Source: Alphaproteobacteria bacterium
Lineage (GTDB): Bacteria > Pseudomonadota > Alphaproteobacteria > Rickettsiales > SXRF01
Direction: 5' to 3'
Assembly (NCBI GenBank): GCA_025362975.1
Contig: JANYES010000003.1
Location: 62,001-126,000, forward strand
DNA: 64,000 bases
Made by a program: the position numbers and the translations under genes. Under the pieces are notes generated by a model, which worked only from the letters and a program-made list of their open reading frames with translations, was not told the origin of the DNA and searched no databases. Shown piece after piece: positions 1 to 64,000 of the stretch (positions within the stretch are counted from its first letter, which is position 1; every line of letters begins with the position of its first letter).

Positions 1-172
1 CAATGATTACAACGTTTCGTGTCAGGTATGATTTTTGAAAATTACAGCATAAAAATAGCATCAAATTATTTTTAAAAAAAATGTTTTAGTGACCTCTGTG
101 TGATATAAAAATCACTATGGCGAGCGCCTCCTTCATGCGATATATGACATTTATATGGTATTATTTGTAAGT

Positions 173-841
173 ATGAAACGCACACGACGAGACTTTATTC
201 GCACTGCCGTACTCGTTTCAATTTGCCTCACCGTAAGCGGTGTCATCGGCTCTAGCCCTTCGTTTGCTCGCACACTGTCTTACTTCAACATGGATGAAAA
301 ACGCTCGGAAAATATCACACCGTTCCCGAAATGGACGTCGATGCTCGACCGTTATGAAAAGCAGCAGAAGATTTCGGACTCAGAGTGCGGCAAAGTTTCC
401 TACTATCCGTGTTCCATCATGGAATGGCGCGAATTCATCGAGAAAACGCGTTCCCTCAGCTTTTCCGAGCAGCTCGACGCGGTCAATAAATGGGGAAACG
501 ACCATCCGTATGTGGAAGACCAGGTGAACTGGGGACTGGACGATTACTGGGAGACGCCTTACGAATTTATGGATATCAGCGGGGATTGCGAGGATTATGC
601 CATCGCCAAATACTTCACGTTGAAGGCGATGGGGATGCCGGTGGACCACCTCAGGGTCATTATTCTGCAGGATTTGAACCTTGGCGGCATCATCCATGCG
701 GTGCTGGGTGTGTATGACGATGGGGAAATTTACATCCTCGATAACCAAAGCGCGCAGGTGAAACCGGCGTTAAAGATTTATCACTACCGTCCTATTTTCG
801 GCATCAACGAAGATGCGTGGTGGGCGTATTACCCTAAATAG
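173..841 (+). CDS. Bacterial transglutaminase-like cysteine proteinase (BTLCP / LapG-like), probable Tat signal peptide
   Basis: ORF 155..841; the internal ATG at 173 gives MKRTRRDFIRTAVLVSICL (twin-arginine-like signal). Cys-His-Asp motif set GDCEDYA ... GGIIHAVLGVY ... YILDNQ is typical of the BTLCP family. Confidence 0.8.
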   Translation: MKRTRRDFIRTAVLVSICLTVSGVIGSSPSFARTLSYFNMDEKRSENITPFPKWTSMLDRYEKQQKISDSECGKVSYYPCSIMEWREFIEKTRSLSFSEQLDAVNKWGNDHPYVEDQVNWGLDDYWETPYEFMDISGDCEDYAIAKYFTLKAMGMPVDHLRVIILQDLNLGGIIHAVLGVYDDGEIYILDNQSAQVKPALKIYHYRPIFGINEDAWWAYYPK

Positions 842-921
842 TACATTATATTATCTCTATAATGTGGCGTGAGGGGCGGAATTTTGTTAAATAACAGGTC
901 ATCGAATCGGCCTTAAAAGAA

Positions 922-3090
922 GTGGAACGCGCTATGACGAACTCAAAAGACACCCTTACCATCGAGTCTGCGAATTTCGCGCCGAGGTTATACGGCATCG
1001 GCATTCTGGTCGTGGGCATTATCGCGGCGGGGATTTATTTCGTCGGGTGTTTCAACAATGCCGACCTGCAACGCGACATGCAAACGTGGCAGGAAAAACT
1101 CAATCTAGTCGCGGAAAGCCGCACGGCGCAAGTCACGGGTTGGGTCAGCGATAACTTTAAAGAGATGCGCGCGCTTGCGGATAATCCGTCGTTGCAGCTT
1201 TATATAACGGAATTGCAGATGGCGAAGGCCGCGGACGCAAAAGCGCCGAAGCCGCCGGAATCGTCGGGCGAAGTTTCGCAGAAAACATACCTGCGTAATT
1301 TGCTGCTGTTTACGGCGCAGCGCGCAGGGTTCTCGGTGCAGGCTCCGGCGACGGCGTCGATTCCTGCCAATATCGATAAGGGGAATAAAAGCGGGCTGGC
1401 GATCATCGACAATAATAATAACGTTGTCATCTCGACGGTGATTACGCCCGCGACGCGCGACATCATGCTTGATCATGTGAAGCAGTCGGCGGCTGGGCAG
1501 GAAGGGCTGATCGATATTCGCAAAAATAAAGACGGAGCTGCCTATATCGGTTTTGTTGTACCGGTGTTTTCACTTCAGGGAGACCGCACGGCCGCAAGCC
1601 AGATCGGCCGTCTGGTCGGGATACGCATGCTGGATAATACGTTCTTCAATTTGCTGAAACATCCCGGCGTCACTGAAAAAACGTTGGAAACGGTGCTGCT
1701 GCGCGCCAATGGCGACAAGGTGGAATATCTTTCGCCGTTGCAGGATGGAAGCATGCCGCTGGATAAAATCCTGCCGCTGGATGCGAATAAGCTCGATGCG
1801 GCGAAGCTCATGCAGTCGGATGGCAGTTTCGTTTCGGAGCTGAAAGATTATCGCGACAAGACTGTGCTGGCGACATCACGCCAGATCGCGGGCACGCCGT
1901 GGACATTGGAAGTGAAGATCGATCGCGGGGAAGCGATGGCGGCCAGCAATCAGCGCCGCACCAGCCTTGGCGCGTTCTTCTTTATGATTATCATGTTTAT
2001 TGTGCTGATGGTGGTGGCGGTGTGGTGGTGGGCGCATTCGAAACGCTCGCTGGCGCTTTCGAATTATTTCAAGAAGCTCGCGTCAAAATCGCAAGCGCAG
2101 GAGCAACTGCTTGGGCTCGTCGCCAATCATCAGCCGGAACCTATCTATATAGTAGACGGCAAGCACGCGGTGCAGTTTGCAAACGCGCGCGCGGCGAGCG
2201 ACGTCAACATGTCGGCGGAAAGCATCACCGGCAAATCGTTGCGCGATATTCGCGGGGCTGCACTGGCGGACCAGATTATTGAGCAGTGCGATCTGGTCAT
2301 GAAATCCGGGCAGGTGGCGTACCATGTCGAACGCGTGGAACAGAATGCGAAAGAAAAAGTGATTCGCAGCCTGTATGTGCCGCTGGACCATATTCCGCTC
2401 GTTACGCTGCCGGAAAAGACGCCGGGGGTTCTGATAGTTGAGCAGGATTTAAGCGAGATCGTGCATGAGCGCGAACAACGTTTGAGCACGCAGCGCCAGC
2501 TGATCGAAACGCTGGTGACGCTGGTCGATAAGCGCGATCCGTTCGCGGCGAATCATTCACAGCTGGTGTCGCAGGTGGCGTATGAAATCGCGGTGGAGAT
2601 GGAGCTGGATAACGTGACGGTCGATACTACGCGCATCGCGGGCACGCTGATGAACATCGGTAAGATCGTGGTGCCGACGGAGTTGCTGACGAAGACCGGT
2701 GCGCTGAGCCAGGAAGAAAAACGTGTGATTCATGACTCCATTACGGCGGCGGCGGATTTGCTGAAGGGTATCAGCTTCGATGGTCCGGTGGCCGAGACGC
2801 TGCGCCAATGGCAGGAGAAGTGGGATGGCACGGGGCCGCTGGGTCTGAAAGGCGAGGCAATTTTGGTGTCGGCGCGTATTATCGCTGTGGCGAACGCCTT
2901 TATCGGGATGATCAGCCCACGCTCGTGGCGCACGGCGATACCGATTGAATCGGCCAATAAATTCCTTTTAGAACAGGTGGATGTGCATTTCGACCGTCGC
3001 GTGGTGGTAGCCATGATCAACTTTGTGGAGAATCATAGCGGGCGGGCCTGGATTAATAAGATTCTTGAAGGGCATAAGGATCTTGCTTAA
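922..3090 (+). CDS. Membrane sensor: periplasmic Cache-like region, TM, PAS-like domain and C-terminal degenerate HD-GYP domain
   Basis: N-terminal TM (LYGIGILVVGIIAAGIYFVG), large extracytoplasmic region, second TM (FFFMIIMFIVLMVVAVWWW), PAS-like region (EPIYIVDGKHAVQFANARAA), then an HD-GYP scaffold (NHSQLVSQVAYEIA...GTLMNIGKIVVP...EKWDGTGPLGLKGEAILVSARIIAVANAF...FDRRVVVAM). Confidence 0.75.
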   Translation: MERAMTNSKDTLTIESANFAPRLYGIGILVVGIIAAGIYFVGCFNNADLQRDMQTWQEKLNLVAESRTAQVTGWVSDNFKEMRALADNPSLQLYITELQMAKAADAKAPKPPESSGEVSQKTYLRNLLLFTAQRAGFSVQAPATASIPANIDKGNKSGLAIIDNNNNVVISTVITPATRDIMLDHVKQSAAGQEGLIDIRKNKDGAAYIGFVVPVFSLQGDRTAASQIGRLVGIRMLDNTFFNLLKHPGVTEKTLETVLLRANGDKVEYLSPLQDGSMPLDKILPLDANKLDAAKLMQSDGSFVSELKDYRDKTVLATSRQIAGTPWTLEVKIDRGEAMAASNQRRTSLGAFFFMIIMFIVLMVVAVWWWAHSKRSLALSNYFKKLASKSQAQEQLLGLVANHQPEPIYIVDGKHAVQFANARAASDVNMSAESITGKSLRDIRGAALADQIIEQCDLVMKSGQVAYHVERVEQNAKEKVIRSLYVPLDHIPLVTLPEKTPGVLIVEQDLSEIVHEREQRLSTQRQLIETLVTLVDKRDPFAANHSQLVSQVAYEIAVEMELDNVTVDTTRIAGTLMNIGKIVVPTELLTKTGALSQEEKRVIHDSITAAADLLKGISFDGPVAETLRQWQEKWDGTGPLGLKGEAILVSARIIAVANAFIGMISPRSWRTAIPIESANKFLLEQVDVHFDRRVVVAMINFVENHSGRAWINKILEGHKDLA

Positions 3091-3169
3091 CCGGCGTTAA
3101 GGTTTGCCTTGCCCGCTTGGGGATTTTACCTTAAAAACTAGGCATTCCACAGCTGAGCGAAGGTGCACC

Positions 3170-3634
3170 ATGAAACTGGTAGATTTAGGCAACGGCACGG
3201 TGAATGCTGATAATATCACGTTCCTTGAACCGTATTCGGCGGAGGACGCCATCCCCGTTAAAACGCGCGTGCATTTTTCCAGCGCGAATCAGGAGCATGG
3301 GTTTTCGCGCGATCCGATGATTATTGAAAGCAGCGTGAAAGACATCGCAGACAAAATAAACGCGCCTACGAAATGGGATAAGCAGCCGCATTTGCTGCTG
3401 GCGGGTGACATCGCGTTTAATCCGGAGAAGGTGACGTATTTCGAAGAGATCGCAGGAAGTTCTGAGGACAAGCCGAAAACGCGGATTCATTTTACCGGGC
3501 CGCAGCTTGATACCGTGTACCGTGAAGATGTGCTGGTGTTGCCGGTATCGAAAGAGGATTTGCGCGAGCAGATCGAATTCTTCATGCGCGTCGGCGGGTA
3601 TATCGATAAGCTGCGTAACGAGCGCAACGCTTAG
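3170..3634 (+). CDS. Hypothetical protein with internal two-fold duplication
   Basis: Internal ATG at 3170 gives MKLVDLGNGTVNADNITFLEPY...; two gapless ~52-aa repeats with shared KTRxHF core. Confidence 0.7.
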   Translation: MKLVDLGNGTVNADNITFLEPYSAEDAIPVKTRVHFSSANQEHGFSRDPMIIESSVKDIADKINAPTKWDKQPHLLLAGDIAFNPEKVTYFEEIAGSSEDKPKTRIHFTGPQLDTVYREDVLVLPVSKEDLREQIEFFMRVGGYIDKLRNERNA

Positions 3635-5001
3635 CGCGGGCGCCAGATTTCAACTAGTTTTGTTTGTTCTGCTGAGTAGTAGCGCGCGTGGATTGCTGCG
3701 AGCATTTCGGGAGTCCAGCGTTCGCTGCGTAACGGCACTTCGCCCATTAAAATCATTTGGAATTTTGCGCTTTTAATGTCGTGGATGAAATCGTCCTGCG
3801 ACCACAGGTTTTTGCGGCTGAGCTGCGTCATTTCGAACGGCTCCAGGTAGATGGGTTTTCCTGCGAGGATTAGCATTCCCATGTAATCGTCGGCCAGTAC
3901 GATGCCGGGTTCGTCTTCTATACTGCGCTGCAAAGCGAGCATGGCGGATTCATTGCTGCGCAGGAAATGATGGTAGGGCGAAGTGATTAGGAAATAGCTG
4001 TAGAGGGCGAGTTGTGCGAGGGTGATGGAGCTGCCGAGCGCGGGGCGGTGGGTGAAGACGATGCCGGTGAGCAGCGCGAGGGCGATTTGGAACTCAGCGA
4101 AATAACCATAATTCGCGCCGATTTTTCCGGCTGCACTCGCAGCGATGCAGGCGAACATAAGATAAAGGGTGCAGAAGCGTTTGCTGTCGCGCGGCAGGCC
4201 GGATTGCCAGAGCTTGGGGATGGTAAGCGTAGCGATGGCGGATTGCATGTAGGCGATTTTGAAATAATCCAGCGCGCGTAAGGGAGAGTAGTCGAGGAGG
4301 TTGGCGGTGATGATGTTGAAGAGGTAGCCGCCGTGGGTGAGGTGCTGCATGAGCAATAAGATTAACGCGGCGAAGAAGGCAAGGGCAGCAGCTTGGCCGA
4401 TGGCTTGTTTAGGTTTGCGTTTCAGCAGGTGGAAACAGAACAATGTGGCGGGTGCGGTGATGGCGTAGGTGAGCTTGGTGTGGATGGCTAGCGCGAGTAG
4501 CAGGGCGCTTAGGATGCTGCGTTTTGGGGTAGTGGCGGTGAGGCCGGTGTAGAGGCCCGCGAGGCTTAGGGCGAGGGCGAGCGGGTCGACGCGGTAGAGG
4601 GGCATGCCAGCGCTGACGAGCGGGGCGGAGAAGGTGAGGATGGTCGTGATGATTCGGGCCTGTTTGCTGCCGGTCAGGAAATGGGCGATGCACCCTGCGA
4701 AGAAGGCGGAGGCGAGTGTGCTGAGCGTGCTGATTAAGCGGCCAGTGAACAGGCCGGGGAAGGGGTATTGCAGCGCATAGTAAAGCGGGCCGTAATTGTT
4801 GATGGTGTAGGGAGCGCTGGTGATCTCGGGCGGGTAGATGTTGTGGCCTTGGGCGAGACGCAGGGATTGGTCGAGGACGGGGCCTTCGCTGTAATAGACG
4901 CTGATGGGCGAGCTTAGGTCTGTAGCGTAGTTATAGCTTAGCAGCAGTAAGGTTGCGGCGAGCAGGGGCAGTAAGAACCGGTCAGAAAGACGCAGGCTCA
5001 C
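3631..5001 (-). CDS. Multi-TM GT-C / ArnT-like glycosyltransferase family membrane protein
   Basis: Long hydrophobic ORF; N-terminal YSEGPVLDQSLRLAQGHNIYPP...NNYGPLYYALQYP resembles GT39/GT-C mannosyltransferases. GTG start at 5001 overlaps the parC TGA stop. Confidence 0.65.
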   Translation of the reverse strand: MSLRLSDRFLLPLLAATLLLLSYNYATDLSSPISVYYSEGPVLDQSLRLAQGHNIYPPEITSAPYTINNYGPLYYALQYPFPGLFTGRLISTLSTLASAFFAGCIAHFLTGSKQARIITTILTFSAPLVSAGMPLYRVDPLALALSLAGLYTGLTATTPKRSILSALLLALAIHTKLTYAITAPATLFCFHLLKRKPKQAIGQAAALAFFAALILLLMQHLTHGGYLFNIITANLLDYSPLRALDYFKIAYMQSAIATLTIPKLWQSGLPRDSKRFCTLYLMFACIAASAAGKIGANYGYFAEFQIALALLTGIVFTHRPALGSSITLAQLALYSYFLITSPYHHFLRSNESAMLALQRSIEDEPGIVLADDYMGMLILAGKPIYLEPFEMTQLSRKNLWSQDDFIHDIKSAKFQMILMGEVPLRSERWTPEMLAAIHARYYSAEQTKLVEIWRPR

Positions 5002-7226
5002 GAAAACGTATTCGTCCTGGGGAAGCCGACCGGGGGCAGGCGTCCGGCATCGGCGCGGTTGCCGACCCACTGTTTCAGATCGGTTTCGACGCGGGTTTTG
5101 CCGCCCAAAGCCCAGCTCAGGCCATCCTTCAGGGTGAAGGTTTTGATGTCCGAGAGGCCACCGTCTTTGTATTTTTGCAGCGTGACGCCCTGACCTTTTT
5201 TCATCGGCGGGATTTGCGACTGCGGGAAGATGAGCAGCTTGCGGTTATCGCCTATGATGGCGACGTGGTCGCCTTCTACGGGAACGCAGGCGACGGCGCG
5301 GGCACCTTCAGTCGGGTTCAGGATTTGCTTGCCGCTGCGAGTTTGCGCCATCACTTCGCTGGCTTCGACGATGAAGCCTTTACCGTTGGAGGAGGCAACG
5401 AGCCAGTTGGTTTTTTCGTCGTAGGTGGTGATGCTGACGATGTCGGCGTCGTTGTCGAGGTCGATCATCAGGCGCACCGGCTCGCCCTGACCTTTGCCGC
5501 GCGGAATCTTATCGGCCTGTATGGTGTAGAAACGGCCGTCCGATGCGAACAGGAGAATTTTGTCGGTGGTGAAGGCATGGAACTGAAATTTCTCCTCGTC
5601 GCCCTCTTTGTATTTGATGTCGGACGTGTCGACGACATGGCCTTTGACGGCGCGAATCCAACCCATTTTCGAGCACAAGACGGTGATCGGCTCTTTTTCG
5701 ATAAAGGCTTCGATGTCGATGACGGTGCCGGCAAGGGGGGCGTCGGCGAAGATGGTGCGGCGTTTGCCGAGCGCGGTTTTGCCGCCGAAACGGGTTTTGA
5801 TATCGGTGATTTCGTCTGAGATGCGCAACCAGAGTTTTTCCGGTGATTTGAGCAGCGCTATAAGTTCTTTTTGCTCTTTGATGAGCGCGTCGTGCTCACC
5901 GCGGATTTCGAATTCTTCGAGTTTGCGCAAACTGCGCAGGCGCATGTTGAGGATGGACTCGACCTGAATGTCGGTAAGATTCCATTTTTTCATCATGATG
6001 GGTTTCGGTTCGTCCTCTTCGCGGATGATGCGGATGACTTCGTCGAGGTTCAGGTATGCGATCAGCAAGCCGCCGAGGACTTCGAGGCGGTGGGCGATTT
6101 TGGCGAGGCGATAATTGGTGCGGCGCACGAGCACGTCGAGGCGGTGGTCAAGGAAGGCGAGCAGGATTTCCTTGAGGTTCATCACGCGCGGGGTGCCGGA
6201 GGCGTCGAGAACGTTCAGGTTCATGTTGAAGCGAGTTTCAAGGTCGGTGACTTTGAACAGCGATTCCATGAGGGTGTCGGGGTCGACGGAGCGGTTTTTT
6301 GGCTCTAAGACGACGCGGATTTCTTCGGCAGATTCGTCGCGGATGTTGCCCAGCAGGACGAGTTTCTTTTCCTTGAAAAGGTCGGCGATTTTTTCGATGA
6401 GGCGGGATTTCTGGACCTGATACGGGATTTCGGTAATCACGATCTGGTACATGCCGTGGCTGAGTTCTTCTTTTTCCCATTTGGCGCGGATGCGGATAGA
6501 GCCTCGGCCGGTTTCATAGGCCTGCATGATGTTGGCTTCTGGCTCGACGATCAGCCCGCCTGTGGGGAAGTCCGGGCCGGGAATGCGTTTGACGAGTTTT
6601 TCAACGGCGCAGTCGGGATGCTGGATCAAGTAGTGCAGCGCGTCGCAGATTTCGCCGACATTGTGCGGGGGGATGGAAGTGGCCATGCCTACCGCGATGC
6701 CTTCGGAACCGTTGGCGAGCAGGTTCGGGAAAGCGGATGGGAGGACGACGGGTTCTTCATCGAGCCCGTCATAGGTGGGGCGGAAACCGACCGTGTCTTC
6801 GTCGATGCCGTCGAGGAGCGTCATGGCGATGTCGGTGAGGCGGGCTTCGGTGTATCGCATGGCGGCGGCGTTGTCGCCATCGACGGAGCCGAAATTGCCT
6901 TGGCCGTCAACCAGCGTGTAACGCACCGCGAAGACTTGCGCGAGGCGCACCATCGCTTCGTAAATCGATGCGTCGCCATGCGGATGGAATTTACCCATAA
7001 CGTCACCGACGACGCGGGCGCATTTTTTATAGCCGGATTTGGGATCGAGCTTGAGTTGCAGCATGGCAAACAGCAGGCGGCGATGCACTGGCTTTAAGCC
7101 GTCGCGCACGTCGGGCAGCGAACGCGAGGTGATGGTGCTGAGCGCGTAAGCTAAGTATTTTTCTTCGAGCGTGGTGCGGAAGGAGACGAGGTTGATTGTG
7201 TCTTCTTTTTTAGGCTTCAGCGCCAT
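4998..7226 (-). CDS. parC: DNA topoisomerase IV subunit A
   Basis: [55 protein letters not shown]; full-length GyrA/ParC family, 742 aa. Confidence 0.95.
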
Positions 7227-7953
7227 ACGGTTCTTTCATCATATCTAGCAAACGCTGCCGTACGGGCGGCAGTTTGCGATTATGGGGGGTGAATAATCCA
7301 AGTTCGAGAAAATAGCCTGTTAAATGCAATCCATCAAGGATTTCCGAGGGCGCGACACGATTATTTTTATAAATGCCCAGCAAAAACGGGGGCAGCGGCA
7401 GCAGCTTGTCGCGGTAGGGCTCGCCAGCTTCGGCGGATACGGCGCGGGCGGATTTGGGGGAGACGTAGGTGAGGTTCCGGGTAGTGCCGGTAGCGGCGCA
7501 AGCCGATAGATCGAGGCCGAAACCGCATTCGGCGAGGATGTTCATTTCAAGCCAGACATAGCTTTCGTACCATGTTTCGGTGTTTTTGAGTGAGGAGAGA
7601 AATTCTTGAAAACATTGATATAAATGCGGGTAGGTGTGGCGTTCGGGCAGGGCGGAATCGATGAGCGTACAGGCGCTGGAAAGGCCGGTCAGCCGATCGT
7701 ATTCGGCCATGAGCATGGCGGTGTTGGCTTCGATGAGTTCGCATTTAAAGGCACCCAATTGCTCGGACAGGCGGGCGTTCCATGTGGCGCTTACGCGGTT
7801 GCCGGGCAGGAGAATGCCGCGATTGGCTTTGGAATGCACCCCTCGCGCCACGCCGCCATACACCCCGTGGTTTTCGGAGAATATTCGGATGACGGCGCTG
7901 TTTTCGCCGTATTTACGGACGGATAAAATGATTCCGCTATCGGTCCATTGCAT
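7210..7953 (-). CDS. recO: DNA repair protein RecO
   Basis: MQWTDSGIILSVRKYGENSAVIRIFSENHGVYGGVARG...; overlaps the parC start by 17 nt. Confidence 0.9.
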   Translation of the reverse strand: MQWTDSGIILSVRKYGENSAVIRIFSENHGVYGGVARGVHSKANRGILLPGNRVSATWNARLSEQLGAFKCELIEANTAMLMAEYDRLTGLSSACTLIDSALPERHTYPHLYQCFQEFLSSLKNTETWYESYVWLEMNILAECGFGLDLSACAATGTTRNLTYVSPKSARAVSAEAGEPYRDKLLPLPPFLLGIYKNNRVAPSEILDGLHLTGYFLELGLFTPHNRKLPPVRQRLLDMMKEPYGAEA

Positions 7954-8142
7954 GTTTTATCTTAAATGATTTAAGGAATATTATAAGGACGGGAGATGGA
8001 TTGGCAAGTCTTGTGCCTTAGGAACCTAGCCATCAGAGCTTCACGAGACTGTTGCAAACATAATACCTTGTAAAATTGAATTGATTCGTTTGCCATTATA
8101 AAAAATGTGCCGAGAATCCTGCTTTTATGGCCGAATTACATT

Positions 8143-8398
8143 ATGCACATTACGCTTACCACAGAGTCGATCGATTGGCTGAGGGAAAACCATATATTTC
8201 TTGATTGTTTCGAACATCATGAGAGTCTGCGCGTTGGCAAAACGTTATGGTTTGAAGGCAATCCGGCGGTTGGTCATAGGCTGGTATTGTTCTTTGGCAT
8301 GGGGGAAGCAGGTTCCCCATCCGCATCATCCGATGGAAAGTATTTTTACGTCTAACTTTACTTACACTACGGACACATTGTTGCTTTCTGGCATGTAA
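8143..8398 (+). pseudogene. Remnant of a hexapeptide-repeat (CatB/Vat-type) O-acetyltransferase
   Basis: Two overlapping frames: MHITLTTESIDWLRENHIFLDCFEHHESLRVGKTLWFEGN (frame 1), then RLVIGWYCSLAWGKQVPHPHHPMESIFTSNFTYT (shifted frame). The latter resembles the VGxYCSIA...HP core of LbH acyltransferases. Confidence 0.5.
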
Positions 8399-8837
8399 TC
8401 GCTGCATAACTATTCAGCTGCGGGTCGAGATTGTTATAGCCATGCTGCATCTCTTCCTACCACGCTCCGTGTACATAGTATCACACGCGCGCCTGCTTCC
8501 TGACGTTGCCGGACGATCTGGCGCAACCCGGCTTTGTAATCGATTTTAGAGGTGCCCAGTGCGGGGTTCAGCTCGCCATGCCATACGTCATTAATACCGA
8601 TATAAATGACAATAATCTTAGGGTAGTGGCTAAGCACATCCTGCATTAGCCGCTCTTGCAAATCAGGTGCTTTATTAGCGCTGATGCCTGCGTCAATGAG
8701 GGCGATATTCTTGTATTTACTTTCCAGAGCGCGGCGGATTACCGTGATATAGCCATCGGCTCGGTTGCGAATTGGGTGATCGAATCGCCGAAAAAGACGA
8801 TGCGATCACCTTCTTTAAGTGTCTGGGGATGTTTCAC
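8367..8837 (-). pseudogene. SGNH/GDSL hydrolase pseudogene with two frameshifts
   Basis: Segments in three frame steps: VKHPQTLKEGDRIVFFGDSITQFATEP | DGYITVIRRALESKYKNIALIDAGISANKAPDLQERLMQDVLSHYPKIIVIYIGINDVWH...GARVILCTRSVVG | EMQHGYNNLDPQLNSYAAIT. GDS and GIND motifs are recognisable. Confidence 0.75.
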
Positions 8838-8840
8838 TGG

Positions 8841-9296
8841 TTATGCCGCTATTGTTGTACACATTTTGATATGGGGGATGCCGCACCAGTCGTAGATGTC
8901 GGAGTCTTGCGCGAAGCCCAGTGATTCGTAGAATTTTTTTAAATGATGCTGGGCTTCGATGCGGATGGCGGTGGTGTGGAAACGGGTTTTGATTTCGTGC
9001 TTGCCGGTTTCGACGAGCTGGTGGCCGAGGCGTTGGCCGCGATAGTTCGGGGCGATGACGATCCGGCCAATCGAGGCTTCGTCGAACTTGATGCCGGAAG
9101 CAAAAATGCGCGCGTAGCCGATGAGGGTTTCGCCTTCGGTGAGGCGGATGTGAAGGGCTTGAGGGTCTAGGCCGTCGGGGTCTTGATACATGGAGGTTTG
9201 TTCGACGATGAAGACTTCCTTACGCAGCGCTAGGATATCGTAGAGCTCCTGCGGGGTGAGGTCGTCGAAGCGGGCGATGGTGGTGGTGTAGGGCAT
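8841..9296 (-). CDS. GNAT family N-acetyltransferase (ElaA-like)
   Basis: LRKEVFIVEQTSMYQDPDGLDPQALHI...GRIVIAPNYRGQRLGHQLVE; ElaA/GNAT signature. Confidence 0.85.
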   Translation of the reverse strand: MPYTTTIARFDDLTPQELYDILALRKEVFIVEQTSMYQDPDGLDPQALHIRLTEGETLIGYARIFASGIKFDEASIGRIVIAPNYRGQRLGHQLVETGKHEIKTRFHTTAIRIEAQHHLKKFYESLGFAQDSDIYDWCGIPHIKMCTTIAA

Positions 9297-9330
9297 GGGC
9301 GGAATTTAGCAGGTTTGCACTTTGGCGCAA

Positions 9331-9867
9331 TCACCACGCGTTGGGGTCTTTGGGAGGTTTGGGTTTTTCCTGCGCTTGCACGGGTTCGGCTTTTGGTACG
9401 GCGGGGATGGGTTTGACGATGGGTTTGGCGATAGGTTTTCCAATCGGCGCTTCATCGGGTTTACGGCGGCCCAGGCTGTGGCCAAGAATGGCGATTTCGA
9501 TGGCGTCGTTGCATTTTTCTACCATGTCCATCGGCGAGGCGATGCCGGGGAATTTAACGCGTATGCCGTTGCTGGTGGACACGGTGATGGTGCCGTAATT
9601 GAACAGTTTGCCGAAGAGGCTGCGCGAGGTTTTCACCATTTCGATATTTTTGTGCTGCGCTTCGATGGTGCGACGGCGCAGCAGGCCGATGCTGCCAAGA
9701 AGGCGTTTGTTGGTAAGCGCCAGTTCGGTGGTGGCGAGGCGGGAAATGCCTAAAGGCGACGTTAAAGTCGCGAGCATGAATAATGCGGTGATGTAGGCGG
9801 AGGCGTGAATGCGCGAGCGGTGAATAATCACTTCATCCGAGTCGCGATTGTTGTCGATGTAGGAAAT
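9331..9867 (-). CDS. Bacterial PH-domain (bPH2/YdbT-like) protein with proline-rich tail
   Basis: ATTELALTNKRLLGSIGLLRRRTIEAQHKNIEMVKTSRSLFGKLFNYGTITVSTSNG is PH-domain-like. Homology-like sequence ISYIDNNRDSDE continues upstream of the predicted GTG to an ATT codon at 9867. Confidence 0.6.
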   Translation of the reverse strand: MSYIDNNRDSDEVIIHRSRIHASAYITALFMLATLTSPLGISRLATTELALTNKRLLGSIGLLRRRTIEAQHKNIEMVKTSRSLFGKLFNYGTITVSTSNGIRVKFPGIASPMDMVEKCNDAIEIAILGHSLGRRKPDEAPIGKPIAKPIVKPIPAVPKAEPVQAQEKPKPPKDPNAW

Positions 9868-9870
9868 AGT

Positions 9871-10689
9871 TTAGCCGACGAGTTGCAGGAGCGCCGGGCT
9901 GAGCTTGTTGCCCTGCGCGAGCAAGGCGATGGCGGCGTTCTGCAGGATCGAGGCTTCGTCCTTCGTGGTGGACGCGGAAGCAAAATCGGTCTCCGACAGG
10001 GTCGAGCTGGCGGCTTCCTGATTATTGATTGCGGAATCGACGTTCGCGGAAGCAAAGTTGAGCGACTGCTGGAAACTGCCGATAGTGGCGCGCACGCCGG
10101 TGATTTCGCTGAGCGCGTTGTTGACGGTGCTGAGTGCCTGACCGGCGGTGTCGGCGGACAAGATGTTGGGTGAACCGGGCAGCAGGCTGCTGGCGCTTAA
10201 GGAGCTGATAGACAGCGAATCGTTGCCGGAGGAATTGCTGCCGAGCAAGCCGTCGATGGAAAGCGAACTGCCGCCGCTTAAGCTGCCGTCGAGAAGATTC
10301 TGGCCGCCGAAAGAGGTGTTGTTGGCGAGCTGGTTGATTTCACTGACAAGGGCAGTGAATTGCTGGTTGAGATCGGAACGGGTCGAAGCGTTGAGCGTCG
10401 GCGAATTCGCCTGCTGCGCGAGCGACTGGAGCTGGATCAGCACGTTCTGGATTTGTTCGGAGCCGCCATCTGCGACCTGTGTGATGCTTGACGCCTGGGC
10501 GAGGTTGCTCGAAGCCTGGCGGAGTGTGGAAACCTGGGACTGCAACTGAGTTGCGGTGGAAAGAGTCGTAGTATCACCATTGCTGCCGCTGACGATGCTT
10601 GAGATCGCTGCCTGCAGCTTACTACTTGCTGTGCGGATGTTCTGCGATTGTGTTAAACCGCCAACTCCTGATAATGAACCTATTGTCAT
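9871..10689 (-). CDS. Flagellin-like protein
   Basis: N-terminal coiled-coil (QNIRTASSKLQAAISSIVSGS...) and C-terminal coiled-coil (VRATIGSFQQSLNFASANVDSAINNQEAASSTLSETDFASASTTKDEASILQNAAIALLAQGNKLSPALLQLVG). Confidence 0.8.
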   Translation of the reverse strand: MTIGSLSGVGGLTQSQNIRTASSKLQAAISSIVSGSNGDTTTLSTATQLQSQVSTLRQASSNLAQASSITQVADGGSEQIQNVLIQLQSLAQQANSPTLNASTRSDLNQQFTALVSEINQLANNTSFGGQNLLDGSLSGGSSLSIDGLLGSNSSGNDSLSISSLSASSLLPGSPNILSADTAGQALSTVNNALSEITGVRATIGSFQQSLNFASANVDSAINNQEAASSTLSETDFASASTTKDEASILQNAAIALLAQGNKLSPALLQLVG

Positions 10690-10827
10690 GTTATCCTCCT
10701 GATACGACCATACTCATAGGCCGAGCTTTACATAGCTCCTGACTTATACTTATATGAGCATAGAATAGAGTATATTCTTTACCAGAACGTTAAGCAACAG
10801 GAATATCTATACAATTTTACGAATGCT

Positions 10828-11754
10828 TTATGTATCCGCACTGTCCAGATCGAGCAAATTTCTAGCATAATCAGTAGCTTCGAAGGTGTTTATGTCTTCG
10901 ATGCCTTCGCCTATTCCGATGTAATGAATAGGCAATTTATGCTGCTTTGCAAGCGCCACAACGATGCCGCCCTTGGCTGTTCCATCCAATTTTGTGACAA
11001 TTAAACCGGTTACATGCGCGGTTTCCTTGAAAGCCTGAATCTGCGAGAGCGCGTTCTGGCCGGTGGTGGCGTCGAGGACCTGTATGACGTGGTGCGGTGC
11101 GGATTCGTCAATCTTTTTTAATACCTTAGCGATTTTTTGCAGTTCGGACATTAAGTTCGCTTTATTTTGCAGACGGCCTGCGGTGTCAATCATCAGCACG
11201 TCGTAGTTACCGGCTTTAGCTAGCTCGTAGGCGCGGTAGGCGACTGATGCAGGGTCGGATTCCGGCTCGCCGGTGATGACTTCAATGCCGGAGCGTTCGC
11301 CCCAGACTTGCAACTGCTCAACCGCGGCGGCGCGGAACGTGTCGGCGGCGGCCAGCATGACGCGCATGCCGTAACCTTTGAATTGGGAGGCGAGCTTGCC
11401 GATGGTGGTGGTTTTGCCGTTGCCGTTGACACCGACCATCATGATGACGGTGGGTTTATGGGTTTCGTCAAAGGTCAGCGGCAGGGCGTAGGGCTCTAAG
11501 ATGGCGGCGATTTCAGCGGCTAAGAATTCGCGCACTTCTTCCGGCTCGATGGTTTTTTCGAAACGTTTTTTTTGCAGTGCGGCGGTCAGTTCCATCGCGA
11601 CACCCGCGCCGAGGTCGGCTTCGATAAGGAGTTCTTCAAGCTGCTCGACGGAGGAAGTGTCGAGTTTTTTCTTAGTAAAGATACCGGCGATGCCGCCGCT
11701 GAGTTTGCTGGAGCTTTTCGAAAGCCCGGATTTTAATTTTTTCCAGAGTGCCAT
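10828..11754 (-). CDS. ftsY: Signal recognition particle receptor FtsY
   Basis: GVNGNGKTTTIGKLA, DTFRAAAVEQL, DTAGRLQNKANLM, TKLDGTAKGG; start MALWKKLKSG at 11754. Confidence 0.95.
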   Translation of the reverse strand: MALWKKLKSGLSKSSSKLSGGIAGIFTKKKLDTSSVEQLEELLIEADLGAGVAMELTAALQKKRFEKTIEPEEVREFLAAEIAAILEPYALPLTFDETHKPTVIMMVGVNGNGKTTTIGKLASQFKGYGMRVMLAAADTFRAAAVEQLQVWGERSGIEVITGEPESDPASVAYRAYELAKAGNYDVLMIDTAGRLQNKANLMSELQKIAKVLKKIDESAPHHVIQVLDATTGQNALSQIQAFKETAHVTGLIVTKLDGTAKGGIVVALAKQHKLPIHYIGIGEGIEDINTFEATDYARNLLDLDSADT

Positions 11755-11764
11755 TTTTTTTCCT

Positions 11765-13024
11765 TTAGGCGGCGAGGACTGCGCCGTGCAGTTGCGTGGT
11801 GTCGGCGCTGGTGACTTTGGCTTGGACGAGGCTGCCGGGTTCGCAGGCGCGGTCAAGGGTGATCATGGCGAAATGTTCGGTGCGGCCGAGGTTTCCTTTT
11901 TCGACGATGACTCGTTCGGTGCGGCCGATACGCGAGTGCAAGGTAGTGGCGAGTTGTTTTTCGCCAGCGACGCGCAGTTGTGCGGCGCGGTGCTTGCGGA
12001 TTTCTTTTTCGACCTGCGGCATTTTGGCGGCGGGGGTGCCGGTGCGGGCGGAATAGGGGAAGACGTGGAGGTAGGTAAGTTTGGCTTCGTCAACCAGCGC
12101 TAGGGTGTTGGCGAACATCTCGTCGGTTTCAGTGGGAAACCCTGCGATGATGTCGGCGCCGAAGACGACGTCGGGGCGCAAGGAGCGGACTTTTTCGACG
12201 AAGTCGAGCGCGTCCTGGCGCAGGTGGCGGCGTTTCATGCGCTTGAGTACCATGTCGTCGCCGGCTTGCAGGCTGATGTGGATGTGGGGCATGAGGCGCG
12301 GCTCAACCGCCAGTAATTCGTAGATGTCGTTGTCGACTTCGACGGCGTCGATGGAAGACAGGCGCAGGCGCGGGAGGTCGGGGACGAGGGCGAGGAGGCG
12401 TTTCATCATCTGGCCGAGCGTCGGCGCGCCGGGCAAGTCTTTGCCGTAATCGCTGATGTCGACGCCGGTGAGCACCACCTCGTTGAAGCCGTTGGCCACG
12501 AGGGCGCGGACTTCCTTGACGATATCGCCCATCGGCACGGAGCGGGAATTGCCGCGGCCAAACGGAATGATGCAAAAGGTGCAACGGTGGTCGCAGCCGT
12601 TCTGGACCTGCACGAAGGCGCGGGCCTTGCCTTCGAAAGAAGTGACCATGTGAGAGGCGGTTTCCTTCACCGACATGATGTCGTTGACGAGGGCTTTTTC
12701 GGTGTTAGCGAGGACGAATTCGTAGCCGCGTTTTTCGAGCTTTTCCTGATTGCCGAGCACGTGGTTGACTTCTTCCATGCCGGTGTACATTTCGGGGTGG
12801 GCCTGCGCGGAGCAGCCGGTGACGATGATTTTAGCGTCCGGGTTGGCTTTGCGGGCTTTGCGGATGGCTTGACGGACTTGGCGTTCGGCTTCGGAGGTGA
12901 CGGCACAGCTGTTGAAAATGATGGCATCTTCCAGCCCGGCTTCGTGGGCTTGTTGCTTGATGACTTCGCCTTCGTAGCTGTTAAGGCGGCAGCCAAAATT
13001 GACGACCGAAACGCCTTTGGTCAT
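11765..13024 (-). CDS. mtaB: tRNA (N6-L-threonylcarbamoyladenosine(37)-C2)-methylthiotransferase
   Basis: Radical SAM CDHRCTFCIIPFGRGNSRS and N-terminal MTTase motifs FGCRLNSYEGE, NSCAVTSEAERQ. Confidence 0.93.
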   Translation of the reverse strand: MTKGVSVVNFGCRLNSYEGEVIKQQAHEAGLEDAIIFNSCAVTSEAERQVRQAIRKARKANPDAKIIVTGCSAQAHPEMYTGMEEVNHVLGNQEKLEKRGYEFVLANTEKALVNDIMSVKETASHMVTSFEGKARAFVQVQNGCDHRCTFCIIPFGRGNSRSVPMGDIVKEVRALVANGFNEVVLTGVDISDYGKDLPGAPTLGQMMKRLLALVPDLPRLRLSSIDAVEVDNDIYELLAVEPRLMPHIHISLQAGDDMVLKRMKRRHLRQDALDFVEKVRSLRPDVVFGADIIAGFPTETDEMFANTLALVDEAKLTYLHVFPYSARTGTPAAKMPQVEKEIRKHRAAQLRVAGEKQLATTLHSRIGRTERVIVEKGNLGRTEHFAMITLDRACEPGSLVQAKVTSADTTQLHGAVLAA

Positions 13025-13923
13025 TGCACTGCTTCCGGGGTTTCGACGTAGGCCATGCCGTTGAATTCAACCTGAACCGGGCCATGCAGGAAGACGTGGC
13101 CATCTTTATCCAGCCGCGCCATGAGGGTTTGGGTGGTGGGAGGATTTTGCAGGGTGAGCGTGTGGTATTTGTCCGCGCTGAGGAGGTCGCGTTTCACCGC
13201 GCCGATTTTAACGGCGCAAGCAGCGGTGCCGCATGACGCGGTGAGGCCGACGCCGCGCTCCCAGACGCGCGCAAGAATTTGGCCAGAAAGCTGATTGCCG
13301 GCGACGTAGGCGATGCTGACATTCACGCCTTTGGGGAAGAGCGGATAACGCTGGAGCTGCGGGCCGATTTTTTCGATGCGGTGAATCATTTCCGGGTCTG
13401 GCACGAAGAAGACGACGTGCGGATTGCCCATGCTGACGCAGAACGGGTCGGACAGGCCTTCCATTTCAAGCGTGACGTGCAGCGTGTTCATCGGTTGCGA
13501 CAGCGGAATTTCCTGCCAGCCGAATTTGGGGGTGCCCATGTTGGCGGTGACGAGTCCGGTGGCTTCTTTCCAGCCGTGAAGGCTGGCGCCGAACAGGTTG
13601 ATTTCGCAGTGCAGGATATCGGCGTTGGTTTGCACACGGGCATTGCCCACATGCTTTTCCTGCATGACGAGCCAGCCGATGCAGCGCGTAGCGTTGCCGC
13701 AGGCGTTGACTTCGGAACCGTCGGCATTGTAGATGCGCATGAAGACGTCGGCGTCACTGCTAGGTTCCATGACGATAAGCTGGTCGCAGCCCTTGGTTTG
13801 CGGATGATCGCGCGAGGCGAGCGCGCGCACCTGCTGCGTGGTTAAACGCACAGGCTCTTGGCGGGCATCGATGACGACGAAATCGTTACCGGCCCCGTTC
13901 ATTTTGGTGAAAGGGATATTCAT
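13021..13923 (-). CDS. dapF: Diaminopimelate epimerase
   Basis: KMNGAGNDFVVID, NADGSEVNACGNATRC, GVGLTASCGTAACA. Confidence 0.95.
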   Translation of the reverse strand: MNIPFTKMNGAGNDFVVIDARQEPVRLTTQQVRALASRDHPQTKGCDQLIVMEPSSDADVFMRIYNADGSEVNACGNATRCIGWLVMQEKHVGNARVQTNADILHCEINLFGASLHGWKEATGLVTANMGTPKFGWQEIPLSQPMNTLHVTLEMEGLSDPFCVSMGNPHVVFFVPDPEMIHRIEKIGPQLQRYPLFPKGVNVSIAYVAGNQLSGQILARVWERGVGLTASCGTAACAVKIGAVKRDLLSADKYHTLTLQNPPTTQTLMARLDKDGHVFLHGPVQVEFNGMAYVETPEAVQ

Positions 13924-14045
13924 GCAATGAATTTACCAAGAAATCACGATTTTGCAATGGCTTCTGGCTTTAATTAACTCTTCGCTTGGTTTGTGCTATA
14001 TTAAGTAATATAATCAGGATGTTATACTTTTAAACCGACGGGTAT

Positions 14046-14642
14046 ATGGAATCTCCGATCTATTATTCTTATCTGCTGAACCATCTTGGCGCCAAAGAGG
14101 ATGAAGCGGCGATGCAATTCCAGGCCAAGGTCAGGGGCACGTTTTCCAAGCTTTTCCAGACCATCCCAATGCCGCCGGAGGTGGAAAAAGCATTGCCGAT
14201 TGTGATGAAGGAATTTCGTGATGCATCGCACAATACCGGTTATAGCCCAATCAGCAAATTGCGCGATGAGACGTTTTCGCTTGTGAGGATGGAGGCGTTG
14301 ATCCAGGAGGGGGAGTCAAATTTCGTGCGCGCGGTGTATGACGCAATGGCGACGGAGCCGGGGCATTTGCAGGAGCAGAAACTGCGCCACATGCAAGATG
14401 TGCGCAGGCAGCTGGCGGAACTTTACACGGAGACCGAGCAGACGCGGTTGCAAAGCAACACGGCACTCACGCCGATGGAAAAGGAAGCGATGTTGGCGAT
14501 GACGGAGTGCATGGAGGGGCTACTATGCGGCGGGGTGAGCGCGTTTGCGCTGAACACGCTGAAGGCGCATAAGCTCATCGGCGAGCAGGTGAAGTCGGGG
14601 AAGCTCTATGACGCGGTCGATCGGGGCGGTGTGAAAATCTAA
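14046..14642 (+). CDS. Hypothetical protein
   Basis: 198-aa ORF filling a gap between minus-strand genes; no family recognised. Confidence 0.55.
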   Translation: MESPIYYSYLLNHLGAKEDEAAMQFQAKVRGTFSKLFQTIPMPPEVEKALPIVMKEFRDASHNTGYSPISKLRDETFSLVRMEALIQEGESNFVRAVYDAMATEPGHLQEQKLRHMQDVRRQLAELYTETEQTRLQSNTALTPMEKEAMLAMTECMEGLLCGGVSAFALNTLKAHKLIGEQVKSGKLYDAVDRGGVKI

Positions 14643-14644
14643 GC

Positions 14645-15052
14645 TCAGACGCCCAGCGCGGCGTCTTTGTAGTGCTTGGTGTTTTCGACGCGTTTGGCCC
14701 AATCAGGGGCATGTTCGTGGCGGTTCATCTGGATGAGATGCTGAGCGATCTGGTCAAATATTTCTTTTACATCGGGATTGTCGACGAGGCGTATTGGCGT
14801 ATTGCTCTCGTGGATTTGATAGATGGCAATGGTGATGAGGCTGTCCTGACGGGCGATATGCTGGTCGTAGTTTTCGCCTTCAATCGCGGGCATGATGTTG
14901 TGCAGGTTATCGAGATAGTCGCGAAGCTGGTTCAGTTGGTAAGCGTTTTCGCTCTGGCCGATGATGATGAAGACTTTGTTGGTGAGGGATTCCGGGTTGC
15001 GCGGGGAAGCTTGCGTATCATCCTTGCCGGTAATGTAGCTGCGCCAGCTCAT
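14645..15052 (-). CDS. Hypothetical protein
   Basis: 135-aa ORF directly abutting the parE stop; no family recognised. Confidence 0.6.
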   Translation of the reverse strand: MSWRSYITGKDDTQASPRNPESLTNKVFIIIGQSENAYQLNQLRDYLDNLHNIMPAIEGENYDQHIARQDSLITIAIYQIHESNTPIRLVDNPDVKEIFDQIAQHLIQMNRHEHAPDWAKRVENTKHYKDAALGV

Positions 15053-17034
15053 CAGACGTCGAGCTGTTCCAGAATATCTCCGCCGCGATTCGCCGTCTGT
15101 TCCTGAATGAAGTTGAAACGGTGCTCGGGTTTGCGGCCCATGAGTTGCTCGACGCGCTCTTTGGTGGGGTCGATGTCATCGTCCTGAATTTTGACTTGGA
15201 GGAGGATGCGCGTGCCGATCTGCATGGTGGTTTCTTTGAGCTGGGGTGGGGTCATTTCACCTAAGCCCTTGAAGCGACCCTGCTCGATTTTGGAATTGTG
15301 CTTGGCGTTTTTAGCAATGATGTCGGCGCGTTCTTTTTCGTCCTGCGCGTAATAGGTCGTCGTGCCGATGGTGATGCGGTAGAGCGGCGGGCGAGCGAGG
15401 TAGAGATGGCCGTTGGTGATGAGGTCTGGCATTTCCTGATAGAAGAAGGTCATGAGCAGCGAGGCGATATGCGCGCCGTCAACGTCGGCGTCGGTCATGA
15501 TGATGACTTTTTCGTAGCGGAGGTTGTCTTCGCTGTAGTGCGATCCGGTGCCGCAGCCGAGCGCGAGCATGAGGTCGGCGAGTTCCTGATTGGCTTTGAT
15601 TTTGTCGATGGAGGCGGAGGCGACGTTCAGGATTTTGCCGCGAAGCGGGAGCACCGCTTGCGTGGCGCGATCGCGCGCCTGTTTGGCGGAGCCCCCGGCG
15701 GAATCGCCTTCGACGATAAAGATTTCGGTGCCGATATTTGCGGAACTCGTGCAGTCGGCGAGCTTGCCGGGCAGGCGCAGGCGTTGCGTAACGGATTTGC
15801 GGCTGGTTTCCTTATCGGCTTTGCGGCGCATGCGGTCGTCGAGGCGTTCGACGATGTTGACCATTAGCTTGCCGGCGTTTTCAGGATCGCCGGTTAGATA
15901 GTGATCGAAATGATCGCGCATGGCGTTTTCGACTAAGCGCGTAGCTTCGGCACTGACGAGGCGGTTTTTTGTCTGCCCTTGGAATTGCGGCTCTTTGTAG
16001 AACAGCGACAAAATGATGACGGCGCCGCCAAGCATATCTTCGCCCATCGACTGGCCGATTTTTTTATTGGCGGTCAGTTCGCCGTAAGCCTTGATGCCTT
16101 TGGTGATGGCGGAGCGAAGGCCGGATTCGTGAGTGCCGCCGTCTGGGGTGGGGATGGTGTTACAATAGGTGCTGACATAGGTTTCTTCGTCAGTCGGCCA
16201 ATGCACGGCCCATTCGACGCGGCCCATTTTGCCCGCGAGATCGGCGTCGCCGAAGAACGGCTCGGCAACGATGGTATTGCGGCCTTCGAGATGCTGGGTG
16301 AGGAAATCACGCAAGCCGCCGGGGAAGTGGATGGTTTCTTCGGTGGGGACGGTTGAACCTTCGGCCAATAGCGCAGGGTCGCATTTCCAGCGAATTTCGA
16401 CACCGCGATAGAGGAAGGCTTTGGCGCGGGCGAATTTGTACAGGCGTTCGGGCCTGAATTTGGCTTTACCGAAAATTTCATGGTCGGGACGGAAGGCGAC
16501 GGTGGTGCCGCGGCCTTTGGCGTCTTGCCCGACGGTCTGGATTTTGGTGGTGGGTTCGCCGCGTGAGTAGGACTGGCGGTAGACCAGCTTATCGCGCACG
16601 ACTTCGACTTCGAGATAATCGGCCAAAGCGTTCACCACGGAAATACCGACACCATGCAGGCCGCCGGAAGTTTCGTAGGCTTTGCCCGCGAATTTACCGC
16701 CGGAGTGCAGCGTGGTCAGGATAACTTCAAGGGCGGATTTTTTCGGGAATTTCGGATGCGGGTCGACGGGGATGCCGCGGCCGTTATCGCGCACGACGAT
16801 GATATTGTCTTCGCGCATTTCGAGTTCGATCTTGTTGGCAAAACCCGCGACCGCTTCGTCCATAGCGTTATCGAAAACTTCGCTCACGAGATGGTGCATG
16901 GCGGTTTCGTCCGTGCCGCCAATGTACATGCCGGGGCGGCGGCGGACGGGCTCGAGGCCCTCTAAAACTTCGATGTCCTCAGCCGTGTAGGACTGATTTT
17001 TCAGAGTCTGTTTGCTGGTAAAAAGATCGCTCAT
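15052..17034 (-). CDS. parE: DNA topoisomerase IV subunit B
   Basis: AEDIEVLEGLEPVRRRPGMYIGGTDE..., EGDSAGGSAKQARDR, MTDADVDGAHI; start MSDLFTSKQ at 17034. Confidence 0.95.
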   Translation of the reverse strand: MSDLFTSKQTLKNQSYTAEDIEVLEGLEPVRRRPGMYIGGTDETAMHHLVSEVFDNAMDEAVAGFANKIELEMREDNIIVVRDNGRGIPVDPHPKFPKKSALEVILTTLHSGGKFAGKAYETSGGLHGVGISVVNALADYLEVEVVRDKLVYRQSYSRGEPTTKIQTVGQDAKGRGTTVAFRPDHEIFGKAKFRPERLYKFARAKAFLYRGVEIRWKCDPALLAEGSTVPTEETIHFPGGLRDFLTQHLEGRNTIVAEPFFGDADLAGKMGRVEWAVHWPTDEETYVSTYCNTIPTPDGGTHESGLRSAITKGIKAYGELTANKKIGQSMGEDMLGGAVIILSLFYKEPQFQGQTKNRLVSAEATRLVENAMRDHFDHYLTGDPENAGKLMVNIVERLDDRMRRKADKETSRKSVTQRLRLPGKLADCTSSANIGTEIFIVEGDSAGGSAKQARDRATQAVLPLRGKILNVASASIDKIKANQELADLMLALGCGTGSHYSEDNLRYEKVIIMTDADVDGAHIASLLMTFFYQEMPDLITNGHLYLARPPLYRITIGTTTYYAQDEKERADIIAKNAKHNSKIEQGRFKGLGEMTPPQLKETTMQIGTRILLQVKIQDDDIDPTKERVEQLMGRKPEHRFNFIQEQTANRGGDILEQLDV

Positions 17035-17165
17035 ATGACAGGTAATAACAGGAAAATAGCCGATTACAAGGGTTTTACGCAGTTGCGATGGCATTAAAAG
17101 AATGTTAATGCTCGAGCTGTAAAATTAACGAATTCACCGAGGCTTACCACAGGGAAACTGGAACT

Positions 17166-18047
17166 ATGGAAATTGTTGAAGCAATCGACGAACTGAAAAA
17201 AACAATAGGCATTGCCTGTAACTCGACGGGCCCTGCCGGAACGCCGAAACAGAAGGAAGAATTCACCAGCCTCGGCAACGATATCTCCGCGTCGTTGACA
17301 TCGTTCCAGCCCGAAGTCAGGCCGCAGGACAGGAGCATCCACACGTTTGTTCCCGGCGCGGCTTTACCGGAAGGCGAGGAAGCGCCGCCGCCAGTTACGG
17401 GCGGCAGGGTGCGTATCACATTCGTAGGTGGCCAGCAGCCCGAAGCGGCGCGCACGCTCGACAGTATCCTGACGCCGATCATCAATGAAGCGCTGGGCAC
17501 CGACACTGGCCAGCACCGTTCACGGCTTGGGAAGACAACAGATCGTATCATGGATTTTCGCATCCCAACCCAAGTGGCGGGTAATTTTGTCGATCATGTC
17601 ATCGAGGTGACGAATCGGATCAAGGCGACGCCGGAGTTGCGCAAGCAGTTTCAGGCAGGGATTGAACTCAGCATAGAGCACATCAATAAAATCGATGGGC
17701 CGAAACCTTACATCGAGTTGAATCTGGGCAAGGGTTATGAGCTGAAGGACGGCGTGCCTGATTTGAAACCGCCGCATTTCACGCTGAAAATTTCCGGTAC
17801 ACCGTTACCTCTGGCGCGCACACTGGCAGAGGCGGTGGGTAATGACGTGGAGGATTTTCCCAATACGATCCAAACCACCAATCGCGACCATACAAAAACC
17901 TATGAAGGCGGCAAGGAATTCAAAATTGCGCTGGATAGCCCGAAAGTGCCCAAAGCGTTTGAAGCTATTAAGCAATATGTGCGCATTATGAACGAGTATC
18001 GCGCCAATCCCGGGCAAGGGCAGGGCAGCGGCGGGCCGGGCATGTAA
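17166..18047 (+). CDS. Hypothetical protein
   Basis: 293-aa ORF; no family recognised; Gly-rich C-terminus. Confidence 0.55.
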   Translation: MEIVEAIDELKKTIGIACNSTGPAGTPKQKEEFTSLGNDISASLTSFQPEVRPQDRSIHTFVPGAALPEGEEAPPPVTGGRVRITFVGGQQPEAARTLDSILTPIINEALGTDTGQHRSRLGKTTDRIMDFRIPTQVAGNFVDHVIEVTNRIKATPELRKQFQAGIELSIEHINKIDGPKPYIELNLGKGYELKDGVPDLKPPHFTLKISGTPLPLARTLAEAVGNDVEDFPNTIQTTNRDHTKTYEGGKEFKIALDSPKVPKAFEAIKQYVRIMNEYRANPGQGQGSGGPGM

Positions 18048-19151
18048 TCAGCTCAAATAGCTTTTGCGCAGTTTCAGGAACGGCTTTTCAATCACGGCGT
18101 AGCTGAGCGCGCAAAACGGCAGCAGCATGGGGAACACGATGAACGTGGCGTATCCTATGCGCTCGTAAAACCCTTCGCCCATTCCCATTTTCGTGACGGC
18201 AAGATAGGTGAAATACGGGATGAACTGGAAATGGTTCAGGTAGATCGAGTAGGACCAGCGGCCCAGCGCGGAGAGGATCTTATCCAGCATTTTCGGCAGG
18301 CGGTATTGCAGGTAGCCGATGATCATCAGATTATAGCCGATGCCTTCAAGCGTAGGCCAGAACATCCAGAAGACACTTTCGGAAGGTTTTTGCGTGTTCT
18401 GGCGCAGGCCTCCGACATTTTCGATATGCTGATAGGTGGCCATGATGCAGGCGAAGCCCGCGAGCGCCAGTAAGGTGAGGGTGCGTTTGGGGTTGGGGCG
18501 GTTGGCGACGATCCAGCGTTCCAGATAGAAGGCGGCGGAGCCGAGGACGAACTGGTCGGCGTGGCCGAGGATGGTCCAGTAGGCGATTTCCTGAACGGTG
18601 CCGCCCATAGTCCATAGGATGGCGCGGTTAATGAGCAGTATGGCGAGGACGATGCCAAGCGCTTTCGCGCCGAATTTGCGCAAGGCCAAGAGAAGCAGCG
18701 GCAGGGCGAGGTAGTATTCCAGCTCGATATAGATGGTCCATGCGCCCTGCGGGTGCAGGATTCTTGCGGCCATAGCGCAGAGTTTTTCGAATGTCCGGCC
18801 ATCGGGATTTTGCAGGTCGAAAATCAGCGCCAGCGATTCGGTGATTCCCCAGAACATGACCAGCGGCAACAGGCGCAAGATGCGGTTGAGCCAGAACTTG
18901 CCCAGATGCACTTTGCGGCCATAGGTGAGGTAGGTGAAAATGTACCCGCTGATGCACATGAACAGGCCGACGCCGGTGTAGCCTTGTTCGAGCATGGACA
19001 GGAAGGGAACCCCGATATCATACATGCCTTCGCACTGGCCGCGCGGGCACTGAGCGGAAAAATGGATGAAATGCCATATGAAGACCATATAGGCGGCGAA
19101 GGCCCGGAGGTGATCCAGATTGCTCAAATAGCGGCTGTTGCTAGACTGCAT
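18048..19151 (-). CDS. Acyltransferase family 3 (OafA-like) membrane protein
   Basis: NLDHLRAFAAYMVFIWHFIHF...; multi-TM; Acyltransferase_3 N-terminal signature. Confidence 0.85.
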   Translation of the reverse strand: MQSSNSRYLSNLDHLRAFAAYMVFIWHFIHFSAQCPRGQCEGMYDIGVPFLSMLEQGYTGVGLFMCISGYIFTYLTYGRKVHLGKFWLNRILRLLPLVMFWGITESLALIFDLQNPDGRTFEKLCAMAARILHPQGAWTIYIELEYYLALPLLLLALRKFGAKALGIVLAILLINRAILWTMGGTVQEIAYWTILGHADQFVLGSAAFYLERWIVANRPNPKRTLTLLALAGFACIMATYQHIENVGGLRQNTQKPSESVFWMFWPTLEGIGYNLMIIGYLQYRLPKMLDKILSALGRWSYSIYLNHFQFIPYFTYLAVTKMGMGEGFYERIGYATFIVFPMLLPFCALSYAVIEKPFLKLRKSYLS

Positions 19152-19302
19152 AGTGTGATTTATTTTTGACTTGTTATTTAAAGTTATGAATATTAACACT
19201 AAACTTTGCGGAAAATCTTCTCGATATTTTACGGCCAATGTATATAAATGTTAATTATTATCGTAGAGACTAAATATCAAAAAAAACTTAACAGGAGCAA
19301 AT

Positions 19303-19887
19303 ATGCCGAAATTTGTCAAAACCTTTGAAAAGTCCCAACAGACAATGGCAGTCTCAATTGCCTATCAGGATTCCGACGGTACGCCGAATTTATTCGTGCA
19401 TGTGGCGGTGATCGGCCAGGATGGTAAGGATCTTCCGACGAAGCAATGGTCCGCCGAATCGTTGGACGCTTATACTAAAGTGTCGGCGGGTTTTAAGGCC
19501 GCGGGCTTTGGCAGCGCGCCGGAAGAAACCGTGATGGACGAAATGGGACCGAATGGAAAGACGATTACACGCTCGGAAGGGCTTGAGCATCCGGAGCTGA
19601 CGAAGCTGCTGGAACTTGAAGAGGCTGGCAGCAAGGTGCTGATAAATGCGGGTTTTGAAATTCCGGAACAGAGCGTGGTGATCGCACCGAAGGAAACGTA
19701 TGCTGCTAAATTTAAGTCACCCGAAGCAAAACCGAAGCCGATCGACAGTAAAGCAGTTCGCATGTAAATTGAAGATCTGGTGATTAAGGCAATGGGCTCT
19801 TCGGGGCAAGCCATGAAGCTGGCCGACGATGTCATGAAAGTGGTCAATAAAGCGCTCGGCCTCGAAGGCCGCGACGGCCCCAAGTAA
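19303..19887 (+). pseudogene. Orphan family copy 1, interrupted by an in-frame TAA (19765-19767)
   Basis: MPKFVKTFEKSQQTMAVSIAYQDSDGTPNLFVHVAV...PKPIDSKAVRM*IEDLVIKAMGSSGQAMKLADDVMKVVNKALGLEGRDGPK*. The same frame continues after the stop and matches copy 2. AGGAG Shine-Dalgarno upstream. Confidence 0.7.
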
Positions 19888-19908
19888 GCAAATAATCAGG
19901 AGAACAGC

Positions 19909-20496
19909 ATGCAATACGTAAAAACGCTTAAAAGCGGCGTGTCGATGGACATTACGGTCAACTATCAGGATTCGGATGGAACGCCGAACTTGTTTCTTTA
20001 TATCAACGTTCAGGATGGGGCGGGCAAAGATGTGGACCTGCGCCTCTGGGATAAGGAAATCATGAACGAATACGACAAAATGATGGACGCGTTTACGCGC
20101 GCCAGATTTGGCTAGGCCAGCAACGAAACTGTGGTGCCAGCGTCTAACGGCAACAGCTTTTTCCTTGTATCAATGGGGCTGGAGCATCCTAAAATCCGAA
20201 GTAAAATTGCGCTTGAAGCGGAATGTGCGCGGATTATGACGGCGCAGGGTTATGAAAACCCTGCGCACAGCATGGTGTTTGAAACGCCGAAGCAAGCGCG
20301 CGGCGCGCATGCCGCCAAACTGAAAGCGCCGGAAGATAAGCCGAAGCCTATCGACGGTATGGCACTGCGCACGGAAATCGAAGATCTGGTGACGAAGGCG
20401 CTGGGCAATACCGGCTCGGCCATGAAACTGACCGACGATGTGATGAAGGCAATCAATAAAAAAATGGGACTCGAAAACCGCGACGGCCCGAAATAA
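19909..20496 (+). pseudogene. Orphan family copy 2, interrupted by an in-frame TAG (20113-20115)
   Basis: MQYVKTLKSGVSMDITVNYQDSDGTPNLFLYINV...ARFG*ASNETVVPASNGN...GLEHP...PKPIDGMALRTEIEDLVTKALGNTGSAMKLTDDVMKAINKKMGLENRDGPK*; same frame on both sides. Confidence 0.7.
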
Positions 20497-20554
20497 CGAT
20501 TAATCTGCTATTACATCAATAAATGCTTTAACGTACGCGTTGATATTACCAGCA

Positions 20555-20581
20555 GAAAAACCCCCGGCCATTGCTGGCCGG
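20555..20581 (-). terminator. Rho-independent terminator for the minus-strand VPLP-CTERM-like gene
   Basis: On the minus strand: CCGGCCAGCAATGGCCGG followed by GGGTTTTT. Confidence 0.7.
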
Positions 20582-20601
20582 AAGTTTATTTGCACTTTAA
20601 A

Positions 20602-21185
20602 TTAAGCAAAAAATTTACGGCGACTAGAAGCTAACGCGCCAATACCCAGCAAGCCGATCAAAAACATCTGGCCGGAGACAGGCAGCGGAACGGCAGATAC
20701 CGAAGCTGTTTCAACACTAACATTAGTGACATACAAATAGGATGGATCTTCGCGCCCGAAGAATTGCAATAAGGATAAGTTTGAAGAAGCGATTGTGTTA
20801 AAAGCATAATGCATGAAATTAGAATTATTGGAAACCGGAGTTAGATCCAAAAGCGTCGTGCCACCGAAGTTCACACGGAATTCCGACTGCGCATAATTAC
20901 TTGGATGAGCCAAATCGAACGATAACGTATAGTTCTGGCCGCTCGAAGTGTTTAGCCTTTGCGAAATGCTACCCAATGTCCCACCGTTCCAATAGCAGCG
21001 GTGGTTGTATTATCAAAAAATCTCGGCTGGACAAAACTGCCCATCGGATTCCAATTGGTAGCGAAATTCGATTGATCGGCAAATGTACCGTCTACCACCA
21101 GATTGGCACTGGCATTGGCCGTAAAGCCAAACACCAAGGCAACGACAGCTGTTGCCACATATGCCTTATTCCGTAATAAAATCAT
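20602..21185 (-). pseudogene. VPLP/PEP-CTERM-like sorting-signal protein, frameshifted
   Basis: Signal peptide part MILLRNKAYVATAVVALVFGFTANASANLVVDGTFADQSNFATNWNP...AAIGTVG (20952..21185), then in another frame TLGSISQRLNTSSGQNYTLSFDLA...SAVPLPVSGQMFLIGLLGIGALASSRRKFFA (20602..~20976). The break is at a G-run near 20976-20982. Confidence 0.65.
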
Positions 21186-21449
21186 AAATCATCCTTTCTA
21201 AACGTTAGATGATCTATTTGTATAAATTTTAATATTTTATCGCATAGGAATTTGGCGAAATAAATAAAGGAGTTCTCAACCTGAGATAAATGAAGAGTAC
21301 TGATTTGTAATAGAACATTTCGACGAGCTTCGCATTATCATCAGCGCGTTGGTCAGTGCGCAGATAGGCAAAGGCGCCGAGGCGACCAAACTCACCGATA
21401 AGATTCTCGGTGCACTGAAAGCCCAGATGGAGCTAAGGCGCAAGCTGGA

Positions 21450-24400
21450 TTAAGCGTTCAACGCGCCGATCTGTTCAAGCAGTTTTTTAATCACGGAAAT
21501 TTTGTTCGCCACGTCTTTCCAATCGTGGGTGAAAACCAGCTTCTGGTCGGGGCGAACTTTCAGGTCTTGGGCGTGGCGCTCGACAAATTCCAATAATTTT
21601 TCAGGATGCGAGAAGGTGTTGCGGTGGAAGGAAATCACCGCACCTTTCGGGCCGACGTCGATGCGCTCGATGCTGGCGGCGCGGCACAACAATTTGATAC
21701 TGAGTGTTGCGATCAAATGGCGCACTTCTTCTGGCATTTCGCCGAAACGGTCAACCAGTTCGGCGGCGAAGCTATCGATGTCGGTTTCCTGGTTCATGTC
21801 GGCGATGCGGCGATACAACCCTAAGCGCAGTGACAAATCCCCTACATAGGTTTCTGGAATCATAACCGAGATGCCGAGGTTGATCTGCGGCGACCAATCG
21901 GTAGTTTCCATTTCTTCGACTTTGGCGTTCTTTGTTTGTTTGCGCAGCGCCGCGACGGCGTCTTCCAACATCTGCTGGTACAGCTCGACGCCGACTTCGC
22001 GGATGTGGCCGGATTGTTCTTCACCGACGAGATTGCCGAAGCCGCGGATATCCATGTCGTGCGAGGCGAGCGAGAAACCGGCGCCGAGCGTGTCGAGGGT
22101 TTGCATGACTTCGAGCCTGCGGGTGGCGTTCCTGCTCAGGGTGCGGCGGAAAGGTAACAGGAAATAAGCATAGGCGCGGATTTTACCGCGACCGACGCGG
22201 CCGCGCATCTGGTAGAGTTGCGACAAGCCGAAGAGGTGGGAATTGTGGATGATCATCGTGTTGGCGGTGGGGATGTCGAGGCCGGATTCTATGATGGCGG
22301 TGGAGAGTAAAATGTCGTATTGGCCGTCGTAGAACTCGTTCATAACGTTGTCGAGGCTTGCGGGAGTCATCTGGCCGTGGGCGACGGCCATGCGGGCTTC
22401 GGGGACAAGATCGGTGATTTGCGCCTTGAGGTCACCGATATCTTTGATGCGCGGGGTGACGAGGAATACTTTACCGCTGCGGTGCATTTCGCGTAAGACT
22501 GCTTCGCGCAGCACCACCGGGTCGAACGGCATAACGAAGCTGCGAATGGCGAGGCGATCAACGGGAGGGGTGGTGATGAGGCTTAAATCACGCACGCCGG
22601 TGAGCGCCATTTGCAAAGTGCGCGGGATGGGCGTGGCAGATAAGGTCAGGACGTGCACTTCGGAGCGCATTTCCTTGAGTTTTTCTTTTTGCACGACGCC
22701 GAAATGCTGCTCTTCATCGATAATGATAAGGCCAAGGTTTTTGAAGCTGACTTGTTTCGAAAGCAGCGCATGCGTGCCGACGACGATGTCAACCTTGCCT
22801 TCGGCGAGCATCTCGCGAGTCTCTTTTTGTTCTTTGGTGGTGACCATGCGCGACAGTTGGCGGATGGTGACGGGGAAGCCCTCGAAGCGGTTGCGGAAAT
22901 TGCGGTAATGCTGGCGGGCGAGCAACGTGGTCGGGGCGATGACGGCGACCTGGCGCGGATGTTCAGGATTGCATGCGGCGACGAAAGCGGCGCGAAGGGC
23001 TACTTCGGTTTTGCCGAAGCCGACATCGCCGCAGATGAGGCGGTCCATCGGCTTGCCGGAATATAAATCTTCAGTGACTTCCTGAATGGCTCGGGCCTGA
23101 TCTTCAGTTTCCACGTACGGGAAGCGGGCCACGAAATCGTCGTAGGTGCCGATGGGGGTTTCCATGACGGTGCCTTGGCGGATTAGGCGTTCGGCGGCGG
23201 TTTTGAGCAAAGCTTCGGCAGCAATTTTGATGCGTTGCTTCAGCTTGGCTTTGCGCGCCTGCCATGAAGCGCCGCCGAGCTTGTCGAGCTGGGTGCCTTC
23301 TTCTTCAAGGCCGAAGCGCGAGACCATGTCGATGTTTTCAACAGGCAGGAACAGCTTATCGTCGTTGGCGTAGATAATTTTCAGGCAGTCATGCGCCGCA
23401 CCCGATACGGTGAGGGTGATGAGGCCTTCGAAGCGCCCAATGCCGTGTTCTTTATGGACGATAAGTTCGTCCACGTCGAAATCCGCAGATTCGGCAAGGA
23501 AGACGTCAGATTTTTTCTTCTTCGGCTTAGCGCGCGAAATGCGTTCGCCGAGCACGTCCTGTTCGCTGAGGATCAGGTTCTTCTCGGTTTCGAAGCCATT
23601 TTCTAAAGGCAGAAGTGCCAAGCCAATGGTTTTGCCTTTGACGTCTTTGGTGTTTTTCCAGCTTTCGATGGTGATGACGTGGAAACCGCGTTCCAGAAGG
23701 ATGGTTTGCAGGCGTTCGCGTGAGCCTTGCGAGTAGCAAGCGAGGATGGTGGATTTGCCGTTATTGGCGGCGGAATCGACGTGGTCGCGAAGCTGGTCGA
23801 ACGGCGTGCGGTCGATCTGGTTCTGGGCGAAGCGGATGGCGGGGCGGAAGCCGAGCTGGATAACGCTGGCGGCGTCGGGAATTTCGGTGAAGGGGGAGAA
23901 GACCGCGCTGTTGTGCGTGGCTAACGTGGCTTCGAAAGGCTTTTCGGTGAGGAAAGCCTGATTCGGCGGCACGGGATGATAGATCGAACCGGAGGCGAAA
24001 CTGTTTTTGCTGCTCGAATTTTTAACGGCGTTAACGCGGGCTTCGTAATAATCGGCGATGCTTTCAAAACGTTCGTGGACGGCGGATTCGGCTTCACTGT
24101 CAAGGGTGACGAGGCAGCCGGGGCAGTAGTCGAAGATGCTGTCGAGATGGTCGTAAAACAGCGGCAGCCAATGCTCCATGCCGGTATAGTTGCGCTTGTT
24201 GGAGATGGATTCGTAGAGCGGGTCTTCCTTGCTCACCGCGCCGAACAGCTCGCGGTAGCGTTCGCGGAAACGTTCGACGGTGGTGTCGTTGAGCTGCACT
24301 TCGCTCATGGGGTAGAGCAAAAGCTGGTCGCGCTTGGCGTGGGAAATCTGCGAAAGCGGGTCGTAATCGCGCATGGATTCGATGTCGTCGCCGAAGAGGT

Positions 24401-24986
24401 CGATGCGCACGCCCTGGTTCATGTCGCCTAGCATCAGGCCTGCGGGCATGATGTCGATGATGCCGCCGCGAACCGCAAATTCGCCAGGCTCCATTGCCTT
24501 GCCGCTGCGGTGATAGCCTTGGGCGGCGAGGTAGCGCATCAGTGAATCGACGTTAAGCGGTTTGGATTTATCGATAGCGAACACGATGTCGCGCATGACG
24601 GAACGGGGCGGCAATTTCTGCACCGCGGCATTGGCGGTGGTGAGGATAATGCGTGGTTTGCCCGATGTGGTGGCGGCAAGCATGGCAAGCGTGCGCATGC
24701 GGGCGGCCATGATGGCTGGCAGGGGGGAGGTGCGGTCGTAGGGCATGCAATCCCATGCCGGGAAGCGCAGGATTTCGGTGTCGGGGGCGAAAAAGGCCAG
24801 CGCCTCGGCCAGCATGTCGAGGCTTCGGTCATGGATGGCGATGTGGAGGATATCGGTCGGTTTTTTGCCTAAACCGCTGCGACCGGCGATTATGTCGCTT
24901 AAAACGAGGGCTTCGCCGCCAGCGGATACGCCCGCGAGGGTCCATAGGGTATGGGAGCGTTCCTGGGTTTCGGCGGCGGTGGTCAT
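21450..24986 (-). CDS. mfd: Transcription-repair coupling factor
   Basis: RecG/Mfd helicase motifs (LICGDVGFGKTEVALRAAF, IIDEEQHFGV, LSATPIPRTLQMAL, LYQMRGRVGRG); start MTTAAETQERS at 24986. Confidence 0.95.
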   Translation of the reverse strand: MTTAAETQERSHTLWTLAGVSAGGEALVLSDIIAGRSGLGKKPTDILHIAIHDRSLDMLAEALAFFAPDTEILRFPAWDCMPYDRTSPLPAIMAARMRTLAMLAATTSGKPRIILTTANAAVQKLPPRSVMRDIVFAIDKSKPLNVDSLMRYLAAQGYHRSGKAMEPGEFAVRGGIIDIMPAGLMLGDMNQGVRIDLFGDDIESMRDYDPLSQISHAKRDQLLLYPMSEVQLNDTTVERFRERYRELFGAVSKEDPLYESISNKRNYTGMEHWLPLFYDHLDSIFDYCPGCLVTLDSEAESAVHERFESIADYYEARVNAVKNSSSKNSFASGSIYHPVPPNQAFLTEKPFEATLATHNSAVFSPFTEIPDAASVIQLGFRPAIRFAQNQIDRTPFDQLRDHVDSAANNGKSTILACYSQGSRERLQTILLERGFHVITIESWKNTKDVKGKTIGLALLPLENGFETEKNLILSEQDVLGERISRAKPKKKKSDVFLAESADFDVDELIVHKEHGIGRFEGLITLTVSGAAHDCLKIIYANDDKLFLPVENIDMVSRFGLEEEGTQLDKLGGASWQARKAKLKQRIKIAAEALLKTAAERLIRQGTVMETPIGTYDDFVARFPYVETEDQARAIQEVTEDLYSGKPMDRLICGDVGFGKTEVALRAAFVAACNPEHPRQVAVIAPTTLLARQHYRNFRNRFEGFPVTIRQLSRMVTTKEQKETREMLAEGKVDIVVGTHALLSKQVSFKNLGLIIIDEEQHFGVVQKEKLKEMRSEVHVLTLSATPIPRTLQMALTGVRDLSLITTPPVDRLAIRSFVMPFDPVVLREAVLREMHRSGKVFLVTPRIKDIGDLKAQITDLVPEARMAVAHGQMTPASLDNVMNEFYDGQYDILLSTAIIESGLDIPTANTMIIHNSHLFGLSQLYQMRGRVGRGKIRAYAYFLLPFRRTLSRNATRRLEVMQTLDTLGAGFSLASHDMDIRGFGNLVGEEQSGHIREVGVELYQQMLEDAVAALRKQTKNAKVEEMETTDWSPQINLGISVMIPETYVGDLSLRLGLYRRIADMNQETDIDSFAAELVDRFGEMPEEVRHLIATLSIKLLCRAASIERIDVGPKGAVISFHRNTFSHPEKLLEFVERHAQDLKVRPDQKLVFTHDWKDVANKISVIKKLLEQIGALNA

Positions 24987-24990
24987 AGCG

Positions 24991-25242
24991 TTACTGGACG
25001 CCGCAGGTTTTGAGCATGCCAATAAGCTCATGATACACGGGGTCTGCTTCGGATTTATCGGTCAGCCACGCCCAGATGTTGACGTCGTCCTCGTCAAGCA
25101 GGCGTTCATAGGCTGAAAGCTGCGCAGGGTCTAGGGTTGCGAGCTTCGTTTCGCAAAACTTGCCGAAAACCAGATCGGTTTCCTTGCAGCCGCGGTGGCC
25201 GCTGCGGTAGACTAGGCGCTTAAGTAGTAATTCCCGGCTCAT
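24991..25242 (-). CDS. sdhE: Succinate dehydrogenase assembly factor 2 / FAD assembly factor
   Basis: KRLVYRSGHRGCKETDLVFGKF...YERLLDEDDVNIWAWL; adjacent to mfd. Confidence 0.9.
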   Translation of the reverse strand: MSRELLLKRLVYRSGHRGCKETDLVFGKFCETKLATLDPAQLSAYERLLDEDDVNIWAWLTDKSEADPVYHELIGMLKTCGVQ

Positions 25243-25338
25243 ATAATATTGTTATTATTAGGAATTAATCATTTGTTTACGATGTTGCTCTAAATTTAAG
25301 ACCAAGCAGTGCAAATTTAAGGGGTTAATCACGTTTTT

Positions 25339-26280
25339 ATGATGCTCGGCCATCGCAGCAACGACGCTGTCATTACCATTTGCCAGAATAATATCGCAAA
25401 GTCGATAGAAATTACTGGCGTAAACAAGGCTGGTGAAGACTTGCTGGGCTATTCGGCTGCCGATCTCGCGGGCAAGCCCCTTTACCAGATCCTGCCGCCG
25501 CGCATCGCCAATATGCTCAAAGAATATGTCGAGTTTGAATCCGACGCCAACGATGTAGGCCACGTGCTGGGCAAGGTGCAGAGTTTCAGCACCGTTTCGG
25601 CCGATGGCAAAGAAAACGGCTATCGCCTGAAAGTGGTGCGCACGGAAGCCACCGGCATGGAGATTTCGTTCAACCTCGTGCTTCAGGACAAGCAGGGCTT
25701 GCGCAAGAATGAGGCGTTACGCAAAGCTATTCAGGATAATTTCCGCGGCCACGAAGTGATCGACGCGGATACCGGCCTGCCGGACCGTTACTCGCTTAGC
25801 AAAGATGTCGAGCTGATGGGATATTACAATAATAAGGGCGATTTGCGCTCGTGTTTCGCGGTGGTGCAGCTCGATCATTATGATGAGTTATTGTCGCAGT
25901 ATGGCCGCACGGGTTGCCATAGTATCGTCAAGCATATCGCAGTGATTTCGAAGAATACGCTGCGCCCGGACGACGTGGTAGGGCTGATCAATTACAAGCG
26001 CCTTGGGATTTTGCTGCTCGATACGTCGCTGGAATCGGCGCGTATGGCGGTGAACCGCCTGCGCTGGCAGATTGCGGCAAACCCGTATATTTTACCGGAT
26101 AAGACGAATGTCGGCTTGAGCGTTAGCATCAGCTTCAGCCCGATTGGCGGGCGCGTGAACGAAAAAAGCGTGATGGAATATTGCGAGAACACGCTGGAAG
26201 TGCTTGGCGCGGCAGCGGTGAACGTGCTCACCGAAGTCGACGACGCGGAACGTTTGAAGGCCGACGAAAAGAAAGCTTAG
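25339..26280 (+). CDS. PAS domain plus degenerate GGDEF-like domain protein
   Basis: PAS (ITGVNKAGEDLLGYSAADLAGKPLYQILPP), then DADTGLPDRYSLSKDVE...VVQLDHYDELLSQYG...RPDDVVGLINYKRLGILLLDT. GGDEF site replaced by INYKR. Confidence 0.7.
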   Translation: MMLGHRSNDAVITICQNNIAKSIEITGVNKAGEDLLGYSAADLAGKPLYQILPPRIANMLKEYVEFESDANDVGHVLGKVQSFSTVSADGKENGYRLKVVRTEATGMEISFNLVLQDKQGLRKNEALRKAIQDNFRGHEVIDADTGLPDRYSLSKDVELMGYYNNKGDLRSCFAVVQLDHYDELLSQYGRTGCHSIVKHIAVISKNTLRPDDVVGLINYKRLGILLLDTSLESARMAVNRLRWQIAANPYILPDKTNVGLSVSISFSPIGGRVNEKSVMEYCENTLEVLGAAAVNVLTEVDDAERLKADEKKA

Positions 26281-27497
26281 CGCGAAGCGCGCACATCGTC
26301 GCGCGCGGGTCGCGGCGTTCCGAATTTCTCGAAGAATTTTTCCTGTGATACTTCCAGATCTTTTGCCAGTTGGTCGCGCACCAGCGGATCGGCCAATTCG
26401 ATCTCGATTTTCTTGACAAGGCTGAGCGTATCGCGCGGCACGCCGCTCCAGACAGCTTCGCTGGAGGAAATGAACAAATCCATCATGAAACGATTGGCGA
26501 TTTCAGCACCGGGAGTGGCTTGACCGAGGATGCGCGCACGGTTGTTGGCGAGGTCGACCTGCACGCGGTCCTTATACATATAAATCTGCAAAGCATGCTG
26601 GTTGTTGTCGCCGATTTCATCGACGGTAACGTCGTACTGGTCGTGCGGCAGGGTGATGTTGCCCGGCTCAAACCCTTGCAACTGAATGCCGGGTTTCGCT
26701 TTGATTTTAGCGACGGGCACAGAGTTGGAGCCGATCAGCGGCCAGAGTTGCAGGCCGTTGCCGAGGCGTTCGGTGATGAGCACGTTGGAATCGCGCACGG
26801 TTGGCGCCGTGTTGTATTTGCGGGCGATGCGGTCGAGCGCGGAGTTGAAATCGATGCCCGGCACGGTGCAGTGCTGCTCGGTGATGTGATAGGAATTGCC
26901 GACATTGAGCTTGCCCATACAGGCCATCGCTTCGCAGGCTTCGGCTTGGGTGAAGCCTTTTTCTTCGAGCATCGTGTGCAAATAGTCGAAGGTTTCGGCA
27001 AGCACGACGGTGCCGAAGCTGTGGGCGAAGAAATTGAACTGGCTCAGCTTGATTTTGGTATCGAGAATGGCTTGCGCGCGGGAGGTATCATCGTGGAAAG
27101 CGATATAGGGGATGTGCGGTTCGATGATGTCTTTGAGCAGTTGCATGCCGAAGGTTTGCGGCGCGTCAAATTCATCGTGATAACCGTTATGCGTGGTGCC
27201 TTCGGTGACACGCTGGTTGTAGCGCAGCATGTAATTCGTCAGTTTGGTGTCGGTGAATTTTTCGCCGTTGACGATGGTGATGACAGTGAAATCGCTCGGG
27301 CTGTGGCCGTCGAAAAAGCTTTCGACGCAGGAGAGCTGGCGCGAGGGTTCAGTTTTGCTGGAGAATCCGTCCATGCCGAGGCAGGAAACGAAAACTGGCT
27401 TTTTGGTTTCAGCAATGACCTGCTGCACTTCGTCCGCGGAATATTCGCGGATCGTGTCTGTCGCGGGGTCGCGAAGGAAGTATTTTAAACTCGGCAT
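26277..27497 (-). CDS. Hypothetical protein with alpha/beta-hydrolase-like nucleophile elbow (AHSFG)
   Basis: 406 aa; NFFAHSFGTVVLAETFDYL suggests a serine hydrolase-like segment; otherwise unrecognised. Confidence 0.55.
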   Translation of the reverse strand: MPSLKYFLRDPATDTIREYSADEVQQVIAETKKPVFVSCLGMDGFSSKTEPSRQLSCVESFFDGHSPSDFTVITIVNGEKFTDTKLTNYMLRYNQRVTEGTTHNGYHDEFDAPQTFGMQLLKDIIEPHIPYIAFHDDTSRAQAILDTKIKLSQFNFFAHSFGTVVLAETFDYLHTMLEEKGFTQAEACEAMACMGKLNVGNSYHITEQHCTVPGIDFNSALDRIARKYNTAPTVRDSNVLITERLGNGLQLWPLIGSNSVPVAKIKAKPGIQLQGFEPGNITLPHDQYDVTVDEIGDNNQHALQIYMYKDRVQVDLANNRARILGQATPGAEIANRFMMDLFISSSEAVWSGVPRDTLSLVKKIEIELADPLVRDQLAKDLEVSQEKFFEKFGTPRPARDDVRASR

Positions 27498-27503
27498 TAT
27501 TAA

Positions 27504-28361
27504 TCACACCCTTTTGCCCATTTTTCCCGCAGTGTCCTGAATAAATTGCCATGCTACGCGGCCTGAGCGATTGCCGCGAGTCTGGGACCACATTAGAGCG
27601 TCTTCGCGCAATTGTTGCGGTGCGATGTCTAGCTTATAGTATCTGGCGTAGTTTTCAACCATTGCGAGGTAAGTATCTTGCGAGCAGCTATGGAAGCCCA
27701 GCCAGAGGCCGAACCTATCGGAAAGTGAGACTTTTTCCTCCACGGCCTCGCCGGGGTTGATGGCGGTGGAGCGCTCGTTTTCGATCATGTCGCGGGGCAT
27801 CAGGTGGCGGCGATTGGAGGTGGCGTAGAACAAAACATGGTCGGGGCGGCCTTCGATGCCGCCTTCAAGCACGGCTTTGAGGGACTTGTAGGCGCTGTCG
27901 TTTTCATCGAACGAGAGGTCGTCGCAGAAGATGATGAAGCGGCGGATAACCCACCCGCGCAGGATATTCATCAACTGCGGCATGGTCCGGATGTCCTCCC
28001 GGTGAATTTCAATCAGCACGAGGCCGTTGGGGATAAGCTTATTAATATGGGCGTGCACGGATTTAACGATGGAGCTTTTGCCCATGCCGCGCGCGCCCCA
28101 GAGCAGCACGTTGTTGGCGGAATAGCCCTTAGCGAATTGCAGCGTGTTGGCGAGCAATGTGCTGGCCACGTCTTCGACGCCGATCAATAACTTCATGTCG
28201 ATAGAATGGGTTTGGGCGACGGGAATGAGGTCTTTGCGCTCGGGGTCCCACGTGTAGGCGTTGGCGCTTTTAATGTCGATTTTGCCCTCCGGCTCGGGGC
28301 CTAAGCGTTCGATGGCTTGCGCGATGCGTTGGAAAATGCGGAGTTCGTCCTGGCTGGTCAT
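27504..28361 (-). CDS. DUF815-family AAA ATPase
   Basis: NNVLLWGARGMGKSSIVKSVHA (Walker A), IIFCDDLSFDENDSAYKSLKAVLEGGIEGRPDHVLFYATSNRRHL. Confidence 0.88.
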   Translation of the reverse strand: MTSQDELRIFQRIAQAIERLGPEPEGKIDIKSANAYTWDPERKDLIPVAQTHSIDMKLLIGVEDVASTLLANTLQFAKGYSANNVLLWGARGMGKSSIVKSVHAHINKLIPNGLVLIEIHREDIRTMPQLMNILRGWVIRRFIIFCDDLSFDENDSAYKSLKAVLEGGIEGRPDHVLFYATSNRRHLMPRDMIENERSTAINPGEAVEEKVSLSDRFGLWLGFHSCSQDTYLAMVENYARYYKLDIAPQQLREDALMWSQTRGNRSGRVAWQFIQDTAGKMGKRV

Positions 28362-28371
28362 GGGATTCTTT

Positions 28372-29091
28372 CTAGCGGTCTTGCAATTTCTGAGCTAGCG
28401 CATTTTGCGCGGGCGTAAGTTGCACGCCGGTGGGTTTGGAACGGTAGAGGGCAGGGTCGATGAAGGCGGTGATTTCGCGCGTGCTTGGCATCTCGATGCG
28501 GCGCACGCCGAGTTCGGCGAGTTGCTCGTAAAGCGAATGCGTGGTTTCCACCGGATTGGCCAGAAGATCACTGTGGCGGAGGTAGATTTTAGGGATGTCG
28601 GCGGTATTGGCGATGATGCCTTCAGCGTAAACCTGCCACAGTGCAAGAGCTTTTTCTACGGGAAAACCGTCCCTTTTTTGCAACGATAAGGCGATTTCCT
28701 CGGGCGCGCGGTGGACGATGACGGCGATGGGTACTTCAAGATGCGGCCGCCATGCCGGAAGCGTCAGGCACAGGCGCGGGTCTTTGAGCACCCACGGGCG
28801 GAAAGCGTCCAAGCCGAGGGCTATTTTAGCGATTGCAGACCGTATGTTATCAGGAATTTTGGCGGCTTCGGATGCCTTCCAGCGGGCCAGATCGCTCCAG
28901 CTACAGCCTTTGGAGGCCAGCAAGGCCTCGTTTAATTTAAAAACTTCGGGCCGCTCCCAGAATCCTTTTGGATTATTGATGGTTATCTCTCCAACGCTCG
29001 ATTCCGGGCCGAAATAGGCGCCCATAATGTTAATTAATCGGGTGGTGAGCGAAGTGCCCGAACGGTGCATGCCGAGGACGATAATTTGCAT
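28372..29091 (-). CDS. Sulfotransferase family protein
   Basis: MQIIVLGMHRSGTSLTTRLINIMG (5'-PSB-like loop), WVLKDPRLCLTLPAW. Confidence 0.8.
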   Translation of the reverse strand: MQIIVLGMHRSGTSLTTRLINIMGAYFGPESSVGEITINNPKGFWERPEVFKLNEALLASKGCSWSDLARWKASEAAKIPDNIRSAIAKIALGLDAFRPWVLKDPRLCLTLPAWRPHLEVPIAVIVHRAPEEIALSLQKRDGFPVEKALALWQVYAEGIIANTADIPKIYLRHSDLLANPVETTHSLYEQLAELGVRRIEMPSTREITAFIDPALYRSKPTGVQLTPAQNALAQKLQDR

Positions 29092-29193
29092 GGTTACCCT
29101 TTAAAAATCAGGCGTTTTTTATTATTTATCAATAGACATGTAATACCCTATAATCCTTGCGTTAAACAACCGTAAATATCAACTCCCTTCCGA

Positions 29194-32100
29194 ATGGCCA
29201 ATACCTACACACTCTGGATAGTCTCGCCACCCGACCTCATCTGGTCGCACGTGTTCGACGAGGTGGCGCTTGCGCTGAAATCGGCTTTCAGGGAGCTGGG
29301 CTACGAGGTGGAGATCGTTACTGACCCGAAACAAATTCAGGGCACGGCGATTGTGTTCGGGGCGAATCTCTGCTCGATGAATAAAATCGCACTGCCAGCG
29401 GATGCGGTGATTTATAACCTTGAGCAGGTGCATCCCGATTCGCGCTGGTTCCAAAAGGATTACGGCTATATTGAACTATTGAAAAAACACATTGTCTGGG
29501 ATTTCAGCGAGCGCAATATCGAGAATTTAAAGCCGTTCGGCATTGAGAACGTGGTGCACTGCGCCATCGGCTACGCGCCGGAGTTGACGCGCGTGCGCAA
29601 GCATAAGGAAGATGTCGACGTGCTGTTTATCGGCGGCGGCCATCCGCGCCGCCAGAAAATTATGGACGGTATCAACGCGGGCGGGGCGCGGGTGCATCAG
29701 GTGTACAAGGTATTTGGCAAGGAGCGCGACGAATGGATGACGCGCGGGAAGATTCACCTGAATCTGCATAAGGAACCGGCGGAGCTATTCGAGATTGTGC
29801 GTGTATCGTATCTGCTTTCGAACAAGTGTTTCGTGGTGTCGGAGAATACCGCAGATACCAAAATGATGGAGCAATTCCGCGATGCGCTGGTGTTCTGCCC
29901 GTATGACAAGTTGGTGCAGCAATGCCTGCATTATCTGGTGCGACCCAAGGAGCGCAAGCAAATTGCCGAAGCCGGGTTCGAAATTTTCCGCAGCATGCCG
30001 CAGAAGGAATATCTCGCGCAGGCGCTGGAAGGATATCGTAAGCTGGCGGCCAGGCAGCCGCGCATGCCGAGCGTAAAAACCGCGCTGCCAAAGATTTTTG
30101 TGGCGATTGCAAGCTACCGCGATCCGGAGATCGTGCCCACGATCAACAGCATTTTTTCCAAGGCGAAACACCCGGAACGGATTGTGTTGGGCGTGTGTTT
30201 GCAGGCGGATGAGAAGGAAGACCCTGATTGCCTCGTGAAAACCGACAGGCTGCCGGGGCAGGTGAGGCTGAAGCAATATCATTATTCCGACAGCAAAGGC
30301 GCAAATTGGGCGCGCGTCGAGGCGTTCAGCATGATGGAAGATGAGCAGTATGCGCTGCTGATCGACAGCCATATGCGGTTTGTGGCTGGCTGGGATGAGG
30401 CGATGATCGAGATGCTGGGGCAATGTCCGGCGGAAAAACCCGTGCTTTCCAGTTATGTGCCGGATTACAGGCCGCCGAACCGGCTGATTGACCATGAGGG
30501 GTATACGCTGCGCACGCGTCTTAAGCGCTTCGGCAACCCCGACGACCCGCGGCTGTTGCATATCAGCGGCAGGCTGGTGAATAATAATGACCCGCGCGTC
30601 AAGGAGCTGTACCCTACGCCGTTTGGCGTGGTTAACTTTGTATTTGCGCCCTCTTCGACGTTCAAAGACGTGCCGATCGACCCCCATATTCACTTCTGGG
30701 GCGATGAAATTAACTTTGCCGCTCGACTCTGGACGCATGGCTATGATATTTTCCAGCCCAATCGTACGGTTTTGTACCATTACTGGGTGCGCAAAGAACA
30801 GTTCCACCAGCACGACTACCGGAAGTATTTCACGCCTGAAAATATCCGGTCGCTGGAACGTATCAAGCATGTGCTCGGCTTTGAAAAAGCGAAGGACGCG
30901 CTGGCGCTGGTGGATATTGAGAAGTATGGGCTCGGTGACGAGCGGCCGCTTCAGGGATTATGGGATTTTGCCGGGATAGACTGGAATAAACGCACTACAG
31001 AAGTGAATTCGGAAGAAGGAATATGGAATATGGCAGCGCGGGATAAATCAATCGGTAAGAATGCGCCGAAGAAAACGAAAGTATCGCTAAGCGATAACAC
31101 CGTGACAGTGAGCGAGAAGAAGCGCCGTATTTTTGTGCAGATCGCCAGCTACCGCGACCCGGAATGCCAGTGGACGGTGAAGGATTTGTTCGAAAAAGCC
31201 GAGCATCCGCAGAGCATTACGGTTGGGATTTGCTGGCAGTTCGTAAAGGGTGAAGACGATATTTGTTTCCGCGAACCGTATCCGTATCCCGATCAGGTGC
31301 GGGTGCATGAAGAGGATGCGCGCACGGGCCAAGGTGTGTGTTGGGCGCGCGGGCTTACGCAGAAATTATGGCAGGGCGAGGAGTTCACCTTCCAGATCGA
31401 CAGCCATATGCGCTTCGAGCAGGGCTGGGACCAGATTCTGCTGAACCAATATGATGAATGCGTGCTGGAGCATGGCAATAAAAAATCGGTCCTGACGAGC
31501 TATCCGCCGGGGTATACGCCGCCGAACGAATTGCAGAAGCAATTTTATTTCGGCATGAGCGCCAAGCAATTCGACAAAAACGGCATTTTCCTGATGATCG
31601 GCGCTCCGGCATTCGAGCCGGGAAAAACCGACCCGGTGAAGCCGATTCGCGGGGCGTTTGCCAGCGCAAACATGTTGTTCGGGCCGTCCAGCCTGATTCA
31701 TGACGTGCCGTATGATCCGTATCTGTATTTCTTCGGCGAGGAGGTGACGCTGGCGGTGCGCCTGTGGACGAATGGCTACGATTTATACCACCCGAATCGT
31801 CTTGTGATCTACCACGACTGGAACCGAGGCAAACGCCGCACGCATTTCGAGGATTGCCGCGACTGGGGCAAGCTGAACGAGCGCTCCTTCGCGCGTGTGC
31901 GGCATCTGCTGCGCACGGAGGCGTCGGACAGGGCCGAGGTGTTGCAGGATATTGAGAAATATGGCCTCGGGCGCGAACGTACACTGGAGGAATACCAAAC
32001 CTATGCGGGCGTTAATTTTGCGCATCGCAACATTCAGGAATCGGCGTTGAAGGGTGAATTTGGCGCCTATATTACGCCGCATGAGGAATCGCACAAGGAA

Positions 32101-35100
32101 ACCGCTGTGGTGGTGCCGTTTGTGCCGCCGCTCCGCACTGTTTTTAATGATGGGCGCCGCCCGAAAATCTTCATCAACATTGCCAGCTATCGCGACCCGG
32201 AATGCCAGTGGACGGTGAAAGATTTGTTTGAAAAAGCGACCTACCCCGACCGCATCAATGTCGGCATCTGCTGGCAGTTCGACCCGCAGGAAGATAAGCA
32301 TTGCTTCGAAGTGCAGACACGACCCGAACAGGTGCGCGTGATGCCGGTGAACTGGCGCGAAGCCGAGGGCGTGTGCTGGGCGAGGCACCAGACGCAGCAG
32401 CTCTGGGAAGATGAAGAATACACGCTGATGATCGACAGCCACATGCGCTTCGTGCCCGGCTGGGACGAGCTTATGATTCAGGAGCTGGATGCCTGCGAAT
32501 CGTCCAAGCCGCTGCTATCGTGCAGCCCGACGCCCTATGTTCCGCCAAATAAATTAAGCAACCGCATGAACCCGACGATTCGCCGCGTGCGCCAGTTTAT
32601 GCCCGACGGGAATATTCGTTGCCAGGGTGAAATGCTGGATCGCGCGTCGCCGAAGCCGCTGCGCGGCGCGTTTTTAGTCGCGAATTTTATTTTTTCGCGC
32701 TCGAATATCACGCCGGAAGTGCCGTATGATCCGTTCCTGTATTTCGATCAGGAAGAAATCAGCTACGCGGCGCGATTGTACACGCATGGCTGGGATGTGT
32801 TCAGCTCGCGCACGCAGTTCCTGTATCACTTCTATAACGATAATAAAGTGCCGACAGGCTCGGTGCGCCCGCTGCACTGGCGCGATTTGCATAAGGAAAA
32901 TGAAAAGCGGATTCACTTCCTGCGCGACCGCGGGTTGAAGCGATTTAACCATATGACAGGGCATACGGCGTCGCACGACCCGGAAGTGACGCAGCAGCTG
33001 GACCGTTACGGTTTCGGCAATGTGCGCAGTTTCGATGAGTATCAGGCGTTTTCGGGCGTTGATTTTAAAAACAAGGTGGCGACGGAACGGGCGCTGCGTT
33101 GCCAGTTTATCCCGGATTTGCACCTTTATCGCAACCAGCCGATTCATGTGCCGGAGCTTGACGGACCGGCGAATAATAACCCGCCAAAGCAGGCAGCGCA
33201 GGCACCGGTGACGCCGCCGCCGCAAACGCCGCAGCTTCCGGGCATTCATCACACGTTTAAAATGCTCGAACCCGGCGATTTCTTCCCGCTGGTAGAAATG
33301 GACGACACGAACAGGAAAGTGCGCGCGATCGAGATGTTTGCGGGCAAGTTTACCAATATCTTTTACCTGCCATCGGACCAGCCAGAATTTTTGAAGCAAT
33401 TCTTCGACTGCATCGAGCGTGAGCTGGGTGCGGCGGGTGTGCGCGATGCATGGAACATATTTATTCTGGACGATACGCCTGAGAAGCTGATCGAGCTTAA
33501 ACAAAGGCTCGGCACATCGGTTACGATGCACGCCGATCCGGGCCGCGCGATTGCGCGTGCGTTCGGCATTGCGCGCGCCGGGGAAATCGTGGTGCCGGTG
33601 GGGTTCGCGCTGTCGCCGAAATTGCAGATCGAGCGCCGCCAGATCAACACCAACGCGCAGATGCTGGCGCATTTATTTGCCAAGGATTGCGCTGAGGTAA
33701 TCAATGCGTATAAAAACAAGAACAGCACGGCGGGTATCGTAACCGAAACCGCACCGGCCATCATTGTGCCCAATACGTTTTCGCCTGAGTTCTGCGCTAA
33801 GCTGATTCATGCGTTCCGTAACGGCCGCACGTTCGACGGAACGGTCGGGGCGATGGAAACCAAGGCGTATCGCACCGATATCAAAGTGCGGACCGACTTC
33901 ATCCTTGAAGGCGATTTGCTGGCAGAGGTAGATGAGAAACTTTCGCGGTCGTTTTTCCCGGAGATCAAAAAGAATTTCGGATTTAATGTCACGCACCGTG
34001 AGCTGTACAAAATCGGCATGTACTCAGGCGAAAAGCAGGGATTTTTCAAGCAGCACCGAGATAATTTCGATGCGCCGCTCGGATATCGCCGCATTGCCAC
34101 GACGGTCCATTTGAATGATGAATACGAAGGCGGCGGTTTGCGCTTCCCGGAATACGGGGACACGACCTACCGTCCTGTGGCGGGCAGCGCGATTGCGTTT
34201 TCGTGCGGCACGATGCATGAGGCAAAGCCGGTCACCAAGGGCGAGCGCTTTGTGCTGGTGGGTTTCTTCCACGGGGAAGAAGACGAGGCGTATCGCCTAC
34301 ATTTCTATGGCAGCAAAGGCCAGCCGCTGCGCATCAAGGATTACCAACCGACTTTGCGCCAGTATCCCGATGTGCGCCTGAGCCGTGGGTTCTACGATAA
34401 ATGGGCGAAGGAAAACATCAGCTACAACAAAAACGAAATCGGCATGCAGGCCAACACGCAGGCGCAACAGCCCGGCAAGGTGATTACCCCGCCTTCGAAA
34501 CCTCGCGGTGTCATGATTAACTTGCTCGGCCAGCATCAGGCCAAGAAAGTATTCGAGTCGAAACAGGCCATTATTTTCGACGATTTCCTGCCGGAAGATA
34601 TTTACGGCGCGGTCAACAATTTCGCGTTGACGACGGATTATGAGCGTATCAACGCCCACGGCAAATCGGTGCGCGCGTGGCACATTCACGACGGGTTCCC
34701 GCTGCGCACTTCCAAAAACGCGTTTTACCATGCGAAAGACATGGAGCATCCGCAAAGAAGCGAGAAAAACAGCTATCCGACAAACCTGCCGTTTGACCGT
34801 TTCATCGACCATATCCTTGCCGTGCAGCCGCATGTCGAGCATATGGTAGGTAAGCAGACGGAGACCTGGGAGCATTTTTCGGTGACTGGCTGGATGTATC
34901 CGCCGGGGACCGGGCTTGCCATGCATGATGATGGTTCGGGCGTGTATTCCGGGGCATATGTCTACTTCCTCAACCCCACGTGGCGTCTGCACTGGGGCGG
35001 GCTGTTGTTGCTGGCCGACGAAGAGGCCAACGAGCAGGTCCATAAATACCGTAACTCCGTGGATCAATACGATTATTACCAGCGCAAATGGCTCCACCAG

Positions 35101-35277
35101 AACCCGTTAGACGATATGCTGATGGATCAGGGCTTCGCCCAATGCGTGCTGCCGAAGCGCAACCGCATGGTATTTATTGCCAATGATGCCTATCACATGG
35201 TAACGAGGGTGAACGAACAGTGCGGCGACAATTACCGGATGTCGCTGGCCGGGTTCTTTAACCGCAGGAAAAAATAG
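29194..35277 (+). CDS. Giant multidomain protein: CgeB-like glycosyltransferase + 3x GT60 (Skp1-GlcNAcT-like) + thioredoxin/peroxiredoxin-like + 2x 2OG-Fe(II) oxygenase
   Basis: 2027 aa. GT60-like repeats begin near nt 30091 (KIFVAIASYRDPE), 31126 (RIFVQIASYRDPE) and 32164 (KIFINIASYRDPE), each with DSHMRF..GWD. Redoxin-like region ~33265-33720 (LEPGDFFPLVEMDD). P4H-like region ~33751-34300 (FFKQHRDN...GGLRFPEYG...MHEAKPVTKGERFVLVGFF). Second 2OG-Fe(II)-like region ~34567-35274 (MHDDGSGVYSGAYVYFLNPTWRLHWGGLLLL...DAYHMVTRVNEQCGDNYRMSLAGFF). Confidence 0.85.
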   Translation: MANTYTLWIVSPPDLIWSHVFDEVALALKSAFRELGYEVEIVTDPKQIQGTAIVFGANLCSMNKIALPADAVIYNLEQVHPDSRWFQKDYGYIELLKKHIVWDFSERNIENLKPFGIENVVHCAIGYAPELTRVRKHKEDVDVLFIGGGHPRRQKIMDGINAGGARVHQVYKVFGKERDEWMTRGKIHLNLHKEPAELFEIVRVSYLLSNKCFVVSENTADTKMMEQFRDALVFCPYDKLVQQCLHYLVRPKERKQIAEAGFEIFRSMPQKEYLAQALEGYRKLAARQPRMPSVKTALPKIFVAIASYRDPEIVPTINSIFSKAKHPERIVLGVCLQADEKEDPDCLVKTDRLPGQVRLKQYHYSDSKGANWARVEAFSMMEDEQYALLIDSHMRFVAGWDEAMIEMLGQCPAEKPVLSSYVPDYRPPNRLIDHEGYTLRTRLKRFGNPDDPRLLHISGRLVNNNDPRVKELYPTPFGVVNFVFAPSSTFKDVPIDPHIHFWGDEINFAARLWTHGYDIFQPNRTVLYHYWVRKEQFHQHDYRKYFTPENIRSLERIKHVLGFEKAKDALALVDIEKYGLGDERPLQGLWDFAGIDWNKRTTEVNSEEGIWNMAARDKSIGKNAPKKTKVSLSDNTVTVSEKKRRIFVQIASYRDPECQWTVKDLFEKAEHPQSITVGICWQFVKGEDDICFREPYPYPDQVRVHEEDARTGQGVCWARGLTQKLWQGEEFTFQIDSHMRFEQGWDQILLNQYDECVLEHGNKKSVLTSYPPGYTPPNELQKQFYFGMSAKQFDKNGIFLMIGAPAFEPGKTDPVKPIRGAFASANMLFGPSSLIHDVPYDPYLYFFGEEVTLAVRLWTNGYDLYHPNRLVIYHDWNRGKRRTHFEDCRDWGKLNERSFARVRHLLRTEASDRAEVLQDIEKYGLGRERTLEEYQTYAGVNFAHRNIQESALKGEFGAYITPHEESHKETAVVVPFVPPLRTVFNDGRRPKIFINIASYRDPECQWTVKDLFEKATYPDRINVGICWQFDPQEDKHCFEVQTRPEQVRVMPVNWREAEGVCWARHQTQQLWEDEEYTLMIDSHMRFVPGWDELMIQELDACESSKPLLSCSPTPYVPPNKLSNRMNPTIRRVRQFMPDGNIRCQGEMLDRASPKPLRGAFLVANFIFSRSNITPEVPYDPFLYFDQEEISYAARLYTHGWDVFSSRTQFLYHFYNDNKVPTGSVRPLHWRDLHKENEKRIHFLRDRGLKRFNHMTGHTASHDPEVTQQLDRYGFGNVRSFDEYQAFSGVDFKNKVATERALRCQFIPDLHLYRNQPIHVPELDGPANNNPPKQAAQAPVTPPPQTPQLPGIHHTFKMLEPGDFFPLVEMDDTNRKVRAIEMFAGKFTNIFYLPSDQPEFLKQFFDCIERELGAAGVRDAWNIFILDDTPEKLIELKQRLGTSVTMHADPGRAIARAFGIARAGEIVVPVGFALSPKLQIERRQINTNAQMLAHLFAKDCAEVINAYKNKNSTAGIVTETAPAIIVPNTFSPEFCAKLIHAFRNGRTFDGTVGAMETKAYRTDIKVRTDFILEGDLLAEVDEKLSRSFFPEIKKNFGFNVTHRELYKIGMYSGEKQGFFKQHRDNFDAPLGYRRIATTVHLNDEYEGGGLRFPEYGDTTYRPVAGSAIAFSCGTMHEAKPVTKGERFVLVGFFHGEEDEAYRLHFYGSKGQPLRIKDYQPTLRQYPDVRLSRGFYDKWAKENISYNKNEIGMQANTQAQQPGKVITPPSKPRGVMINLLGQHQAKKVFESKQAIIFDDFLPEDIYGAVNNFALTTDYERINAHGKSVRAWHIHDGFPLRTSKNAFYHAKDMEHPQRSEKNSYPTNLPFDRFIDHILAVQPHVEHMVGKQTETWEHFSVTGWMYPPGTGLAMHDDGSGVYSGAYVYFLNPTWRLHWGGLLLLADEEANEQVHKYRNSVDQYDYYQRKWLHQNPLDDMLMDQGFAQCVLPKRNRMVFIANDAYHMVTRVNEQCGDNYRMSLAGFFNRRKK

Positions 35278-36861
35278 ATGTCATCAGTAAAAGAATTTGC
35301 CGCGCAATCAAACGCATGGCCGTTTCAGGAAGCCTTAGCCCTCGTCGAACGTTACAAAGATGCGCCGCCAGCCAAAGGCTATGTGCTGTTTGAAACTGGC
35401 TACGGCCCCTCGGGCCTGCCGCATATCGGCACGTTCGCTGAAGTGGCCCGCACCACGATGGTGCGCCGAGCATTCGAGGCGATCAGCGATATTCCGACCA
35501 AGATGATCTGTTTTTCCGACGACATGGACGGCCTGCGCAAAGTGCCCGATAACCTGCCGCAACAGGAGATGATCGCCGCCAATCTCGGCAAGCCCCTGAC
35601 CAGCGTTCCAGACCCCTTCGGCACGCATGAAAGTTTCGGTGCGCACATGAATGCGCGGCTCTGCGCGTTCCTCGATCATTTCGGGTTCCAGTACAAATTC
35701 AAAAGCTCCACCGCGACCTATAAGGCCGGCGAGTTCGACAAAACGCTGCTGATTTTGCTGGAGCGTTACCAGCAAGTGATGGACGTCATGCTGCCGACGC
35801 TCGGCGAAGAACGCCAGCAGACCTACAGCCCGTTCCTGCCGATCAGCCCGCGTTCAGGAAAGGTGTTGCTCGCCAAAGTGTTCGAGACGAATGTCAGCAA
35901 AGGCACCATCGTTTACGAAGAAGAAGACGGCACCAAGGAAGAAGTGCCAGTCACCGGCGGGCATTGCAAATTGCAGTGGAAACCGGATATGGGTATGCGC
36001 TGGGCAGCGCTTGGGGTCGATTACGAAATGTACGGTAAGGACCATCTTTCATCAGCAGAGCTTTACAGCGCGATATGTAAAATCGCTGGCGGTAATCCGC
36101 CGAACCAGTATATGTACGAGCTGTTCCTCGACGATAAAGGCCAGAAGATTTCCAAATCCAAAGGCAACGGCCTGACCATCGACGAATGGCTGCGCTATGC
36201 GCCGCCGGAATCGCTCAGCCTCTATATGTTCCAATCGCCGCGCAAAGCGAAAAAGCTCTATTTCGACGTTATCCCCCGCGCTGTGGATGATTACCAGACC
36301 TACATCGAAAAATTCGCGAAGGAAGAGCATCTCGCGCAGCTCAACAACCCCGCTTATCACATCCACGAAGGCAAACCGCCCGCGCCCGAAGGCACGCCCG
36401 GTTTCAACCTATTGCTGAACCTTGCAGGTGTGGCGCAGGCCGAAGATCCGAAAGTGCTGTGGAGCTATATCTCCAGCTACATGCCGCAATTGACGCCGGA
36501 AAGAAACCCGTTCCTCGACCAGCTTGTTAAAGGCGCAGTGAATTACTACCACGACTTCATCAAGCCGACGAAAAAATACCGCCTGCCGACGGAAGTGGAA
36601 GATCAGGCACTCAACGATCTCGTCACCTATCTCGAAACCGCGCCGGACACGGCAACGGCCGAAGAAATCCAGACCGAGATTTACGAAATCGGCAAAAAAT
36701 ATTTTGCGGATAATCTTAAAGGTTGGTTCGCCACGCTCTACGAGACGCTGCTCGGCCAGCCGCAAGGCCCGCGCATGGGCTCGTTCGTCAAACTCTACGG
36801 CAAAGCCGACACCGTGCGCCTGATCCGCCGCGTGATTGCCAAAGAGAATCTGGCGGCATGA
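35278..36861 (+). CDS. lysK: Lysyl-tRNA synthetase, class I
   Basis: ETGYGPSGLPHIGTFAEV (HIGH-like), KISKSKGNGLTIDEWL (KMSKS-like); class I LysRS architecture. ATG immediately follows the upstream TAG. Confidence 0.93.
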   Translation: MSSVKEFAAQSNAWPFQEALALVERYKDAPPAKGYVLFETGYGPSGLPHIGTFAEVARTTMVRRAFEAISDIPTKMICFSDDMDGLRKVPDNLPQQEMIAANLGKPLTSVPDPFGTHESFGAHMNARLCAFLDHFGFQYKFKSSTATYKAGEFDKTLLILLERYQQVMDVMLPTLGEERQQTYSPFLPISPRSGKVLLAKVFETNVSKGTIVYEEEDGTKEEVPVTGGHCKLQWKPDMGMRWAALGVDYEMYGKDHLSSAELYSAICKIAGGNPPNQYMYELFLDDKGQKISKSKGNGLTIDEWLRYAPPESLSLYMFQSPRKAKKLYFDVIPRAVDDYQTYIEKFAKEEHLAQLNNPAYHIHEGKPPAPEGTPGFNLLLNLAGVAQAEDPKVLWSYISSYMPQLTPERNPFLDQLVKGAVNYYHDFIKPTKKYRLPTEVEDQALNDLVTYLETAPDTATAEEIQTEIYEIGKKYFADNLKGWFATLYETLLGQPQGPRMGSFVKLYGKADTVRLIRRVIAKENLAA

Positions 36862-36873
36862 ATAATCCTCCCG

Positions 36874-36982
36874 GTCATACCCGCGAAGGCGGGTATCCAA
36901 TGCGGAGCGCGTCTGCGCGGGAAAAATCATTACCCCTTACTACCGCAAGGTGGATTGGATTCCCGCCTTCGCGGGAATGACG
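36874..36982. repeat. Inverted pair of REP-like palindromic elements
   Basis: GTCATACCCGCGAAGGCGGGTATCCAATGC (forward, 36874..) and GGATTCCCGCCTTCGCGGGAATGACGGC (reverse complement GCCGTCATTCCCGCGAAGGCGGGAATCC); each contains its own perfect hairpin. Confidence 0.8.
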
Positions 36983-36994
36983 GCATAAAATCAT

Positions 36995-37819
36995 ATGAAA
37001 AATATTTCCAGCCTTTCCACTATTATTGACCGTTACGATTCCCTCTTGCTCGATCTCTGGGGCGTCATCCACGACGGCTCCTACCTCTATCCGGGCGTCA
37101 AAGAAACGCTGCAACACTTAAGCGCCACCGGCAAAAAAATCATCTTCATCTCCAATGCCCCGCGCCGCGCGGCGAAAGCCGAGCAGGTGCTCAACGCCCT
37201 CGGCGTGGAAAAGGGCTGGTACGACCACATCATCACCTCCGGCGAGATGGGGTTTAACTGGCTGCAATCTGGTAAAGCCCATTGGGGCCACCGCTATTAT
37301 TACATCGGGCCTTCGAAGGATATCGACGTGCTGGAAGGCCTCGAATACCAGCGCATCGACGACATGGAACGCTGCGATTTCATGCTCAATGTCGGCTTCG
37401 GCAGCGAAGAGCAGTCGACGGAAGATTTCGGGCAATTACTCGGCGCCGGTTTCAAGCGCCACCTGCCGATGCTATGCCTCAATCCCGATATGGAAGTGGT
37501 AAAAATCAGCGGTGAGCGCTACCCGTGCGCGGGCGTGCTCGCGGTGGCTTATGAGAAACTGGGCGGAAAAGTCACGTATTTCGGCAAGCCATATCCAGAT
37601 ATCTATGATGCCTGCATGGGCTGGCTAGGCGCGGATAAATCGCGCGTGCTGGCCATCGGCGACGGCGTAGGCACGGACGTGGCGGGCGCTTATCGCTACG
37701 GCATCGATTCCGTGTTGGTGACGGGCGGCATATTGCACATGGGCAGCGAAACGGCTGAAACCGTCTGTGCGCGTTATAACGTAAAGCCGACTTATACTAT
37801 TCCGGCGTTCAGCTGGTAA
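36995..37819 (+). CDS. HAD-superfamily hydrolase, subfamily IIA (TIGR01459-type)
   Basis: LLLDLWGVIHDGSYLYPGVKETLQHLSATGKKIIFISNAPRR...GKPYPDIYDACMGWLGADKSRVLAIGDGVGTDVAGA. Confidence 0.9.
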   Translation: MKNISSLSTIIDRYDSLLLDLWGVIHDGSYLYPGVKETLQHLSATGKKIIFISNAPRRAAKAEQVLNALGVEKGWYDHIITSGEMGFNWLQSGKAHWGHRYYYIGPSKDIDVLEGLEYQRIDDMERCDFMLNVGFGSEEQSTEDFGQLLGAGFKRHLPMLCLNPDMEVVKISGERYPCAGVLAVAYEKLGGKVTYFGKPYPDIYDACMGWLGADKSRVLAIGDGVGTDVAGAYRYGIDSVLVTGGILHMGSETAETVCARYNVKPTYTIPAFSW

Positions 37820-38362
37820 TTATTTCACCTGCTCGTCGAGGAAATCCGTAACACGTTTACTCTGCCACTGCACCGGGCCTTCGACGATGGCGATCTGTTC
37901 ACCTTTTGCGTTTAAAATGAAGGAAGTCGGAACTCCGCGGGCTTTACTTTCCACAAAAGCACCCTGGCTGATATCAAGATAAGTGGGCAAGTTCTGAATG
38001 CCGTGCTGCTTGTAAAAACCCTGCACTGCTTTCATTTTCCCTGTGCCATCCTCTGAAATGCTGATGACTTTCAGTCCTTTGGTGGCGTAATCCTTCTGCA
38101 TGCGGTCCACCGCAGGAAGCTCAGCGATGCACGGCACGCACCATGTCGCCCAGAAATGGACGATGGTCAGCTTGGCACCTAATTCCTTTTTCAGCTCACG
38201 GGTTTCGTCTTTTTCGTTCTTAAAGCTGATGGTTGGGAAGGGCGCGGCGGCGGTGGCTTCGACGTTGCCCATTTCATCGGAAAAGGCAGGCGCGGCGGCG
38301 AGTAGCGAAATCGACACAAGACAGCTTGCCAACATACCCGATAACCTTGTATTAGAGTGCAT
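37820..38362 (-). CDS. TlpA-family thiol:disulfide oxidoreductase, secreted
   Basis: Signal peptide; [19 protein letters not shown] thioredoxin motif. Confidence 0.88.
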
Positions 38363-38374
38363 AAAGGATTCCCA

Positions 38375-39808
38375 ATGGTTGATTCGAAAAAGACAAAAAC
38401 AGGCGCTAAAGACACCCCAAAACCACAGGTAAACCAGATGTGGGGTGGGCAGTTTTCTTCCGCGCCTGCGGAATTACTGGCCAAGATTAACGTATCCGTC
38501 GGCTTTGACAAGCGGCTATTCCGTCAGGACATCCGCGGCTCCATCGCGCATGCGAAAATGCTATCGCGCCAGAAAATCATTACCGACGCGGATTCGAAGG
38601 CGATTGTCGACGGCTTGAGCGCTATTTTGCGCGATATCGAAGCGGGAAATTTCACCTTTAACGACAGCCTCGAAGACGTGCACATGAATATCGAGTCGGC
38701 GCTGAAAGACCGCATCGGCGAAGCCGCCGGCAGGTTACATACGGCACGTTCGCGCAACGATCAGGTAGCCACTGATTTCAGGCTCTACGTGCGCGACGCG
38801 TTCGACGCGTTCGACGCGGCGTTCATGGCGTTGCAACGCGGGCTGATCAAGCGCGCCGAAGAACACACCGGTACGCTGATGCCGGGCTTCACGCATCTCC
38901 AAGTGGCCCAGCCGGTCACGCTCGGCCACCATTTAATGGCGTATGTCGAAATGTTCGGCCGCGACCGCGAGCGCATCCGCGACGCGCGCAAGCGCATGAA
39001 CGAATCGCCTCTGGGCGCTGCCGCACTTGCCGGAACGTCCTTCCCCATCGACCGCGAATACACCGCGCAATCGCTCGGCTTCGACGGCCCGATGGCCAAT
39101 TCGCTCGATGCCGTTTCCTCGCGCGATTTCGCGTTGGAGTTTCTCGCGATGGCGGCAATTTCGGCGGTGCATTTATCGCGCCTTGCCGAAGAAATGGTCA
39201 ACTGGTCTAGCGTGCAGTTCGGTTTTATTCGCTTTAGCGATTCGTGGTCGACGGGCAGCTCCATCATGCCGCAAAAGCGCAATCCCGACGCGGCGGAGCT
39301 GGTACGCGGAAAATCGGGCCGCATGTTCGGCAACTTGATGAGCTTGCTCGCCACCATGAAGGCGTTGCCGCTGGCGTACAATAAAGACATGCAAGAAGAC
39401 AAGGAGCCGGTGTTCGATACGGTGGAAAACTTGATGGTCTGCGTGCAGGCGATGACTTCGATGGTGCTGGACTTCGCTGCCGATAAAGAAAAAATGGAAG
39501 AAGCCGCCTCGCAGGCCTACGCCAACGCGACGGACCTTGCCGACTGGCTGGTGCGGGAGCTGAAACTGCCGTTCCGCGACGCGCACCATATAACGGCGAA
39601 GCTGGTCAAAGTCGCCTCCGGCAAGGGCAAGGCGCTTGAGGAATTGAGCTTGAAAGACATGCAGGTGATCGAACCGAAAATCCGCAAAGATGTGTTCAAA
39701 GTGCTTTCGACTATCGATTCGGTAAAAAGCCGCACCAGCTACGGCGGAACAGCGCCGGACAATGTGCGCCGCGCCATTGCCGACGCCAAAAAACAGTATC
39801 TCAAATGA
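38375..39808 (+). CDS. argH: Argininosuccinate lyase
   Basis: [63 protein letters not shown]. Confidence 0.95.
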
Positions 39809-40110
39809 TGCGCGCACTCACCTACCTTATGCTTGTTGGAATTCTTGCCACTACCACCGCATGCGGCACGCGCGGCAAGCTGAAATCACCCACGCAGATC
39901 GCCGTGCAGGACGCAAAGAAAAAAGCCAAAGCCGAGAGAAGGGCGGAGGATGCGGACGACGATCTGATGTTGCCGCAATCGTCTTCGGGCCAGGTCGTTG
40001 ATCCGGCGCAGACGAAGCCGGATACGGCAAAAGACCTCAACGCGCCGAAACCGGCGGATAATCAGGATGCGCCGCATGTCGATAGCGGTGGCGGCGGGGG
40101 CACTAAATAA
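39805..40110 (+). CDS. Small lipoprotein (LptM/YifL-like)
   Basis: [20 protein letters not shown] lipobox; position between argH and lysA; 4-nt overlap with argH. Confidence 0.75.
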
Positions 40111-41369
40111 TGGATCATTTTCACTATAAAAACGGTGTATATCACGCTGAAGATGTGAATCTCGTGAAGCTCGCTGAAAAAATAGGCACGCCGTTTTACT
40201 GCTATTCCACGGCCACGCTCACGCGTCATTACTCAGTATTCTCCGGGCATTTCGCCGATGTGGATGCGAAGATCTGTTTTGCGGTGAAATCCAACAGCAA
40301 TGTCGGCGTGCTCAACACGCTGGGCAAGCTCGGCTGCGGTGCCGACGTGGTATCCGAAGGTGAAATCCGTCTTGCGATGGCGGCAGGCATCAAGCCGCAG
40401 GACATCGTGTTTTCGGGCGTGGGCAAGACCGCGTCGGAAATGGCGTTCGCGCTCGATCAGGATATTTTCCAGTTCAACGTCGAGTCTGAGCCGGAAGTGG
40501 ATTTGCTGAATCAGGTAGCGATTTCAAAAGATAAAAAAGCCCGCATCGCGGTGCGCGTAAACCCCGACGTCGACCCGAAGACGCATGCTAAAATTTCCAC
40601 CGGCCAGAAGGAAAGCAAATTCGGCATTCCGATGACGGCGGCATTGCCGCTCTATCGCCATATCGAAAGCCTGCGCGGTATTGACGTGCAGGGCGTGTCG
40701 GTGCATATCGGCTCGCAGCTGATTAATCTGGAACCGTTCGCGCAGGCATTCGCGCGGGTGCGGGCGTTCGTGGGCGAATTGCGCGCCGAAGGCTGCACGA
40801 TCAACACGCTCGATCTTGGCGGCGGGCTTGGCATTCCTTACGGTCAGGAAGAACCGCCCATGCCGGACATGTACGCGCAGATCGCCAAGCGCGAGATGCA
40901 GGGGCTGGGCTGCAAGATTTTGTTCGAGCCGGGCCGGGTGCTGGTGGGCAATGCCGGGATTCTGGTGTCGCGCGTGATCTACATTAAGAAAAGCGGCAGC
41001 CGCATTTTCGTGATCGTCGACGCCGCGATGAACGATCTCATCCGCCCGACGCTCTACGGCGCCTATCACGATATCGTGCCGGTGGTAACTCCCGCGGGCG
41101 ATGCGCCGACCGAGCTGGTCGACGTGGTCGGCCCGGTGTGCGAAACGGGCGATATTTTCGCCGAGCAGCGCTTGCTGAAAGTGCCAGCGCCGGGTGATCT
41201 GGTCGCGTTCCGCTCTGCTGGCGCGTACGGAGCGGTCATGGCGTCCACCTATAACGCCCGTCCGCTGATCGCGGAAGTCATGGTCAACGGCACGCAATCG
41301 GCCGTGGTGCGCGAGCGCCAGACCTACGAGGATCTAATTTCCCGAGATACCATTCCGACATGGAAATAG
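40110..41369 (+). CDS. lysA: Diaminopimelate decarboxylase
   Basis: FYCYSTATLTRHYSVF, CFAVKSNSNVGVLNTL, VHIGSQL, DLGGGLGIPY, GPVCETGDIF. Confidence 0.95.
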   Translation: MDHFHYKNGVYHAEDVNLVKLAEKIGTPFYCYSTATLTRHYSVFSGHFADVDAKICFAVKSNSNVGVLNTLGKLGCGADVVSEGEIRLAMAAGIKPQDIVFSGVGKTASEMAFALDQDIFQFNVESEPEVDLLNQVAISKDKKARIAVRVNPDVDPKTHAKISTGQKESKFGIPMTAALPLYRHIESLRGIDVQGVSVHIGSQLINLEPFAQAFARVRAFVGELRAEGCTINTLDLGGGLGIPYGQEEPPMPDMYAQIAKREMQGLGCKILFEPGRVLVGNAGILVSRVIYIKKSGSRIFVIVDAAMNDLIRPTLYGAYHDIVPVVTPAGDAPTELVDVVGPVCETGDIFAEQRLLKVPAPGDLVAFRSAGAYGAVMASTYNARPLIAEVMVNGTQSAVVRERQTYEDLISRDTIPTWK

Positions 41370-42403
41370 CGCAAACTTCCAACGCGAGATCGCGCGTGTT
41401 TGGAATGTTCGGCTTGTATCGCTATGTCCTCGCCTGCCTCGTCATCCTCGGGCATGTTTTCCAGTATAATCTCGCGGCGGCGTGCGCCGTGTTCGGGTTT
41501 TTTATCCTGAGCGGTTATGTGGTGTGCTACATTCTGCATCATCGTTACCTGCATTTGCCGCATGGGCTTTTAAAATATGCCGCGTCGCGTTTGCTGCGCA
41601 TTTATCCGCTGTATTACCTGACGCTCATCGGGGTGCTGGTGCTGATGCATTATCAGCCGGGCGCAGTCGACACTTACGGTAAAGGCATGGTTTACCCCGC
41701 CGGTGCTGGCGACTGGTTTACCAACCTCACGCTGTTCAGCGGCCGGATTTTGGCAGGATATTTCGACCGGCGCGTCGTGCCGGTGTCGTGGTCGCTGTGT
41801 ATAGAGCTGGTGTTCTGGGGGCTGATGCCGATTTTGCTGACATGGGCGAAGCTGCGCCGCGTGGTGATACCGCTGGTGCTTTGTTATTTTATGACGACGA
41901 TTATCGCGTTCCTGCCGCACAAGGCGGAGCGCGCCGTGCGCTATTACGGGGTGGCGGCTGCGAGCATGCCGTTTTGCATCGGCTGGTTGTTATTCCTGCG
42001 CAAGCAATACGCGTGGCGGGTGCCGAATCTGTGGGGCTTTGCAGCCGTTGCGTCGTTGGTGGTTTTACTGGTGAACGCGGCGGACTGGTTCAAAGTGCCG
42101 GAGTTCGAGGGATTTTATTTCTCGCTGGTGCTGCATACCATCATCGTCGCGTGGTTAAGCCAGATCGACGTGGCGGCAGCGCCGGAGACTTTACGCCGCT
42201 TGGACAACTGGTTTGCCGCGCTTTCCTACCCGGTATACCTGATTCATATGCCGGTATTCGTGATGCTGAACATTATCTGGCCGGGGCTGTTGGCCAGCCA
42301 GTATTTTGTCCTCTGCGTGATCGCAAGCGCGGCTGCGGCAGCGGTCATGCACGCGCTGATCGAGGTGCCGATAGAAAAACTGCGAAAGCGATTTAAGCGC
42401 TAG
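41360..42403 (+). CDS. Acyltransferase family 3 membrane protein
   Basis: FGLYRYVLACLVILGHVF...FFILSGYVVCYIL...VPVSWSLCIELVFWGLMP. Confidence 0.85.
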   Translation: MEIAQTSNARSRVFGMFGLYRYVLACLVILGHVFQYNLAAACAVFGFFILSGYVVCYILHHRYLHLPHGLLKYAASRLLRIYPLYYLTLIGVLVLMHYQPGAVDTYGKGMVYPAGAGDWFTNLTLFSGRILAGYFDRRVVPVSWSLCIELVFWGLMPILLTWAKLRRVVIPLVLCYFMTTIIAFLPHKAERAVRYYGVAAASMPFCIGWLLFLRKQYAWRVPNLWGFAAVASLVVLLVNAADWFKVPEFEGFYFSLVLHTIIVAWLSQIDVAAAPETLRRLDNWFAALSYPVYLIHMPVFVMLNIIWPGLLASQYFVLCVIASAAAAAVMHALIEVPIEKLRKRFKR

Positions 42404-42957
42404 TTGATCGTGACCACGCCGATGAACGGCAGCTCACGGTAATAATTCGCGTAATCAAGCCCATAGCCGACGACGAATTTATCCGGGATGGTGAAGCCCA
42501 CAAAATCGGCGTTGATGTTATCTACTTTGCGCTTATTGGGTTTTTCCAGCAGCACGGCGATGGTAACGGAGCGCGCTTTGCGTTCGTTGAGGATATTCTT
42601 GGCAAACGCAAGGGTGCGCCCGGATTCTAAAATATCATCGACGATGAGCACGTCGCGGCCTTCGACATCTTCTTTCAAATCACGGACCACTTCGATATTC
42701 CCGCTGGATTCAGTGCCGACATAGCTTGCCATCGTCATGAAATCGATCTGCGGGCGAACCGAGCCGCCGCCAGCGATATGCATGGCGCGGATAAGGTCGG
42801 CGGTGAACATGAAGCTGCCGCGCAGCAACGACACGATCATCAGATCATGCGGTAGTTTCTGGATGATTTCTTCGGCGAGTGTCGCCACGCGCAGGGCGAT
42901 CTCGTCCGCCGAAATCATGCGTTCAATGTTGTCGGCGATGATCAGTGGTTCGGACAT
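42400..42957 (-). CDS. hpt: Hypoxanthine phosphoribosyltransferase
   Basis: LMIVSLLRGSFMFTADLIRAM, DVLIVDDILESGRTLAFAK (PRPP motif), start MSEPLIIADN at 42957. Confidence 0.92.
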   Translation of the reverse strand: MSEPLIIADNIERMISADEIALRVATLAEEIIQKLPHDLMIVSLLRGSFMFTADLIRAMHIAGGGSVRPQIDFMTMASYVGTESSGNIEVVRDLKEDVEGRDVLIVDDILESGRTLAFAKNILNERKARSVTIAVLLEKPNKRKVDNINADFVGFTIPDKFVVGYGLDYANYYRELPFIGVVTIN

Positions 42958-42958
42958 C

Positions 42959-43621
42959 TCAAGGTTTCCTTCGTAATGCGAGTTCAAGTGGGCTGCCGAT
43001 TTCCGCGACGAATTTTACGCCTTTGCTGAAGCGGACATCGAGTTCCCCGGTTGCGAAGGGAATGTCTTTATGCGGTTCGATAGCAGCGGGATCACCAGTA
43101 AAGTCCCAATATTGCAAGGAAGCGCCATCGGCGTCAACCAAAGTGACGCGCAAAGTTGGCACATGCATCGATTTATCGGTGGTATTGGCGATTTTCCCAT
43201 TGATTTCATAGGATACGCGCTTGTCTTTGTCGGCCATGCGCAGGGTGCCGACATCGGCTAGAACCAGCCCTTTGCTGGAAGGCTGGCCATAAAGCCCCGG
43301 GGCGACCCAAAGTAGGAACAGCGCAGTTGCGGCGATTGCGAAGGTGCCGAGCGTCAATTTCTGGCCGAGCGTCAGCGGGTCGAAGGGGATGGCCGGCAGG
43401 TTGGAGCCTTTAGGCACGGGCTTGACCTTAGGCCGGGCATTGATTTCGTCGATCAGCAAATTGAGATCTGGCAGCTCTTCAGCGGCGGCAAGCATTTCGG
43501 GGGTCGGGTTCTGGTGCCATTCATGATGGCATTTGCCGCAGCGGACCGTTCGGCCTTTGGTGCCGATTGCTTTGTCGGGCACTAAAAATCGTGCGCCGCA
43601 TTCTGTGCATTGTAAGATCAC
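42959..43621 (-). CDS. MJ0042-type zinc-ribbon membrane protein
   Basis: MILQCTECGARFLVPDKAIGTKGRTVRCGKCHHEWHQ, single TM. Confidence 0.85.
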   Translation of the reverse strand: MILQCTECGARFLVPDKAIGTKGRTVRCGKCHHEWHQNPTPEMLAAAEELPDLNLLIDEINARPKVKPVPKGSNLPAIPFDPLTLGQKLTLGTFAIAATALFLLWVAPGLYGQPSSKGLVLADVGTLRMADKDKRVSYEINGKIANTTDKSMHVPTLRVTLVDADGASLQYWDFTGDPAAIEPHKDIPFATGELDVRFSKGVKFVAEIGSPLELALRRKP

Positions 43622-43707
43622 GGATTCGTATCAGGATATAGTTGCAAGTTATAGAGGTCTGTAGCATATCTGGTTCCACCCACCAATCAAGTTGCAAGTG
43701 CTTAAAC

Positions 43708-44361
43708 ATGCTCAGCCTCGAACACATCGCGATGGAATACCTGCCGGGACAAGAAATCCTGAAAGATGTATCGATGGAGCTGAAGCGCGGTTCGTTCCAC
43801 TTTATTACGGGTTCGAGCGGGGCGGGCAAAAGCACGCTGCTGTCGCTGCTGTCGCTGCAATACCGCGCGTCGAAGGGCAAATTCAATTTATTCGGCGAGG
43901 ATGTGACGCATCTGCCGCGCGAGGAAATGCCGCGCCTGCGCCGTCGTGTTGGCATCGTGCTGCAGGATTACCGGTTGCTGGACCATTTGACCATCGCCGA
44001 AAACGTGGCGTTGCCGCTGAAAGTAGCGGGGGAGCCGCAGGAAACCATCGACGAAAAAGTAACGGAGCTGCTCGAATGGGTAGGCCTGCCGGAATATCAC
44101 GATGCGCGCCCGGCGATTTTATCCGGCGGGCAAAAGCAGCGCGCCGCGATTGCGCGCGCAGTCATCACCAAACCGGATTTATTATTGGCTGATGAACCGA
44201 CAGGCAACCTCGATTCCGAGCTGGCTTTGCGTTTCATGTATCTGTTCGAGGCCCTCAATCAAAGCGGCACCACTGTGCTTCTCGCCACCCATGACGAACA
44301 CTTGATTTCGTTGTTCAGCCACCCTGTTTTGCGCCTGAAGGACGGCAAGTTAACCAAATAA
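43708..44361 (+). CDS. ftsE: Cell division ATP-binding protein FtsE
   Basis: [48 protein letters not shown]...[24 protein letters not shown]; FtsE-type ABC ATPase. Confidence 0.85.
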
Positions 44362-44464
44362 GCCATTGATTTCTAATGCATTGCCGATAACCTATTGGGC
44401 GGTAATCATTTGCTAACTCCTGCGTGTGATAATTCCCTGAATAACAGGAATAATTTGAAATCGT

Positions 44465-45556
44465 ATGACACGTATTCTCTCCGGCGACATTCTGATTGCG
44501 GATGTGATCGCTCCCTTGGACGGGAACGACAAGCTGTGGGCGCTTGCGAAAAAATACGACATGTCGCCTGGAAATAAGCAATCGCTCAACGAAGTACAGC
44601 TCAAAGAATTTTCCGTCGCCCTCGAAGGCGCTGCGCACACGGTGACGCCCGGCGGGTCTTCGGCGAATATGCTGACCACCCTTGGCAAGTTGATGGGCAA
44701 GGAAATCGAAGTGCGGTTTCTAGGCATGGCGGGCGAGGGGCAGTACGGGCAATTGATTCGCGATTCCTTCAACGAATCGGGCATCGCGCTGATGCCGGAG
44801 CGTTTTCCGCCGCACCAATTGAAAATGATGAGCGCGGTGTCATTCGTGTTGGTCTATCCCGATGGGCAGTGCACGATTGCGACCTATTCCGGCAATGGGC
44901 GCGAGATTTTAAAACCGGCGATGGTGGCCGAACATCTCGTAAAAAACAGCGATGTGCTGCTGGTGCAGGGTTCGCTGTGGCATAAGTTCCTGCCGGAGTT
45001 TTCCGGTCGATTGCTGAAACTCTGCGAGAAACATCACCGCCAGCTCTGGCTGACGTTGCCGACGCAGGCCAATCTCAGCAAATCGGAAATCACGAGCTTC
45101 ATGCAAACGCTGCCGCTGGCCGGGCTGGTCTTCGGCAATCACGTGGAGCTGGAACGGCTGTATGGCTTGCCGCTGGAAGAATCGATGCAACATTTGCAAA
45201 AAGTATTCCGCGACCGCGAACGCTCGCGCGAAAACATCGCGGTTTCAGGCGTGCGCACGGCGGGATTTATAACGCTGGGCAAAGACGGCGCTGCCATTGT
45301 CGAGCCGCACACCCTTGAATATATCGACCCCGTGCATGTCGACGAACACGATATCATGAATACGCTCGGCGCTGGCGACACGTCCTATGCGGGCTTTGCC
45401 GCCGGATACCTCAAAAAACTGCCCGATAGCGTTTCGGGCCAGATCGCAATGGTGCTGGCAGCGGAAAAACTGCGCATCAACGGCTCGCGCCTGCCCGATC
45501 CGAAGACCTCACTCAACACAGTGGCCCCCGATCTCGCGCAGATGCTGCGCAATTAG
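44465..45556 (+). CDS. PfkB-family sugar/adenosine kinase
   Basis: TPGGSSANMLTTLGKL and MNTLGAGDTSYAGFAAGYL (GAGD anion hole). Confidence 0.88.
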   Translation: MTRILSGDILIADVIAPLDGNDKLWALAKKYDMSPGNKQSLNEVQLKEFSVALEGAAHTVTPGGSSANMLTTLGKLMGKEIEVRFLGMAGEGQYGQLIRDSFNESGIALMPERFPPHQLKMMSAVSFVLVYPDGQCTIATYSGNGREILKPAMVAEHLVKNSDVLLVQGSLWHKFLPEFSGRLLKLCEKHHRQLWLTLPTQANLSKSEITSFMQTLPLAGLVFGNHVELERLYGLPLEESMQHLQKVFRDRERSRENIAVSGVRTAGFITLGKDGAAIVEPHTLEYIDPVHVDEHDIMNTLGAGDTSYAGFAAGYLKKLPDSVSGQIAMVLAAEKLRINGSRLPDPKTSLNTVAPDLAQMLRN

Positions 45557-45562
45557 CGGCTT

Positions 45563-45676
45563 TCAGGTAAAGATCATATAGAGCGTGGCGCAGCTGCCGA
45601 GAACCAAGCTGACGGCCATCATTTTGAGGTAGTGATTATCGAGGGCGTGTTGAAGGGCGCGTTGACGCTGATGCAT
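45563..45676 (-). CDS. Putative 37-aa single-TM microprotein
   Basis: MHQRQRALQHALDNHYLKMMAVSLVLGSCATLYMIFT, with CTTGCGGGAGTATTTTATG (GGGAG Shine-Dalgarno) upstream. Confidence 0.5.
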   Translation of the reverse strand: MHQRQRALQHALDNHYLKMMAVSLVLGSCATLYMIFT

Positions 45677-45960
45677 AAAATACTCCCGCAAGTATTTATT
45701 CGGTTTCAGGTTCAGTTTAGGATATGTTGTGATTGTCGGCACTTGTTCCCAGCACCCTGACGTTCTTACGACCATAGCAGAAGTTTTCATAAAAAACCAC
45801 CAATTCGTTTTACGTGCGCGCTAACCGCTGCGCAAATCGCGCCTAAATCATTCATATGTAAGACCAAACTAACGTTAACCCTATCACCCTTGAAATAGCC
45901 GGAAAATGGTGTAGAACTTCACGACCAAAAATTTTTGGCACTAACGTCTGGGGGACAACT

Positions 45961-47412
45961 GTGAAATCCAAGTTCTGCGTTAAAAAATCTGTATCTCAAA
46001 TTCAAATAGAATCTGAACAAGGCGAGCTAAAACGCACGCTTACCGCATCCAACCTCATCAGCCTCGGCATCGGCTGCATCATCGGCACCGGCATTTTCGT
46101 GATGACCGGGCAGGCGGCGGCACAATTCGCCGGCCCCGCTATTATTATCTCGTTCCTGCTGACCGGCGTCGCCTGCGCGTTTGCCGCGATGTGCTATGCG
46201 GAACTGGCATCAATGCTGCCAGTTTCAGGCAGCGCCTACTCCTATGCTTATGCATCGCTCGGCGAAATCGCCGCATGGATTATGGGCTGGCTGATGCTGC
46301 TCGAATACGGCGTGGCCGCATCCACGGTAGCGGTCGGCTGGTCCGGTTATCTCGTTAGTTTCCTCAAGGATTTCCACATCTTCATCCCGCCGGAATGGGC
46401 GGCTGCCACGGGGCAGAAAATCAAGCTGCTCGACGGTTCGGACGGGGTGGGCATTTTCAACCTCCCTGCGGCGGCAGCATTGTTCGCTGTAACGGGCCTG
46501 CTCATCCTCGGCGTGAAAGAATCGGCGTCGTTCAACAACGTAATCGTATTCATCAAAGTAACGGTGATCGTGCTGTTCATTGCAGTGGGCTTCGCTTATG
46601 TAAACCCTGACAACTGGCATCCGTTCCTGCCTGTCAACACCGGCGAGTATGGCCATTTCGGCTGGTCGGGCGTTCTGCGCGGCGCGGGCTATATCTTCTT
46701 TGCCTATGTTGGTTTCGAAGCCGTCTCCACCGCAGCACAGGAAGCTAAAAACCCGCAGCGCGACGTGCCGATCGGCATTTTAGGCTCGCTGGTAATCTGC
46801 ACCATTCTTTATATCCTTGTTTCGCTGGTGCTCACCGGTCTGGTCAAATACGACACGCTCAACGTGCCGGATCCAATCGCGGTGGCGGTTGACGCCGTGC
46901 ACCTGCCGTGGCTTGCCTTCCTCGTGAAAGTCGGCGCGATCTGCGGCCTGTCATCGGTGCTGCTCGTTCTAATGTTCGGCCAGACGCGCATTTTCTACAC
47001 GATGGCGCGTGACGGCCTGCTGCCGGAAGTGTTCAGCCGTATTCACCCGAAATACCAGACGCCGTGGATCAATACGATCATGGTCGGTATCATTTCCGCC
47101 GTAGTTGCGGGCATGACGCCGATTGAAGCGCTGGGCGACCTCGTGAATCTTGGCACGCTGATGGCCTTCACGATCATCTGTTTCACCGTGCTCTACCTGC
47201 GCGTCAAAGAACCGGAACTGCCGCGCCCGTTCAAAATCCCCTACCCGAAAGTGACTCCGTATCTGGGCATGCTGTCGTGTATGGTGCTGATTTCCACCCT
47301 GTGGCAGACCTTCGTGACACTGATCCCGTATTTCGCTATCGGTTTCGCGATTTACTTCGGCTACGGCCAGCGCCATAGCAAGTTGCAGAAGGAAGCCGCA
47401 ACCCGGAAATAG
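45961..47412 (+). CDS. APC-superfamily cationic amino acid permease
   Basis: LKRTLTASNLISLGIGCIIGTGIFVMTGQAAA...AGPAIIISFLLTGVACAFAAMCYAELASMLPVSGSAYSYAYASLGE; GTG start. Confidence 0.92.
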   Translation: MKSKFCVKKSVSQIQIESEQGELKRTLTASNLISLGIGCIIGTGIFVMTGQAAAQFAGPAIIISFLLTGVACAFAAMCYAELASMLPVSGSAYSYAYASLGEIAAWIMGWLMLLEYGVAASTVAVGWSGYLVSFLKDFHIFIPPEWAAATGQKIKLLDGSDGVGIFNLPAAAALFAVTGLLILGVKESASFNNVIVFIKVTVIVLFIAVGFAYVNPDNWHPFLPVNTGEYGHFGWSGVLRGAGYIFFAYVGFEAVSTAAQEAKNPQRDVPIGILGSLVICTILYILVSLVLTGLVKYDTLNVPDPIAVAVDAVHLPWLAFLVKVGAICGLSSVLLVLMFGQTRIFYTMARDGLLPEVFSRIHPKYQTPWINTIMVGIISAVVAGMTPIEALGDLVNLGTLMAFTIICFTVLYLRVKEPELPRPFKIPYPKVTPYLGMLSCMVLISTLWQTFVTLIPYFAIGFAIYFGYGQRHSKLQKEAATRK

Positions 47413-47423
47413 TTAAGTGTGCT

Positions 47424-47466
47424 CTCCCTTTTGGCATTATCGCCAAAGGGGAGATGACCCCTTTTT
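47424..47466 (+). terminator. Rho-independent terminator after the permease gene
   Basis: CTCCCTTTTGGC-attat-C-GCCAAAGGGGAG stem followed by ATGACCCCTTTTTT. Confidence 0.85.
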
Positions 47467-47643
47467 TGGTTAAAAATTTAACCATTTTTAGCTGCTTAAA
47501 AGGCTCATTCCATAAGCCTTTATTTTCTCTTAAGAAAACGTATTTTCCCTATATATTTGCATATTTTACACGTATCGACATGAAACCGTCATAAAACTCG
47601 TGTATCTTTAAATATGGAGTAATGTTGCATTACAGGGGTTTAG

Positions 47644-49146
47644 TTGAGTACTTACGCATACACAGATTCGAAGGTCGTAGACAATGTCCAGTTCAAGAAA
47701 GTGGGCAATGGTTCCGTGCGCGCGTATCTGCATGCGAGAGATGCGGCGGGCTGTGAAGAGATAAAGCACATTATCAGCACGCTTCGCAGTAAGGATTGGG
47801 AGTGCATCCCCTTCACCGTCGACGGCATCCCGGCGCTTGAAGTGCGCGGTTTCAAGCGCGAATCGGAATTGATTACCTTCCTCGACCAATCCAAAATCGT
47901 CGAAGGCAAGCCTGTCGTTACCAAAAACAAGGAAGACGAAGTCACTTGGTTGGAGTCTCTGAACAAACGCCGCCTGCAAGCCTCTGGCCTGTTCATGTTG
48001 ATCGCCGACACAGGCTTTATCAACTATGGGATCAAGGAACGCAGCTGGCAGGATGTTCTGGCGGGGTTGGGTTATTTATCTGGGAGCGCAACGCTTCTGG
48101 CCTATGGCAACAACGACCAGTCACGCCACCAGATTCGTGAGGTCGCACAACTCGTGCTCGACCACGCTAAAGCCAAGGGCTTCGACATCAGCGATGATAG
48201 TGCGGCTGCATCTATCGGTGAGGAACGCAAGCTATCGCCCATTGGAAAACTTAATGCGTTCTTTGAGAAGCACCCGTCAGAGATCGGCAATATGTGTTAT
48301 GTGGGGGCAGGGGCCTTTATTGCGGCTTCCGCATTGAAACGCCGCGTACTTGCTCCGCAACGGTCGACTCAGGGCGATTTGGAATATGTTGAGCAACGCA
48401 AATCTGGCATGAAGGATGTGGGGCTTGGGACGTTGAGCATTGCGTCTGGTTTGACTGCAACATTTGTGAAAGAAAAAGCTCGTGATCCGGACGTGCCAAG
48501 GAAGCACGGTCTTGCCGGTATCACCGAATGGATTCAGGAAAGTCCGCTACGCATTGCAAGCTGGGGTTATATCGGTAGTACGCTTTGTCATGCCTCGACT
48601 ACTTTTGGTGAATCACGCTCGGCTAAAAAGCTTCTAAAAGAAGGCACTGCGCCGCTTGTAGAACTGGAGCATGCAAATCATAAGCTGGATGCAATTGGGG
48701 GCCGTAAATTGTTCATCGTTGCAACGTTGATCGGTGAGTTCCTCATGTCCATTTCCTCCAAAGGACACGGTGAAGGTGTGGTGAGCGATACGTCCGTTGA
48801 CGATAGCGCGGTTGCCATCATGGCAGACCTGATCGTCAAGCAGCCGACACACCGGCAGGAAGACTTGATCGTCGCGATGGGCCAGTTCCTTGGCAGCCCT
48901 AAAGTGCTTGCTATCAAAGACGAAGACGCCATCGCCCTGCTGCGCAAGCAGGTGGAAATAATGCGCCAGAACCCGTGGGCGAAGGTGGAAGAAGAGCCGG
49001 AGCATCACGCTGCGCCGGGAGAAACCATTGCCGAAGCAGCGCCCGTCGCCGCGACGGTCGTGCCGAAAGAAAAAGCCGTGCTCCCCTCATGGCAGGGCAA
49101 ACTCGCCCACGAGCATGCAAGCCCGCACACCAATCTCGCCATCTAA
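47644..49146 (+). CDS. Hypothetical 500-aa protein, possibly membrane-associated
   Basis: Long ORF (TTG start) with moderately hydrophobic segments; no family recognised. Confidence 0.6.
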   Translation: MSTYAYTDSKVVDNVQFKKVGNGSVRAYLHARDAAGCEEIKHIISTLRSKDWECIPFTVDGIPALEVRGFKRESELITFLDQSKIVEGKPVVTKNKEDEVTWLESLNKRRLQASGLFMLIADTGFINYGIKERSWQDVLAGLGYLSGSATLLAYGNNDQSRHQIREVAQLVLDHAKAKGFDISDDSAAASIGEERKLSPIGKLNAFFEKHPSEIGNMCYVGAGAFIAASALKRRVLAPQRSTQGDLEYVEQRKSGMKDVGLGTLSIASGLTATFVKEKARDPDVPRKHGLAGITEWIQESPLRIASWGYIGSTLCHASTTFGESRSAKKLLKEGTAPLVELEHANHKLDAIGGRKLFIVATLIGEFLMSISSKGHGEGVVSDTSVDDSAVAIMADLIVKQPTHRQEDLIVAMGQFLGSPKVLAIKDEDAIALLRKQVEIMRQNPWAKVEEEPEHHAAPGETIAEAAPVAATVVPKEKAVLPSWQGKLAHEHASPHTNLAI

Positions 49147-50975
49147 CCTATATAATAGAAATACACCGAACTCCCTGCGAAGGCGATAACCAGCGCAGCG
49201 CCCAGCCCCGCCCGAAATGGCCGCCAATCGCGAATATGTGCTTGCAGCACAAGGCCATATAGCCCGCAGAAACTTGCCAGCGCCGGGTAGATGTAGCGGA
49301 AATCTTCCGAACATGCGAAGGCGTTGACGAGCCGGTTTTCCATCAGCGCCGCCAGCGGCACGGCGAGGGTGACGAGGCACGCCCACCACTCATCCTGCGC
49401 CTTCAAAATGCGGCGATGGCGCACATAGCCCTCGAAAGTAAACACGATCATGGCCATCAACAGCGCGCTCAAGACGCGGGCGGTTCCCTTGCGATCAAGG
49501 ATGAATTCCCCGAACATCGAGGATTTGAGCACGGAATTCCAGAAATACTGCCGCCCGTGGCTATCGTCCCAGACATCCCAGAGGCTGTGTTTAAAATACA
49601 TGCTTAAATTAGGAACGGCGAGTGTCGTAAGCGTCGCTGGTTGCAATAGCAGTCGGCGCGATAAGGAATTACTGTTACCGGCGACTAACGGGTCATGGCG
49701 GGCTTCGATCAGGTGGTAATATTCAGTGCGCCCGATACTCGCGCTAAGCCCAAGGATTAAAATCATCAGGCCCACGCGCACGCAAGCATGCTGCAACAAA
49801 TTCTTTTGCCTGCCGTGACGCAGCAATACGGCAAAAGCGGCCAGCACCAGCAGCGGAATCAGGAAAAGCGTATTCATGCGGGTAGCAAAGCTCAACCCCA
49901 GCATGGCGATGGTCAGGCCAAGCATCTTAGGCGACCCTTGCTGCACCCACCGGAATGTAAAATAAAGACACGCGGCATAGCACGCATAGTAGAGTAAATT
50001 GCTGTCGATACGCGCGGCGAACAAGATGCCGCCGGGGTAGAACACAAGCAGGGTCAAGGCAATATAATAGGCTTTTTTATTATGAATAATGCACTGTAAC
50101 GTAAGCGCCGAAAACCCGATGAAGGTCATGAAGCACGCCATGTTGAAAAACTGTAAACACGCCAGCGGGTCGATGCTGCGGTAGAAATTGCTGATGCGTA
50201 TCACCAGCGCACCCAGGAAATAATACAGCGGCGGGTGGTAATACGACCATCCCCAGTAGGGTTTCGGCAGCGACCATTGGTCGGCGATGAAATTGATGTA
50301 TTCAATATGCCCCGGCAAATCCATCGCGAACATGCCCGGCCCGGTATGGGCCATGCGGTTCATGAACACCAGCAGCCCCGCCGACATAAGATAGCCCGTG
50401 ACGCGCTCGCCGGTGTAGCGTTGCATGAAGGCGGTTATTGCAATGCAGCAAACCACCAGCAGGGCCAACCCGATCCAGCGCGACAGCCGCGTGAAGTCAT
50501 AAAAAATAATAGGTCCCATATTAAATTCGGGCTTAGCCACCGTCACCTGAACGAGGTTGCGCCCATTTTGCACATAAGGCGCAAGGTCAACACTTAGCGG
50601 CGGATTGTAAGGAATCCAGTAAGAACCGGGGCGGTTGTCGCAATCGTAGCGCCGTTTCACCGGCACCGGCTTTAAGTTGACGGTAAACGATTTGATACAC
50701 GAACTGGGGGTGATGCTGAAGCCTGTTTGCTGCAGTTCGACGTCGGTATAATACAGACTCAGGCTATAGGTGTAATCTGTAGTCCGGCCGGGCGGGTGGG
50801 TAATGATGGACGGCATGAATTTCAACGTACTCTGCCCCCAACCAGCGTCGAGCTTGACGAGGCTGCGGCTGGGCAGGGCAAAGGACTGCATCAGGAAAGC
50901 GAGGACCAGCAACGCCAGAAAACAGGTGTACAGCGTGCGCGTGCGGCAATATTCCGCTATGCTTTTCAATACCAT
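49143..50975 (-). CDS. GT-C/GT39-like glycosyltransferase membrane protein
   Basis: GHIEYINFIADQWSLPKPYWGWSYYHPPLYYFLGALVIRI; many TMs. Confidence 0.75.
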   Translation of the reverse strand: MVLKSIAEYCRTRTLYTCFLALLVLAFLMQSFALPSRSLVKLDAGWGQSTLKFMPSIITHPPGRTTDYTYSLSLYYTDVELQQTGFSITPSSCIKSFTVNLKPVPVKRRYDCDNRPGSYWIPYNPPLSVDLAPYVQNGRNLVQVTVAKPEFNMGPIIFYDFTRLSRWIGLALLVVCCIAITAFMQRYTGERVTGYLMSAGLLVFMNRMAHTGPGMFAMDLPGHIEYINFIADQWSLPKPYWGWSYYHPPLYYFLGALVIRISNFYRSIDPLACLQFFNMACFMTFIGFSALTLQCIIHNKKAYYIALTLLVFYPGGILFAARIDSNLLYYACYAACLYFTFRWVQQGSPKMLGLTIAMLGLSFATRMNTLFLIPLLVLAAFAVLLRHGRQKNLLQHACVRVGLMILILGLSASIGRTEYYHLIEARHDPLVAGNSNSLSRRLLLQPATLTTLAVPNLSMYFKHSLWDVWDDSHGRQYFWNSVLKSSMFGEFILDRKGTARVLSALLMAMIVFTFEGYVRHRRILKAQDEWWACLVTLAVPLAALMENRLVNAFACSEDFRYIYPALASFCGLYGLVLQAHIRDWRPFRAGLGAALVIAFAGSSVYFYYIG

Positions 50976-51046
50976 CTTGGCTTTGTGTCAAAGAATTTCG
51001 CTACCATCCATTACACAGTAATTGTGCGCTGAATCATAGCGAAATC

Positions 51047-52081
51047 TTAGTGAGCCTTTTTAGGCGTGAGGCCGTAATTCTGGATAAGCTCTTCAGCGAT
51101 CTGCACGGCGTTAAGCGCTGCACCCTTACGAAGATTGTCCGACACCAGCCACATATTCAAGCCGTAAGGCACCGTCGGGTCGGCGCGCAGGCGCGAAATA
51201 AATACACCGTCTTCGCCGGCACATTCCAGTGGGGTGCAATAACCGCCATCCTTGCGCTGGTCCTGAATCACCACGCCTTCGGAGTCGCCGAGGATTTCAA
51301 ACGCTTCTTCCACCGAAAGGGGGCTTTCAAACTCCACATTGACAGATTCCGAATGCCCCACAAACACCGGCACGCGCACACACGTGGCGCTCACTTCGAT
51401 GTTCGGGTCGAGGATTTTATGGGTTTCATTGACCATCTTCCACTCTTCCTTGGTCGAGCCGTCGTCCATGAACACGTCGATATGCGGGATAACGTTGAAG
51501 GCGATGCGCTTGGTAAATTTCTTCGGATCCTTGGTCGAGTTCATGAACAGCGCCTTGGTCTGGTCAAACAGCTCGTCCATGCCTTCCTTGCCCGCACCGG
51601 ACACCGACTGGTAGGTGGACACGACGATGCGCTTGATTTTAGCCACGTCATGCAGCGGTTTCAGCGCCACCAGCATCTGCATAGTAGAGCAGTTGGGATT
51701 GGCGACGATGTTTGTTTTTCGGAAGTCTTTCAGCGCGGACGCGTTGACTTCGGGAATGACCAGCGCGATGTTCGGGTCCATGCGGAACTGCGACGTATTA
51801 TCGATCACCACGCAGCCGGCTTTAGTCGCGCGCGGCGCAAAAGCTTTGGAAATGGAAGCGCCCGCCGAGGATAGGGCGATATCGGTATCGGCGAAATCGT
51901 AACTGTCGAGGTCCTGGGCTTTCAGGATTTTGGTATCGCCGAAGCTGATTTCTTTACCGACCGATTTGGAGGAGGCTAGGGCCACAACTTCGCTAACAGG
52001 GAACTTGCGTTCCGCCAGGATTTCTAGGATTTCACGGCCTACATTGCCCGTTGCGCCGACGACTGCTACTTTGTAACTCAT
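51047..52081 (-). CDS. asd: Aspartate-semialdehyde dehydrogenase
   Basis: KVAVVGATGNVGREILEILAER, NPNCSTMQMLVAL, STYQSVSGAGKEGMDEL. Confidence 0.95.
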   Translation of the reverse strand: MSYKVAVVGATGNVGREILEILAERKFPVSEVVALASSKSVGKEISFGDTKILKAQDLDSYDFADTDIALSSAGASISKAFAPRATKAGCVVIDNTSQFRMDPNIALVIPEVNASALKDFRKTNIVANPNCSTMQMLVALKPLHDVAKIKRIVVSTYQSVSGAGKEGMDELFDQTKALFMNSTKDPKKFTKRIAFNVIPHIDVFMDDGSTKEEWKMVNETHKILDPNIEVSATCVRVPVFVGHSESVNVEFESPLSVEEAFEILGDSEGVVIQDQRKDGGYCTPLECAGEDGVFISRLRADPTVPYGLNMWLVSDNLRKGAALNAVQIAEELIQNYGLTPKKAH

Positions 52082-52268
52082 TGTTATGACCCGTTATTTA
52101 TATGATCTGTGTTTTGAATGGAGGGGCAGTTTAAGTAAAAAACCGCTTGTATGCAACGGGATATATAGTAAACCAGCCATGCGTAAAACAGAGGCTGTCA
52201 CGAAATTTTCACAGTATTTTGGTAATTACTATGGCATAATAGGTCAGGTAATTCATTGAAGGATGGTT

Positions 52269-52445
52269 ATGGACGATAAACATGCAAACTGCGGCAACAG
52301 CAACCGCGACGACGCGATGGGTGATGTAGAGCCAGACAAAAGCGGCAAAACCTGGGCGCAGATTCGCGCGGAAACCGTAGAAAAATACACCGATAAAGTG
52401 ACCGACGACAAAGCCAAACGAAACGGCCCGCGCACGCACGATTAA
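52269..52445 (+). CDS. Putative small hydrophilic protein (58 aa)
   Basis: MDDKHANCGNSNRDDAMGDVEPDKSGKTWAQIRAETVEKYTDKVTDDKAKRNGPRTHD; GAAGGA upstream and a terminator-like hairpin downstream. Confidence 0.5.
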   Translation: MDDKHANCGNSNRDDAMGDVEPDKSGKTWAQIRAETVEKYTDKVTDDKAKRNGPRTHD

Positions 52446-52468
52446 GCAGATTTCAGGACGTAAAAAAA

Positions 52469-52500
52469 AGCATCCCTGCATCTGGGCGGGGATTTTTTTT
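52469..52500 (+). terminator. Rho-independent terminator
   Basis: GCATCCCTGCATCTGGGCGGGGATTTTTTTT hairpin plus T-run. Confidence 0.6.
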
Positions 52501-52536
52501 GTTTGCATGATGGGGGTTAATTCCCTATCAAATCTT

Positions 52537-53580
52537 ATGGCCGAAGAATTCCTCTATAACCTCTGGTACATCGCCGCTCCCGGCAAGCAGCTTGCGGCGG
52601 GCAAAACGCTGGCAAAAACCATTCTCGGCCAGCAAATCCTGTTCGGACGCGACCGCCACGGCATGGTGTTTGCGCTGCGCGATTTCTGCCCGCATCGCGG
52701 CATTCCGCTGCGCTACGGCACGTTCGACGGCGAAACCATCGAATGCTGCTATCACGGATGGTGCTTCAACACCCGCGGGCAATGCACCAAAGTACCGAGC
52801 ATGCTGCCCGAAGACACCACCGACATCTCCCGCATCAAAACTGTCTCCTACCCGTGCCACGAGGTGGACGGCAATATCTGGGTCTTCATCCCGCCGCCGA
52901 AAATGAAACCGCCCGAGCAGCTTCCCGAAATTCCGCCCGCGCCGGTCGCCTTCAAAACCCCGTATTTCCACGTCGAGTCGGTTATCTTCCCCTGCAATAT
53001 CGATCACGCCGTCATCGGCCTGATGGACCCCTCCCACGGCCCTTTCGTCCACGCCAGCTGGTGGTGGCGGTCCAAGAAATCAATGCATAAAAAAGAAAAG
53101 AAATTCGCACCCCACGGCCTTGGTTTCCGTATGATCCGCCACAAGCCATCCACCAATTCCAAGGCCTACAAAATCCTCGGCGTGGCCCCCGCCACCGAAA
53201 TCACCTTCCAGCTTCCGGGCCTTCGCACCGAGCACATCGCCATTGGCGAACGCAATGTGGTGCTCCTCACCGCACTCACCCCCATCGACGCCAGCCATGT
53301 TGAGCTGCACCAGTTCCTCTACACCGATATCGGCTTCTTAAACGCCATAAAGCGCCTGTTGCTGCCCTTCGGTAAGGCCTTCATTAAGCAGGACCTCGAC
53401 ATCGTCAAAAAGCAGCAGGAAGGTCTCCAAGGCGACCACCCGAGCCTCATGCTGCTCGGCGATTCCGATGCACAGGCCCTATGGTACTACAAGCTCAAAA
53501 AGGACTACCTCGAATCGCAGGCCGAAGACCGCCCCTTCGTTAACCGCGTTCCCGAAAAGACGCTGCGCTGGCAGAGCTGA
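52537..53580 (+). CDS. Rieske [2Fe-2S] oxygenase alpha-subunit-like protein
   Basis: Rieske motif CPHRGIPLRYG...CCYHGWCFNTRGQC; NIDHAVIGLMDPSHGPFVH resembles the non-heme iron region. Confidence 0.85.
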   Translation: MAEEFLYNLWYIAAPGKQLAAGKTLAKTILGQQILFGRDRHGMVFALRDFCPHRGIPLRYGTFDGETIECCYHGWCFNTRGQCTKVPSMLPEDTTDISRIKTVSYPCHEVDGNIWVFIPPPKMKPPEQLPEIPPAPVAFKTPYFHVESVIFPCNIDHAVIGLMDPSHGPFVHASWWWRSKKSMHKKEKKFAPHGLGFRMIRHKPSTNSKAYKILGVAPATEITFQLPGLRTEHIAIGERNVVLLTALTPIDASHVELHQFLYTDIGFLNAIKRLLLPFGKAFIKQDLDIVKKQQEGLQGDHPSLMLLGDSDAQALWYYKLKKDYLESQAEDRPFVNRVPEKTLRWQS

Positions 53581-53826
53581 TACAACCGCCCATTATCGCT
53601 TCAGCTCGCTAGGCTGCGCATTGAATCGAAACCCATTATCATCAAGTATTCCCCTTCCGGGTCGCGGTGTTTTTGTTATATTTTTGAGTCAGTTACCCCT
53701 GCCTGAGTAGGAAAGTGTCAAGAATAGTCAAGAATAGTCAAGCCAAATGCAGTCAAAAACTATTAAGTCTTTGTAAACAAATATAACCATAGGGTTCCCA
53801 ATGGCTCTGACTTGATCGTAACGGTT

Positions 53827-54915
53827 TTATGTCAGCGCTTTGATGATCGCTTCGCCCATTTCAGTGGTCGATAGTTTCTTCATGCCATCTTGCATGATGT
53901 CGCCAGTGCGGTAGCCCTGTTCGAGCACTTTGCTCACGGCGGCTTCAAGTTGATCGGCTTCATTTTTTAAGTTAAACGAATAGCGCAACATCATGGCAAA
54001 AGACAAAATTGTGGCGATCGGGTTGGCGAGATTCCTGCCCGCGATGTCGGGAGCAGATCCATGCACTGGCTCGTACAGCCCCGGCGTGTTCGGAGCGCCC
54101 AGCGACGCCGAAGGCAGCATGCCAAGCGACCCGGTCAGCATCGACGCCGTATCGGACAGGATGTCGCCGAACATGTTGGTCGTGACCATCACGTCGAATT
54201 GTTTCGGGTTTCGCACGAGCTGCATGGAGGCGTTGTCGACATACATATGCGATAGCTCCAGTTGCGGGTAGCTTTCCTTATGGACGCGGGTCACTTCCTC
54301 ACGCCACATTTCCGTGCACTCCAGCACGTTGGCCTTATCCACCGAGCACACGCGCCCGCCGCGCTTTGCCGCCAGCTCAAACGCCACCCGGGCGATGCGG
54401 TCAACCTCAGGGCTAGTGTAAACCTCAGTATTGAATCCCCGGCGCGTCCCGTCCGGCAAGGTTTCCACCCCGCGCGGCTGGCCAAAGTAAATCCCGCCCG
54501 TGAGTTCGCGCACGATCATAATGTCCAGCCCCGCGATGACTTCGCGTTTCAGCGTGGACGCATCGGCCAGCGCATCGAAGCAGATGGCTGGGCGGAGGTT
54601 GGCATAGAGGCCGAGTTCCTTGCGGATGCCAAGCAGGCCTTTTTCGGGACGCTGCGCGATAGACAGGCTCTCCCATTTAGGCCCGCCGACCGCCCCCAGC
54701 AACACCGCATCGGATTTTTTCGCCGCGGTGACGGTTTCAGCCGGGAAGGGCGTGCCGACAGCGTCATAGGCTGCACCGCCCAACAGGGCTTCGGAGGTGG
54801 TGAACTGGGTGGGGCCGTTCTGGCTGAACCAGTTGATAACTTTAACGGTTTCGTTCACGACTTCGGGGCCGATGCCATCGCCGGGTAGAAGGAGGATGTG
54901 TTTAGAAGCTGACAT
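53827..54915 (-). CDS. leuB: 3-isopropylmalate dehydrogenase
   Basis: [52 protein letters not shown]. Confidence 0.95.
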
Positions 54916-55114
54916 AACGACCTTAAAAGCAAGAGGTTGGGAGGCAGCATGCATATCAGCCCGGGGGCATTATGCCAATAGATTCTGCGATAAAGGACGA
55001 TAATTCTTAAAACTCAAATTGTAAGGCGGCTGTATTATTGCTAAGGATTGTTAACGATTTAACCGAAACTATATGGTATAACATTAGGGTGTTATCAAAA
55101 CCAATGGAGGGATT

Positions 55115-55600
55115 ATGTCTTCAAATACGAACCGCTACCGTGCCGCTGCAGGCGACCATGAAAAATGGGCCGTTGATAAAATGTACGAAGCTCGCGAACA
55201 GTTGAACGCGGGCAACTCGGATGTGCCCGATACGCACCAGTTGAAGCATCAATTGCATCAGCGGGAAGCGGGCATCCTTCGGGAAAACGGTCTTGTGATC
55301 GGATCTGAACAGAAGATTGATGAATGTGCCTTAAAGCGTCTTGCCGAAAATCCGACCACGGCACAAAATCTTGTTAAGCGCATGATCGATTACGAATTTG
55401 CCGCCGCCGCCGTAGACGCCGTCGCCACCACCGGTGAGCGTTACTGGGAAAGCAAAGTGTTCCAGCACCAGACCGATGGGCTGAATGACCGCAGCAGCGA
55501 TACCAGCAAAGCCGTTCTCGTCGCACGCTTAGTTCAGGGCAAACGCGAAGAGCTGGGCCTCGATAAACCCGGCGACCGCTTCAGCGTCAAATTCCGTTAA
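55115..55600 (+). CDS. Hypothetical protein
   Basis: 161-aa ORF inserted between leuB and leuD on the opposite strand; GGAGG-like upstream (CAATGGAGGGATTATG). Confidence 0.65.
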
Positions 55601-56208
55601 GCGGCAAGCCAAGGCGTGAGTTCGCGCTGCCTGGCTTCGTAAGCGTCGATTTCGCCGAGTTTCTTAAGCGTCAGGTCGATATCGTCCAGTCCCTCCATCA
55701 AGCAATGCTTGCGGAACGGTTCGATGTCGAAGGCGTAGGCCGGGGTATTCTGGCCTTCGGCCTGCACCGTTTGGGTTCCGAGATTGACCATTACTTTCTT
55801 ACCGTCTTTAGCGGCCGTCATAAGTTTATCGATGCTTTCTTTAGGAAGAACAATCGGAAGAATGCCGTTCTTGAAGCAATTGTTAAAGAAGATATCGGCA
55901 TAAGATTGGGCGATCAAACAACGAATCCCAAAATCCAGCAACGCCCAGGGCGCATGCTCGCGGCTCGATCCGCATCCAAAATTCGCGCCTGAAACCAAAA
56001 TTTCAGCATGGTCATACGGCGCGTTATGAAGCACGAAATCATCGACGCGCGACCCGTCGACGCGAAAGCGCATTTCGTAGAAGAGGCCTTCTTTCAACCC
56101 GGTGCGCTTGATGGTTTTCAGGAACTGCTTCGGGATAATCATGTCGGTGTCGACATTATCGATTGGCAGGGGCGCGGCGATTGCGGAGAGTGTGGTGAAC
56201 GGTTGCAT
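55597..56208 (-). CDS. leuD: 3-isopropylmalate dehydratase small subunit
   Basis: [33 protein letters not shown]. Confidence 0.95.
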
Positions 56209-56215
56209 GGTTTGC

Positions 56216-56428
56216 CTAGAACTGTTTCATTTTAGCGCTGCAACCGGACTCGGTGTCTTTGCCAGCGGCGGTGGCGCAAAGGGTGAGGTCGCCGTTATGC
56301 GTATCGAGCTTCCAGACCGCGGGGTTTGTGGTATTGTTAACTGAAATGAGCTGGTAGCGCGGACCGCCGCAATAAAGTGCGATGGCGATAAAAAGCCCGG
56401 CGAGGGCGATGGCGGTAGCGTTGTTCAT
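56216..56428 (-). CDS. Small hypothetical protein with N-terminal TM
   Basis: 70 aa: [58 protein letters not shown]...; between leuC and leuD with overlap. Confidence 0.65.
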
Positions 56429-57840
56429 GCGAATGTCCTTATGTCTGTGAGTTTACCGGTTATGGCAGCAGCGACGGCCATAGCGGGGCTCACGAGGTGA
56501 GTCCTGCCACCGCGTCCCTGACGGCCTTCGAAGTTACGATTGGAAGTGGAGGCGCAGCGTTCGCCGGGCTCCAGCTTGTCGGCGTTCATGGCGAGACACA
56601 TGGAGCACCCCGGCTCGCGCCATTCGAAACCGGCGGCGAGGAAGATTTTGTCGAGGCCTTCTTTTTCCGCCTGTTCCTTAACAAGGCCGGAACCGGGCAC
56701 GACCATCGCGAGCTTGACGCTTTTGGCGACATGCTTGCCTTCGGCGAGTTTGGCGGCTTCGCGCAAGTCTTCGATGCGCCCGTTCGTGCAGGAACCGATG
56801 AAGACTTTATCGACGGTGATATCGGTGAGTTTCGTGCCGGGGATGAGGCCCATATATTCGTTGGCGCGCTCGATGGCTTTCTTTTTGGATTCGTCGGCTT
56901 CGTTGGCGGGGTCCGGCACGGTTGCGCTAATTGGAAGGACCTGCTCAGGGCTGGTGCCCCATGTGACCTGCGGTTCGATATCCGCTGCATTGAGCACGAT
57001 GGTCTCGTCGTAATGCGCGCCTGCGTCGCTTGGAAGCGTTTTCCAATAGCCGACGGCCTTGTCCCAGTTGGCGTATTTCGGGGCCATCGTGCGGCCTTTG
57101 AGATAGGCGAAAGTGGTTTCATCCGGGGCGATGAGACCGGCGCGAGCGCCGGCTTCGATGGACATGTTGCAGACCGTCATGCGGCCTTCCATCGAGAGGT
57201 TTTTGATGGCGTCGCCAGCGTATTCGATCACGTAGCCGGTGCCGCCGGCGGTGCCGATGCGCCCGATAATGGCGAGCACGATGTCCTTGGCGGTGACGCC
57301 CGGGGGGGGTGTGCCGTCAACGCGGATGAGCATGTTTTTCGCGTGGCGCTGGATAAGCGTCTGGGTGGCGAGCACGTGTTCGACTTCGCTCGTGCCGATG
57401 CCGAAGGCCAGCGCGCCGAAGGCGCCGTGGGTCGAGGTGTGTGAATCGCCGCAGACGATGGTGTTGCCGGGTTGGGTGAAGCCTTGCTCTGGACCGACGA
57501 TGTGAACGATGCCCTGGCGCTTGTCGTCCATGTGGAAGCAGGTGATGCCGAATTCATCGCAGTTGTCGGACAGGGTCTGGACCTGGATGCGCGAGGTTTC
57601 GTCTTTGATGATGCCTTGTTTGCGTTCCGGCGTGGTGGGCACGTTGTGGTCGGGGACGGCGAGCGTGGCGTCGGGGCGGCGGACTTTGCGGCCACTGGTG
57701 CGTAGGCCTTCAAAGGCTTGCGGGGAGGTTACTTCGTGGATGAGATGGCGGTCGACATACATCAGGCACGTGCCGTCGTCTTGCTTGTCGACGAGGTGTT
57801 GTTCCCAGATTTTATCATAGAGTGTGCGTGGTTTCGTCAT
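56425..57840 (-). CDS. leuC: 3-isopropylmalate dehydratase large subunit
   Basis: [74 protein letters not shown]. Confidence 0.96.
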
Positions 57841-57855
57841 GGCTTTTGCTGTTGA

Positions 57856-58398
57856 TTAGAGTGACATGGAATCGGGGGCGGGAACGGTGGCCTCTTTAGG
57901 CGGGCGGACGCGGCCTGATGGTTTCAGGCCAGCGAGTTTGTGGGATTGGATGCCTTGCGGGAACAGGAGAGGCGTGGCGGTTTTGACCGCTTCGATGGTC
58001 CGGTCTATAACGGCGATGCAGGCTTGGTCGGCGGCGAGGTCGGCTGTCGATTTCGGGCCGTCCTTGGAATCGGGGAGGGCGAGTAGTTCGCGGGCTTTTT
58101 CGAAGTGGAAGCGGTCGCAGCAATACAGACGCATGGCGGTTTCATCGGTGATGTAGCCGGTAAGGTTATGTTCAGCGATCATTGGCACTTCAGACATGGC
58201 GACGACGAAAGGAGCCGTTTTCAGCTTCGCGCGTGTTTTGTCCGCGTTTACTTCGCTCGCGAACAAATAGTCGGCTAGCATCGAGCGGATGCGGTCTATA
58301 ATAGCGGGGTGAGAAAGACTTGCCGACAATTCCCTGACAATATTCCAAGAAGAATCGTTTGGCCCAGACCAACCGCTTGGAGCAACGTCAGAAGGCAT
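57856..58398 (-). CDS. Hypothetical protein
   Basis: 180-aa ORF between leuC and rplS; no family recognised. Confidence 0.55.
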   Translation of the reverse strand: MPSDVAPSGWSGPNDSSWNIVRELSASLSHPAIIDRIRSMLADYLFASEVNADKTRAKLKTAPFVVAMSEVPMIAEHNLTGYITDETAMRLYCCDRFHFEKARELLALPDSKDGPKSTADLAADQACIAVIDRTIEAVKTATPLLFPQGIQSHKLAGLKPSGRVRPPKEATVPAPDSMSL

Positions 58399-58404
58399 AA
58401 TTCC

Positions 58405-58803
58405 TTATGCTTCCGAAGCGCCAGCTTTAGGTTCGGCGACAACTGCTTCTTTTTTCTCAACGATACGCGCTGCTTTGCCAGTGAGGCCACGCAGGTAGTA
58501 CAGTTTCGCGCGGCGGACGGTGCCTTTGCGGACGAGTTCGACGCTGTCGACGCGTGGGGAATAGAGCGGGAATACGCGTTCGACGCCTTCGCCGTGGCTG
58601 ATTTTGCGAACGGTGAATGCCGAGCGCTGACCGGCGTTTTTAATGGCGATGCAGACGCCTTCAAACGCCTGAATACGTTCGCTGTCACCTTCGATGATGC
58701 GAACATTGACGCGGACGGTGTCGCCCTGCGAGAAGCTGTCGAGGCGCTTGCCTTCAGCCAGTTTCTTCATGTTTGCCTGTTCGATTTTCTGAAGCGTATT
58801 CAT
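58405..58803 (-). CDS. rplS: 50S ribosomal protein L19
   Basis: [27 protein letters not shown]...[29 protein letters not shown]. Confidence 0.96.
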
Positions 58804-58808
58804 CGTCG

Positions 58809-59516
58809 TTATTCCTTTTTAATTAAATCGGGCCGGCGAGCCGCAGTGATTAATTTTGCCTGCTCAAGCCGCCACGCTTTGATCTGTTCATGGTTTCCCG
58901 AAAGCAACGGAGCAGGAACCTGCCTACCCATCCATTCAGGGGGCCTAGTATAATGAGGATATTCGAGCAGTCCAGCATATTCTGAAGTGGAAGCGAAACT
59001 TTCCTGCGTGACCGCGTCGGCCTTGCCGATAACGCCGGGAAGAAGGCGCACGCACCCGTCGAGAAGGGCCATAGCCGCCAGTTCCCCGCCGGAGAGGACG
59101 AAATCGCCGAGGGAAATTTCGAGCATGTCGTGGTGGTCGATGACGCGCTGGTCAATGCCTTCGAAGCGGCCGCAGACGATAATTAAGTCTTGGTTTTTGA
59201 ATTCTTCAAGCAAAAACTGGGTGATGGGGATGCCGCGGGGGGACATGTAGATGACTTTGCCGTGTGGCAGGATTTGCTTGGCGCCGGTGATGGCGGCGTC
59301 GATGATGTCGGGGCGCATGACCATGCCGGTGCCGCCGCCGTAGGGGCTGGCGTCGACGGTGGAATGTTTATCGGTGGAAAAGTCGCGAATATTTAGGGCG
59401 TTTAGGGACCAGATGCCTTTGTCGAGGGCTTTACCGGCGAGCGAGATGCCGAGCGGGCCGGGGAACATTTCCGGGAAAAGCGTAAGTGCGACGGCATTAA
59501 AGAGTGGGTTATTCAT
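58809..59516 (-). CDS. trmD: tRNA (guanine-N1)-methyltransferase
   Basis: [63 protein letters not shown]. Confidence 0.95.
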
Positions 59517-60036
59517 CAACTTCTTCGTTGTTGGCTTCGACGTAGTCGGGGGGCAGGACGACGAGATAGCCTTGCTCAACGTGGACTTCGCCGGTGAACT
59601 GGTCGTTGAAGGGGAGCATTTCGGTTTTGCCGGTTGGCAGTTCGATGTCGATCAAATCGCCAGCGCCGAAATTATGGACGCCGATGACTTTGCCGTAGGA
59701 TTTTCCGTTTTCGAGACGGGCTTCAAGGCCGGTCAGTTCGCGGTAAGACCATTGGTTTTCCTTGCGTTCGATGGCACCGGCGGAGGTGTAAAGCTCGGTG
59801 CCTCGCAGGAGCTCTGCCTGATTGCGGTCTGTGATGCCGTCGATGCTGACGATGAGCATTTCGCCCTGAATGCCGTGTTTCTTTAAGGTGTAGTTTTTTT
59901 TGCCGTCGGCGCTGGTGAAATTCGGGTAAGCGAGGAATTCCTGCGGACCTTCGGTGAAATAACGCACTTTCACCTGCCCTTTAATGCCATGAGCTGAGGC
60001 GATTTTTCCTACTAATACGCGTTCGGGGAGGGGCAC
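59509..60036 (-). CDS. rimM: 16S rRNA processing protein RimM
   Basis: VLVGKIASAHGIKGQVKVRYFT...DGITDRNQAELLRGTELY; in the rpsP-rimM-trmD-rplS cluster. Confidence 0.92.
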   Translation of the reverse strand: MPLPERVLVGKIASAHGIKGQVKVRYFTEGPQEFLAYPNFTSADGKKNYTLKKHGIQGEMLIVSIDGITDRNQAELLRGTELYTSAGAIERKENQWSYRELTGLEARLENGKSYGKVIGVHNFGAGDLIDIELPTGKTEMLPFNDQFTGEVHVEQGYLVVLPPDYVEANNEEVDE

Positions 60037-60084
60037 GGTTCAGCCTTGGCAGATGTTAGATTAAAGTGCCAAAAACCTTAAGGC

Positions 60085-60402
60085 CTAGGCTGCGGCTGCT
60101 TCGCCCTTGTCCTTCTTTGAACCACGAACCGGCTTGAAAGCGGGTTTGGTTTTAACAAGGCCAGCCTTGTTGAAGAAGATATGGACGCGGTCCGAGAGTT
60201 CAGCGCCAACGGAGAGCCAGTATTTGGCGCGTTCTTCGTCGATGGTGAAGCGTTTCGGGTCGGTTGCTTCGAGCAACGGATTGTAAGTGCCTATTTTTTC
60301 AATGAATTTGCTATCACGCGGGCTGCGGGAATTGGTAACGACTACTCGGTAGTAAGGGCGTTTTTTGGTGCCGGCGCGGGACATTCTGATCGTGGTTGAC
60401 AT
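60085..60402 (-). CDS. rpsP: 30S ribosomal protein S16
   Basis: IRMSRAGTKKRPYYRVVVTNSRSPRDSKFIEKIGTYNPL. Confidence 0.96.
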   Translation of the reverse strand: MSTTIRMSRAGTKKRPYYRVVVTNSRSPRDSKFIEKIGTYNPLLEATDPKRFTIDEERAKYWLSVGAELSDRVHIFFNKAGLVKTKPAFKPVRGSKKDKGEAAAA

Positions 60403-60480
60403 GCGAATCCTAGCTAATGTGTATATAATGTTTAAGGCGGACGCTTATATCAGCTATAAAATGACCCGTAAAGCACAAAT

Positions 60481-61284
60481 TTGCACCATGACCTCATCTT
60501 TATAAAGAAGGGCCCTGAGCATTTTAGAAAAATGTCCCATTTCTTTGGAAAAATGGTATACTTACGAAAAGGGAGGTGTGGATTTATGCGGGCTTCGGTG
60601 CTTGCTACCTTATCAAAAATTGAGCTGCCTAAATGGCATAGGCCCCGGTTGGGGCGCCCACGGGTTGCTCCTACGCTACGCGCCAGCATTCATCTCCTGA
60701 CCCGAATTTTTTATAAGCCGACCTATATCGGCTTTGAAAATATCCCCGAAACCGGCCCGGCAATTCTCATTTGCAACCATGTGTCGTATGTCGATGGGCC
60801 GATTATCGACGGTGGATGCAAACGGCCGATACGGTATCTGATCGATATGGACATCTATAACCTGCCAGTGGTGCATTATGTGATGTCGCTGTCACGCTCG
60901 ATTCCTATTGCCTATAACCGCAAGAGCGTGGAAGAGGCGTTTGACCAGATTTCAGAAGGCTTACGCGCAGGCGATTTGATTTGTATTTTTCCAGAGGGAT
61001 ATTTGACCTTTACCGGTAGCCTTGGGCGGTTTCGCCCGGGGATTGAATGGATTTCCAAACGCGATCCCGATGTGCCGGTGATTCCGATTGCGCTGACGGG
61101 GTTGTGGGGCAGTATCTTCAGCCGCAAATATATTAAGGCGCCGTTTCGTTTCTGGCCCCGGACATGGAATCGCAGGGCGACGCTTGTGTGCGGCCCTGCG
61201 ATTCCCAGTGATAAAGTAACGGTTAACAATCTTCAGGAAGTAGTGCTGAGGCTAAAATATTCCAGCCCCAATCCGCACGACTAG
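60481..61284 (+). CDS. PlsC-type 1-acyl-glycerol-3-phosphate acyltransferase (start uncertain)
   Basis: NHVSYVDGPII (HX4D-like), FPEGYLTFTGSLGRFRPGIEWIS, VPVIPIALTGLW. Confidence 0.8.
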   Translation: MHHDLIFIKKGPEHFRKMSHFFGKMVYLRKGRCGFMRASVLATLSKIELPKWHRPRLGRPRVAPTLRASIHLLTRIFYKPTYIGFENIPETGPAILICNHVSYVDGPIIDGGCKRPIRYLIDMDIYNLPVVHYVMSLSRSIPIAYNRKSVEEAFDQISEGLRAGDLICIFPEGYLTFTGSLGRFRPGIEWISKRDPDVPVIPIALTGLWGSIFSRKYIKAPFRFWPRTWNRRATLVCGPAIPSDKVTVNNLQEVVLRLKYSSPNPHD

Positions 61285-62996
61285 TTCCATACATACTGTT
61301 TCGCGGCACCGCCGTTGGCCAAAGCGGTCATGGCCGGGGTGATGATGCTGTTTAAGTTGAACGGCAGGGCGGACGCGGTTACGCCTTTGAGCGAATCCAC
61401 CAGGCTTGGGCTGAGGGATATGGCGCTTACAGCGGCGGCGGGTGCGGGTGCATCCGAGGTCGGGGCGGGCACGGCGACCGGTTTGGCAGCGCCAGCTTTT
61501 TCCTTGGCCTGAAGTTCGGCGACTTCTTTGGCGAGGGCTTGCGTGCGTTCTTCGAAGGCGATGACTGTGGCGACATGCGGTTTGATCTGGATGTCGATGT
61601 AAGCTTCTTTAGCGCGCATATCGCGCATGATTTCCCACATGACGGTGCGGGAGTGGTTGCGGGATTCGATCAGCGGCAGCATGTCCTTGAGTTTTTCCCA
61701 TTCGGCGCGTGCATGCGGTGTGGCGGCGTTTTTGATGGCGAAGTCGATCTGGTTTTTGATCATGAACGGAGCGGGACGGCTGATTTCCAGTGTGTTTTTC
61801 AGGTTTTCATACACGTCTGCGGAATCCCACTGGCCGTAGGCGGCATTGAGACCTTTCGAAGAGGAGCCACTGAAGATCATGGTCAGGCCGCCGCCCACCA
61901 TGTTTTTACCGAGCAGCTTGTGCAGTTCGTTTTTGGCGCTGGTTTCGGCCAGTGCGTTGCGGTCGAGGGTGAGGAATTTGGCATCGAATTCCTTGGAAAG
62001 CTTACGTTCAATGAATTGCGCTTTTTGCAGCAGAGGCATATCGGCCCAGAAGGTGCGCAGTTTATCGCGGTCGGTTTCTTTGGTGAATTCGGCGTGGTCG
62101 TCGAGGAACATGGTCTCGCCCGCGGAGCCTTGGGCAAAGAGCGCGTCGCGCGCGCCTTTGGAACCGGCGGAAGAGAAGTTGCTGGTGGGCAGTTTTTTGT
62201 TGGTGTCGATGATGGCAGGCTTCGCATGATTGGCTTCAACGATTGCCGGGGTGATGCGGTGCACGGGGTTAAGGCTCGTCTGGTCGCTGTTGGCGAATTC
62301 CATGTCGTGCTTGTACTGAGAGGGGTTGGCCTGTTTGCGGGTGATGCTGATGTTTTGAGGCGTTGGCAGTTTCGGTACTTCGGCTTCGGCGTTGCCAGTC
62401 CATGCGACACCGGTGAGGCGCGCTTTTTCTTTCATCAGGGCTTCGTAGCTTTTGACGAGATCGGCGCGGTCTTTGCCATTATATTCGGTGGCCAGCTTGG
62501 CGTATTCATTGAAGTTGACGTCGAGCTTGAAAGCGCCGGTATATTGTTTCTCCAGTACTTCGAAGGCATTTTTGCGATGGCTGGGGTCCTTAAGGCGCTC
62601 GGCTTCGTCGGTCTGAGGAATTAATTTAGAGACTTCGAATTCGAGTTTCTTGATACGGTTGAGATTCGGCGACATGGTGAAGCCATTGGTAGTGACAGGC
62701 TTGCCATCCGGGCCGGGCAGGGTGATCGTTAAGTCTGGGCCTTTGTTCAGCAGATCCGTATCGGGTTTCGGTATCGAAGGTAGGGTGTAAGAACCTGCGC
62801 CCGGGGTGAGGCCTTTGATGACGCTATCCAGTAAACCGCCGAGAAGGCCGCCGCCGATGACGCCAACCGCAAGGCCGGGGGCACCACCCAGAAGGAATCC
62901 ACCGACGCCGCCCGCTAATAAGGACACGACACCGCCAGTACTGGTGAGGGTTGCTAATGCACCTTTATAATCGCCTGAAAGAAGTTCTTTAATCAT
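61281..62996 (-). CDS. Hypothetical 571-aa protein with N-terminal glycine-zipper hydrophobic region
   Basis: VVSLLAGGVGGFLLGGAPGLAVGVIGGGLLGGLLDSVIKGL, followed by a long mostly hydrophilic region and a Pro/Ala linker. Confidence 0.65.
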   Translation of the reverse strand: MIKELLSGDYKGALATLTSTGGVVSLLAGGVGGFLLGGAPGLAVGVIGGGLLGGLLDSVIKGLTPGAGSYTLPSIPKPDTDLLNKGPDLTITLPGPDGKPVTTNGFTMSPNLNRIKKLEFEVSKLIPQTDEAERLKDPSHRKNAFEVLEKQYTGAFKLDVNFNEYAKLATEYNGKDRADLVKSYEALMKEKARLTGVAWTGNAEAEVPKLPTPQNISITRKQANPSQYKHDMEFANSDQTSLNPVHRITPAIVEANHAKPAIIDTNKKLPTSNFSSAGSKGARDALFAQGSAGETMFLDDHAEFTKETDRDKLRTFWADMPLLQKAQFIERKLSKEFDAKFLTLDRNALAETSAKNELHKLLGKNMVGGGLTMIFSGSSSKGLNAAYGQWDSADVYENLKNTLEISRPAPFMIKNQIDFAIKNAATPHARAEWEKLKDMLPLIESRNHSRTVMWEIMRDMRAKEAYIDIQIKPHVATVIAFEERTQALAKEVAELQAKEKAGAAKPVAVPAPTSDAPAPAAAVSAISLSPSLVDSLKGVTASALPFNLNSIITPAMTALANGGAAKQYVWN

Positions 62997-63141
62997 GGGG
63001 TACTCCTAAACTTATGTATGAGTTCAGAATACCATTGGCACGGGCGTTACGGTGTTAAGCTTGGGTGATTGCGTATGTGACGGTTAACCGGGGGGTGTTT
63101 TTGACAATGCTGTAATATGGTTATATATATTAAAATACAGC

Positions 63142-64000
63142 TTATTGCATGCCTTTCATCAAGTTCTGGAGACCGCCGCGCATCATGCCTTTCTGGCCGA
63201 GTTTTTTCAGTTTTTTGACCATATCCTGCATCTGCATTTGCTGTTTAATGAGTTTATTGACGTCGGCGGCGGTGACGCCGGAACCTTTAGCGATGCGGGC
63301 GCGGCGCTGGCCGTTGAGCAGCTTCGGGTTGGCGCGTTCTTTTTTGGTCATGGACAGAATGATGGCTTCCTGACGGGCGAGGGCGTTTTCGTCGATCTTG
63401 GCGTTTTCGAGTTTTTCGCGCATGGCACCCATGCCGGGGAGCATTTTCATGAGGGAACCGACGCCGCCCATTTTCTTCATTTTACGCAGCTGGTCGAGCA
63501 GATCGTTGAAGTCGAACGTGCCTTCGAGCATCTTGGCTGCCATTGCTTCGGCTTCGGCTTGCGATACGTTTTCGGCGGCTTTTTCGACGAGGGAGACGAT
63601 GTCGCCCATGTCGAGGATGCGCGAGGCAATTCGGGAGGGATGGAACTCTTCGAACTCGTCGATTTTTTCACCGACGCCCATGAATTTGATGGGCTGGCCG
63701 GTGATGGCGCGCATGGAAAGGGCGGCACCGCCGCGGCCGTCGCCGTCGATACGGGTGAGGGTGATGCCGGTGACGCCGATCTGTTCGTGGAAGGCTTTGG
63801 CGATGGTGACGGCGTCCTGCCCCGTAAGCGAGTCGGCGACGAGCATGGTTTCAAGTGGGTTGGCGAGTTGTTTGACAGCTTTCAGCTCGTCCATCAACTC
63901 GGTGTCGATGTGCAGTCGCCCGGCGGTGTCGAGCAGGAGCACGTCATAGCCTTCGAGGCGGGCGTCTTGCAGGGCGCGTTTAGTAATTTCGATAGGTTTT
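63142..64000 (-). CDS. ffh: Signal recognition particle protein Ffh (5' part lies outside the window)
   Basis: KPIEITKRALQDARLEGYDVLLLDTAGRLHIDTELMDEL...; M-domain KMKKMGGVGSLMKMLPGMGAMRE; open reading frame runs to the window edge. Confidence 0.95.
   Translation of the reverse strand, partial: KPIEITKRALQDARLEGYDVLLLDTAGRLHIDTELMDELKAVKQLANPLETMLVADSLTGQDAVTIAKAFHEQIGVTGITLTRIDGDGRGGAALSMRAITGQPIKFMGVGEKIDEFEEFHPSRIASRILDMGDIVSLVEKAAENVSQAEAEAMAAKMLEGTFDFNDLLDQLRKMKKMGGVGSLMKMLPGMGAMREKLENAKIDENALARQEAIILSMTKKERANPKLLNGQRRARIAKGSGVTAADVNKLIKQQMQMQDMVKKLKKLGQKGMMRGGLQNLMKGMQ

Follow-up and report, generated by a model that had tools for sequence, protein, structure and literature searches.

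A giant alphaproteobacterial fusion of GT60 glycosyltransferase and 2OG-Fe(II) oxygenase domains, a candidate enzyme of protein hydroxylation and O-glycosylation

In the cytoplasm of Dictyostelium and Toxoplasma, the hydroxyproline of Skp1 is modified by a GT60 enzyme, Gnt1, after the action of a 2OG oxygenase, the P4H PhyA (PMC11570480). Another GT60 enzyme, TcOGNT1 of T. cruzi, is a Golgi UDP-GlcNAc:polypeptide alpha-GlcNAc transferase that acts on Thr residues of mucin-like proteins, and no fused oxygenase is described for it in that study (PMC9472816). Because TcOGNT1 acts on plain Thr, hydroxylation need not come before glycosylation by this family. GT60 has in common with GT27 the DxH motif and peptide O-glycosylation (PMC7185993). 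A 2OG oxygenase and a glycosyltransferase are carried on one chain by LH3/PLOD3 and by mimivirus L230, which holds both activities (PMC9546862); their target is collagen Lys. Among bacteria, HMW1C of Haemophilus is a dedicated enzyme that glycosylates an exported adhesin, the two-partner secretion protein HMW1 (PMC2877744), although it adds an N-linked hexose to Asn, is an unrelated glycosyltransferase and has no oxygenase. In other words, the pairing of an oxygenase with a glycosyltransferase is itself already known (Skp1 PhyA/Gnt1, LH3 and mimivirus L230).

Here we describe a bacterial gene in which such domains are joined in a much larger protein. The window, the whole stretch of alphaproteobacterial DNA that was analysed, is 64,000 nucleotides long, and the features of interest are as follows.

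28372..29091, minus strand: sulfotransferase gene (PF13469), divergent neighbour of the fusion gene
29194..35277, plus strand: fusion ORF, 2027 aa (GT-B, three GT60, redoxin fold, two 2OG oxygenases)
29194..30069, plus strand: CgeB-like GT-B glycosyltransferase domain, aa 1-292 (PF13524 at 139-266)
30085..31053, plus strand: GT60 module 1, class A, aa 298-620 (DSHMRF at 30364-30381)
31123..32088, plus strand: GT60 module 2, class B, aa 644-965 (DSHMRF at 31399-31416)
32161..33183, plus strand: GT60 module 3, class C, aa 990-1330 (DSHMRF at 32434-32451)
33184..33249, plus strand: Pro-rich linker from GT60 module 3 to the redoxin domain, aa 1331-1352
33256..33717, plus strand: redoxin-fold domain that lacks the catalytic Cys, aa 1355-1508 (from a family profile against peroxiredoxins)
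33718..34488, plus strand: OXYa, 2OG-Fe(II) oxygenase (PF13640), aa 1509-1765 (HxD 34054-34062, distal His 34216-34218, Arg 34246-34248)
34513..35274, plus strand: OXYb, 2OG-Fe(II) oxygenase (PF13661), aa 1774-2027 (HxD 34924-34932, distal His 35194-35196, Arg 35236-35238)

The frame opens with the ATG at 29194, closes with the stop codon ending at 35277 and has no internal stop, exactly as an earlier note on this DNA had it; the domains that the note had named (three GT60, a CgeB-like glycosyltransferase and two 2OG-Fe(II) oxygenases) were recovered by a Pfam scan. An assembly artefact is ruled out by homologues of 2081, 2456 and 2009 aa in other genomes. Relatives occur in nine other genomes of the same family, and the homologue survey that the note had proposed showed that the domain order is kept while the number of GT60 modules varies, the complete relatives having three or four. 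The architecture is therefore not a fluke but recurs across an alphaproteobacterial family. In this protein the first domain scores 27.7 bits for PF13524 (Glyco_trans_1_2), where the cut-off is 25, a thin match when taken by itself, but the domain is conserved among relatives: a CgeB-like GT-B domain stands at the N-terminus of six relatives (L029, L030, L032, L035, L036 and L037) and is a separate ORF in two (L039 and L040). Our literature search found no published report of this architecture, nor anything on bacterial GT60 combined with oxygenases.

The Skp1 enzymes, which the earlier note had cited as the precedent, carry out related chemistry, likewise cytoplasmic and with a GT60 and a 2OG-Fe(II) oxygenase in one modification, but they are separate proteins with a single GT60 module and Skp1 as acceptor, whereas the fusion places three or four GT60 modules, a GT-B domain, a redoxin fold and two oxygenases on one polypeptide. 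The closest one-polypeptide precedents are LH3 and L230. The fusion is not of their type, however: its glycosyltransferase domains are GT60 and PF13524, whereas LH3 and L230 use other glycosyltransferase families and lack the GT60, the redoxin fold and the second oxygenase.

PF11397 (GlcNAc) matches the fusion in three copies, each split in two pieces and each far above the 21-bit cut-off (total E 2.2e-199). The reading of three tandem modules with a DSH motif holds in all three: ASYRDP and DSH are present throughout, as are a (D/E)E motif further along and the C-terminal His, and DSHMRF begins at aa 391, 736 and 1081, a DxH metal motif as in GT27. The DxH has been lost from some modules of relatives (L028_G1, L031_G1 and L037_G3). 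The modules sort into position-specific classes A, B and C that span genera, class C (module 3) being the most conserved, and module 2 clusters with a P4H-GT60-TTL fusion, L177 (support 95/90). The classes are ancient, and because they run across genera, each module appears to have been retained for its own job.

An AlphaFold2 model of GT60 module 3 was good (pLDDT 95, pTM 0.93), and its best PDB matches are GT27 ppGalNAc-Ts (E 6e-9, TMq about 0.5-0.6), which predicts a GT-A fold related to the GT27 polypeptide GalNAc-transferases; no sequence relative of known structure for prokaryotic GT60 was found in the PDB copy searched. The model of the redoxin-OXYa-OXYb region, built from seven sequences, was poor (pLDDT 49) and was left out of the fold search.

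The AhpC-TSA match of this protein is below the Pfam cut-off (17.3 bits), but the redoxin profile of the family matches the peroxiredoxin 3drn at E 3.1e-8, that is, a peroxiredoxin fold by sequence profile. The segment reads IFYLPSDQPEF at the usual Cys site, and the absence of the peroxidatic Cys there, noticed earlier in this protein, extends to all family members and to the aligned stand-alone relatives. This lack is not peculiar to the fusion, since pairs of a Cys-less redoxin and a 2OG oxygenase (about 350-410 aa, with the same redoxin and OXYa and no glycosyltransferase) are common stand-alone proteins in the Alphaproteobacteria. Both oxygenases have their catalytic residues intact, as had been read from this sequence: H1621-x-D1623, H1675 and R1685 in OXYa (best PF13640, 2OG-FeII_Oxy_3, match at aa 1610-1693), and H1911-x-D1913, H2001 and R2015 in OXYb (PF13661, 2OG-FeII_Oxy_4, at aa 1901-1949). 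In both domains the HxD...H triad and the 2OG-binding Arg are conserved in all members that cover the site. The OXYa profile resembles LH3 (E 8e-6), P4H and PiuC alike, and OXYb had no significant match in the PDB. Outside this genome, OXYb was found in 2 of 289 sampled genomes of the class, once fused to GT60; no relatives of redoxin-OXYa-OXYb were found among viral contigs.

Independent fusions of GT60 with a 2OG oxygenase also exist in other genomes and on one viral contig. These proteins share both fused chemistries with the giant fusion but have only one GT60 and one oxygenase each:

L060 (also L205): GT60-OXYb two-domain fusion, with OXYb as in the giant fusion
L052: GT60-oxygenase two-domain fusion
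L076: GT60-oxygenase fusion on the viral contig
L177: P4H-GT60-TTL fusion

By comparison, an oxygenase of the fusion's kind was found at only 2 of 80 phage GT60 loci, and because it is so rare there, GT60 enzymes do not seem to need hydroxylation.

A sulfotransferase gene is the constant divergent neighbour of the fusion gene, a homologue adjoining it in nine relatives (L028-L033 and L035-L037), with the GMHRSGTS 5'-phosphosulfate loop conserved, and the gene at 28372-29091 belongs to the fusion system. In a different family, a tandem pair of GT60 genes (L221) likewise has sulfotransferase genes beside it. The remaining flanks are housekeeping genes (lysS, HAD, argH, lysA) and DUF815, and no candidate acceptor gene was found in them. 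Separately, the N-terminus of L033 is sulfotransferase-like, below the Pfam cut-off.

Sulfotransferases and CgeB-like glycosyltransferases are frequent in glycan clusters, and the protein could accordingly be a polysaccharide synthase without a protein acceptor. Its GT-B and GT60 domains would then assemble a glycan, lipid-linked or free, of the LPS, capsule or holdfast-like kind, whose sugars would be modified by the oxygenases and the sulfotransferase. It is consistent with this that GT60 is elsewhere fused to methyltransferases (L156 and L165) and to an FkbM methyltransferase (L061), and that KfiA and TarP/TarS appear lower in the GT60 fold-search list. We nevertheless consider it unlikely: the nearest fold is that of the GT27 peptide transferases, nothing nearby was recognised as a polymerase, flippase, exporter or sugar-nucleotide gene, GT60 loci elsewhere adjoin candidate protein acceptors, and the characterised eukaryotic GT60 enzymes use polypeptides (PMC7185993, PMC9472816).

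Those candidate proteins are rich in Pro and Thr. The GT60-OXYb gene L205 adjoins RTX proteins with (GPTGET)n collagen-like and (PEPTPT)n repeats; the GT60-oxygenase gene L213 adjoins FhaC and a TPS exoprotein with C-terminal (PEPTPT)n, an arrangement comparable to that of HMW1C and HMW1; and the GT60 gene L219 adjoins (PPVTTQPPETTK)n. In phages, a P/T-rich ORF, often (TPTP)n, was found at 9/14 GT60 loci vs 3/20 control stretches from the same phage genomes (p=0.005; DNA polymerase and carbamoyltransferase relatives, with three loci each, were dropped as controls), and within three genes of GT60 after dereplication at 90% (upstream 26/148, downstream 7/161), a statistic that weakens under stronger dereplication. 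We found no prior report linking prokaryotic GT60 with Pro/Thr-rich proteins. These neighbours of single-domain GT60 genes, Pro/Thr-rich surface or virion proteins, point to the kind of target, but they are seen in phages and other alphaproteobacteria and not beside the giant fusion gene. Stretches of (PT)4 are clear in the family genomes G009 and G003 and in G011, which carries them above background yet has no fusion gene. The source genome has none above background, and therefore the acceptor in the source organism is probably not a (PT)n protein. Collagen-like proteins were also considered as the family acceptor and set aside, being present in 3 of 16 genomes, one of which lacks the fusion gene.

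A flagellin (or pilin) was another candidate. The window encodes a flagellin at 9871-10689, in G010 some 14 kb separate a flagellin gene from the fusion gene, very long flagellin frames occur (1489 aa in the source genome), and a distinct GT60 gene of two modules in G007 (L038) adjoins three prepilin-like genes. However, every family genome that lacks the fusion gene also has flagellins, for which reason we rejected them as acceptor, and they are not adjacent to it, with gyrA, gyrB, mfd and other genes around or between; flagellin glycosylation is thus improbable.

The fixed syntenic place of the fusion gene beside lysS, together with the Skp1 Hyp-GlcNAc made by a 2OG oxygenase and then a GT60 enzyme (PMC11570480), might suggest that bacteria have their own version of the Skp1 pathway, in which a cytosolic housekeeping protein is modified for oxygen sensing. 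This seems very improbable, because three to four GT60 modules and a sulfotransferase suggest a larger glycan and the neighbours of prokaryotic GT60 genes indicate exported repeat proteins. To our knowledge, moreover, bacteria have no Skp1.

The fusion is probably a cytoplasmic, modular protein-hydroxylating and O-glycosylating enzyme whose product is likely to be sulfated. The earlier idea of hydroxylation plus glycosylation is thus backed by the independent fusions and the P/T-rich neighbours, while its substrate and order of reactions stay at the level of proposal. We infer a scheme that covers the activity of each domain, the donor sugars, the reaction order, the acceptor, the sulfation and the cytoplasmic site: (i) OXYa and OXYb would hydroxylate residues of the target polypeptide, Pro being the likeliest; (ii) the GT60 modules, each with its own ancient specificity, would add HexNAc-type sugars in alpha linkage to the hydroxylated residues and/or Thr/Ser; (iii) the CgeB-like GT-B domain may contribute a different sugar; (iv) the divergent sulfotransferase would probably cap the glycan with sulfate; and (v) the Cys-less redoxin fold, inherited along with OXYa, may be a scaffold or binding domain. 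By analogy with HMW1C and HMW1, the target would most likely be an exported surface protein that is modified before export. We speculate, tentatively, that the chain is an assembly line in which two oxygenases and then four position-specific glycosyltransferase domains make a short, defined, sulfated glycan dictated in each species by the number and class of its GT60 modules, and that the wider phage and bacterial GT60 clan performs mucin-type O-glycosylation of Pro/Thr repeats on virion and surface proteins.

If this reading is right, hydroxylation-coupled O-glycosylation of proteins, usually regarded as eukaryotic (Skp1, collagen) or giant-viral, would occur in bacteria as one self-contained enzyme, open to direct expression and testing. 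The association of GT60 with Pro/Thr-rich proteins supplies a testable function for the prokaryotic GT60 enzymes, proposing mucin-like glycosylation with named candidate acceptors in phages and bacteria.

The best-supported reading of the fusion gene is that it encodes a cytoplasmic enzyme that would both hydroxylate and O-glycosylate a target protein, and that the enzyme encoded by the neighbouring sulfotransferase gene would add sulfate. The parts, their conservation, the intact sites, and the fusion and neighbour patterns are shown by computation. The open reading frame runs exactly as the earlier note had it, from an ATG at 29194 to a stop codon ending at 35277 (2027 aa), and Pfam bears out its CgeB-like glycosyltransferase (GT-B; PF13524), its three GT60 modules (PF11397 three times, total E 2.2e-199), and its two C-terminal 2OG-Fe(II) oxygenase domains, OXYa and OXYb (PF13640 and PF13661), both with HxD/H/R. 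The redoxin-like domain also proposed there falls under the AhpC-TSA cut-off in the fusion protein alone and emerges with a family profile, which matches solved peroxiredoxins (E 3e-8). Within the GT60 modules, ASYRDP stands at aa 306, 651, and 997 and DSHMRF at aa 391, 736, and 1081, and each module has a further acidic motif (HFWGDE, YFFGEE, and YFDQEE) and a C-terminal His. The DSH of DSHMRF corresponds to DxH, a variant of the DxD motif reported for GT27 and GT60 (PMC7185993).

No solved structure similar to the GT60 module by sequence was found. AlphaFold2 modelled module 3 from 42 sequences with high confidence (pLDDT 95, pTM 0.93), and the best fold matches of this model are the GT27 polypeptide GalNAc-transferases (E 6e-9), at TM-scores of only approximately 0.5-0.6. 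This GT27-like fold agrees with the placement of GT60 next to GT27, with Ser/Thr O-glycosylation as the mode common to both (PMC7185993), and with the action of the T. cruzi GT60 enzyme TcOGNT1 on mucin Thr (PMC9472816).

Of 16 genomes from the window's taxonomic family, 11 contained related sequence in a protein search, the window's own included; one of these (G001) has the GT-B part only, and several copies are broken at contig ends. Domain mapping gave the order GT-B, (GT60)n, redoxin, OXYa, OXYb, where n is three in the window and loci L029, L033, and L036, and four in L028, L031, L032, and L037. The N-terminus is without GT-B in L028 and L031, and in L033 its place is taken by approximately 290 aa whose SGRSGT loop resembles that of sulfotransferases (below the Pfam threshold); L039 and L040 encode GT-B in its own ORF; and in L037, OXYb directly follows GT60, skipping redoxin and OXYa. 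A separate protein, L038, consists of two GT60 modules, and its stand-alone gene (2078-6591) adjoins three prepilin-like genes (GFTLIE/GFTLVE motif). Because DxH has been lost in a few relatives' modules (L028_G1, L031_G1, and L037_G3), not all GT60 modules need be active. In a maximum-likelihood tree, the modules form position-specific classes across genera: A (support 100/99), B (97/90), and C (100/99), the last invariably the final module, adjoining redoxin. Class C is placed next to GT60-oxygenase fusions from other lineages, viral L076 (96/74) and L052 (92/80), and class B next to the P4H-GT60-TTL protein L177 (95/90). The modules therefore did not arise by recent tandem duplication.

Next to the fusion gene lies the following feature:

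28372-29091, minus strand: sulfotransferase gene, divergent from the fusion gene

It is present at every family locus long enough to show that position, and the GMHRSGTS (or GMHRAGTS) loop is kept in the family's neighbouring sulfotransferases. Sulfotransferase genes, one matching PF00685 (E 1e-8), also adjoin a GT60 gene pair in a different family of the same order (L221). The downstream lysS-HAD-TlpA-argH-lysA genes and, in several genomes, an upstream DUF815 gene appear to be housekeeping genes whose synteny is conserved. A flagellin gene (9871-10689, minus strand; PF00669/PF00700) lies approximately 19 kb from the fusion gene, and a 1489-aa frame whose N-terminus is that of a flagellin also occurs in this genome (G000:C20:212681-213091).

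Many alphaproteobacteria encode redoxin-OXYa by itself, in a protein of approximately 350-410 aa whose redoxin likewise lacks the usual Cys; the C-terminal profile matched in 57 of 289 sampled genomes, mostly through this part. OXYb is rare (2 of 289 sampled genomes of the class, the window's genome apart), and in the stronger match it is joined to a GT60 domain (L060/L205, genome G211). Besides the GT60-oxygenase fusions of L052 and viral contig L076 and the P4H-GT60-TTL fusion L177, L210 (7045-9672, genome G851) encodes 875 aa combining a P4H-like 2OG oxygenase, GT60, and a tubulin-tyrosine-ligase (TTL). L061 is a GT60-FkbM methyltransferase fusion, and GT60-methyltransferase fusions occur in several genomes of another class. 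In two GT60 plus methyltransferase proteins of approximately 800 aa, L165 (1222-3717) and L182 (1-2406), Pfam matches nothing in the final 270 aa, which, by eye only, look like a polysaccharide-deacetylase-type fold.

We infer the acceptor, as we do each domain's activity, the reaction order, and the sugars. No (PT)4 stretch rises above background in the genome of the window's organism, which does have a small lipoprotein-like ORF of 123 aa, rich in collagen-like GxT repeats (L216; G000:C15:244720-244896), and the fusion-less genome G011 likewise has such a collagen-profile match. Elsewhere in bacteria, the GT60-OXYb gene of G211 (L205 8107-13807) adjoins two RTX-type proteins: one carries collagen-like (GPTGET)n repeats (PF01391, E 1e-13), the other (PEPTPT)n. 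In G112, two genes, one GT60-oxygenase and one further GT60, adjoin a two-partner-secretion exoprotein that terminates in (PEPTPT)n and its FhaC transporter; GT60 adjoins a 1386-aa protein with (PPVTTQPPETTK)n in G090 and an RTX protein in G367. When loci were scanned for composition (at least 18% Pro and 20% Thr within 60 aa), a Pro/Thr-rich protein turned up in 3 of the 9 alphaproteobacterial GT60 loci from outside the family, a small sample, and, among 23 comparison loci, in L068 only, itself a GT60 locus (Azospirillum). GT60 in L068 (12043-17270) lies within a contractile-tail cluster, close to a tail-sheath protein that carries a (PT)n insert, and GT60 in L069 (10016-11419; Paraburkholderia) lies within a type VI secretion cluster.

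GT60 is also abundant in viral contigs (at least 580 confirmed). A P/T-rich ORF is present in 49 of 80 viral GT60 loci, many immediately 5' of the GT60 gene, for example TPTPTPTVTPTPTPTV. At 90% dereplication, such ORFs lie within three genes upstream in 26/148 cases versus 7/161 downstream (p = 0.0002), a difference that shrinks to p = 0.03 at 80% and is not significant at 70%. Among 14 large phages, 9 of 14 GT60 loci have one, versus 3 of 20 same-genome stretches elsewhere (p = 0.005). Oxygenases of the OXYa/OXYb kind show no enrichment near phage GT60 genes. GT60 genes are very common in large phage contigs; in viral loci L076-L155 they frequently come after genes whose (TPTP)n-rich products, one of them with RCC1 repeats, may be glycosylated virion proteins.

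In the Skp1 pathway, hydroxylation and glycosylation are carried out by separate proteins, whereas LH3 and L230 combine both in one protein, with glycosyltransferases other than those of the GT60 fusion. An open-access library that lacks most subscription journals yielded no report of a bacterial GT60-oxygenase fusion or of a GT60/Pro-Thr-rich association. The L205 fusion and its RTX neighbours offer a compact test system for the modification of bacterial collagen-like proteins, and a wider prokaryotic mucin-type system may lie behind the fusion enzyme.
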